Positions 1 to 46,412 of a stretch of 46,412 nt of DNA are shown piece after piece (the stretch's first letter is position 1; each line of letters starts with the position of its first letter). The position numbers and the translations under genes were made by a program. The notes below the pieces were generated by a model that was not told where the DNA came from, made no database searches, and worked only from the letters and a program-made list of their open reading frames with translations. This DNA is from Mariprofundaceae bacterium (GTDB lineage Bacteria > Pseudomonadota > Zetaproteobacteria > Mariprofundales > Mariprofundaceae): contig JAUZQM010000035.1 of NCBI GenBank assembly GCA_030950985.1, positions 1 to 46,412 of the forward strand, given 5' to 3'.

Positions 1-1
1 T

Positions 2-76
2 GGGATAGGTAAGGTGCGCCACCTTTCGGTCAGGGCGGCTTTGGCTATTTATCTTGATCGGCTTTGTATGAGTTAG
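2..76 (+). CDS. 3' end of an RNA methyltransferase-like gene (PF09936/TrmD-associated type), truncated by window start
   Basis: Frame 2 reads [24 protein letters not shown]; 'HLSVRxAxAIxLDRL' resembles the C-terminus of SAM-dependent RNA methyltransferases found next to trmD/rplS; immediately upstream of rplS. Confidence 0.55.
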
Positions 77-90
77 TTTGGAGGCATGAG

Positions 91-459
91 ATGCGTGCGT
101 TGGATGATGTAACAAAAGATCAGTTGCGTAGTGATATTCCGACATTCCGTGAGGGCGATACCGTCCGTGTGAATGTTCGTGTAGTCGATTTTAAAGATGG
201 CAAGAAAGGCGTTGAAAAACGTGAACGTTTACAAGCCTATGAAGGTGTAGTGATTGCTCGCCATAATAAAGGCATTTCAAGTAGTTTTACAGTCCGTAAA
301 ATTTCTAGCAATATTGGTGTTGAGCGTATTTTTCCATTGCACTCCCCCATGTTAGAAAGTATTACAGTGGTTCGTAGCGGTCGTGTTCGCCGTGCGAAAT
401 TGTATTACTTGCGTGAACTGCGTGGTAAGGCAGCGCGTATTCGCGAACGCCGTTATTAA
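91..459 (+). CDS. rplS: 50S ribosomal protein L19
   Basis: [56 protein letters not shown]...; ATG at 91 preceded by GGAGG; the track ORF start at 64 is too far upstream. Confidence 0.96.
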
Positions 460-500
460 GTTGTTTTTGGGCATCGCCCTTTATTCGTATTAGTGTATTA

Positions 501-532
501 AAAAACGAGGGCTCCTAGTGAGCCCTCGTTTT
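501..532 (+). terminator. Rho-independent terminator after rplS
   Basis: AAAACGAGGGCT-cctagtg-AGCCCTCGTTTT: GC-rich perfect stem flanked by A/T tracts. Confidence 0.88.
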
Positions 533-564
533 CGTTGTATTTTATGATGTATTTGGAGTGAAAG

Positions 565-1824
565 ATGTCAAATCGTAAAGATTTCTTTGAAGCAGACTTA
601 AATGATGACGTGGTGGTGGATGCCATTGCTGAAGAATTAGGTCGCCAACAACACACATTAGAATTGATTGCCAGTGAAAATATTGTGTCAAAAGCTGTGA
701 TGCAGGCACAAGGTTCAGTGATGACCAATAAGTATGCTGAAGGCTACCCTAACCGTCGTTATTATGGTGGCTGTGAACATGTGGATAAGGTTGAAAGCTT
801 AGCTCAAGCGCGTGCGAAAGAAATTTTTGGTGTGAAACACGCCAATGTTCAACCTCATTCAGGATCGCAAGCCAATATGGCAGTCTATATGGCTGTGATG
901 AACCCTGGTGATACGGTCATGGGTATGGATTTGGCACATGGTGGACATCTCACACATGGTTGCCCTGTGAACTTTTCTGGACTTTTATACAATGTGGTTG
1001 CTTACGGTGTCCGTGAATCGGATCAACGTATTGATTATGATGTGATGCAAGCGTTGGCTGAAGAGCACAAGCCAAAGATGATTATTGGTGGCGCATCCGC
1101 TTATGAACGTGAGATTGATTTTAAACGTATGCGTGAAATTGCGGATTCTGTAGGTGCGATTTTGTTTGTTGATATGGCACATTACGCAGGTTTGATTGCG
1201 GCTGGTGTGTATCCAAGTCCTGTTGGTCATGCGCATGTAATAACCACAACGACGCATAAAACCTTGCGCGGCCCGCGTGGTGGTATGATTTTAACCGATG
1301 ATGATGATTTGGCGAAGAAGTTAAATTCGCGTATTTTCCCTGGTATTCAAGGTGGACCATTGATGCATGTGATCGCTGCAAAAGCGGTTGCCTTTGGTGA
1401 AGCTTTGGGCGAACAGTTTAAAGCCGATCAAGTACAAGTGATTAAGAATGCACGCAGCTTGGCGGACACCTTAACGGCGGGTGGTTTTAAAGTGGTTTCG
1501 GGTGGTACTGATTGCCATATGTTCCGTTTGGATGTGCGTCCTCAGGGTATTACTGGGAAAGTGGCTGAACATGCCTTGGAAGCAGCGGGTATTACCACCA
1601 ATAAAAATACCATTCCATTCGATCCTGAATCCCCATTTGTAACGTCAGGTATTCGTATTGGTGCGTCTGTGATTACAGCACGCGGTATGCAAGAAGCTGA
1701 AGCCACACAAATTGGTGAGATGATTCTTCGTGTGTTGAAATCGCCTGAAGATACGGCGTTGCAAGCAACCGTGAAGGCGGAAGTTCGTGCCTTGACTGAT
1801 CGCTTCCCAATTTACACGGCTTAA
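565..1824 (+). CDS. glyA: Serine hydroxymethyltransferase
   Basis: Full-length [24 protein letters not shown]..., [17 protein letters not shown]. Confidence 0.97.
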
Positions 1825-1843
1825 GCTTGTATTTTGGACTGTC

Positions 1844-1972
1844 CTAGATGTTTCTTCTGAGGATATGGCATATGTTCGTTTTGCCTCAGTATACCGCGAA
1901 TTTAAAGATGAATTTTTGGCTGCTGTGAAGTCCGCTATGAGGACTGATGCTGTCAAGCAAAGGAGTAAGTGA
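1844..1972 (+). pseudogene. nrdR: C-terminal remnant of transcriptional repressor NrdR
   Basis: Frame starting at 1844 reads [42 protein letters not shown]; 'AYVRFASVYREFKD' matches the conserved NrdR C-terminal signature. Zn-ribbon and ATP-cone are absent. glyA-nrdR is a commonly seen gene order. Not in the ORF track. Confidence 0.78.
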
Positions 1973-3051
1973 TGGCTGTGAAAATTGCAGTATTACCAGG
2001 TGATGGTATTGGTCCTGAAATTGTAAATGAAGCACTTAAAGTCTTGGATGTATTGAATCAAACGTTTGATTTGGGTGCAACATGGCAAGAAGCTGTGATT
2101 GGTGGAGCAGCGTATGATGCTGAACAAAATCCATATCCTGCCTCAACCCAGACTTTAGCAAGAGCTTCTGATGCCGTACTTTTGGGTGCTGTGGGTGGCC
2201 CTCAATGGGAAGCTTTGGATAAACCTTTGCGCCCTGAAGCAGGCTTACTCCGTATTCGTGAAGATTTAGGGCTGTTTGCGAATTATCGTCCAACAAAAGT
2301 CTTTGATCAGTTGTTAGATGCTTCCACCTTAAAGCCCGAAGTGGTGCAAGGTGTGGATATTCTTGTGGTACGCGAATTGGTTTCGGGCATTTATTTTGGC
2401 GAACCACGTGGTTTTGAAGAATACAAAGGCGAACGCAGTGGTTTTAATACCATGCGTTATCGTGAAAGTGAAGTGCGCGGGATTGCCCGTAAAGCATTTG
2501 AAGCCGCACGTTTACGCTCCAATAAAGTCTGTAGTGTTGGCAAGTCCAATGTATTGGAAGTGTCTGAATTATGGCGTGAGATTGTGATAGAAGTCCATCA
2601 AGCGGAGTTTCCTGATGTTGAATTATCCCATATGTATGTGGATAACGCGGCGATGCAATTGATTCGCAATCCCAAGCAATTTGATGTCATTGTGACAAGT
2701 AACTTGTTTGGCGATATTTTATCTGACGAGGCTTCCATGCTGACAGGCTCGATTGGTATGTTGCCATCGGCATCGATTGGCGAAGAATTTGCTATGTATG
2801 AACCAATTCATGGTTCGGCTCCTGATATTGCAGGTCAAGATAAAGCCAATCCTTTAGCTACGATTCTTTCAGTCGCCATGATGCTACGTTTTTCATTAAA
2901 CCGTGAAGATTTGGCTGAAAAAGTGGAACAGGCAGTTGAAACCACATTGGATGCAGGTGTTCGTACTGTTGATTTAGCCAATGGCGAAGTTTCAGTGTCT
3001 TGCTCGGACATGGGCAATGCGGTTTGTAAGGCATTGGAGGCGTTGGCATGA
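1972..3051 (+). CDS. leuB: 3-isopropylmalate dehydrogenase
   Basis: [25 protein letters not shown]..., [25 protein letters not shown] upstream. Confidence 0.97.
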
Positions 3052-4091
3052 CAGAGCATAATTTGGAAGCTTTTTTACCAAAGAAAGAGGGTTATGTGGT
3101 TGCTGTTGTCGGTGCAACGGGTGCTGTAGGTCAAACTATGTTGGAAATTTTGCAAGAACGTAAGTTTCCAATCTCTAAGATCATTCCTGTAGCTTCAAGT
3201 CGTAGTGCAGGTTCATTGATTGAATTTAACGATGAAAGTTATGAAGTGGAAGATTTGGATGGGTTTGACCCTGAAGGTGTGGATATTGCTTTATTTTCTG
3301 CGGGTGGTGGAACTTCGAAACAACATGCCCCACGTTTTGCAGAAGCAGGTTGTTATGTCATCGATAATTCTAGCGCGTGGCGTATGAATGAAGATATTGG
3401 ATTGCTTGTACCTGAAGTAAATCCTAATGATTTAGAAATGGCGCGTCATAACCGTATCATTGCCAATCCCAATTGTTCAACGATTCAAATGGTGGTTGCG
3501 TTAAATCCTTTGCATGCTGTCGTACCTATTAAAAGGGTGAATGTTTCGACATATCAAGCCGTTTCGGGTGGTGGTGGTAAAGCAATTGAAGAATTAGCCA
3601 AGCAAACGGCCTCATTGTTGAATGGTGAAACGGCAAAAGTGAATGTATTTCCTGCGCGTATTGCCTTTAATGTGATTCCTCATATCGATGTTTTTCTTGA
3701 AAATGGTTACACCAAAGAAGAACAGAAAATGATTGATGAAACAGTGAAAATTATGCATGCCGATATTGCAGTCACAGCAACAACGGTTCGTGTACCTGTG
3801 TTTTATGGTCATTCAGAAGCCGTGAATATTACATTCGAAGATGAAATGACAGCAGATCATGCTCGTCAAATTTTGGCGGATGCTGAAGGTATCTGTGTGA
3901 TCGATGATCCAGCCAGTGAGGATTATCCTTTGGCATCTGATGCGGCTGGAACGGATCCAGTTTGGGTGGGACGTATTCGAGAAGATGCTTCGTGTGCCAA
4001 CTCCTTGCACTTGTGGGTGGTGGCAGATAATATCCGTAAGGGTGCTGCATTGAACGCGATTCAAATTGCAGAATTATTGATTGCTCAGTGA
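3048..4091 (+). CDS. asd: Aspartate-semialdehyde dehydrogenase
   Basis: [42 protein letters not shown] active-site Cys motif; 4-bp overlap with leuB. Confidence 0.96.
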
Positions 4092-4126
4092 TGAGATTGA
4101 TTTCTATTTATCCTAGGGAGGCAGGT

Positions 4127-6583
4127 ATGTATCGTCATATCATGCGTATTGTTTGCGCATTTGCGTTGTCAATATTAAGTATTTCAGGGGTGGCTCAAGC
4201 TGTCTCTTTGGGGAAAATTGATGTCGCTAGTCATTTGGGCGAACCTTTTTATGCGGAAGTTCCTTTAGGCTTAGAAGATGGTGAGTCTATTGCTAATGTA
4301 TTTGTGAGTTTGGCAACAGACTCGGATTACCGTTTGCTAGAAGTGTTTCATGATGCGGCAGTGGATGCGATTAAGGTTAATATTAAACGTGATAAACGTG
4401 GTAATCGTATGGAGCTTTCATCACCTCAACCCCTAAAACTTCCTTTTTTCAATGTTATTTTGAAGGTGAAACAAGGTCGGGCAACTCATTTTAAGAAATT
4501 TTCAGTGTTTCTTGATTTGCCTAAACTGGCCAATCAATTACCTCAAAAACATGCTGTGAAACCAATAGTTCAGAAACCTATGATGGTTAATCCTTTGCCT
4601 TCAGATGCTACTTCAGTAGCAACGGTTCAAGACCATGCGAGTAAAAAGGCTAACTTTTGGGCGCGTACTCAGCGTTATGGTCCGATGGTATTTGGTGATA
4701 CCATTACAACAGTGGCGCAACGTTTACGTGTCGATCAACGTTTCAGTACGAAACAAGTCATGTTGGCACTGTTTGAAAAAAATCAACAAAAATTTACCCA
4801 AAAAAACATTAATTTAATTAAAGCAGGCACTTATCTTGATGTACCGACAGCTGATGAAGTCATGCGGCATAATGATGTTGAAGCGCGTCAAATCTTACGT
4901 CAACATTCCGTTGATTGGAAAAAGCTTACTGAGCAAAAACGATATGCGAAGGTAAAGGAAGCGCAAAAGAATCGTTACGCGAAGCATGTTGTGATGGGCG
5001 AAAAAGCAATGGGTGTGGCGAAACATCCAGAAGCCATAAAAAATGCACCGAATCATAAGCTAAAAGATACGCATGATTCTCTTTCAAAGGGTGCTCATGG
5101 CAATGTGATTGAAAATGCAACGCGATCATTGTTAAAACAAGAAAATAATGATCTTAAGAAACGTCTTAAGAATTTAGAAGGGACATTATCTAAAATATCA
5201 TCTCAGCCGACGAATGAAGAAGCATTGGCTGCATTAACAGCACAAGAAAAAAGACTTGAAATAAAGTTGGCTCGTCAAAATGGCGCGCTGCAAAAGGCGC
5301 AACAAGAGCTTCTTGCACAGCAGGCTAATGAGAGCGGAATTGGTTTATTAACGTGGATTTTAATTGCTGTTGTGACTTTATTATCCATGTTGATTGGTTA
5401 CCTTGTATATATGCTAAAAGGAAATCGTCAACATCCAGTAAAACAAGAACCGAAAGCTAAAGCTGCTCAAGCCAGTGAATTAGATGATCTATCTACTCAT
5501 AATGGTTTTGATGAACCTAGTATGGATGAACCGAATACTGATCTAAGGGATGTTGTGGAAGCTGCGGATGCCTTTGAAGATATTCCAGATTTGACTAATG
5601 AAGATACATCCGAAATGGAAGCTTTTCAGGACCTTGAAGAAGAACCTGATCCTAATGTCGATTATTTATCTGAAGCAGATGTGTATATGCGCTACGGCAT
5701 GGATGATGAAGCTGAAAAGCAAATTAATATGGCATTGCGTTTGCGAGAAGATAATAAAGATGGGCATATTAAACGTGTTAAAATAAGGCATGCACGTGGC
5801 GATGAAGCTGGCGTTAAGGAAGCATTGAAAACAGCAAAGGTTGCTTTGGTAGGTTCATCTTTAGCGACGTTTATGACTTTTTATGAGGGACTTGTAAGTG
5901 GTGTTGAAAGTGGATCTGATGTGGCAGTACCTGAGGATGCTACATCCAATGTAGGAGAATTTGATTTACCAGATTTATCTAATGATGAAAAAGTAGATTT
6001 GGATTCAGATGACTTGGATTTAAGTGCGATGAATTGGTCTGTAGATGACTTGGACTTTAAAGGAAGTGAATCTTCAGGCTTAGATTTGCTTAATAAAGAT
6101 ACAGGATCTTCTGATGATATAGCTACGATGGATGTATCCGATGAATTAAATTTGGATGATATTTCATTGAGTGATTTTGATTCAGATTCCAGCGACTTAC
6201 TTTCTGATGCTGATGATTCGTCGAATCTTATTTCTGACCATGAATCAATGACCACAATAGATGATGTATCCGATGAGTTAAATTTGGATGATCTAGATTT
6301 GAACGATATGAAAAGTCTTGATTTAAATGCCGTGAATCATGATGCTAATTTAGAAGAATTTACCAGTACAATCCAAGCGCCGTTGAAAGAGCTTGGCGTT
6401 GATAATAATGATCTAGATGAAAGTAGTGAACATTTGGAAGATGTTGATGCAAATGATTTAGATTTTGGTGAGTTGAATTTGGATGATTTTGAAGAAAATA
6501 ATTCAAATACGAAGGATGATTTCGACGCTAGTTTGGAATTGGATAGCCTTTTAAGTGAGTTGGATAATTTCTCTACGAAATAA
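4127..6583 (+). CDS. fimV: FimV-like protein (N-terminal FimV domain, TM segment, acidic C-terminal region with TPR-like/FimV C-terminal motif)
   Basis: SLGKIDVASHLGEPFYAEVPL N-terminal FimV domain; single TM (LLTWILIAVVTLLSMLIGYLVYML); Asp-rich C-terminus; follows asd as in asd-fimV loci. Start at 4127 with GGGAGG RBS. Confidence 0.85.
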   Translation: MYRHIMRIVCAFALSILSISGVAQAVSLGKIDVASHLGEPFYAEVPLGLEDGESIANVFVSLATDSDYRLLEVFHDAAVDAIKVNIKRDKRGNRMELSSPQPLKLPFFNVILKVKQGRATHFKKFSVFLDLPKLANQLPQKHAVKPIVQKPMMVNPLPSDATSVATVQDHASKKANFWARTQRYGPMVFGDTITTVAQRLRVDQRFSTKQVMLALFEKNQQKFTQKNINLIKAGTYLDVPTADEVMRHNDVEARQILRQHSVDWKKLTEQKRYAKVKEAQKNRYAKHVVMGEKAMGVAKHPEAIKNAPNHKLKDTHDSLSKGAHGNVIENATRSLLKQENNDLKKRLKNLEGTLSKISSQPTNEEALAALTAQEKRLEIKLARQNGALQKAQQELLAQQANESGIGLLTWILIAVVTLLSMLIGYLVYMLKGNRQHPVKQEPKAKAAQASELDDLSTHNGFDEPSMDEPNTDLRDVVEAADAFEDIPDLTNEDTSEMEAFQDLEEEPDPNVDYLSEADVYMRYGMDDEAEKQINMALRLREDNKDGHIKRVKIRHARGDEAGVKEALKTAKVALVGSSLATFMTFYEGLVSGVESGSDVAVPEDATSNVGEFDLPDLSNDEKVDLDSDDLDLSAMNWSVDDLDFKGSESSGLDLLNKDTGSSDDIATMDVSDELNLDDISLSDFDSDSSDLLSDADDSSNLISDHESMTTIDDVSDELNLDDLDLNDMKSLDLNAVNHDANLEEFTSTIQAPLKELGVDNNDLDESSEHLEDVDANDLDFGELNLDDFEENNSNTKDDFDASLELDSLLSELDNFSTK

Positions 6584-6603
6584 TCATTAGACTCATGTAT
6601 TGT

Positions 6604-6798
6604 CATTCTCGAATACTTGTGTCGAGAATCTATGGGAATAATTTTTTTACGCCCCCTCCGCTCACTCTACCAGAAATACTGGTGTCGGAGAGGGGGTGTT
6701 TCAAACAACAAACTGATGTTATGCAGACCGTCATTCCCGTGGTCTTTTAATCGGGAATCTAAACATAGATTCTCGATACAAGTATTCGAGGGTGACGA
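6604..6798. repeat. Composite intergenic hairpin repeat island between fimV and uup
   Basis: Left arm CATTCTCGAATACTTGTGTCGAGAATCTATG (6604-6634) is the near reverse complement of 6764-6794. Internal element-like end ACTGATGTTATGCAGACCGTCATTCCCG...CGGGAATC begins at 6712. Confidence 0.8.
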
Positions 6799-6829
6799 TG
6801 TAGCTTAGATGTTAACGTCATACTTGAAT

Positions 6830-8752
6830 TTAACTAAAACGGGCTTGTTTTTCTTCAAGTTGTTCCCAAGTTTCATAGGCAGTTTTTAAGTTTTTTTCTA
6901 ACTCACTGATTTTCTTTTGGTCAGCTTGATAGGATTCTGCTTGTTCTAAAAAATAATTAGGATCACAAAAACGTTGTTCAATGGCTGCTTTTTCTGTTTC
7001 CATTGCTTCGATGGTTTGTGGTAATTGCTCCAATAAATTTTGCTCTTTATAGGATAATTTATGCGCAACTTTATTGGGTTGAATGCTTTCTTTTACCTGT
7101 GTTTGTGTTGTTTCTAAAGGCTTAGATTGAGTGCTTTGACGTTCTTTCCATGCTTGATAATCAGAATAACCACCCTCAATAGGAATGATTTTTCCATCAC
7201 CTTCAAAAGCTAAAATACGTGATGCAACACGATCCATAAAAGCACGATCATGACTAACAACCAAAATGGTGCCTTTGTATTGGGTCAAGGCTTTTTCCAG
7301 TACAGCCAGTGTCCCAATATCCAAATCATTGGTGGGTTCATCTAAAATTAAAATGTTGGCAGGCTCCAATAAGAGTTTAGCTAATAACAAACGCCCACGT
7401 TCGCCACCTGATAAGGCTTGCACGCGTGCATTTAACCGTTCTTTATCAAAAAGAAAATCCTGCATATAACTCACAATATGACGGGGTTCGTGTCCGCCAA
7501 TTTGTACATATTGCCCACCATTAGGTGCTAAAACTTCTTTCAATTTAAGTGTGGGATCAAGCTCACGCATTTGAGTCAAAAATGCAGGAGCGAGCCTTGC
7601 ACCATGTCGAATACGTCCTTCGTCAGGTTCTAATGTACCCAATAATATATTGAGTATGGTTGTCTTACCGATGCCGTTGCCACCGACTAAACCAATGCGT
7701 TCGCCTGCTAATATTTTATGACTAAAGGACTTTGCGATGGTAATTTTTTCGCCTGATGGACGGGTAAATTGATGGCTGACATCGATACATTCCATCAATA
7801 TTTTTCCCGATTTGATGCCACTGGCAACGCGCAAGGCGACATCACCCCCATGTAAACGACGTTCGGATCGCTGCTTACGCAATGTTTCTAAAGCCCGAAC
7901 TCGTCCTTCATTGCGTGTACCGCGCGCAGGGATGCCACGTCGAATCCAACGTTCCTCATCGGCTAACACTTTATCAAATTTTCGATGTTGCGTGGATTCA
8001 ATGGCAAGAAGTTCTGCTTTTTTATCCAAATATTGCGCATACGAATAGGGAAAGTGAATGAGTTTACCGCGATCTAATTCAATAATTTCTTCTGCCACAG
8101 CATCCAAGAAATAACGGTCATGGGTAATAAATAAGACAGCACCTGGAAAGTTAGCAACAAAATCCTCCAGCCATTCAATCGATGCAACATCCAAATGATT
8201 GGTGGGTTCATCCAACAGTAACACATCAGGGTTTGTGACAATGGCACGCGCTAGTGCAACACGTCGCAACCAGCCTCCAGATAATTCACCAACATCACGA
8301 TCGGATTCTAAATTTAAGGTTGAAATCGCCATGTCGATACTGGCATGTAATTGCCATGCATTGTGATGTTCCAGTTCTGCTTGTAAGTCACTAACCGACT
8401 GTAAAGCACGATCAGAAGGATCATGTTCTAAACCTTGTAACGCCACTTGATAGGCTTCCAATGATGCAGCGATATGCCCTAAACCTTCGGCAATGACATG
8501 AAATACAGTTTGTCCTGCATCAAAATGAGGATCTTGCGGTAAATAAGCGACTTTATGACCACTTCGCATATGAATGTTGCCACTATCGGAGTCTTCGATA
8601 CCTGCCATTATTTTCAGCAAGGTAGATTTCCCTTCACCATTGCGACCAATGAGTCCAATGCGAACGCCGCGTCCAATCGATAGACTGACATCATCGAGTA
8701 AAATTTGTGAGCCAAAGGCTTTGTAGAGGTGGTTCAATTGCATGATAGGCAT
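6830..8752 (-). CDS. uup: ABC-F family ATPase, Uup-like
   Basis: Two ABC ATPase domains (GRNGEGKST, LSGGWLRRVALARA; GGNGIGKTT, LSGGERGRLLLAKLLL) and Uup-type C-terminal coiled coil (KLSYKEQNLLEQLPQTIEAME). Confidence 0.9.
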   Translation of the reverse strand: MPIMQLNHLYKAFGSQILLDDVSLSIGRGVRIGLIGRNGEGKSTLLKIMAGIEDSDSGNIHMRSGHKVAYLPQDPHFDAGQTVFHVIAEGLGHIAASLEAYQVALQGLEHDPSDRALQSVSDLQAELEHHNAWQLHASIDMAISTLNLESDRDVGELSGGWLRRVALARAIVTNPDVLLLDEPTNHLDVASIEWLEDFVANFPGAVLFITHDRYFLDAVAEEIIELDRGKLIHFPYSYAQYLDKKAELLAIESTQHRKFDKVLADEERWIRRGIPARGTRNEGRVRALETLRKQRSERRLHGGDVALRVASGIKSGKILMECIDVSHQFTRPSGEKITIAKSFSHKILAGERIGLVGGNGIGKTTILNILLGTLEPDEGRIRHGARLAPAFLTQMRELDPTLKLKEVLAPNGGQYVQIGGHEPRHIVSYMQDFLFDKERLNARVQALSGGERGRLLLAKLLLEPANILILDEPTNDLDIGTLAVLEKALTQYKGTILVVSHDRAFMDRVASRILAFEGDGKIIPIEGGYSDYQAWKERQSTQSKPLETTQTQVKESIQPNKVAHKLSYKEQNLLEQLPQTIEAMETEKAAIEQRFCDPNYFLEQAESYQADQKKISELEKNLKTAYETWEQLEEKQARFS

Positions 8753-8754
8753 AG

Positions 8755-11109
8755 TTATAGGTCGCTGTTAAAAAAATCAGAAGTATTGTCGGGTGTGTTG
8801 CTTGGGAGTACGGGCTTATCCATCTCTTTCGGTGCTGTACCTTCACGAAAAGATTCTAAAAAAGGTTGGGTAGTGGTTGGGCTGGCAAGCTTACCATTTT
8901 TTCGATTGATCATGACCCAATTAATACCATCAGGTACAGAAAAAGCTTCTTTTTTACGATGTTGATGAAAATCTTGCATGGCAGCAATCCATGTGGGTAA
9001 TGCCGCATGCGCACCTGTTTCACGTCTTCCCATTGGGGTTGGCGTATCGCGACCTGTCCAAACCCCAGTGAGAACTTGCGGTGTGTAACCGATAAACCAT
9101 GCATCGACTTGTTTGTTGGTTGTTCCTGTTTTACCTGCGGCAGGGCGATGAAGAACGCGAGCTCGCCGCCCTGTTCCTCGTTGAATCACGCCTTCAAGCA
9201 TATTGGTGGCTAGAAAAGCACTTTGTGGATCAAGTATTTGTTTGGCAGGATGCATACCTTCCCCTGCGGATAACACTGGGTCGACATGACAAATCAAACA
9301 GCGATGCCCAGCGACTTGGCGCAATAATGTATGTCCATTGTGATCTTGAACCTGTTGAATGCTTATAGGTTTCCAAAGTTTTCCCCCTGAAGCCAAAGGA
9401 ATATAAGCTTCTGTAAGTTCTTGCGGTGAAACTTCTGTTGCGCCCAAGGCAATGGCTAATTGAGGTGGGAAATCATGACTAAATGGAAAATCACGTAATT
9501 TATTGATGAAGGTGCGGATGCCAACATCTTGCAAGAGTTTGATAGCAGAGAGATTGCGCGAGTGTTCGAGGGCATCACGCAGTGTTACAGGACCTGCAAA
9601 CTTGTTTTTATAATTTTCAGGTCGCCAAAAATTATCTGTATTGCCACCACCAAACACAATGGGTGTATCCATGATGATGGATGCGGGGGTAAATCCATGT
9701 TCCATCGCTGTGGCATAAAGTAAGGGCTTAAATGCGGAGCCGGGTTGACGTTTGGCTTCGGATACACGATCAAAACCGCTGAATTTAAAATCAAATCCAC
9801 CCACACGCGCTAACACTGTGCCGCGTTTTAAGTCAATGGCATACAAGGCTGATTCGATAGAAGGTTGCTGACTCAGTTGAATGCCACCTTTGCCATCACC
9901 ACGAACAACAATTTCATCCCCTACTATCCAGTGGCGAGGGTGTTGATTCCCTTCTTGAGCTTTTTCCCACCGCCATTTGGGTTTGTTCAATATCCACGTT
10001 TGTTGCAAGGCATCAATGGTCAAACTACCGTCTGCTTGCACTTCTTTTACCAATGCTGGGACAATTTGATCTTTTGCCAACGGTAAGGTGATATGTTTTT
10101 CAGATTCTTTCCATTGTTGAAGAAGCGTTGCCCACTCTTGGCGTGGGTGGTGTTTGGGTGTTCGATAAAACTGACGGTTTTCAACATCTAAAAGTCCATT
10201 GCGCACATCTTGAATGGCTTTATTTTCGCTGGCTTCATCATACGGTACAACAATCGTTAGTCCTTGTTGTCGTAGCATTTGACGCCCAAAACGGCTGACC
10301 AATTGGCGATAAATTTCATTCCCATAAGCACCTTTTAAGTGATTTTTAGGTAAGGGGGCGACGTGTAGTTTTTCATGTGTGGCAATATCAACATCATGAG
10401 GGGAAGCAAGTCCGCTCTTTTTCATTAAAAACAAAACAAGGTTACGACGTTTGATCGCACGATTCATATTCAGATGAGGTGCATATTTCCCGGGAGCTTT
10501 GGGTAAACCTGCCAGCATAGCACATTCAGATAAGGTCAATTCATCCAATGTTTTGCCAAAATAACGCCAAGCAGCAGATGCCACGCCATACGAACCACGG
10601 CCTAAATAAATTTGATTAAGATAAAGATAAAGAATGTCATTCTTGGTGAAATTTTGTTCGATACGGTAGGCAAGAATTATTTCTTTAATTTTACGAACAT
10701 AAGTTTTTTCAGATGTGAGTAAAAAGTTTTTAGCGACTTGTTGGGTGATGGTTGAGCCACCTTGAACTTTATGACCAGCATGAATATTCGCTAAGGTAGC
10801 GGATATAATGCGAGCAGGGTTGATTCCAGGATGTTCGTAAAATTGTTGGTCTTCAGCGGATAAAAAAGCATGAATAAGTTGTTGTGGTATCTCATTGAAC
10901 GGCGTAATTAATCGATGTTCATCGGAATATGCTGCCAATAATTGTCCTTGCGTATTAAAAACACGCGAGGTTAACTTAGGTTGATAATCGGATAACTTGG
11001 TAAGGTTGGGAAGGTTGCTAGAAAAATAAACATAACCTATGGTGACGCCAATCACAGCAAGTAAAGTAAGCGAGGTAAATATTTTAATCATGAGAAATAA
11101 GATACGCAT
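8755..11109 (-). CDS. mrcA: Class A penicillin-binding protein 1A (transglycosylase/transpeptidase)
   Basis: GSTITQQVAKNFLLTSEKTYVRKIKEIILAYRIE; SAFKPLLYATAME (SxxK); AAGKTGTTNKQVDAWFIGY (KTG). Likely start at MRILFLMIK or MIKIF, not the 11214 ORF start. Confidence 0.94.
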   Translation of the reverse strand: MRILFLMIKIFTSLTLLAVIGVTIGYVYFSSNLPNLTKLSDYQPKLTSRVFNTQGQLLAAYSDEHRLITPFNEIPQQLIHAFLSAEDQQFYEHPGINPARIISATLANIHAGHKVQGGSTITQQVAKNFLLTSEKTYVRKIKEIILAYRIEQNFTKNDILYLYLNQIYLGRGSYGVASAAWRYFGKTLDELTLSECAMLAGLPKAPGKYAPHLNMNRAIKRRNLVLFLMKKSGLASPHDVDIATHEKLHVAPLPKNHLKGAYGNEIYRQLVSRFGRQMLRQQGLTIVVPYDEASENKAIQDVRNGLLDVENRQFYRTPKHHPRQEWATLLQQWKESEKHITLPLAKDQIVPALVKEVQADGSLTIDALQQTWILNKPKWRWEKAQEGNQHPRHWIVGDEIVVRGDGKGGIQLSQQPSIESALYAIDLKRGTVLARVGGFDFKFSGFDRVSEAKRQPGSAFKPLLYATAMEHGFTPASIIMDTPIVFGGGNTDNFWRPENYKNKFAGPVTLRDALEHSRNLSAIKLLQDVGIRTFINKLRDFPFSHDFPPQLAIALGATEVSPQELTEAYIPLASGGKLWKPISIQQVQDHNGHTLLRQVAGHRCLICHVDPVLSAGEGMHPAKQILDPQSAFLATNMLEGVIQRGTGRRARVLHRPAAGKTGTTNKQVDAWFIGYTPQVLTGVWTGRDTPTPMGRRETGAHAALPTWIAAMQDFHQHRKKEAFSVPDGINWVMINRKNGKLASPTTTQPFLESFREGTAPKEMDKPVLPSNTPDNTSDFFNSDL

Positions 11110-11161
11110 AAAGCCCGACTCTAAGGTAAATGATTTGCAAGCTGCAAGTATGGTGTTGTGT

Positions 11162-11650
11162 ATGGGCTTGAAAAAAGGTTTTACTGTCATTGAGTTGGTG
11201 ATTGTAATCGCCATTGGAGGGATTTTGACAATGATTGCCGTGCCAGCTTTTCAAGATTGGATGACTCATAGCGCAGTCAATAATGCAACGGCAATGGTGG
11301 TATCTAAGTTGAAACAAGCACGCAATATGGCTGTGGCAGAAAATCGAAATATTACATTATCATTTAATTTAGCGGGAACCACAGTAGTTGGAAGTACATT
11401 TAATTATGATATCAAAGTTTATGCACCGAAACAACCCGAAGTGATTGATCTCAAGCAATTCTCAAAGTCATTGATTTTTCGAAAAAATACGGGTAAAAAT
11501 TTGACATTTGAAAGTTCAGGCCAAATAACAGGAAAAACGACCATGAAAATATTAAAGGGTAATTATTACCAATGTATTACAGTCAATTTAATTGGTAGAT
11601 GCTATGTTTCGACGATGGCTTCAGCGACTCCCACATGTCAGGTTCTTTAG
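11162..11650 (+). CDS. Type IV pilus minor pilin, FimT/GspH-like
   Basis: Type III prepilin signal MGLKKGFTVIELVIVIAIGGILTMIAVPAFQDW; first of a minor-pilin cluster. Confidence 0.88.
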   Translation: MGLKKGFTVIELVIVIAIGGILTMIAVPAFQDWMTHSAVNNATAMVVSKLKQARNMAVAENRNITLSFNLAGTTVVGSTFNYDIKVYAPKQPEVIDLKQFSKSLIFRKNTGKNLTFESSGQITGKTTMKILKGNYYQCITVNLIGRCYVSTMASATPTCQVL

Positions 11651-12205
11651 ATGATAAAACGAGGCTTTACACTTGTTGAGATTCTTGTTGCTTTAGTGAT
11701 TGTATCGGTGGGTATGTTGGCATTGGGCTCTTTTTATACATCCATGATTAGTCAAGAAGGCATTGCACAAGAAAGAATTATCGCCGTTCATATGGCGGAG
11801 CAATTGATTGAGGATTGGCAAAATACAAATACACCACCCACGCCTAATTGCATCATCAATGGTGTAGCAGCAGGGGTGTTGCCGATTAATATTCTTCCGA
11901 CGACCAATCCAATGATCTCAATAAGCAATTGTAGGGTAAACAATGGTATTTCTGTGGCTTTTACAATTATCCTTACTGAAACACCAGCGAAAGCACCGTT
12001 ACCTGTGAGTCATCCCAATAATCCAAGTTTAAATGTTACGGATTCAACGGGAGTTGGGATGTATCCATTGCTAACCTTGTCCGATGCGTCTGGAAATGTG
12101 ATTGCTGGTTCGCCACAGGTAAAAGTGCGTTCTGTAAAGGTATCTTGGATTCATAGTAAGATACAAAGTGTTTACCTGACTCATATTACTCGGTATATGC
12201 CATGA
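11651..12205 (+). CDS. pilV: Type IV pilus minor pilin PilV-like
   Basis: MIKRGFTLVEILVALVIVSVGMLALGSF prepilin signal; PilV-type 'VGMLALG'. Confidence 0.85.
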   Translation: MIKRGFTLVEILVALVIVSVGMLALGSFYTSMISQEGIAQERIIAVHMAEQLIEDWQNTNTPPTPNCIINGVAAGVLPINILPTTNPMISISNCRVNNGISVAFTIILTETPAKAPLPVSHPNNPSLNVTDSTGVGMYPLLTLSDASGNVIAGSPQVKVRSVKVSWIHSKIQSVYLTHITRYMP

Positions 12206-12783
12206 ATCATTTAGAAAAACAACAAGGTTTTACGTTAATTGAATTACTGATTACGACTACCATTGGCTTGATTATTATGGCAGGTATGACATCTGTTTTT
12301 GTTTCCCAAACAAGAACGGCAAACATGTTAAAAAATAAAACCGAAGTGATGGGGGATTTATTTTTAGCGTCTCAAATCATGCAATCGCAGTTAAGAGATG
12401 CGAAAGATATTTGTTGGAATTCCGCAAGTAGTACATTGGTTTATCAAGCCGTTGATTCGAATGTTTCTATTCTTCCATGTTCGACGGCATCACCCGACAA
12501 TGGTTCGTTTAAGTATCAAATCAATACGGCAACAGATTGGAAAATTATGTGGAAGCGTCCATTATCGTTAATGAAACCAGGATCTAAAGGAATACAGCCT
12601 GATGAATTATTACGGGGCTTGCCTACAGTTCGTGGTTTAGTCGTCGCACGTATCCCCCCTCCTCCTGCCACACCTTCTTTGCCCGTTATTTATAAGGTTG
12701 ATTTACAATCAAATTTTACAGGGCAAGCCAATCAAGCCCAAACGTTAGGTTTAACGTTCAAAGTATGGGCAAGGAACAAATAA
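12202..12783 (+). CDS. pilW: Type IV pilus minor pilin PilW-like
   Basis: QQGFTLIELLITTTIGLIIMAGMTSVFVSQ; overlaps pilV stop. Confidence 0.85.
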   Translation: MNHLEKQQGFTLIELLITTTIGLIIMAGMTSVFVSQTRTANMLKNKTEVMGDLFLASQIMQSQLRDAKDICWNSASSTLVYQAVDSNVSILPCSTASPDNGSFKYQINTATDWKIMWKRPLSLMKPGSKGIQPDELLRGLPTVRGLVVARIPPPPATPSLPVIYKVDLQSNFTGQANQAQTLGLTFKVWARNK

Positions 12784-12785
12784 AT

Positions 12786-13958
12786 ATGAATCAACGCGTA
12801 TTGGATACATCCGAGCAAGGTTTTATTTTAGCAACATCTTTGGTGATGTTAGTGTTACTGACGATGCTATCGATTGCCACTTATTATGGCACAGTGATTT
12901 CTCAACAAAACAGTGAGGTAGCTCAATCTTCCACCCAATCCTATTATTATGCTGAGACAGGTCTAAATTATGTGGCGTGGGCATTGAAAAATAATGCGGA
13001 GTTGGATGCTTATGACCCCTATGCAAGAAATAACCGTGATGGTACGGTCGCATTGAATGCCTTTGCTGTGGGGGATCGCCGAGAGTGGGAAGCGAATAGG
13101 GGAAACCCAAGCAATCAACAAAGCATTCAACGTGTTTTTCTAGGAGATACTGCGCCTTTTGTCGATGTGTATGGGCAATTGGGTTACTTTGATAACCGAG
13201 ATTTATATTCGCGTCCTGTGGGTTTGATTGGAAGCCCTGCAGTTGTTAGTCAAACGATTACATTTGGTCAAGTTGGATCGCCTGTTTTTCATGATATTTA
13301 TACGCAGTTGTCAGGATATATTCGTTTGGATATCGACGCATACGGGCAAATCACGCCATCGTTCTCACCGTATGCGCAACATGGCAATAACGCACATCTT
13401 TGTAACGGGCAAACAGTCGGAGATATTCCATGTAATGGTGCGATTGTTTGGCTAACCGCAGGCGATCCATACACGGATCGTGTCTTGTATCCGATTGACC
13501 CTTATGTTGCAGCGCCGTTAAGTGATATCTATGGAAATCCTTTGGCATTGAGTGCTGCGCAGGCACCGCCTATTATCAGCGCTGCTTGCATGACCGATAT
13601 CCAAAGCTGTAACTCTACCAACCCACTGCCAGTAGCGCAGGCTTGTCAAGCTGCGATTGGTAACTGTGTATCATTATCTGCTCCTGTATTAACAACCGTT
13701 GATGTATATTCAGGCGCAATACAAAAACAAATGAAGGATCCTTATCCAGCATACTATCGAGGTTTACCATGTGATTTATCCTTATTTGTTTTGGATAATA
13801 ATCACATGGCGTGTGAACAGCCTACAGATCCAGCGACAGGTAAAGTTACGGGTGGAACAGGCACTTGGTTAGATCCTACCCAGTATGGTTTAGTGGTCTA
13901 TGCCATTGGTTATTCAGGGGGGAAGGCTCGAAAAATGATTCGCATGGTGATAAATTAA
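12786..13958 (+). CDS. PilX-like minor pilin with long C-terminal extension
   Basis: PilX_N-like EQGFILATSLVMLVLLTMLSIATYYG...YYYAETGLNYVAWALKN; about 390 aa with Cys-containing distal region. Confidence 0.75.
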   Translation: MNQRVLDTSEQGFILATSLVMLVLLTMLSIATYYGTVISQQNSEVAQSSTQSYYYAETGLNYVAWALKNNAELDAYDPYARNNRDGTVALNAFAVGDRREWEANRGNPSNQQSIQRVFLGDTAPFVDVYGQLGYFDNRDLYSRPVGLIGSPAVVSQTITFGQVGSPVFHDIYTQLSGYIRLDIDAYGQITPSFSPYAQHGNNAHLCNGQTVGDIPCNGAIVWLTAGDPYTDRVLYPIDPYVAAPLSDIYGNPLALSAAQAPPIISAACMTDIQSCNSTNPLPVAQACQAAIGNCVSLSAPVLTTVDVYSGAIQKQMKDPYPAYYRGLPCDLSLFVLDNNHMACEQPTDPATGKVTGGTGTWLDPTQYGLVVYAIGYSGGKARKMIRMVIN

Positions 13959-14160
13959 GATTCTTTTAAAATTTGAGTGAGTAATAATTATAGTTTTTAT
14001 ATATTATTGTTCTCCCTCTTCATGGAGAACGTTCGCGTTAAACTTCACTCTTCCTTTCTTCCGCTTGTGCGAAAAAAAAGTGTTCATTAGCATTGTTGTG
14101 AACCGCCGTAAGTGATTCAAAAAATCATATCGAAGAGTTGTTTATTGTTTTTAATTTCTA

Positions 14161-14220
14161 GATCCCCGATAAAATATTTCGGGGATGGCGCTTCTTTTTT
14201 CATAAAAGTGCGTAACATCA
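14161..14220. repeat. Fragment of the intergenic hairpin/TIR repeat family
   Basis: Hairpin ATCCCCGA...TCGGGGAT (14162-14169/14179-14186) followed by GTGCGTAACATCA (right-TIR match). Confidence 0.65.
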
Positions 14221-14300
14221 AATATGTATCATGATTGAAGAACCTCACAACAGAAACACAATCTCCCACACAACATCCCTTACAAAATCGTAAATATTGA

Positions 14301-16048
<1,748 letters not shown>

Positions 16049-16049
<1 letters not shown>

Positions 16050-16879
16050 TGTGCCAACGTATTCAAATAGCGGATTTTGAGATTGCCAATGATTTACCCT
16101 TTGTGTTATTTGCAGGACCTTGTGTGATTGAAGGTGAAGATTTCACCTTGCAAGTTGCCGCACAAATTCGTGATATTGCTGCGCGTGTTGGTGTACCTTT
16201 TGTTTTTAAATCAAGTTTTGATAAAGCCAATCGAACCAGTATCGATGGTTTTCGTGGACCGGGTTTGCAAGAAGGTTTGCGAATATTAAAACGTGTTAAA
16301 GATGAAGTGGGTGTACCCGTCATTACCGATGTTCATACACCTGAACAAGCCAAACCTGTGGCAGCCGTGGTAGATATTTTACAAACGCCTGCATTTTTAT
16401 GTCGGCAAACTGATTTTATCACCGCAATAGCCAAAGCAGGTAAACCTGTGAACATTAAAAAAGGACAATTTTTAGCACCGTGGGATATGCCCCATGTGTT
16501 GGAAAAAGCCAAAGCAACGGGCAATCACAATATTATGTTGTGTGACCGTGGCACAAGCTTTGGTTATAATAATCTTGTTTCTGATTTTCGTTCTTTGATG
16601 GTGATGGCAGAAACAGGTGCGCCAGTGGTCTATGATGCGACGCATTCGGTGCAACAACCCGGTGGTTTGGGTGGGGCAACAGGTGGCAATCGTGAATATG
16701 TCCCCGGTTTGTCACGTGCAGCTGTTTCAATTGGTGTGGCGGCTGTATTTATGGAAGTTCATCCACATCCCGATCAAGCCAAATCAGATGGACCAAATTC
16801 ATTGGCATTGGCTGATTTAGAAGCTTTGTTGGTGACATTGAAAAAAATTGATGCCGTTGTCAAAGGCTATGAAGTATAA
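16049..16879 (+). CDS. kdsA: 3-deoxy-8-phosphooctulonate (KDO-8-P) synthase
   Basis: [56 protein letters not shown] overlaps the pyrG stop. Confidence 0.96.
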
Positions 16880-16982
16880 AAATTAGTAACGATTCAGCTC
16901 ACCTATTTTTTTGTCGTGCTGAATAGTTACAAAAATTGAATCAATGAAAACGTCAGCAATGGGGCTGATGTAGGAGTAAGAT

Positions 16983-18263
16983 GTGAGTGAAATTATTAGT
17001 GTACATGGCCGTGAGATTTTTGATTCTCGAGGCAACCCAACGGTTGAAGTCGATGTACGTTTGGAATCGGGTGCTTTTGCACGTGCCGCAGTACCCAGTG
17101 GTGCATCCACAGGTCAATATGAAGCTGTTGAATTGCGTGATGGTGGTGCGCGTTTGTCTGGTAAAGGCGTTCGCAAGGCTGTTGGGCATGTCAATGGTGA
17201 ACTTGCCAAGACTGCAATCGGTCATGATGCATCAGATCAACGTGGTTTGGATCATGCCTTGATTACATTGGATGGCACACCGAATAAAGGTCGTTTGGGT
17301 GCCAACGCTATTTTGGGTGTTTCATTGGCGGCTGCCAAAGCCCAAGCCGTTGAAGATGAAGTATCCTTGTTTCAACACCTTGGTGGCGAAAATGCGGTAT
17401 TGATGCCTGTACCTTGCATGAATGTAATCAATGGTGGTTCTCATGCCGATAACAACATTGATTTCCAAGAATATATGATTGCACCCGCTGGCGCATCGAA
17501 CTTTGCTCAAGCTTTAGAAATGGGTGCAGAAGTTTTTCATGCGCTAAAATCAGTGTTAAGCAAAGCTGGACATATCACAGCGGTGGGTGATGAAGGTGGT
17601 TTCGCGCCCAACCTTGGTTCAAATGAAGAAGGTATTACCGTTATTCTTGAAGCCATTGAACAAGCTGGCTTAAAAGCAGGCTCGGACATTGTATTAGCCA
17701 GTGATATGGCTGCCTCTGAATTTTATAAAGATGGTTTCTATGTCTTGGCTGGTGAAGGTGGACGCAAGCTCGATTCTGAAGGTATGGTGGATTTGATTGA
17801 GTCATTTTGTAAACAATACCCATTGGTCTCCGTTGAAGATGGTTTGGATGAAAATGATTGGGATGGTTGGTCTTTATTAACTGATCGTTTGGGGGATAAA
17901 GTCCAATTGGTTGGCGATGATTTGTTCGTGACCAATCCTGAAATTCTAAAGAAAGGCATTGAAAAGAATATTGCCAATGCTTTATTGGTGAAAGCCAATC
18001 AAATTGGTACATTAACTGAAACCATTGCTGCTGTTACGATGGCACATGATGCAGGTTATCGTTGCATGATGTCCCATCGCTCGGGTGAAACCGAAGATGC
18101 AACCATTGCTGATTTGGCAGTGGCATTGAACTGTGGTCAAATCAAATCAGGTTCAGCATCACGTTCGGATCGCATGGCAAAATACAACCAATTACTTCGC
18201 ATTGAAGAAGAATTGGGCGACCGTGCACGTTATGCAGGTTTGGCAACTTTTTCTAAACAATAA
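16983..18263 (+). CDS. eno: Enolase
   Basis: [58 protein letters not shown] start with GGAG upstream. Confidence 0.97.
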
Positions 18264-18275
18264 AGCATTTAGCCT

Positions 18276-18596
18276 TTGAAATTACTGTATACCATCAAGA
18301 GCTGGCTCCTTTGGGGGCTGGCTCTCCTTGTTTTAGCTTGGATGACATATCAGCTCATTTTTTCCAAGCATGGCTATGTTGTCTATCAACAAGAACAACA
18401 GCAGATCATTGCCTTGCAACATCAAGCCGATGATTTAAAAAAGCAGCGTGAAACCATGATACGCCATATTCTTCAATTGCGTCACGATCCAAAAGCGTTA
18501 GAAGATTTAGTCCATCAACAATTGGGCTATGTGTACCCCGATGAATATATATTGATTATGCCTGATGAAAAAATACAGGCAAAGGAGTCGAAATGA
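18276..18596 (+). CDS. ftsB: Cell division protein FtsB-like (septum formation initiator)
   Basis: Short protein with N-terminal TM and coiled coil; ALEDLVHQQLGYVYPDEYIL tail; immediately downstream of eno. TTG start. Confidence 0.82.
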   Translation: MKLLYTIKSWLLWGLALLVLAWMTYQLIFSKHGYVVYQQEQQQIIALQHQADDLKKQRETMIRHILQLRHDPKALEDLVHQQLGYVYPDEYILIMPDEKIQAKESK

Positions 18597-19960
18597 CTAA
18601 AGTTGTCACACGTTTTGCACCCAGTCCCACAGGTTTGATGCACTTAGGCAATGTGCGTACTGCCTTATTAAATTGGCTATATGCTCGCAAATTGGGTGGA
18701 CGTTTTTTATTGCGCTTTGAAGATACGGATGCGTCACGTTCAGAAGAAGAATTTGTAAATGCCTTAAAACAAGATTTACAATGGTTGAAACTTGATTGGG
18801 ATGGTGAAGCTTTATTTCAATCTAAACATGCAGGTCAACATCAAGATGCGTTGGATGCGTTGGCAGAAAAAGGTTTGGCGTACCGTTGTTTTTGTAGCGA
18901 AACACAGCTTGGTTTGGATCGTAAATTAGCCACCTCAAGAGGGCTTCCACCGCGTTATTCAGGCAAATGCCGCACATTATCCCATGAAGAATCCTTAGAA
19001 CGAAGTCAAACAGAATCGTTTGTTTGGCGTTTGCCCATTCACAGCCAAGAGGGTGAAGTGCATGTACCCGATGCTTTGCGTGGTGATGTTGTGTTTGCGC
19101 GCCGTGATTTGGATGACCCTGTGGTCGTGCGTTCCGATGCTTCGTTTACATTTTTATTGCCCAATGCCATTGATGATGCTGTTGATGGTATTACCCATGC
19201 CTTGCGTGGTGATGATCATTTAACCAATTCTGCGTACCAAGTTTGGTTGCTTGAAGCATTGAATTTAAACGTGCCAACCTATGTTCATCATGGTCTTTTA
19301 CTGGGTGAAGATGGGGCAAAATTATCCAAACGTACGGGCAGCCATTCAGTAGCTGAACTACGTCAAGAAGGTTTGATTCCTGAATCCTTAGTACAAGCAA
19401 TGACACGCCTTGGGCATCCCAATATTGCTGATGATGCCGTAGATATTGCTGATTTATTGGCAGCTTTTGATGTGGAACATATTTCACGTTCATCCGTAAA
19501 ATGGTCCAATGATGATATGTGGCGCTGGCATACACGTTTATTACATCACATGGATGAAACTTCCTTGTTACCATTGATTCAACAACATCTGCCAGAAGCA
19601 AACATCGATTTTGTAACATTGATTCGTGGCAATTTGGAGCGTGTTGAAGATGCTTTGATATATGCCCGTTTAATGGATAGCGATACAAATTTAAACCCTG
19701 ATGAAAAAGCTGTGGTGGAGGGTGCTGCTGAACATTTTTACGAAACAGCCTTAGAACTTTGGCTGGCTATGGAAACAGCTGATTGGAAAACTTGGATGAA
19801 TGCCGTAAAAATGGAAACAGGCTGCAAAGGTAAGGGATTATTTATGCCTTTGCGTGTCGCATTAAGTGGTGCGATACATGGTCCTGAAATGTCATCTATC
19901 GTGAATTTCTTAGGCAAAGAAGGGGTTACTGAACGTCTTCAATCTGTGTTAAAAGCATGA
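18593..19960 (+). CDS. gltX: Glutamyl-tRNA synthetase
   Basis: VTRFAPSPTGLMHLGNVRTALLNWLYAR; GAKLSKRTG (KMSKS-like). Confidence 0.95.
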   Translation: MTKVVTRFAPSPTGLMHLGNVRTALLNWLYARKLGGRFLLRFEDTDASRSEEEFVNALKQDLQWLKLDWDGEALFQSKHAGQHQDALDALAEKGLAYRCFCSETQLGLDRKLATSRGLPPRYSGKCRTLSHEESLERSQTESFVWRLPIHSQEGEVHVPDALRGDVVFARRDLDDPVVVRSDASFTFLLPNAIDDAVDGITHALRGDDHLTNSAYQVWLLEALNLNVPTYVHHGLLLGEDGAKLSKRTGSHSVAELRQEGLIPESLVQAMTRLGHPNIADDAVDIADLLAAFDVEHISRSSVKWSNDDMWRWHTRLLHHMDETSLLPLIQQHLPEANIDFVTLIRGNLERVEDALIYARLMDSDTNLNPDEKAVVEGAAEHFYETALELWLAMETADWKTWMNAVKMETGCKGKGLFMPLRVALSGAIHGPEMSSIVNFLGKEGVTERLQSVLKA

Positions 19961-21324
19961 GTTTGCAGCTTTACAACACATTTTCAGGTAAAAAAGAGCC
20001 TTTCACGCCGTTACAAGCAGGCAAGGTGGGTATGTATGTCTGTGGTGTGACTGTGTATGATTATTGTCATGTTGGACATGCTCGTGTGATGGTGGTGTTT
20101 GATGTCATTTATCGTTGGTTAAAAGCCTCGGGATATGATGTGAATTATGTACGCAATTTCACTGATGTAGATGATAAAATCATTGCCCGTGCTGCGGAAC
20201 AAAACATTGATATCCAAAGCCTCACGAACAATATGATTGATGCTTTTCATGTGGATGCTGATGCTTTGAATTGCTTACGTCCAAGCCTTGAACCGCGTGC
20301 TACAGCACACATTCCCACCATGATTCGCATGATTGAAACATTGATTGAACGTCAATCGGCTTATGTGTCGGATTCAGGCGATGTATTGTATGCCGTTCGC
20401 TCGTTTGAATCGTATGGTCAATTATCTGGCAAGGATATTGATGATTTAGAATCGGGCAGTCGCGTGGATGTGGATCATCAAAAACGTGACCCTTTGGATT
20501 TTGTTTTATGGAAACAAGCGAAAGAAGGTGAACCTTCTTGGGCATCACCTTGGGGACATGGTCGCCCTGGTTGGCATATTGAATGTTCCGCCATGAGTTG
20601 TGAATATTTAGGCAAGACCTTTGATATTCATGGTGGTGGTATGGATTTAAAATTCCCTCATCATGAAAATGAAATCGCCCAAGCGTGTGCTGCCAACGAT
20701 GGTGAATTTGCACGCTATTGGTTACACAATGGTTTTGTGAACATCAATGCTGAAAAAATGTCCAAATCACTAGGTAATTTTTTTACGATTCGTGAAGTTA
20801 CTGAAAAATACCATCCCGAAGTTTTGCGTATGTTTGTCTTGGGAACGCATTACCGCTCACCGTTGGATTTTTCAGACGCAGCCTTGGATGCTTCCAAAGC
20901 AGCCTTGAATCGATTGTATGAAACCAAACGACGTATCATGGATATGCCAACAATCAATGTTGAACCCAACCCTTCTTTCGTTGCTGCATTGAATGATGAT
21001 TTCAATACACCCGAAGCCTTGGCAGAACTATTTGAATGCTCACGGCGTATCAATAAAGCGTTGAATGAAGGGCAAAAAGCAGATAAAGACATCGCCCATT
21101 TCACCAGCATGACAGCATTGTTGGCTATTCTTCAAGCATCAAGCGATGTATGGTTTCAAGGTGGTATCGACGATAATCATGACATTGATACTTTGATTAT
21201 GGAGCGGACTGAAGCTAAAAAAGAACGTGATTTTGCTAGAGCCGATGCCATTCGTGATAAACTTTCAGCACAAGGTATTATTTTGGAAGATGGCATCAAT
21301 GGAACCACTTGGAAAAAGAGGTAA
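19957..21324 (+). CDS. cysS: Cysteinyl-tRNA synthetase
   Basis: [46 protein letters not shown]. Confidence 0.97.
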
Positions 21325-21326
21325 AT

Positions 21327-21944
21327 ATGTCAAATCAACAGCAAAAAAGTAGCCATGTCGTCTGGCATGAAAGTAAGGTAAGCCAAACCATGCGTGAACA
21401 ATCAAACGGGCATCAAGGTGCTGTTTTGTGGTTCACGGGGCTTTCGGGATCTGGAAAATCAACCTTGGCAAACGCTGTGGAAGAATGTTTACACGGTATG
21501 AAAGCAAAAACCTTTGTCATTGATGGTGATAATGTTCGTCATGGTTTGTGTGCCGATTTAAGCTTCTCTGATGAAGATAGGGTGGAGAATATCCGTCGGG
21601 TGGGTGAAATGGCTGGTTTATTTGTTGAAGCTGGCATCTTAACGCTTACTGCCTTTATTTCTCCGTTCCGCGCCGATCGTGACAAAGTACGCTCCATTAT
21701 TGGTGAGCGTTTTATCGAAGTTCATTGCAATACTGCTTTAGAAATTTGTGAATCGCGTGACGTGAAAGGCTTATATAAAAAGGCTCGGGCTGGTGAAATC
21801 CCTGATTTTACAGGTATTTCGTCACCTTATGAAGCACCTGAACATCCAGAATTATGTGTCAATACTGGCAATCATGATTTAAGTGTGTGTGTGAATCAGG
21901 TTGTCGATTACCTGATTCAACAACACGTTATCGAAGCCACTTAA
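21327..21944 (+). CDS. cysC: Adenylylsulfate (APS) kinase
   Basis: [43 protein letters not shown]; no cysD/cysN adjacent. Confidence 0.92.
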
Positions 21945-23101
21945 AAAACAGCACTGGCAATGGCATCTGCAAGGGGGATGCCAGTGTTGGTGAGTTGAAG
22001 CTGTTGACCCTTCCATTGCAAATGCTGACTTTGCAACCAAGTGTCTAAATCTTGTTGAAAATAATCGAGTATGGACTGATGAAAGCGTTGCTTAAACCAA
22101 ACATCATCAATGCCTTCACGCCGTCGCAAACCAATCCACAACGCTTCCGCTGCTGCATCATCACATGATAAGCATTCATCACTTAACATGCTTTGCCCCA
22201 TCGATGATACATGTTTCATATACGTTTCGGGTGATTTATGATTGCTATAACGATGTGTATGACCTTGTTCATCATCCCATTTACCCGAAGCACCTGCACC
22301 AATGCCGATATAATCATGATAAAGCCAATAACCATCATTATGACGACATCGCCGACCCTGTTGCGAAAAATTGGAAATTTCATACGCCTCATAAGCAGCG
22401 TTTGCCAAACAATCACGGGTATCATGAAAGAATGCCAGGGATAATTCATCATCAGGCAGTGCATACGGCGCGGCAGCATGACGAACCGCCAATTTCGTAT
22501 GTGGTTCAACGGTTAATTGATAACATGATAAATGTTCCGCACCCAAAGCAATAACCGCATCCAAAGATGATTGCCATTGTTCAAGGCTTTGTTTGGGTAA
22601 ACCATACATCAAATCAAGGTTGATATTTTGAAATCCTACAGCTCGAGCGACATCAAACGCTTGATACACCTCATCCCGTGAGTGAATCCGTTCCAACCAT
22701 TGAAGCTCTTGCCCATCCAAGCTTTGTACGCCCATCGATAAACGGTTGATGCCTGCATTATAAAATCCTTGAAAGGCATCCATATCCACCGTACCGGGAT
22801 TCGCTTCTAGGGTGATTTCAATATCGTGTTCAAAACCAAACAAGGCTTGAGCATGTTCCAATAGACTGGCAATGAGCGAGGATGGTGCAAGTGAAGGTGT
22901 GCCACCACCAAAAAATATACTGTATATTTTTCGCCCTTGATAGGCTGGATGTTTTGCCCAAGTCGTCAATTCAGATATCAAGGCATGTTGATATGCCTGC
23001 CAATCAATTTTATCACGAACATGCGAATTAAAATCACAATAATGGCATTTATGAATACAGTACGGAATATGAATATAGAGTTGTAAAGGACTAAGCAGCA
23101 T
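21941..23101 (-). CDS. hemW: Radical SAM protein HemW (oxygen-independent coproporphyrinogen III oxidase-like)
   Basis: [20 protein letters not shown] (CxxxCxxC), [29 protein letters not shown]. Confidence 0.92.
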
Positions 23102-24645
23102 TACAGTAAGGCAACCTCAAAGTGTTCAAAGTCCATTGCCGCATCACTTTTTAAGGCGATTTGTTTGCCTAAGAATTTCTCCAAACGGGTTACTTGTTCG
23201 CTTTCTTCACCCAACATCAAATCAATGAGTTTGGGATGTGCAATCACCATTAATTTTTCACACGGATAGGCGCGTGCTTCAGCGACAATTTCACGAAACA
23301 GTTGATAACAAATGGTCGTAGGGCTTTTGGTATAAGCTGTACTATCACAGTGGCGACATGATTCGAGTAACATGCGACCCAATGAATCTCGGGTACGTTT
23401 GCGTGTCATTTCAACCAAGCCCAATGCCGAATATTGCACCACATGAGTTTTGGTTTTATCGCGTTTTAAGGCCTCATCCAAGACTTCAAGCAAGCGTGTT
23501 TTATTTTCATCTTCTTGCATATCAATAAAATCGATAACGATAATGCCACCTAAATTACGCAAACGAAGTTGATGCACCAATTCATGCACCGCTTCTAAAT
23601 TGGTCTTAAAACCTGTTTCTTCCATGTTTCTTGAGCGAACAAACGAACCTGAATTGACATCAATCGCAATCAACGCCTCGGTTTGGTCAATGACAATATG
23701 ACCACCGGATTTTAAAGAAACCTTACGTTTCAAGGCACGATTCACTTCTTCTTCTACCCCATACACATCAAACACAGGGCGTTCACCGGGGTAATAATAC
23801 AAACGCTTTGCCACTTCTGGCATAAAGCTTCGCGCAAACTTTTTCATACTTTGATAGGCTTCTTTGGAGTCAATATGAATTTTCTCCACTTCATTATCCA
23901 CATAATCACGCATCACTCGCAAATAAAGATTCAGTTCCGTGTGAACATTCGATGGGGTTTGACGTTGCTGCTGACGTTTTTCAATACCTGCCCAAAGTCG
24001 TTCCAGAAAAGCCAAATCATCTTTTATTTCTTGTTCACTATGCCCTTCTGCGACCGTGCGTATAATTAAGCCTGCTTTTTCAGGTCGGATTTTTTCACCA
24101 ATATCCAAAAGACGCTGACGTTCTTCTTTCCCTTCCAAACGGCGTGCAATACCAACATGACTCAAACCCGGTAAATAAACCAAATAACGCCCTGCAATAC
24201 TTAAAAGACTTGTTAGACGAGGACCTTTAGAAGCAATGGGATCTTTAGATACTTGCACAAGTATTTCTTGCCCATCGCGCAACAGTGTATTGATGGGTGG
24301 GATATGGCGATGATATGATGTATTCACCTCCTCCGCATCATCATCGTTGTCAGTATCATCACTATCTTTTATCTCATCATCAATATCTTCCGCTAAATCA
24401 GGCGAGTCTGGAACATCAGGAATGGCGATATCACCCGCATAAAGAAAACCCGATTTTTCCAAACCAATATCAACAAATGCTGCTTGAATACCTGGAATCA
24501 CCCGTTGTACGCGACCTTTATAAATATTGCCTTTTAAGCCACGTTCGCGCTCACGTTCAATATAGACTTCTTCAGCAAGTCCATTTTCAATACGCGCAAT
24601 CCGTGTTTCAAAGGGTGATACATTGACCAAAAGTTCAATACTCAT
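23101..24645 (-). CDS. rng: Ribonuclease G/E family endoribonuclease
   Basis: MSIELLVNVSPFETRIARIENG, GNIYKGRVQRVIPGIQAAFVDIG (S1), IAIDVNSGSFV, GGIIVIDFIDM, SCRHCDS; acidic insertion in the S1 region. Confidence 0.9.
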   Translation of the reverse strand: MSIELLVNVSPFETRIARIENGLAEEVYIERERERGLKGNIYKGRVQRVIPGIQAAFVDIGLEKSGFLYAGDIAIPDVPDSPDLAEDIDDEIKDSDDTDNDDDAEEVNTSYHRHIPPINTLLRDGQEILVQVSKDPIASKGPRLTSLLSIAGRYLVYLPGLSHVGIARRLEGKEERQRLLDIGEKIRPEKAGLIIRTVAEGHSEQEIKDDLAFLERLWAGIEKRQQQRQTPSNVHTELNLYLRVMRDYVDNEVEKIHIDSKEAYQSMKKFARSFMPEVAKRLYYYPGERPVFDVYGVEEEVNRALKRKVSLKSGGHIVIDQTEALIAIDVNSGSFVRSRNMEETGFKTNLEAVHELVHQLRLRNLGGIIVIDFIDMQEDENKTRLLEVLDEALKRDKTKTHVVQYSALGLVEMTRKRTRDSLGRMLLESCRHCDSTAYTKSPTTICYQLFREIVAEARAYPCEKLMVIAHPKLIDLMLGEESEQVTRLEKFLGKQIALKSDAAMDFEHFEVALL

Positions 24646-25199
24646 CCTAAACGCTCCAATTCTTCTAACATCTGACATGTGGTTTTTATTGGAAGCCCCA
24701 TCACATTATCCAAAGCACCATCCACGTGTGTAATAAAACTGGCTGCCCCTGCTTGAATCGCATACGCCCCTGCTTTATCCAAGACATCGTTATGGATTAA
24801 ATATCGATCGATTTCTGCCTCTGTTAACGCACGAAATTGCAGTTTTGTGGTAACCGTTCGACTGATGATATGCTCACCTAGACGTACACACACTGCTGTA
24901 AGCACCGATTGTTGTTGCCCCGATAATTGTTGCAACATCGATTTTGCATGGGCTAAATCTTCAGGTTGCCCTAAGGCTTCACCATGCAAGGATACCAAAG
25001 TATCTGCGGCAATAATGGGGCGATGTTCAATGGGGCAGGCTTGCGCTTTTATGCGACACAAACGCATGACCATATCAGGTACAGTTTCGCCAGATAAGGG
25101 TGTTTCATCAATATGACTGGGCATCACTTTGACAGTAAAACCTGCACATTGCAGGAGCTGTAAGCGACGGGGTGATTTTGAGGCGAGAATAACTTCCAT
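24642..25199 (-). CDS. maf: Maf family nucleotide pyrophosphatase
   Basis: MEVILASKSPRRLQLLQCAGF; IIAADTLVSLHGEALGQP; DKAGAYAIQ. Confidence 0.93.
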   Translation of the reverse strand: MEVILASKSPRRLQLLQCAGFTVKVMPSHIDETPLSGETVPDMVMRLCRIKAQACPIEHRPIIAADTLVSLHGEALGQPEDLAHAKSMLQQLSGQQQSVLTAVCVRLGEHIISRTVTTKLQFRALTEAEIDRYLIHNDVLDKAGAYAIQAGAASFITHVDGALDNVMGLPIKTTCQMLEELERLG

Positions 25200-25278
25200 G
25201 CGGCGACTGTAGCAGATGTTTCAGCGAAGCTCGAACCATGTTACTTGGAACATCAAGGCAGTATTATTTTTTTTATGA

Positions 25279-25326
25279 AGATTCCCAATACAAGGACTTG
25301 GGAATGACGGCGTGCGTAAGATCAGT
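25279..25326. repeat. Fragment of the intergenic hairpin/TIR repeat family upstream of leuS
   Basis: Perfect hairpin ATTCCCAA...TTGGGAAT (25281-25288/25298-25305), then GTGCGTAAGATCAGT (right-TIR match, 1 mismatch). Confidence 0.7.
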
Positions 25327-25425
25327 TATTTATTTCCTCAACCCTAACACCCATGTTTGAACATGGATTTTCTGCGATAAATCCGCAAGCTTTACGCGCA
25401 ATTGAAAATTTCAGGAGATAGTTTA

Positions 25426-27909
25426 GTGAATTCATCCAAACCGACGCAACCCTTCCATTATGATGCGCAGTCCATTGAAAAAAAATGGCAGAAAACATGG
25501 GAAACATTGAATATTGATGCGACATGCAATGATCCTGAAGATCAACGTGAAACTTATTATTGTCTTGAAATGTTCCCTTACCCATCGGGCAATTTACACA
25601 TGGGACATGTGCGCAACTATTGTTTGGGTGATGCGGTGGCGCGTTACAAACGTATGCAAGGCTTTAATGTCTTGCATCCGATTGGCTGGGATGCCTTTGG
25701 TCTACCTGCTGAAAATGCAGCGATTAAGCACAAACGTCCACCTGCTGAATGGACGTATGCGAATATTGATCAAATGCGCGTGCAATTAAAACGACTTGGA
25801 TTTTCGTATGATTGGTCGCGTGAAATTGCCACCTGTAAACCTGACTATTATCGCTGGGAACAATGGATGTTCACCAAGCTGATGGAAAAAGGTCTCGCCT
25901 ATCAAAAAGAAGCTGAAGTAAACTGGTGCGAGCCTTGCCATACCGTGCTTGCCAATGAGCAAGTCGTCGATGGCGTGTGCTGGCGTTGTGATACACCTGT
26001 GATGAAAAAGAATCTGAAACAGTGGTTTATCAAAATCACAGATTACGCTGAAGAATTATTGAATGATTTGGATCAACTGGATGGTTGGCCTGAAAAAGTG
26101 GTCGGCATGCAACGCAATTGGATTGGTAAATCAAGCGGTGCAGAAGTTTCATTTCAAGTTGAAGACTCGGATGAAGTATTGGATATTTTTACCACTCGCC
26201 CTGATACCTTGATGGGTGTGACCTATATGGCGGTGGCAGCAGCCCATCCTTTGGCACTCAAAGCGGCTGAAAATAATCCTGAATTGGCAGCTTTTTTGAA
26301 AGAATGTGCGACGATTTCAACCAAAGAAGCCGATGTCGCCACGATGGAAAAGAAAGGCATGGCTTTAGGAATCAACGCCATTCACCCCGTATCTGGCGAG
26401 TTGGTGCCAGTCTGGGCGGCCAACTTTGTATTGATGGGGTACGGCACAGGGGCGGTGATGAGTGTACCTGCCCATGATCAGCGTGATTATGATTTTGCAA
26501 AAAAATATAGTCTGAATATCAAGCAAGTGATAAACAATGTCGAAGCAAGCAGCAATGTTGATGAAGCGGCATTTACCGATGTGGGCGTGTTGGTGAACTC
26601 GGGTGAGTTTGATGGTTTAGATTCCGTGCAAGCCCAAAAAACCATGACCCAATGGTTAGAAGAACATGGGAAAGGTAAAGAAAAAATTCAATACCGTTTG
26701 AGAGATTGGTTGCTTTCTCGTCAACGTTATTGGGGAACACCTATTCCCGTGATTCATTGCGATGATTGTGGCGCAGTGCCTGTGCCAGATGACCAATTAC
26801 CCGTGGTTTTACCCGAAGATTTACAACCCACTGGTGGCTCATCGCCCTTGGCAGAATGTGAAGCATTTTTGAATGTGGATTGCCCTCAATGTGGTAAAGC
26901 CGCGAAGCGTGAAGCGGATACCTTTGATACCTTTATGGAATCCTCTTGGTATATGAATCGTTATATGTCCGCGCGTTGTGATACAGCGATGGTGGATGCA
27001 GCAGATATGGAACGTTGGGGGCCTGTCGATCAATATATTGGCGGTGTGGAACATGCAGTATTGCATCTTTTATACGCTCGTTTTTATCATAAATTGATGC
27101 GTGATGTGGGTTTATTTGATGGCGATAAAGTCGGTTCTGAGCCATTCAAAAACTTATTAACTCAAGGCATGGTTCTCTTAGATGGCAGTAAAATGTCGAA
27201 ATCCAAGGGAAACACAGTGGATCCAAATGCCATTATTGAAAAATATGGTTGTGATACAGCACGTTTATTTACCTTGTTTGCAGCACCACCAGAAAAAGAT
27301 TTGGAATGGGAAGAAAATGGTGTCGATGGAGCGCATCGTTTCTTGAACCGTGTATGGCGTTTGCTTGAACGATTGGATAGCCCTGTAACAGCTGATGAGA
27401 ATCTTAAAGCAGTGAAGGATTTACGCCGTGTGATTCATGTTACCATTGAAAAAGTAAGCCGTGCCTTTGAACATGGTTTTGCCTTTAATGTTGCCATTGC
27501 TGCACAAATGGAACTGACCAATGCCTTGCAAGCCTTTGAGATTCAAGGCGAAGCTGGCAAAGCGGCCATGCATGAAGGACTAACAGCTTTGGTAAAAATG
27601 CTCAGTCCACTTGTTCCCCATTTTGCCTGTGAATGCGGCGAACGTTTGGGATTTTCCACCCTATCCGTATGCGAATCTTGGCCTCAAGTCGATGCCTCTG
27701 CGTTGATACAAGATGAAGTAGCCTTGGTGGTTCAAGTTCAAGGTAAAAAACGAGGCGAAATCCTTGTACCTACGGGCGTGAGCCAAGATGAGGCTTTGAG
27801 CTTGGCAAAAGCGGATGCAGCTGTATCCAAATGGTTGGAAGGCATGCAGATTGTGAAGGTCATCTTGGTGAAAGGTCGCTTGTTAAACATTGTGGTACGC
27901 CCCGCATGA
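25426..27909 (+). CDS. leuS: Leucyl-tRNA synthetase
   Basis: YCLEMFPYPSGNLHMGHVRNYCLGDAVARY; GSKMSKSKGNTVDP. GTG start at 25426 with AGGAG. Confidence 0.96.
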   Translation: MNSSKPTQPFHYDAQSIEKKWQKTWETLNIDATCNDPEDQRETYYCLEMFPYPSGNLHMGHVRNYCLGDAVARYKRMQGFNVLHPIGWDAFGLPAENAAIKHKRPPAEWTYANIDQMRVQLKRLGFSYDWSREIATCKPDYYRWEQWMFTKLMEKGLAYQKEAEVNWCEPCHTVLANEQVVDGVCWRCDTPVMKKNLKQWFIKITDYAEELLNDLDQLDGWPEKVVGMQRNWIGKSSGAEVSFQVEDSDEVLDIFTTRPDTLMGVTYMAVAAAHPLALKAAENNPELAAFLKECATISTKEADVATMEKKGMALGINAIHPVSGELVPVWAANFVLMGYGTGAVMSVPAHDQRDYDFAKKYSLNIKQVINNVEASSNVDEAAFTDVGVLVNSGEFDGLDSVQAQKTMTQWLEEHGKGKEKIQYRLRDWLLSRQRYWGTPIPVIHCDDCGAVPVPDDQLPVVLPEDLQPTGGSSPLAECEAFLNVDCPQCGKAAKREADTFDTFMESSWYMNRYMSARCDTAMVDAADMERWGPVDQYIGGVEHAVLHLLYARFYHKLMRDVGLFDGDKVGSEPFKNLLTQGMVLLDGSKMSKSKGNTVDPNAIIEKYGCDTARLFTLFAAPPEKDLEWEENGVDGAHRFLNRVWRLLERLDSPVTADENLKAVKDLRRVIHVTIEKVSRAFEHGFAFNVAIAAQMELTNALQAFEIQGEAGKAAMHEGLTALVKMLSPLVPHFACECGERLGFSTLSVCESWPQVDASALIQDEVALVVQVQGKKRGEILVPTGVSQDEALSLAKADAAVSKWLEGMQIVKVILVKGRLLNIVVRPA

Positions 27910-28412
27910 TGCGTTGGCTGATTGGAACTGCATGCGCACTCATGATAAGCGCATGTGGTTACCACTTGGTGGGGCAGGGTGGGACATCGGATGTCATACC
28001 TAAAGATGCAGTGGCTTTGCAAGTTCAAATGCTCAATAACCATGATATTGCTTTGCTGACAGTGGTTGAGCAAGCTTTGGAACAACGGATGAGCTTACCG
28101 CTAATGAAAGAAAATAAGCATTCCGAAGATCACCTGCTGCATGTTTATATTGAACATGCACAAGAAAAGATGCTTGCCACATCCTTTGATAGTGCTGGCA
28201 TTGCTAATCAGTATCGCCTAACGATTTCAGGCAAGATGCGTGTGTTATATCAAACAAAGCAGCGTTGGGAATCATCCATCATGACGGTGCAAGGGGATGT
28301 CTTTGCTACAGGTGATGCCATCGCGATTGAGGCACAACGGGAAAGCGTGGCAAAATCATTGAGAAAAGAGTGGGTTCAACACGTCTTACAACGGATGTAT
28401 TCAGGTTTCTAA
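27906..28412 (+). CDS. lptE: LPS-assembly lipoprotein LptE
   Basis: Lipobox and start MMRWLIGTACALMISACGYHLVGQGG; follows leuS as in leuS-lptE. Confidence 0.87.
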   Translation: MMRWLIGTACALMISACGYHLVGQGGTSDVIPKDAVALQVQMLNNHDIALLTVVEQALEQRMSLPLMKENKHSEDHLLHVYIEHAQEKMLATSFDSAGIANQYRLTISGKMRVLYQTKQRWESSIMTVQGDVFATGDAIAIEAQRESVAKSLRKEWVQHVLQRMYSGF

Positions 28413-28414
28413 GC

Positions 28415-28620
28415 TCATAAACTTTTGCATACCAAGCAGTTTCGCCCTTGCTGTTTGGCATCAAATGTAGCGCGTTCAACTGTCCGAATCATATCACGTG
28501 CTCGATGTTTCAACATCGGGCATGTGGTCACCAAACTAATGGACACAGCACAGGCGATGCCTCATCAGGCATCACCACAAGAATATCAATCTTATATTGA
28601 GGCAGTGATACACGCATATT
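28415..28620 (-). pseudogene. Decayed GGDEF (diguanylate cyclase) C-terminal remnant
   Basis: Minus-strand frame ending at 28415: GIACAVSISLVTTCPMLKHRARDMIRTVERATFDAKQQGRNCLVCKSL*; 'A-x-A-T-F-D-A-K-Q-Q-G-R-N' is the GGDEF C-terminal signature. Upstream in another frame: YKIDILVVMPDE (cf. GDEFxVLMPD), so frameshifted/deleted. Confidence 0.6.
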
Positions 28621-28631
28621 AAAACTTAAAC

Positions 28632-28820
28632 ACTGATGTTACGCACGTTGTGAAAAAGATGCATCATCCTATGCTCTTAGGTTCTAAATTCGGCATGCTT
28701 TGCCCTGATACTTCATTCGGCGGGGCTAAAGCCGCACTTACAGAGTCATGAACACAGAGCAATCTTCATCTCTGAAAATCGATTAAAAGAGCACGGAATG
28801 ATGGAGTGCGTAACATCAGT
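28632..28820. mobile_element. MITE-like non-coding element, complete copy 1 (189 bp)
   Basis: 15-bp perfect TIRs ACTGATGTTACGCAC / GTGCGTAACATCAGT, flanked by 5-bp direct repeat TAAAC (28627-28631 and 28821-28825). No ORF; internal core shared with copy 2. Confidence 0.88.
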
Positions 28821-29914
28821 TAAACATTAAAGCGGAAGTGCAATACATCTCCATCTTGAACAACATACTCTTTACCTTCCAAACGCATTTTCCCTGCTTC
28901 TTTCGATTTGGCTTCACCACCCAGTGTGACAAAATCATGATATGCAATGGTTTCTGCACGAATAAAACCTTTTTCAAAATCATTGTGAATGACAGCAGCG
29001 GCTTTGGGTGCTGTATCACCGATATGAATGGTCCAAGCTCGAACTTCTTTCACGCCCGCAGTAAAATAAGTAATTAAATTTAACAAGGTATAGGCGGCAC
29101 GAATAACCATATTAAGCCCTGGTTCTTTTAAACCTAAATCAGCTAAAAATTCAGTTTTTGATTCGTTATCCATTTCAGCCAATTCAGCTTCAATTTGTGC
29201 AGAAACAATCGCAACTTCTGCATTTTCTTCAGCTGCAAACGCCCGTACCTTTTCCACATAAGCATTACCATCAGGCAATGAAGCATCATCCACATTGGCA
29301 ATGTATAACACAGGCTTGCCAGTCAATAGGCAATAATCTGTAATTTTATCCCGATCATCATCCGTTAAATCTTGACGACGTACGGTGATACCATCTTCCA
29401 AGCCCTTTAACACACGTTCTTGCACTGCCAGCAAAGCCAAAGCATCTTTATTGCCTGATTTTGTGGTTTTAACCGTTCTTTCCACCGCTTTTTGCATGCT
29501 TTCCATATCTTTAATCATCAATTCGGTATCAATAACTTCAATATCAGAAAGGGGATCAATGGTATTGGCAACATGCGTCACATTCTCATCATCAAAACAG
29601 CGTACAACATGAGCAATCGCAGAGCATTCACGGATATTGGCAAGAAATTTATTTCCCAGACCTTCACCGCTTGCAGCACCCGCCACCAAACCAGCAATAT
29701 CAACAAATTCAACGACAGCGTGTTGCATGGCTTGTGGTTTGACAATTTTTGCCAAGGCATCCATGCGTACATCTGGAACTTTGACCAAACCTATATTGGG
29801 CTCAATCGTGCAAAAAGGATAATTGGCAGCTTCTGCGCCACCACCATTCAATGCATTGAATAAAGTTGATTTACCAACATTGGGAAGCCCAACGATGCCA
29901 ATGGATAATGCCAT
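28820..29914 (-). CDS. ychF: Ribosome-binding ATPase YchF (Obg-like GTPase family)
   Basis: MALSIGIVGLPNVGKSTLFNALN; C-terminal TGS region YHDFVTLGGEAKSKEAGKMRLEGKEYVVQDGDVLHFRFNV. Confidence 0.97.
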   Translation of the reverse strand: MALSIGIVGLPNVGKSTLFNALNGGGAEAANYPFCTIEPNIGLVKVPDVRMDALAKIVKPQAMQHAVVEFVDIAGLVAGAASGEGLGNKFLANIRECSAIAHVVRCFDDENVTHVANTIDPLSDIEVIDTELMIKDMESMQKAVERTVKTTKSGNKDALALLAVQERVLKGLEDGITVRRQDLTDDDRDKITDYCLLTGKPVLYIANVDDASLPDGNAYVEKVRAFAAEENAEVAIVSAQIEAELAEMDNESKTEFLADLGLKEPGLNMVIRAAYTLLNLITYFTAGVKEVRAWTIHIGDTAPKAAAVIHNDFEKGFIRAETIAYHDFVTLGGEAKSKEAGKMRLEGKEYVVQDGDVLHFRFNV

Positions 29915-29923
29915 GACGTTCTC

Positions 29924-30499
29924 CTAAGAGGGGTTTAATTTAAGGTGAATATGATTCGCAGCGATGTCTGTTTTACTCGCTAAAATAAGTAATAATTCTT
30001 CTTCTAAAATATGAAAGATACGTGCTTCATCGGCACGATCATCTTCACTAGCTCGACCCAATACCCAATCCACAATCGCGCCGTGGGTAGGGCGACCAAT
30101 GCCAACTTTGATGCGTGTATAAGATGTATCTTTAACATGCGCGTTGATAGACCGTAATCCATTGTGTCCACCATGACCACCGCCGACTTTCAAGCGGATT
30201 TTGCCACTTGGAAGATCTAAATCATCATAGATTACCGTCACATCTTTGGCTTCAATATCATAATAATGTACCAAAGCAGCCAATGATTCACCACTGTCAT
30301 TCATAAAAGTTTGAGGTTTGAGTAGCAGAACTTTCCCTTCGTGACTGTTCCAAGAGGCTGTTTCAGCACGAAAACGAGGAGATGCAGAAAACTGCACCCC
30401 CTCAGATTGGGCAAGTTGATCAAGAAAACGAAAACCAATGTTATGTCTCGTGTCTTGATACTTCGAGCCAGGGTTGCCAAGCCCGACCAAGATTTTCAT
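29924..30499 (-). CDS. pth: Peptidyl-tRNA hydrolase
   Basis: MKILVGLGNPGSKYQDTRHNIGFRFLD; GGGHGGHNGLRSI. Confidence 0.96.
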   Translation of the reverse strand: MKILVGLGNPGSKYQDTRHNIGFRFLDQLAQSEGVQFSASPRFRAETASWNSHEGKVLLLKPQTFMNDSGESLAALVHYYDIEAKDVTVIYDDLDLPSGKIRLKVGGGHGGHNGLRSINAHVKDTSYTRIKVGIGRPTHGAIVDWVLGRASEDDRADEARIFHILEEELLLILASKTDIAANHIHLKLNPS

Positions 30500-31129
30500 T
30501 TAAGCTTCAGGTTCTGCACTTACTTCAGTATCAGTAGCCGTATCATCATTCGATTCTTCTTCATGATTCTTCGGAGCAGAAATATTTAAGATAGTATAAT
30601 TAAATTCATGAATGACTTTCGAACCTTCAGGCAAGCTAATATCTTCAATATGAATATTGTCACCGATATCTAAGTTGGCGCAATCCACTTCAACACTTTC
30701 AGGAATGGAATCGGCACGGCATGTTACTTCCAATACGTGACGAACAAGGTCTAACATACCACCAGCAATATCACCGGGACATTTGTCATAATTAAGCACA
30801 ATCACAGGAACTTCAACAGTCACGCTATCAGCAGAAGATACACGCATAAAATCCAAATGCATGGCTGTATCTAAAAGAGGATCCCATTGCGTATCTTTTA
30901 ACAAGACTGTTTCTGTACCTTTTCCAGCCACGTTTACAGATAGCATAGAGGTATAAAAAGCTTCTACATTCAACTTTTTACCAATGCTATTTGCATTCAA
31001 GGTAATCGCTAAATCAGGCTTTCCTCCACCATAAATAATGGCGGGTAATGAACCAGCGCGACGCATACGGCGAGCATCGCCTTTGCCTGTGGTTTCACGC
31101 AAAGTTGCGTCGATAATCAAATCAGTCAT
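30500..31129 (-). CDS. rplY: 50S ribosomal protein L25/general stress protein Ctc
   Basis: LIIDATLRETTGKGDARRMRRAGSLPAIIYGGG; Ctc-type acidic C-terminus. Confidence 0.94.
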   Translation of the reverse strand: MTDLIIDATLRETTGKGDARRMRRAGSLPAIIYGGGKPDLAITLNANSIGKKLNVEAFYTSMLSVNVAGKGTETVLLKDTQWDPLLDTAMHLDFMRVSSADSVTVEVPVIVLNYDKCPGDIAGGMLDLVRHVLEVTCRADSIPESVEVDCANLDIGDNIHIEDISLPEGSKVIHEFNYTILNISAPKNHEEESNDDTATDTEVSAEPEA

Positions 31130-31252
31130 GGTTTTATAACCTCTTACTTAAGATGAATCTGGTGGGTTGACCCAAACAGATTTTTGACAAGCTTTTTGGG
31201 CTTTCAAAAAAGAATATCCACATGATTAAAGAATACGATGTGGACTGAAATA

Positions 31253-32203
31253 TTAGTCGTATAAGCTGCTAATGGAACGTGCGCTATAAATACGTTTGAT
31301 GGCTTCACCCATTAAATTACCGATGGGGTGAATACGTACTTTGCCGGTGTTCAAAATATGTTCAGGTTGTTTAATGCTATCGGTAATAACCAGTTCAGTC
31401 AGACAGGATGCTTTTAAACGTTCGGCTGCCGGTCCAGATAATACACCATGTGTCGCATAGGCTGAGACTTTGCTTGCGCCACGCTCCATCAATGCTTCCG
31501 CAGCATTACATAATGTACCTGCTGTATCCACCATATCATCAATCAGAATACAATGACGATTTTCAACATCACCAATGATATTCATGATTTTAGCTACATT
31601 GGGTGCAGGTCGACGTTTATCCACAATGGCAATATCAGCATGTAATTTTTTCGCCAAACCACGTGCTCGCACCACACCACCTACATCAGGTGAAACGACA
31701 AGCACATCATCGACACTGTTCTTCGATTGAATATCTTTAGCAAACAAAGGCCCTGCAAAAATATTATCGACTGGGATATTAAAGAAACCCTGAATTTGAG
31801 TCGCATGCAAATCCATTGTAAGCACACGAGTCACACCTGCTGCCTGCAATAAATCAGCAACCAGCTTTGCAGAAATGGGTGTGCGTCCAGCACTTTTACG
31901 ATCTTGTCTTGCATAGCCAAAGTATGGAATCACGGCGCAAATTTCGCGTGCCGAAGCACGTTTCGCAGCATCAATCGCCACCAAAAGTTCCATTAAATTA
32001 TCATTGGCTGGTGCTGATGTGCTTTGTACTAAAAAGACATCCAAACCTCGAATGGTTTCCTCATACTGTAAAAAAACTTCACCATCAGAAAAACGTTGAA
32101 CATCAATGTTGCCAACAGGCATGTGAATATGATTACAAATAGATTGGGTAAGCTCAGGATTTGACGTTCCAGAAAAAAGACGCAACTTCTCAGGATTCGA
32201 CAT
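31253..32203 (-). CDS. prs: Ribose-phosphate pyrophosphokinase
   Basis: LRLFSGTSNPELTQSICNH; ILIDDMVDTAGTLCNAAEAL PRPP motif. Confidence 0.97.
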   Translation of the reverse strand: MSNPEKLRLFSGTSNPELTQSICNHIHMPVGNIDVQRFSDGEVFLQYEETIRGLDVFLVQSTSAPANDNLMELLVAIDAAKRASAREICAVIPYFGYARQDRKSAGRTPISAKLVADLLQAAGVTRVLTMDLHATQIQGFFNIPVDNIFAGPLFAKDIQSKNSVDDVLVVSPDVGGVVRARGLAKKLHADIAIVDKRRPAPNVAKIMNIIGDVENRHCILIDDMVDTAGTLCNAAEALMERGASKVSAYATHGVLSGPAAERLKASCLTELVITDSIKQPEHILNTGKVRIHPIGNLMGEAIKRIYSARSISSLYD

Positions 32204-32242
32204 GTGGATAATACTCCGTTGTCATGAATAAATAATATAAAA

Positions 32243-32317
32243 TGGCTGGGGCGGCAGGATTCGAACCTGCGCATGACGGGATCAAAACCCGCTGCCTTAC
32301 CGCTTGGCTACGCCCCA
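32243..32317 (-). tRNA. tRNA-Gln (anticodon TTG), CCA encoded
   Basis: Reverse complement TGGGGCGTAGCCAAGCGGTAAGGCAGCGGGTTTTGATCCCGTCATGCGCAGGTTCGAATCCTGCCGCCCCAGCCA folds as cloverleaf with loop TTTTGAT; between ispE and prs. Confidence 0.96.
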
Positions 32318-32320
32318 ATA

Positions 32321-33202
32321 TTATACAAATGAAGGATGTGTTTTTAACAACTGTCCTACATGCGTCCAACTTACTAAACCTTCATGTTGAAGGTGATCTG
32401 CAAGCTGTGTTGCTTCAAGTTTGGAAGAACATAATCCAATACAAGTTGAACCGCTACCACTCATCCAAGCTTGTTTAGAGCTCAATCTCATGTTTGACAA
32501 AACAGATGAAATCATGGGTAATAGTGTAGCAGCACTGCCTTCCAAATCATTGGATCCGATAGGTGTATATGCCCTTGAAGCGGGGCGCACTTTATCGCCG
32601 GGTTTTTGCTTAGTCAACAAAAAATCTTGGCTTCGATCAAATTGATGAAAGACATCTCGCGTGGACAAACCTTTCTTTGGCTTAGCCAGACAAATATAAC
32701 CATTGGGTAATGACTCTGGGTAGACACTTAAATCTTCCCCCACTCCTTTGGCTAAGCTGGCTTGCCCAAATAAAAAACAAGGGATGTCTGCACCAAAAGG
32801 CGTTGCAAATGCAATCAATGCTTCAGTTGTTAAATGTAAGTCCCACAAGACATTGGCAGCTAATAATGCACTGGCAGCATCCGATGAACCACCACCCAAA
32901 CCAGCTTCGTGAGGTAAGTTTTTCTCAATCTTTACATGTAAACCCTGATTCACCTGATATTTTTTCTGAAGTGCGAATAAGACTTGAAAGACTAAATTTT
33001 TATGACCCGATAAAGCATCGATATTGCATTCAACAGTGATTTCTTTGCTTAAGCGCAGCGTCAATACATCATAAACATCGACATAAACAAAACTTGTATC
33101 CAAAGCATGTCTGCCATCATCTAACATCTCTGTGACATGTAAATGCAAGTTAATTTTAGCAGGTGCAAGCAAACGTCCTGATTCGGGCATGTGAAATATC
33201 AT
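32321..33202 (-). CDS. ispE: 4-diphosphocytidyl-2-C-methyl-D-erythritol kinase
   Basis: LLAPAKINLHLHVTEMLDDGRHALDT; LPHEAGLGGGSSDAASALLAAN; MSGSGSTCIGL. Start at 33202 overlapping the lolB stop. Confidence 0.94.
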   Translation of the reverse strand: MIFHMPESGRLLAPAKINLHLHVTEMLDDGRHALDTSFVYVDVYDVLTLRLSKEITVECNIDALSGHKNLVFQVLFALQKKYQVNQGLHVKIEKNLPHEAGLGGGSSDAASALLAANVLWDLHLTTEALIAFATPFGADIPCFLFGQASLAKGVGEDLSVYPESLPNGYICLAKPKKGLSTRDVFHQFDRSQDFLLTKQKPGDKVRPASRAYTPIGSNDLEGSAATLLPMISSVLSNMRLSSKQAWMSGSGSTCIGLCSSKLEATQLADHLQHEGLVSWTHVGQLLKTHPSFV

Positions 33203-33723
33203 GGATTCATCCTTAATATAGCTTTGCGACCATGGGTAATATCCATGATACTGAGAAAGTGATAGTTCTGTTTCCATTGCAATTGAATCACACCCCCATT
33301 CATTTTCCCTTTCCAAAGCTTTCCATCGTTACTGTGTAAGGACTGCGGCATCTGATGGTGCAAGATTTTCGCCAAACGCCACGGGGGTAAAACAATACCC
33401 AACTCTTGCCATTGCTTCTCATCGACTGTTCGCCATTGAGGTATCGCCACTTGATTGTTTCGCATGCTTAAATGCTCACCTTGCCAACGCAATTCCATCA
33501 CCCGACCCGATGCAGCATGCGTCAAACGTGCATAACCTTGATGTAAATCAGCTTTCCACCCAATCAACACTTGAAAACGATGTTTGGGAGAAAAAACCAA
33601 TAAACGCCCTTGAAATGATGTAATTTTTTCAGCTGGTTTTGACCCATCAAGCTTATCGTTCACAGGTACTGTCGCACAGGCAGTTAAGCACAGACTAAGT
33701 ATTAGCCCATAAATCAAACGCAT
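33199..33723 (-). CDS. lolB: Outer membrane lipoprotein LolB-like
   Basis: Lipobox LCLTAC; FQGRLLVFSPKHRFQVLIGWKA; position upstream of ispE. Confidence 0.8.
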   Translation of the reverse strand: MRLIYGLILSLCLTACATVPVNDKLDGSKPAEKITSFQGRLLVFSPKHRFQVLIGWKADLHQGYARLTHAASGRVMELRWQGEHLSMRNNQVAIPQWRTVDEKQWQELGIVLPPWRLAKILHHQMPQSLHSNDGKLWKGKMNGGVIQLQWKQNYHFLSIMDITHGRKAILRMNP

Positions 33724-33726
33724 CGT

Positions 33727-35481
33727 TTATTGCAAGCCATGTTTTATTTTATATTGTAATAATTTAGGTTTTTCTGGTTTTAATGTAATCGCTAACTGCC
33801 ACTGTTGAATGGCAACATCATGCTGACCTAATTTCCATAATATATCACCCAAGTGTTCCTGCATGGTGGCATCATCTTTGATGATTGCTAACGATTGACG
33901 TTGCAACTTCATCGCTTGCTCATAATGCCCTTGTTGATAATAAACCCATGCCAAAGAATCCAAGTAATAACCATCATTAGGTTTCAACTGAAGTGCTTTT
34001 TGAATATATGATTTAGCTTTATTTAATTGGACGCCTTGTTCAGCATACGTATACCCTAAAAAATTCAATGCTTCCGTATTCTCAGGATGGTCTTGAATCA
34101 CTTGCTTGAGCGTTGTTTCCACGTCTTTATAACGCTTGAAATGTTCCAGAGCAATCGCTCTATTGAGCATTAAACGAGGGGAAGGATCATCTAATAAAGC
34201 ACCTTCTTCACTTGTATCCAATAGCTTTTGGTAGTCTTTTTGATTCAAATAACTCGCTGATAATAAAATCCAAGCGTGCTTTCTTTCTGGGTAATCTTTT
34301 AACAATGGAAGCATGCGTTGTTGTACTAAATCAAACTTTTTATCAACAAAATCCATACCTGCTAAACGCAGTTGAGCTTCAACCCATAAACCATCGCCTT
34401 GAGGCACGTGTTGATATAAAGCACGAGCGCGTTCTGCTTGTTTCAAATATTCAAGACTCGCTGCCAAATAAAAAGCATGACCACGCCCTTTCGGTTGAAG
34501 CTTATAAGCACGTTCAAAATAGACTTTGGCTTGTTTGATTTGTTGCTGTTGATAAAACAATACACCGAGTGCTGAAGCTATTGCAGCATTGTCAGGCATA
34601 CTTGCTGCCAATTCTTGATACAAACGAATCGCATCTTTTTCATGACCTGTACGAATATACAAAGCAGCTAATTTATTTTTTACCCGCATATCATCGGGAT
34701 GCGATGATAAAAACGTCTTCAAATAATGTTTGGCTTGGTTCTCGTCACCTTGCTGCATGGCAACATGACTTTGTAATAAGGGAACGTCACTATCATCAGG
34801 GGCAAGCTGCTGCATTTTTTCAAGTGATTTTAGTGCTTGCGTATATTTCTTTTCATACAAAAAAACATCCGCATCTAATTTTCTTAACATGGCCGTATCA
34901 TGACGTTGAAACGCCGTTTGAATGACAATATGAGCCAAAGCCCATTGTTTAGTTTCCATAAATAAGGCAATTTGCAAATGTCTTGCAGGTAAAAAATCAG
35001 GAACGACACTTAACACACGCGTTAATTCATCCGATGCATCTGCATATTGACCTTGTGCTGCCAGTACCCGTGCATATAAGGTATGAAGGCGTAAAATATG
35101 GTCGTCTTGTTGAGCTTTAATCATCGGATGATGTGCCAATAAGGGTTGCAATAAAGCGATGCTTTGATGATACTTTTTATATTTTAACCATAATTGAACC
35201 AACTGCAAACGAGGCTCAACCGCCCATTTCTGTTCACCTTTGGCATGCGCTAACTTTTGATTCAACGCTTCCAAAAACTGCATCGCTAGATGATGATGAT
35301 TCTCTTGCAATGCGCTGCGTGCTGCCATGTAAAGGAAACGAGGGCTATGGTGCATGAAATCCGCAGCTTTCGCCTGTTGAACAACCTTCATCGGCTTTTT
35401 GTCGACTGCTACCTGTTTCTTTGCAATACTTGAACATGCTGATACTGCAAGCAGCATGAACATCCATAAAAATAATTTCAT
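33727..35481 (-). CDS. TPR-repeat lipoprotein
   Basis: Lipobox MLLAVSACSS; many TPR motifs (e.g. NTEALNFLGYTYAEQGVQLNKAKSYIQKALQLKPNDGYYLDSLAWVYYQQGHYEQAMK). Confidence 0.85.
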   Translation of the reverse strand: MKLFLWMFMLLAVSACSSIAKKQVAVDKKPMKVVQQAKAADFMHHSPRFLYMAARSALQENHHHLAMQFLEALNQKLAHAKGEQKWAVEPRLQLVQLWLKYKKYHQSIALLQPLLAHHPMIKAQQDDHILRLHTLYARVLAAQGQYADASDELTRVLSVVPDFLPARHLQIALFMETKQWALAHIVIQTAFQRHDTAMLRKLDADVFLYEKKYTQALKSLEKMQQLAPDDSDVPLLQSHVAMQQGDENQAKHYLKTFLSSHPDDMRVKNKLAALYIRTGHEKDAIRLYQELAASMPDNAAIASALGVLFYQQQQIKQAKVYFERAYKLQPKGRGHAFYLAASLEYLKQAERARALYQHVPQGDGLWVEAQLRLAGMDFVDKKFDLVQQRMLPLLKDYPERKHAWILLSASYLNQKDYQKLLDTSEEGALLDDPSPRLMLNRAIALEHFKRYKDVETTLKQVIQDHPENTEALNFLGYTYAEQGVQLNKAKSYIQKALQLKPNDGYYLDSLAWVYYQQGHYEQAMKLQRQSLAIIKDDATMQEHLGDILWKLGQHDVAIQQWQLAITLKPEKPKLLQYKIKHGLQ

Positions 35482-36005
35482 ACGTTTTTTTCCTTTACTA
35501 ACACGGGGTGAAATTGCTGTGTATCATCATGGGGTTCCCAGTAACGAACATCCCTTACTTCACCATCACATACACTCACAATAGGATATAAAAAACCTTC
35601 CCATGCACCGTCTAAATCTGTGGGTGAAGGTTTAGCGGGACAATCAGGATGCGAGTGAAAAACACCAATAATTTCCACATCACTGTTGCGAATTTCAACG
35701 TCAATGGCTTGATAACCCTTTGGATCGAGTTCAAAACGATCGGCTGCTCGATTTGTATTAAGATTAGCAATCTGTCGTACTGATAAAATATGCCAGCCTT
35801 GTTGATTTATATGACCCAACAAAAGACCACACACCTCATTTGGGTAACCCAACACCGCTATCGACTTCATATTTTCTATGGCATCAGCAGTGATATAACA
35901 CGCTTGTTCTGCGGCTTGTTCACTCCATACTTCTTTATATTCAGGGCTACGAAATCGTGCTGGCTCATATTCTGATAAGGGCAAATTGAATCTCCTTTGA
36001 CACAC
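35478..36005 (-). CDS. JAB/MPN (JAMM) family putative metalloprotease
   Basis: EVCGLLLGH...VEIIGVFHSHPDCPAKPSPTDLDGAW: JAMM signature (E, HxHP..., S/P..D). Confidence 0.85.
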   Translation of the reverse strand: MCQRRFNLPLSEYEPARFRSPEYKEVWSEQAAEQACYITADAIENMKSIAVLGYPNEVCGLLLGHINQQGWHILSVRQIANLNTNRAADRFELDPKGYQAIDVEIRNSDVEIIGVFHSHPDCPAKPSPTDLDGAWEGFLYPIVSVCDGEVRDVRYWEPHDDTQQFHPVLVKEKNV

Positions 36006-36083
36006 GTTTGCTCATAAAAATTTATTGGCAAACTATCACCTTGCTTATTGTAAAGGCAATCCATATCATTTGCCGCCGTGAAA

Positions 36084-36106
36084 GTGAGCCGAGGCTCGCT
36101 TTTTTT
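36084..36106 (+). terminator. Terminator-like hairpin in the 5' leader of rimP-nusA
   Basis: GTGAGCC-GA-GGCTCGC followed by TTTTTTTG; lies between a divergent minus-strand gene and rimP, with no plus-strand gene upstream. Confidence 0.65.
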
Positions 36107-36125
36107 GTTTTTATGGGGTAATGAA

Positions 36126-36599
36126 ATGAGCCTAGAAGATCAAGTTCAAGCGTTGGCAACACCAATTGCTGAAGAATTATCCATGGAAATTCTTAAAATT
36201 GTGATGGATGGTGGTTCCCGAAGTCGCTTGGTGAAAGTTATCGTGGATCGGCGTGGTGGCGTATTATCTGATGAATTGGTTCGCATGAGTCGTGGTTTGG
36301 GCTTACAAATGGACGTAGAGGATGTGGTGGTTGGTAAATATCAACTCGAAGTAACCACACCCGGTTTTGAGTGGCCTTTGCAAACGCAAGCTGATTTTGA
36401 CCGCTACTTAGGGGACTGGTTAAAAGTTGTACAAGAAAACCCTCCTTCCATTGAAGGTGAAAACCTAGGTTTGAATGGCGATAGTTTCTCTATTCGAGAT
36501 GACAAAGGAAAAGTACATCATTTTATCATCCATGATGTTGTAAAAGTAATACGTACAATCAATTGGAAAGCGATTTCCAAAGCACAAAAAAGTAAATAA
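36126..36599 (+). CDS. rimP: Ribosome maturation factor RimP
   Basis: MSLEDQVQALATPIAEELSMEILKIVMDGGSRSRLVKVIVDRRGG...; upstream of nusA. Confidence 0.92.
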   Translation: MSLEDQVQALATPIAEELSMEILKIVMDGGSRSRLVKVIVDRRGGVLSDELVRMSRGLGLQMDVEDVVVGKYQLEVTTPGFEWPLQTQADFDRYLGDWLKVVQENPPSIEGENLGLNGDSFSIRDDKGKVHHFIIHDVVKVIRTINWKAISKAQKSK

Positions 36600-36627
36600 G
36601 AGATGAGTCATAACGGGGTTTACCATA

Positions 36628-38088
36628 ATGGGTGTTGATATGATGCAGGTTGCTGATGCCGTAGCACGTGAGAAATCAGTGGATCGCGAGCTTGTTATTG
36701 ATGCAATGGAACAAGCCATCAAGACGGCTGCTCGTCGTACTTACGGCACCAAAGCATTGGATGCTAAGATGGATCAAACATCAGGTAAAATTTGTTTATT
36801 CCATGTTCGTATCGCAGTGGAAGAAGTCGAAGATGATGAAAACGAATTAACCTTAGAAGAAGCGTTAACGCTGAAAGCTGATGCTGAAATTGGTACTGTA
36901 TTCCGTACCCCTTTACCAGCCATTGAATTAGGGCGCATTGCGGCTCAAACTGCCAAACAAGTTCTCTATCAAAAAATTCGTGAAGCAGAACGCAATCGTA
37001 TTGTTGCCGAATTTGAACCCCAAGTGGGTGAGATTGTCACGGGTATTGTGAAGCGTGTTGAACGCGGCAATGTTTATGTCGATTTAGGTCGTGGTGAAGC
37101 GGTGATGTACCGTGAAGATTTATTGCCACGCGAATCGTATCGCCAAGGTGATCGTGTTCGCGCGTATTTACGCGAAGTACGTAACCAAGCGAAAGGGGCT
37201 TTGATATTCATTTCACGGGCTGATGCTGGCATGGTATTAAAACTTTTTGAACAAGAAGTTCCTGAAATTCAAGATGATTTAGTGACTATTCAAGCTATTT
37301 CTCGCGACCCTGGTTCACGCAGTAAAATCGCAGTCATTTCAATGGAACCCGGTATTGATCCTGTCGGTGCTTGTGTGGGCATGCGTGGTGCGCGTGTTCA
37401 AGCCATTGTCAACGAACTACATGGTGAACGTGTGGATATTATTGAATGGACAGAAAACCCAGCTGAATTTGTCGTTAATGCTTTATCACCAGCGGAAGTT
37501 GTACGTGTGATGGTGGATGAAGAAAACAACACCATCGAAGTCGCTGTCAATGAAGATAATTTGGCGATTGCGATTGGTAAACGCGGTCAAAATGTACGTT
37601 TGGCTTCTGAATTAACGGGTTGGCATATTGAATTAATGACAACAGGGCAAGAAGCTGAAAAACGTGCGGAAGAAACAAGCTCGGCTAAAGAGTCCTTTAT
37701 GTCATGTTTGGATGTGGATGAAGATTTTGCCAATTTATTGGTAGCTGAAGGATTCTTATCACTGGATGATTTGGCATATTGCGAAGTAGCAGATTTGCAA
37801 TTGGTTGAAGGTTTGGATGAAACATTGGCAGAAGAAATTCAAAAACGTGCGCGTAACAGCTTATTGGATCAAGCCTTACAAACAGCGAAAGACGATGAAA
37901 ATGACATCTCTTTGTTGGACTTGCCCGATATGACCCGTGATATTGCTGCCCAATTAGCGGAAAGAAATATTTTAACAGCCAAAGCTTTAGCCGATGCTGA
38001 TTTGGATGATTTAAAAGGTATTTTCGGGCTTGAAAAACCTGAAAACTTAATTCTTGCAGCGCGTGAGGCTTGCGGCTGGTTTGCCTGA
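36628..38088 (+). CDS. nusA: Transcription termination/antitermination protein NusA
   Basis: S1/KH domains: CVGMRGARVQAIVNELHGERVDIIEW; AIGKRGQNVRLASELTGW; C-terminal HhH-like repeats. Confidence 0.96.
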   Translation: MGVDMMQVADAVAREKSVDRELVIDAMEQAIKTAARRTYGTKALDAKMDQTSGKICLFHVRIAVEEVEDDENELTLEEALTLKADAEIGTVFRTPLPAIELGRIAAQTAKQVLYQKIREAERNRIVAEFEPQVGEIVTGIVKRVERGNVYVDLGRGEAVMYREDLLPRESYRQGDRVRAYLREVRNQAKGALIFISRADAGMVLKLFEQEVPEIQDDLVTIQAISRDPGSRSKIAVISMEPGIDPVGACVGMRGARVQAIVNELHGERVDIIEWTENPAEFVVNALSPAEVVRVMVDEENNTIEVAVNEDNLAIAIGKRGQNVRLASELTGWHIELMTTGQEAEKRAEETSSAKESFMSCLDVDEDFANLLVAEGFLSLDDLAYCEVADLQLVEGLDETLAEEIQKRARNSLLDQALQTAKDDENDISLLDLPDMTRDIAAQLAERNILTAKALADADLDDLKGIFGLEKPENLILAAREACGWFA

Positions 38089-38089
38089 T

Positions 38090-38704
38090 ATGACAAATAA
38101 ACGCAGTGTAGAAAGAATCTGTTTTGCATGCCGTCAAAGCATGCCTAAAGCAGATATGTTGCGTTTGGTTGTTGATGATGCAGGTCTATTGTGGCCTGAT
38201 ATATTACAAAAAGCTCCAGGGCGTGGTTCTTATCTATGTATGCAAAGCGACTGCTTGGCAAGCATGAATGACCGACGTTTGGGTGTGTTGTATCGCAAAT
38301 GTCATATTTCCTTGCCACAATGGTTTGGTTTAAATGAACGTTTGAACAGTGTGTTGGAAAAAGTGATTATTGAGCAATTAATACGCTTGAAATCAATCGC
38401 ATGTGTAGGAAGGGATGCAGTAATGCATCAAATGTGGAAGAATGCGCCGCTCTTATTGATCATGGTTAATGAGTCAGGGGCAGCTTTGCAACGGCAAGTC
38501 ATGAATGCAGTCGCAAAGCGACATGAAATGAGATTAAAAACAATACCGTTGGATGATGTATCTGAAGACTGGCTGATACAGGTTTTTCAACGTGATAAAG
38601 TGTCTGTGGTAACTTTACCTGTTTCTCGACAAACAGAAAAGCTGCAACAATGGTGTATTTGGCATAGGCATTTAAAAGGACGTAAGGTAAGCGATGGCGA
38701 ATAA
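38090..38704 (+). CDS. YlxR/RnpM family RNA-binding protein with L7Ae-like C-terminal region
   Basis: RICFACRQSMPKADMLRLVVDDAGLLWPDILQKAPGRGSYLC; between nusA and infB. Confidence 0.85.
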   Translation: MTNKRSVERICFACRQSMPKADMLRLVVDDAGLLWPDILQKAPGRGSYLCMQSDCLASMNDRRLGVLYRKCHISLPQWFGLNERLNSVLEKVIIEQLIRLKSIACVGRDAVMHQMWKNAPLLLIMVNESGAALQRQVMNAVAKRHEMRLKTIPLDDVSEDWLIQVFQRDKVSVVTLPVSRQTEKLQQWCIWHRHLKGRKVSDGE

Positions 38705-41700
38705 ACGCGTGCTCGAACTAGCAAAAGAACTGAAAGTAGAAGTAGCAGATGTTAAAAAAGCTGCTTCCCGTTGTGGTGTGGCTGTAGATAGCCCAACCAC
38801 AATGTTAAACGATGATGATAGTCGTCGAATTAAGGCAGCATTGAGTCAAAGCGATCAAGCTGCAGGCGGTTCGGGAAAAACCTTATCTCCACGTTCAGGT
38901 GTTGGTCGTAGTGCCACATCTGACGGACGAGGACATACTGTTCAAGTAGCGACACGCCGTCGTCATGTAAAACCTTCAGGAAAGTCTACACTTTCTTTGA
39001 AACAGGCTACTGTCGATAAGCCTGTAACAGCAACAAAAGATGCACCTGTAAAAGAAAAAAGTGCAGATGCAAGTAAGACAGAAATAAGCAAAACAGAAGT
39101 TATTCATACAGAAGCGGCAACGATAAAACAAAACAACAAACCTAAAGTCGAAGCTGCAAGCAAAAATGTAGCTAAAAAAACTGTAGCACCGACGAAAAAG
39201 GTAACACCACCCGTTCGTAATACATTGTCACCTGCAAAACGGGCAGAACAAGCTTTGGAAAAGAAAAAACAAGACGCTGAAAAGCAGATTATGGAAGAAA
39301 AAACAAAACGTTTGGTCGCTCACACAGCGCAAAATCGTTCTCCAAGCCCTCAACGTGCAAATCCGAATCGTCCTGCTGGTCAAGCACGTCCCAACCCAAA
39401 TCGTCCTGCTGGTCAAGCACGTCCCAACCCAAATCGTCCTGCTGGTCAAGCACGTCCCAACCCAAATCGTCCTGCCGCTGGTCAACAACGTCCCAATCCG
39501 AATCGTCCTGCTGGTCAAGCACGTCCAAACCCAAATCGTCCTGCCGCTGGTCAACAACGTCCTAATCGCCCTATGGGTCAGCAAGCACGTAACACGACAA
39601 AACCTCGTACCACTATTCGTAAAGGTTTAACGCCTGCACAAATTGCAGGCGCAAAAGCACCTAAATCATCGATTAAACAAATTGAAGCTAAAATCACCAA
39701 AGAGCGCAATGACCGTCGCCGTGAAAATGCAGCGCGTAACAACCGTCGATCTGCGGGTGCTCAATCTCGTCCTGGGCAAACAACAGCTGGAGTAAGCCGT
39801 CGCACAACACCAAATATTGGTGCAGCCTCAACAGAACCTGTTGCAGCACCAACAGCAGTAAAACGTCGTTTTTCTGGGCAGCCCGGTCAACGCCCTATGC
39901 AACGCCGCTTAACACCGGGTCAAAAAGCCGCACGTCGTTCTTATTCTGCCAAGCGAAATGAAGTATTAACGCCGCAACAAGAAGAACGGATGGCTCGTCT
40001 TGCCAAGGGCGATCGCCGTCGATTTATGAAGAAATCGATTACGAAGGATGATGAAGATTTTGTAATTCGTGAAGTTGAAATTACCAATCCTATCGTGGTT
40101 TCTGAATTGGCAAACCGCATGGCCATTAAGACCATTGAAGTCGTCAAACAGTTGATGAATATGGGAACAGTGGTGACATCCAATGACAATCTTGACAGTG
40201 ATACAGCGATGCTAGTCGTTGAAGAATTTGGTCATAAAGCGAAAGTTATCAATGAAGCTGCTGTGGAAGATATTCTGGTTGAAGAAACAGGTGTCGATGA
40301 AGAATTATTAACACCACGTCCACCCGTTGTCGTTGTGATGGGTCACGTGGATCATGGTAAAACATCCATTTTGGATGCCTTACGAAAAGCTACCGTTGCT
40401 GAAGGTGAAGCAGGCGGTATCACGCAACATATTGGTGCCTACATGGTGAAACTTGATAGCGGTGAACGTGTCGTCTTTGTTGATACGCCCGGTCATGAAG
40501 CATTTACCAGCTTGCGCGCCCGTGGCGCGAAGCTAACCGATGTCGCCGTTCTTGTTGTCGCAGCTGATGAGGGTGTGATGCCTCAAACTGTTGAAGCGTT
40601 GAACCATGCAAAATCTGCTGGTGTACCGATTATTGTTGCCATCAATAAAATGGATAAAGAAGGTGCGAACCCTGAAAATGTTAAACGTCAATTATCTGAA
40701 CATGGCATTCTTTCTGAAGAGTGGGGTGGTGATACTATCTTTGTTGAAGTATCAGCACGTACAGGTCAAGGCTTGGATGACTTGTTAGAAATGTTGGCAT
40801 TACAAACTGAAGTATTGGAATTACGTGCTAATCCTGAAGGCATCGGGCGTGGTGTGGTGGTTGAATCACGTTTGGATCGTGGTCGTGGCCCTGTCGCAAC
40901 CGTATTGGTTCAAAATGGTACCTTTAAAAAGGGTGATATTGTGGTGGTTGGTTCAGTCACAGGTCGTATCCGTGCAATCGTGGATGAAAATGCCGTACAA
41001 CATCGTACTGCGGGACCATCCGTACCGTTTGAGTTGTTAGGTTTGGAATCTGTGCCTGATGCAGGCGAGAAAATTGTTACTGTGACCAGTGACCGTCAAG
41101 CTCGTGATATTATTTCTTATCGTAAAGAACAGACACGTCAGTTGAAAGAAGCTTCTAGCAAACGTGCAAGTTTTGATGATTTATTTGCGGCTGTGAAGAG
41201 CGAAATGGCAGAAGTGGCTGTGATTATCAAGGGTGATGTATCGGGTTCTGTGGATGCCATGGCTGAATCCTTGGTGAAACTAGGTACCGATGAAGTTAAA
41301 GTGAAAATTGTACATAAAGGCATCGGTGCGATTACTGAATCGGATGTCATGTTGGCACAAGCATCCCATGCTATGATGATTGGTTTTAATGTTCGCCCTG
41401 AAACCAAGGCCAAGCGTTTGGCCGCAGATCACAAAATTGATATTCGTTTTTATAAGGTAATTTATGATGCGATTGATGATGTGAGAGCAGCAATGGCTGG
41501 TGAATTATCACCTGATCAAGTTGAGAAAGTCACGGGTGAAGCTGAAATTCGTCAGGTGATTACCGTACCGAAGATTGGTGCAGTTGCAGGTACTTATGTC
41601 ACCGAAGGTTATGTAACACGCGGATCGAAGGTTCGTGTATTACGAGATAATGTATTGATTCATGATGGTGAATTAGCTTCCTTACGTCGCTTTAAAGATG

Positions 41701-41819
41701 ATGTGAAAGAAGTGAAATTAGGTTATGAATGTGGTATCGGTATTGAAAAATTCAATGATGTGAAAGAAGGCGATAAGTTTGAATTTTACATCATCGAAGA
41801 AGTAGCGGCGACACTTTAA
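38694..41819 (+). CDS. infB: Translation initiation factor IF-2
   Basis: RPPVVVVMGHVDHGKTSILDALRKA; DTPGHEAFTSLRARGAKLTDVAVLVVAADEGVMPQT. Confidence 0.97.
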   Translation: MANKRVLELAKELKVEVADVKKAASRCGVAVDSPTTMLNDDDSRRIKAALSQSDQAAGGSGKTLSPRSGVGRSATSDGRGHTVQVATRRRHVKPSGKSTLSLKQATVDKPVTATKDAPVKEKSADASKTEISKTEVIHTEAATIKQNNKPKVEAASKNVAKKTVAPTKKVTPPVRNTLSPAKRAEQALEKKKQDAEKQIMEEKTKRLVAHTAQNRSPSPQRANPNRPAGQARPNPNRPAGQARPNPNRPAGQARPNPNRPAAGQQRPNPNRPAGQARPNPNRPAAGQQRPNRPMGQQARNTTKPRTTIRKGLTPAQIAGAKAPKSSIKQIEAKITKERNDRRRENAARNNRRSAGAQSRPGQTTAGVSRRTTPNIGAASTEPVAAPTAVKRRFSGQPGQRPMQRRLTPGQKAARRSYSAKRNEVLTPQQEERMARLAKGDRRRFMKKSITKDDEDFVIREVEITNPIVVSELANRMAIKTIEVVKQLMNMGTVVTSNDNLDSDTAMLVVEEFGHKAKVINEAAVEDILVEETGVDEELLTPRPPVVVVMGHVDHGKTSILDALRKATVAEGEAGGITQHIGAYMVKLDSGERVVFVDTPGHEAFTSLRARGAKLTDVAVLVVAADEGVMPQTVEALNHAKSAGVPIIVAINKMDKEGANPENVKRQLSEHGILSEEWGGDTIFVEVSARTGQGLDDLLEMLALQTEVLELRANPEGIGRGVVVESRLDRGRGPVATVLVQNGTFKKGDIVVVGSVTGRIRAIVDENAVQHRTAGPSVPFELLGLESVPDAGEKIVTVTSDRQARDIISYRKEQTRQLKEASSKRASFDDLFAAVKSEMAEVAVIIKGDVSGSVDAMAESLVKLGTDEVKVKIVHKGIGAITESDVMLAQASHAMMIGFNVRPETKAKRLAADHKIDIRFYKVIYDAIDDVRAAMAGELSPDQVEKVTGEAEIRQVITVPKIGAVAGTYVTEGYVTRGSKVRVLRDNVLIHDGELASLRRFKDDVKEVKLGYECGIGIEKFNDVKEGDKFEFYIIEEVAATL
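39357..39568 (+). repeat. Coding tandem repeat in infB, ~33/36-bp unit x ~6
   Basis: Units encode PNPNRPAGQAR / PNPNRPAAGQQR; nucleotide unit CCCAACCCAAATCGTCCTGCTGGTCAAGCACGT recurs perfectly. Confidence 0.95.
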
Positions 41820-41825
41820 TCACTT

Positions 41826-42176
41826 ATGAAAAGCTTTAAGAAACCATCCAAATATAGGATGGAATCCGATATTCAACATTTACTTACGACGTTATTACAA
41901 CGTGACATCAATGATCCGTGCCTTTTAGGCACGGTGATTACCTCTGTGGATGTGTCTCGGAATAATCAAAGCGCTGTAGTTAAAGTACATGGTATGAAGC
42001 GAGATGATGCTGATTTGGTGGCAGAGCGTTTGATGAATCTGTCATCTCATTTTGAATATGAACTGCGCCGTGCAATGAAGCGTAAACGTATTCCACATTT
42101 AAATTTTTCTTGGGATCACTCTTTGGATCAAGGTAATGATATGGTTGAACTCTTAAATAAGTTGCATCGCTCTTGA
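41826..42176 (+). CDS. rbfA: Ribosome-binding factor A
   Basis: YRMESDIQHLLTTLLQRDINDPCLLGTVITSVDVSRN; RRAMKRKRIPHLNF. Confidence 0.93.
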   Translation: MKSFKKPSKYRMESDIQHLLTTLLQRDINDPCLLGTVITSVDVSRNNQSAVVKVHGMKRDDADLVAERLMNLSSHFEYELRRAMKRKRIPHLNFSWDHSLDQGNDMVELLNKLHRS

Positions 42177-43159
42177 AGAGCCTTTACGAAGATGTGAATT
42201 GGCAAGTTCTCAAACAGACCTTGTCTAACGCCAAAAAAATCCACGTCATTGCCCATGTCAATCCCGATAGTGATACGATTGGTTCACAGCTTGCCTTGTA
42301 TCATGCTTTGACCGCCCAAGGTTTCCATATTGTGATGCATAATATTGATCCTGTACCCCGTATTTGTCAGTATTTACAGGGTTCAGGATTGATTACTCAC
42401 GGTGAAGATTTTTCTGAATTACAGGGTTGCGATACGATTATCGCTGTTGATGCAGGAGCATTTGGTCGTTTGGGCATGGCATCTTCGTATGTTCAAGGAA
42501 AAACCCTCATAAACATTGATCATCATGCGAGCAACACGCTTTATGGCGACATCAATGTTGTTGATGCGCGATATTGTGCTACGGGTGCCATGATTTATGA
42601 TTTGATTCAAAGTTATGATTTACCCATGAGTGAAGCGATGGCAGCACCGATTTATGCGGCTGTTTTAACCGATACAGCGAGTTTTCGTTTATCCACGGTC
42701 ACTGCGGATACCCATCGTATGATTGCGAATCTTTTAGATGCAGGTGCTTCTGTAGAAACCGCGTCACATGAGATTTATCAAAACTTCCCTAAACAACGTT
42801 TTGATTTATTAAAATACGCCTTAGATTCTTTGGATATTCAACACAATGGTTGTTCTGCATGGATTTCTGTGCGGTATGCTATGTATCAAGAAACAAACAT
42901 GAGTGCTGAAGATAGTGAAGGGTTTATTGATTATGCCCGAAGTATTGCAGGTGTATGCGTGGCTGTTTTTTTACGTGAGGAATCGCCAGAGCAATGGAAG
43001 CTGAGTCTAAGAGGAGAATATCCTTATGATGTTAGTGCTGTGGCAGCCTCACTGGGTGGCGGTGGTCATAAATATGCCGCAGGTTGTTCTTTAGAAGGAG
43101 GCTTTGAAAAAGTACAAAACCAAGTGTTTGAAGCAGTAGGCGCTTGTTTACAAGTATGA
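42173..43159 (+). CDS. nrnA: DHH/DHHA1 phosphoesterase, bifunctional oligoribonuclease/PAP phosphatase (NrnA-like)
   Basis: VIAHVNPDSDTIGSQLALYHAL; INIDHHASNTLYGDIN; GGGGHKYAAGCSL. TTG start overlapping the rbfA stop. Confidence 0.9.
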   Translation: MKSLYEDVNWQVLKQTLSNAKKIHVIAHVNPDSDTIGSQLALYHALTAQGFHIVMHNIDPVPRICQYLQGSGLITHGEDFSELQGCDTIIAVDAGAFGRLGMASSYVQGKTLINIDHHASNTLYGDINVVDARYCATGAMIYDLIQSYDLPMSEAMAAPIYAAVLTDTASFRLSTVTADTHRMIANLLDAGASVETASHEIYQNFPKQRFDLLKYALDSLDIQHNGCSAWISVRYAMYQETNMSAEDSEGFIDYARSIAGVCVAVFLREESPEQWKLSLRGEYPYDVSAVAASLGGGGHKYAAGCSLEGGFEKVQNQVFEAVGACLQV

Positions 43160-44058
43160 ACGTATCAGGCGTTGTCTTTTTAGATAAACCGTTGGGATGG
43201 ACATCACGAAAAGCGGTCAATGAAATGGTGCGTTGCTTTTCTAAACCAGGGCAAAAGCGTATCAAAGCAGGTCATGCAGGTACATTAGATCCTTTAGCGA
43301 CAGGCATGTTGCCCATTTTATTGGGCGAAGCTACCCGCTTTGCTGAACTGGGACTTGCGGCTGAAAAACGTTATACCGTTAGCTTTGATCTAAGTTATCA
43401 AACAGATACCTTAGACCGTGAAGGCGAGATACTTGAGCGTTTTGACTCATCCATCGATTGCGATGATATCAAAGCTTTGATTCCTACATTCTTAGGAGAG
43501 CAGGAACAAGTGCCTCCTTTGTACTCTGCGATTCGTGTGAATGGTAAACGGGCGCATGCTATTGCTCGAGAAGGTGGCAATGTAATCTTGCCCGCACGCA
43601 CGATTTGTATCCATTCGATTGAACTTCTTGATGTTGATTTCCCAACGGTAACATTAAATGTGCATTGCTCTAAAGGCACATATATTCGGTCTTTAGCAAG
43701 GGACATTGGCAAAGCTTTAGGTTTAGGTGGTTGTGTCACCATGTTGCGCAGAACCTCTACAGGTGCGTGGCCTGAAGCCATGATGGTAAGTATCGATCAA
43801 TTAGAGGCGGACATGGCTTCTTGTGTCTTACCATTAAAACAATGGTTACGTGATTATTCCGAGTTTTCCTTATCAGAAGATGATGCCAAACGCTTTCTAA
43901 ATGGACAGCGCATTCAAATGGATACACCTATGAATGGTGATGTGTTGGCTATCTCTGGCGATCTCTTATTGGGAACGGGCTGTTTAAAACCAGGGCAACA
44001 TCGTCAAGTCTTGCACCCTGTACGGATCCTTCCATCAGCTCAACATCATATATTGTAG
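43156..44058 (+). CDS. truB: tRNA pseudouridine synthase B
   Basis: GVVFLDKPLGWTSRKAVNEM; KAGHAGTLDPLATGMLPILLGEATRF. Confidence 0.96.
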   Translation: MNVSGVVFLDKPLGWTSRKAVNEMVRCFSKPGQKRIKAGHAGTLDPLATGMLPILLGEATRFAELGLAAEKRYTVSFDLSYQTDTLDREGEILERFDSSIDCDDIKALIPTFLGEQEQVPPLYSAIRVNGKRAHAIAREGGNVILPARTICIHSIELLDVDFPTVTLNVHCSKGTYIRSLARDIGKALGLGGCVTMLRRTSTGAWPEAMMVSIDQLEADMASCVLPLKQWLRDYSEFSLSEDDAKRFLNGQRIQMDTPMNGDVLAISGDLLLGTGCLKPGQHRQVLHPVRILPSAQHHIL

Positions 44059-44131
44059 TCATTCAAGTGAACATTTTATGAGCTTTATTGTCACCTTCGA
44101 GTGCTTGTGTCGAGGGTCTTTTGTTTCAAAC

Positions 44132-44167
44132 ATGAGATGCCCGATAAAAGATTTCGGGCATGACGAT
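44132..44167. repeat. Hairpin module of the intergenic repeat family
   Basis: ATGCCCGA...TCGGGCAT (44137-44144/44154-44161) followed by GACGATACG; cf. 6752-6798, 14161-14190, 25279-25316. Confidence 0.65.
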
Positions 44168-44199
44168 ACGTTCATACTGAAACGACTATATAAGGGGAA

Positions 44200-44781
44200 A
44201 TGAACATGTTACACAAACATACCTATGCCATCTTGTTATTATCATTATTCACGCTTGGACAAGTTGCATGTGCAAATCAAGAAAGTACGCATAAGGAGAA
44301 TAAAATGGGCTTATTTAGCAAAGCACCCCAAGCAGGTGATGACAACATTCCTGAGGGAAATCATATCAAAATTACTACCAAATATGGTGATATGATACTT
44401 GAATTATATCCTGATACAGCACCCAATACAGTTGCTAATTTCAAAGCTCTCACAGGCAAAGGATTTTATGATGGTCTCACTTTTCATCGTGTCATTGCAG
44501 GTTTTATGGCACAAGGTGGCGATCCAGATGGCACAGGCATGGGCGGACCAGGTTACAAAGTGAAAGCTGAATTTAATGCACGTCATCATGAACGTGGTAC
44601 TTTGGCAATGGCACGCTCTCAAGATCCAGATTCAGCGGGTAGTCAATTTTATATTTGTTTTGCACCCGCACCTCACTTAGATGGTCAATATACTATTTTT
44701 GGTAAAATCACAGAAGGTTTAGATGTATTGGATCAAATCAAGCAAGGTGATTTGATGGAAAAGGTATCGGTAGAGCCTTAG
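44200..44781 (+). CDS. Cyclophilin-type peptidyl-prolyl cis-trans isomerase, exported
   Basis: GDMILELYPDTAPNTVANFKALTGKGFYDGLTFHRVIAGFMAQGGDPDGTGMGGPGY; N-terminal signal/possible lipobox (GQVAC). Confidence 0.94.
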   Translation: MNMLHKHTYAILLLSLFTLGQVACANQESTHKENKMGLFSKAPQAGDDNIPEGNHIKITTKYGDMILELYPDTAPNTVANFKALTGKGFYDGLTFHRVIAGFMAQGGDPDGTGMGGPGYKVKAEFNARHHERGTLAMARSQDPDSAGSQFYICFAPAPHLDGQYTIFGKITEGLDVLDQIKQGDLMEKVSVEP

Positions 44782-44796
44782 TTTTTAAAGTTTTGG

Positions 44797-44839
44797 ATCA
44801 CAGCGTTACAAAGCATATTGGTCTTTGTGACGTTGTGAT
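44797..44839 (+). terminator. Long-stem hairpin downstream of the cyclophilin gene (putative terminator)
   Basis: ATCACAGCGTTACAAAG-catattggt-CTTTGTGACGTTGTGAT: 17 consecutive pairs including 2 G-U wobbles; followed only by a weak AT-rich tract. Confidence 0.55.
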
Positions 44840-44847
44840 ATTTAATC

Positions 44848-45045
44848 ACTGATGTTATGCGATTTGATGAAAAAGAAGCGTTATTTTAGCTTGGTCGATC
44901 ATTTAACACCTTTTGGAAATGTGGCTTTAGCCACGCCCTGATACGTCATTCGGCGCGGCTAAAGCCGCACTTCCAGAGTGATATGGAATGTTCCTATATT
45001 TCCCGATTAAAAGACCATGTGAATGACGGTATGCGTAACATCAGT
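44848..45045. mobile_element. MITE-like non-coding element, complete copy 2 (198 bp)
   Basis: TIRs ACTGATGTTATGC / (TGCGTAACATCAGT), flanked by 5-bp direct repeat TAATC (44843-44847 and 45046-45050). Core GCCCTGATACgTCATTCGGCGcGGCTAAAGCCGCACTTcCAGAGT shared with copy 1. Confidence 0.88.
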
Positions 45046-45788
45046 TAATCAGAAAACTCATCATCACTCCAATCATCTCCACTACCGTCACTCTGAACCT
45101 TATCAGCAGGTGGATGACCATCATAAATGACATATTGACGATGTTGTCGCCATGCTTCACGCGTAAAAATATATGGGTCAAGTGCCACTTCATCGCGCAT
45201 ATTTGAAGCTTCCATCACCCGTGATCGCATATCAATATATTTCATCACGGTCAAAGGCAGAGTAACTTGTGGTGTGGTTATGAGAAACAACCAAAAGGTC
45301 AGATCGGTTGCTGTTCCAGTGATAAAATCAGGCGTATTTCTCAATGAATTTGGCCCTAAAAATGGGTATTCAATGTAAGCACTTTTTCCCACACCCCATA
45401 CTGCCAAAGTCTGCCCCAAATCTTCATTGTGTTTTTCAAAACCCAATGGCGTTGCCACATCGGCAATACCTGCAAAACCAAGTGTCGAGTTAATCACAAA
45501 ACGTGTTGTATCACTGAACCCTTGTTTTACTTTGCCTTGTAAAAAATCATTCAAGACCGTATTTAAATAGGTCACATTATCAAAAAAGTTCGACACCAAA
45601 CCACGTGTTGGCTCACTGGCAATCGATTGATAACCCAAAGCGAGCGGTTTCATGGTTGCGCGATCGACCACATCATTAAAATGATCAAATTTACGGTTCA
45701 TGCCCTCTAAAGGGTCATATTCATTTTGTGCTGTGGCACAGCCCGAAAGCATGGCTAGGACAAATAAGGAAAGGATATATTTTTTCAT
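45045..45788 (-). CDS. mlaA: MlaA/VacJ family outer-membrane lipoprotein
   Basis: Lipobox AMLSGC; YDPLEGMNRKFDHFNDVVDRATMKPLALGYQ; FAGIADVATPLGFEKHNEDLGQTLAVWGVG. Confidence 0.93.
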   Translation of the reverse strand: MKKYILSLFVLAMLSGCATAQNEYDPLEGMNRKFDHFNDVVDRATMKPLALGYQSIASEPTRGLVSNFFDNVTYLNTVLNDFLQGKVKQGFSDTTRFVINSTLGFAGIADVATPLGFEKHNEDLGQTLAVWGVGKSAYIEYPFLGPNSLRNTPDFITGTATDLTFWLFLITTPQVTLPLTVMKYIDMRSRVMEASNMRDEVALDPYIFTREAWRQHRQYVIYDGHPPADKVQSDGSGDDWSDDEFSD

Positions 45789-45869
45789 TGCCGCAGTATG
45801 CAAGGACTAGCTCGTTCATCAAGTCATCATGAAGCTTGCAATATGAGTATTTATAGCCATAAATAGCCT

Positions 45870-46295
45870 ATGATAAAAATTATTTTCGCTTTGTTTATTA
45901 TTGTTCCCCTCTTGGAACTTTATGTTTTGATTCAAGTCGGGGCTGGTATTGGTGGTCTCTCTACAATCATTCTATGTTTATTGACTGCGGGTTTGGGTGG
46001 TTTACTGATTCGCTGGCAAGGGTTGCGTACTTTAGTATCGGCTCAACAAGAGTTGCTTCAAGGCGGTTTGCCTGCTGCACATATTTTACATGGCATTATG
46101 CTTGCCATTGCTGGTCTTTTACTCTTTTTACCAGGTCTCATCACGGATACATTGGGTTTTTTATTGCTTGTTCCATTTTTACGTGAGCAAATTATTTTGT
46201 ATGCAGTGCGTGATAAAAAAGTACATCAGCCTACGCATCACTCAGACGTTATTGAAGCCGAAATCATTGAACCCAAAGATTTTCATGTCAAATAA
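45870..46295 (+). CDS. fxsA: FxsA family membrane protein
   Basis: IPLLELYVLIQVGAGIGGLSTIILCLLTAGLGGLLIRWQG; GLLLFLPGLITDTLGFLLLVPFLR. Confidence 0.92.
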   Translation: MIKIIFALFIIVPLLELYVLIQVGAGIGGLSTIILCLLTAGLGGLLIRWQGLRTLVSAQQELLQGGLPAAHILHGIMLAIAGLLLFLPGLITDTLGFLLLVPFLREQIILYAVRDKKVHQPTHHSDVIEAEIIEPKDFHVK

Positions 46296-46379
46296 TTGAT
46301 GTTACGCATACAGTCATATCGTTATTTTTTAATCGGATTTCAGGGATGACATTGCTGTGTGTTCAACACTCTGGAAGTG
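46295..46379. mobile_element. MITE-like element copy 3, partial (runs off the window)
   Basis: ATTGATGTTACGCATACAGTCATATCG...TTTTTTAATCGGATTTCAGGGATGACATTGCTGTGTGTTCAACACTCTGGAAGTG closely parallels the reverse complement of copy 1 (…TTTTAATCGATTTTCAGAGATGAAGATTGCTCTGTGTTCATGACTCTGTAAGTGCGG). Confidence 0.8.
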
Positions 46380-46412
46380 GGGGGGGTGGGGCGGGGGAAG
46401 AAGGATATGAGG

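Follow-up and report, generated by a model that had tools for sequence, protein, structure and literature searches.

We found that an intergenic element of 196 bp, repeated about 100 times in its host, a 1.75-Mb MAG of the Mariprofundaceae (Zetaproteobacteria) from an uncultured relative of iron-oxidising marine bacteria, very probably belongs to the MITEs of the ISAba11-type IS701 group and has acquired its interior in the form of a REPIN-like REP doublet. The parts of this composite are known, their combination is unusual: two mobile-DNA systems are nested one in the other. The copy described here lies in the window (the whole stretch of 46,412 nt that was analysed) and is made up as follows:

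44849-45044, plus strand: composite MITE, 196 bp (44848-45045 if the ISAba11 convention counts the outer A/T within the ends)
44849-44860, plus strand: left terminal inverted repeat CTGATGTTATGC
45033-45044, minus strand: right terminal inverted repeat, CTGATGTTACGC read on the minus strand, the same as in ISAba11-like ISs
44842-44848, plus strand: left copy of the target duplication, TTAATCA
45045-45051, plus strand: right copy of the target duplication, TTAATCA, in which TTA corresponds to the stop codon (TAA) of the minus-strand gene mlaA
44915-44974, plus strand: REPIN-like REP doublet, 60 bp
44915-44937, plus strand: REP 1, T/A type, GGAAATG TGGC TTTA GCCA CGCC, palindrome 44921-44934
44952-44974, minus strand: REP 2, C/G type, inverted, GGCG CGGC TAAA GCCG CACTTCC, palindrome 44955-44968
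44997-45028, minus strand: degenerate copy of a second palindromic repeat (CGTCATTC..GGTCTTTTAATCGGGAA), which occurs also in MITEs without the REP doublet

The first-pass annotation of this DNA had described a complete mobile element with a conserved palindromic core, and both points are borne out, as the two inverted ends (12 bp each), the flanking repeats and both 14-nt palindromes were located where it had placed them. The abundance of the element is far beyond chance, since the 13-base end ACTGATGTTACGC gave 181 matches with at most one mismatch in the own genome (G000) compared to one match for the reversed control, and a search of the same genome with the element yielded 57 matches at E≤0.001. 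When a 23-base piece of the core was compared with 84,980 species genomes, the matches were confined to Zetaproteobacteria, and all but one were titled Mariprofundaceae or Mariprofundus. The element does not carry a transposase gene (no ORF of ≥100 aa within the 196 bp). Rfam covariance models at the gathering threshold matched a single tRNA in the whole window and left the element unmatched, and neither sigma-70 promoter-like nor terminator-like sites were found in the region 44700-45100.

Judged from its sequence, the shell of the element is assigned to the MITEs of the ISAba11-type IS701 group. The ends CTGATGTTACGC are common to the MITE, to an intact IS in another genome of the same family (G070) and to ISAba11-like ISs of Acinetobacter and Cyanobacterium. 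In the own genome we identified a decayed 477-bp IS copy that retains its two ends along with a transposase fragment of 69 aa, and it was via this fragment that the intact IS in G070 was reached (L196, 658-1767). The latter is 1,110 bp long with the ends CTGATGTTACGCACC, has a 7-bp target duplication (TTAAAAA) and encodes a 354-aa transposase that scores 348.7 bits with NCBIfam IS701_2 (cut-off 250). Plasmid homologues of this transposase include one with 60% identity that is annotated 'group ISAba11 transposase', and the ISAba11-like ISs on plasmids of Acinetobacter schindleri and Cyanobacterium have the ends ACTGATGTTACGCA. The 196-bp element and the G070 IS have only their ends in common; a 424-bp derivative in the own genome (G000:C70) retains part of the IS end, and a 139-bp derivative looks like an internal deletion. 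No intact transposase was found in the own genome, which is 88.8% complete and whose contigs often end in these repeats. Another candidate source, the IS4-family ISPepr1, which makes target duplications of 7-8 bp, was rejected: its published ends (YT-AA-YTT) do not fit, and the PF01609 transposases of the genus are without these ends at their flanks. Those of the relatives G005 and G006 look like ISAs1-type transposases.

The flanks had been called target-derived and different between copies, and indeed the duplication reads TTAATCA here and TTAAACA at a further copy in the window (copy 1). The first-pass annotation was also right about the presence of a duplication, its length of 5 bp becoming 7 bp (TTAATCA) when all repeated bases are counted. 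The shorter figure is a convention and no error, since the ISAba11 literature reports a target duplication of 5 bp (PMC7885321), and it fits the 7-8 bp in our data if the outer A/T is counted within the ends. Our sample from the own genome and its relatives comprises 91 elements in which both ends are present. Exact duplications of 7-8 bp flank 43 of them outside CTGATG...CATCAG, compared to a mean of one when left and right flanks were randomly re-paired. As consensus of the target we obtained TTA-N(1-2)-TAA. Six duplications deviate from an initial T and a final A; in every one of them the odd base is identical on both sides, and thus the T and A at the outer edge behave as part of the target.

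The element is situated between two convergent genes, and two further copies are present in the window:

44200-44781, plus strand: ppi, gene of a cyclophilin-type peptidyl-prolyl isomerase (PF00160), convergent with mlaA
45045-45803, minus strand: mlaA (PF04333), stop codon within the target duplication
28633-28819, plus strand: copy 1, a composite of the same kind with the target duplication TTAAACA (28626-28632 and 28820-28826), first REP missing
46296-46412, plus strand: third copy, cut by the contig end, starting directly after the TAA stop codon of the ORF 45870-46295

TAA stop codons adjoin copy 1 and the truncated third copy too. In the relatives G005 and G006 mlaA ends in an unduplicated TGATTAA, whereas G000 and G008 share the insertion at mlaA with a duplicated TGATTAA in both and 93% identity. 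The copy at 44849-45044 thus predates the split of these two species, with the end of mlaA as its target, and is old. Among 81 elements, 25 have the stop codon of a long frame at most 5 bases from their edge, compared to 22 of 221 matched TTA-N(1-2)-TAA sites (p = 3e-5). Insertions favour TAA stop codons; the target preference accounts for part of this bias, the excess over the matched sites is not explained by it, and either way the hairpin lands in 3' untranslated regions. Several smaller features were noted in the window. An imperfect palindrome ATCACAGCGTTACAAAG...CTTTGTGACGTTGTGAT at 44800-44843 adjoins the element; it is missing at the orthologous site of G008, and no further copy was found in the loci examined. 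The contig end inside the third MITE copy (46380-46412) is G-rich, of low complexity and probably an assembly artefact. Single or degenerate ends of the same MITE family without a clear partner are present at 6713, 14210 and 25314. A second palindromic repeat, CGTCATTCCCG...TCTTTTAATCGGGAATCT, was found at 6729-6760 and in many MITEs of G000, G005 and G006, both with and without the REP doublet; it resembles CGTC-tagged repeats.

In the conserved centre of the element GGAAGTG-N-GGC-TTTA-GCC-N'-C occurs twice, in inverted orientation and 14 bases apart, and what the first-pass annotation overlooked is that this core is a separate repeat family, a RAYT-associated REP doublet. The REP motif was counted 186 times in the own genome, 165 times in G070 and 51 times in G008, while control motifs gave 0 or 1 per strand across 74 genomes of the family and 0 in the own genome. 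In one RAYT clade (L231-L237, from seven family genomes) the motif surrounds all seven loci, mostly in alternating orientation, compared to none of eight other RAYT loci; in G004, for example, it is found on both sides of the RAYT gene. Of the 74 genomes, 14 contain 5 or more REPs, and these include all seven that have a RAYT of this clade (Fisher p = 2e-6, related genomes counted as independent). Because the motif is found at all loci of the clade and at none of the eight other RAYT loci, the core fits a RAYT-associated REP doublet (REPIN), with the head GGAAGTG rather than GTAG/GTGG. The GTAG-tagged REP superfamily was rejected as an assignment, the head before the palindrome being GGAAGTG, and we count this head against the explanation we prefer. 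A RAYT of the REP-linked clade was not found in the own genome (88.8% complete); the own genome and G008, both MAGs that are <90% complete, yielded only distant RAYTs without a GGAAGTG REP. The RAYTs of the own genome (C98, C137) were rejected as the source of the REPs, the motif being absent from their flanks. The one on C98 (L208, 166-1101) is a RAYT-like Y1 transposase that has a DnaA-type helix-turn-helix (PF08299) at its C-terminus. Elsewhere in the own genome (G000:C2, L031, 5308-5645) about five 66-bp tandem units carry one REP each and are open in long frames on both strands.

From the ends and duplications we infer that an ISAba11-type transposase supplied in trans would cut at CTGATGTTACGC, and that the unit would then be inserted at AT-rich TTA-N(1-2)-TAA targets, often stop codons. 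The REP doublet would formerly have been moved by a RAYT recognising the own hairpin of each REP and would now spread passively along with the MITE. After insertion, a stable hairpin in the 3' untranslated region of the neighbouring genes could protect or process mRNA 3' ends. As neither an intact transposase nor a RAYT of the clade was found in the own genome, the current mobility of the element is only putative. That both systems are extinct in the own genome, and that the copies are relics without any present movement, is a serious possibility to which we give somewhat less than an even chance. The own genome yields decayed IS remnants only and no RAYT of the clade, an exact duplication of at least 7 bp is missing in 48 of the 91 sampled elements, and one copy is common to another species (G008); on the other hand, several near-identical copies have perfect duplications, and the assembly is incomplete with many contigs ending inside elements, so that an intact source could be missing. 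For the lineage of G000 and G008 we suggest tentatively, as a rather unlikely course of events, that the RAYT is gone and that the REP doublets, having escaped it, now multiply as cargo of an ISAba11-type MITE by means of an unrelated DDE transposase.

We consider it improbable that selection acts on a long hairpin formed by both palindromes, which might for instance serve as a substrate of RNase III or protect 3' ends, and that this explains the conservation of the core. Stop codons adjoin the element, the 24-nt arms 44914-44937 and 44952-44975 are 88% complementary, and the calculated energy minimum of the core as RNA, at -38.5 kcal/mol (z = -7.7), is a long hairpin joining both palindromes. 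The alternative hairpins proposed in the first-pass annotation are therefore physically possible. The covariation of the paired arms that it had put forward as a check is not supported between the palindromes, where 51 distinct cores contain only 3 two-sided changes and 34 of the 51 fail to pair column 19 with column 42. Pairing within the palindromes, in contrast, holds for 94.9% of cells with 21 two-sided changes in the same cores, and its covariation score of 0.151 compared to 0.094 for shuffled cores was reached by none of 500 shuffles. The pairs that distinguish the two folds thus favour the local stems. Perfect 4-bp arms are found in 133 of 159 REPs with free arms, compared to 56 expected by shuffling. 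At the RAYT loci the opposed REPs differ in arm type (CGAC/GTCG and AGGC/GCCT), each being self-complementary and the two poorly complementary to each other, which also speaks against selection for the long hairpin. Covariation hence supports the own stem of each REP and not pairing between palindromes. Part of the covariation of REP 1 (T/A to C/G) could be due to gene conversion with REP 2 and not to independent compensation; REP 1 is missing in 7 of 75 cores, copy 1 (28633-28819) among them. Two folds have been proposed for REPINs, hairpin and clover (PMC3116915), and the long hairpin as energy minimum together with the local stems matches these two. The family thereby offers a natural experiment on which of the REPIN folds selection maintains, with covariation in the local stems and none in the long hairpin.

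The composite can be divided into two modules that occur both apart and together. MITE ends and REPs are both numerous in G000, G008 and G070. Ends are found without REPs in G005 (34 ends, no REP) and nearly so in G006 (56 ends, 3 REPs), and REPs without ends in G089 (39 REPs, no end), G087 (21 REPs, no end) and, with a single end, in G064 (27 REPs); G089, G087, G073, G074 and G064 all contain REPs and have 0-1 exact ends. Of the 59 complete elements sampled in the own genome, 41 carry the core, its junctions being conserved, and 18 are without the doublet; several REP doublets of this genome are located outside any MITE. That there is but one ordinary MITE family, the hairpin being merely its interior without separate identity or RAYT history, agrees with the 41 of 59 elements and is nevertheless most doubtful, being already contradicted because each half occurs without the other (REPs without ends in G089, G087, G064 and G073, MITEs without REPs in G005 and G006) and because REPs flank RAYT genes and stand alone in the own genome. 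Copies that share an identical interior differ in their target duplications, hence the composite has moved as one unit. REP capture by MITEs has probably happened more than once, because MITEs of G070 and one MITE of G006 hold REP pairs of different build; REPs seem to have entered MITEs with this type of end at least three times, namely in G000/G008, in G070 and at locus L070 of G006. Captures of this kind may repeatedly have allowed REPINs to survive where a RAYT is lacking.

A literature search on MITEs and ISs in Zetaproteobacteria, on the TIR sequence and on REPINs nested in MITEs found nothing relevant. The shell resembles the ISAba11 group (IS701/IS4-like ISs) in its ends ACTGATGTTACGCA, the short AT-rich target duplication and a source IS of 1.1 kb, and IS-derived MITEs such as MITEAba12 (PMC6382973) are likewise without coding capacity, although MITEAba12 belongs to a different IS, ISAba12, with a 9-bp duplication. 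In contrast to the ISAba11 group and these MITEs, the host here is a zetaproteobacterium and the interior is a REP doublet instead of IS sequence. ISAba11-type ISs, mainly studied in Acinetobacter as carriers in resistance contexts, are now linked to a large expansion of MITEs in Zetaproteobacteria. CGTC- and GTAG-tagged palindromic repeats (PMC3733652, in which we found neither Mariprofundus nor Zetaproteobacteria mentioned) are also small, intergenic palindromes of high copy number; a CGTC-tagged palindrome (cf. PMC3733652) is present inside these MITEs as well, whereas the REP core itself bears neither tag. With the REPINs or BIMEs moved by RAYTs (PMC3116915, PMC2817692) the core has in common two inverted REPs with a short spacer, more than 100 REPs per genome, tandem clusters, REPs flanking RAYT genes and complementary changes in the palindromes. 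It differs from them in the head, GGAAGTG instead of GTAG/GTGG, and in that the own genome, where most of the sampled doublets are inside an IS-type MITE, yielded no RAYT from the clade that matches them. REPINs are regarded as dependent on a RAYT encoded by their own genome; if our explanation is true, a REP doublet riding on the MITE of a DDE transposon has a second way to spread, which would break the dependence on the RAYT.
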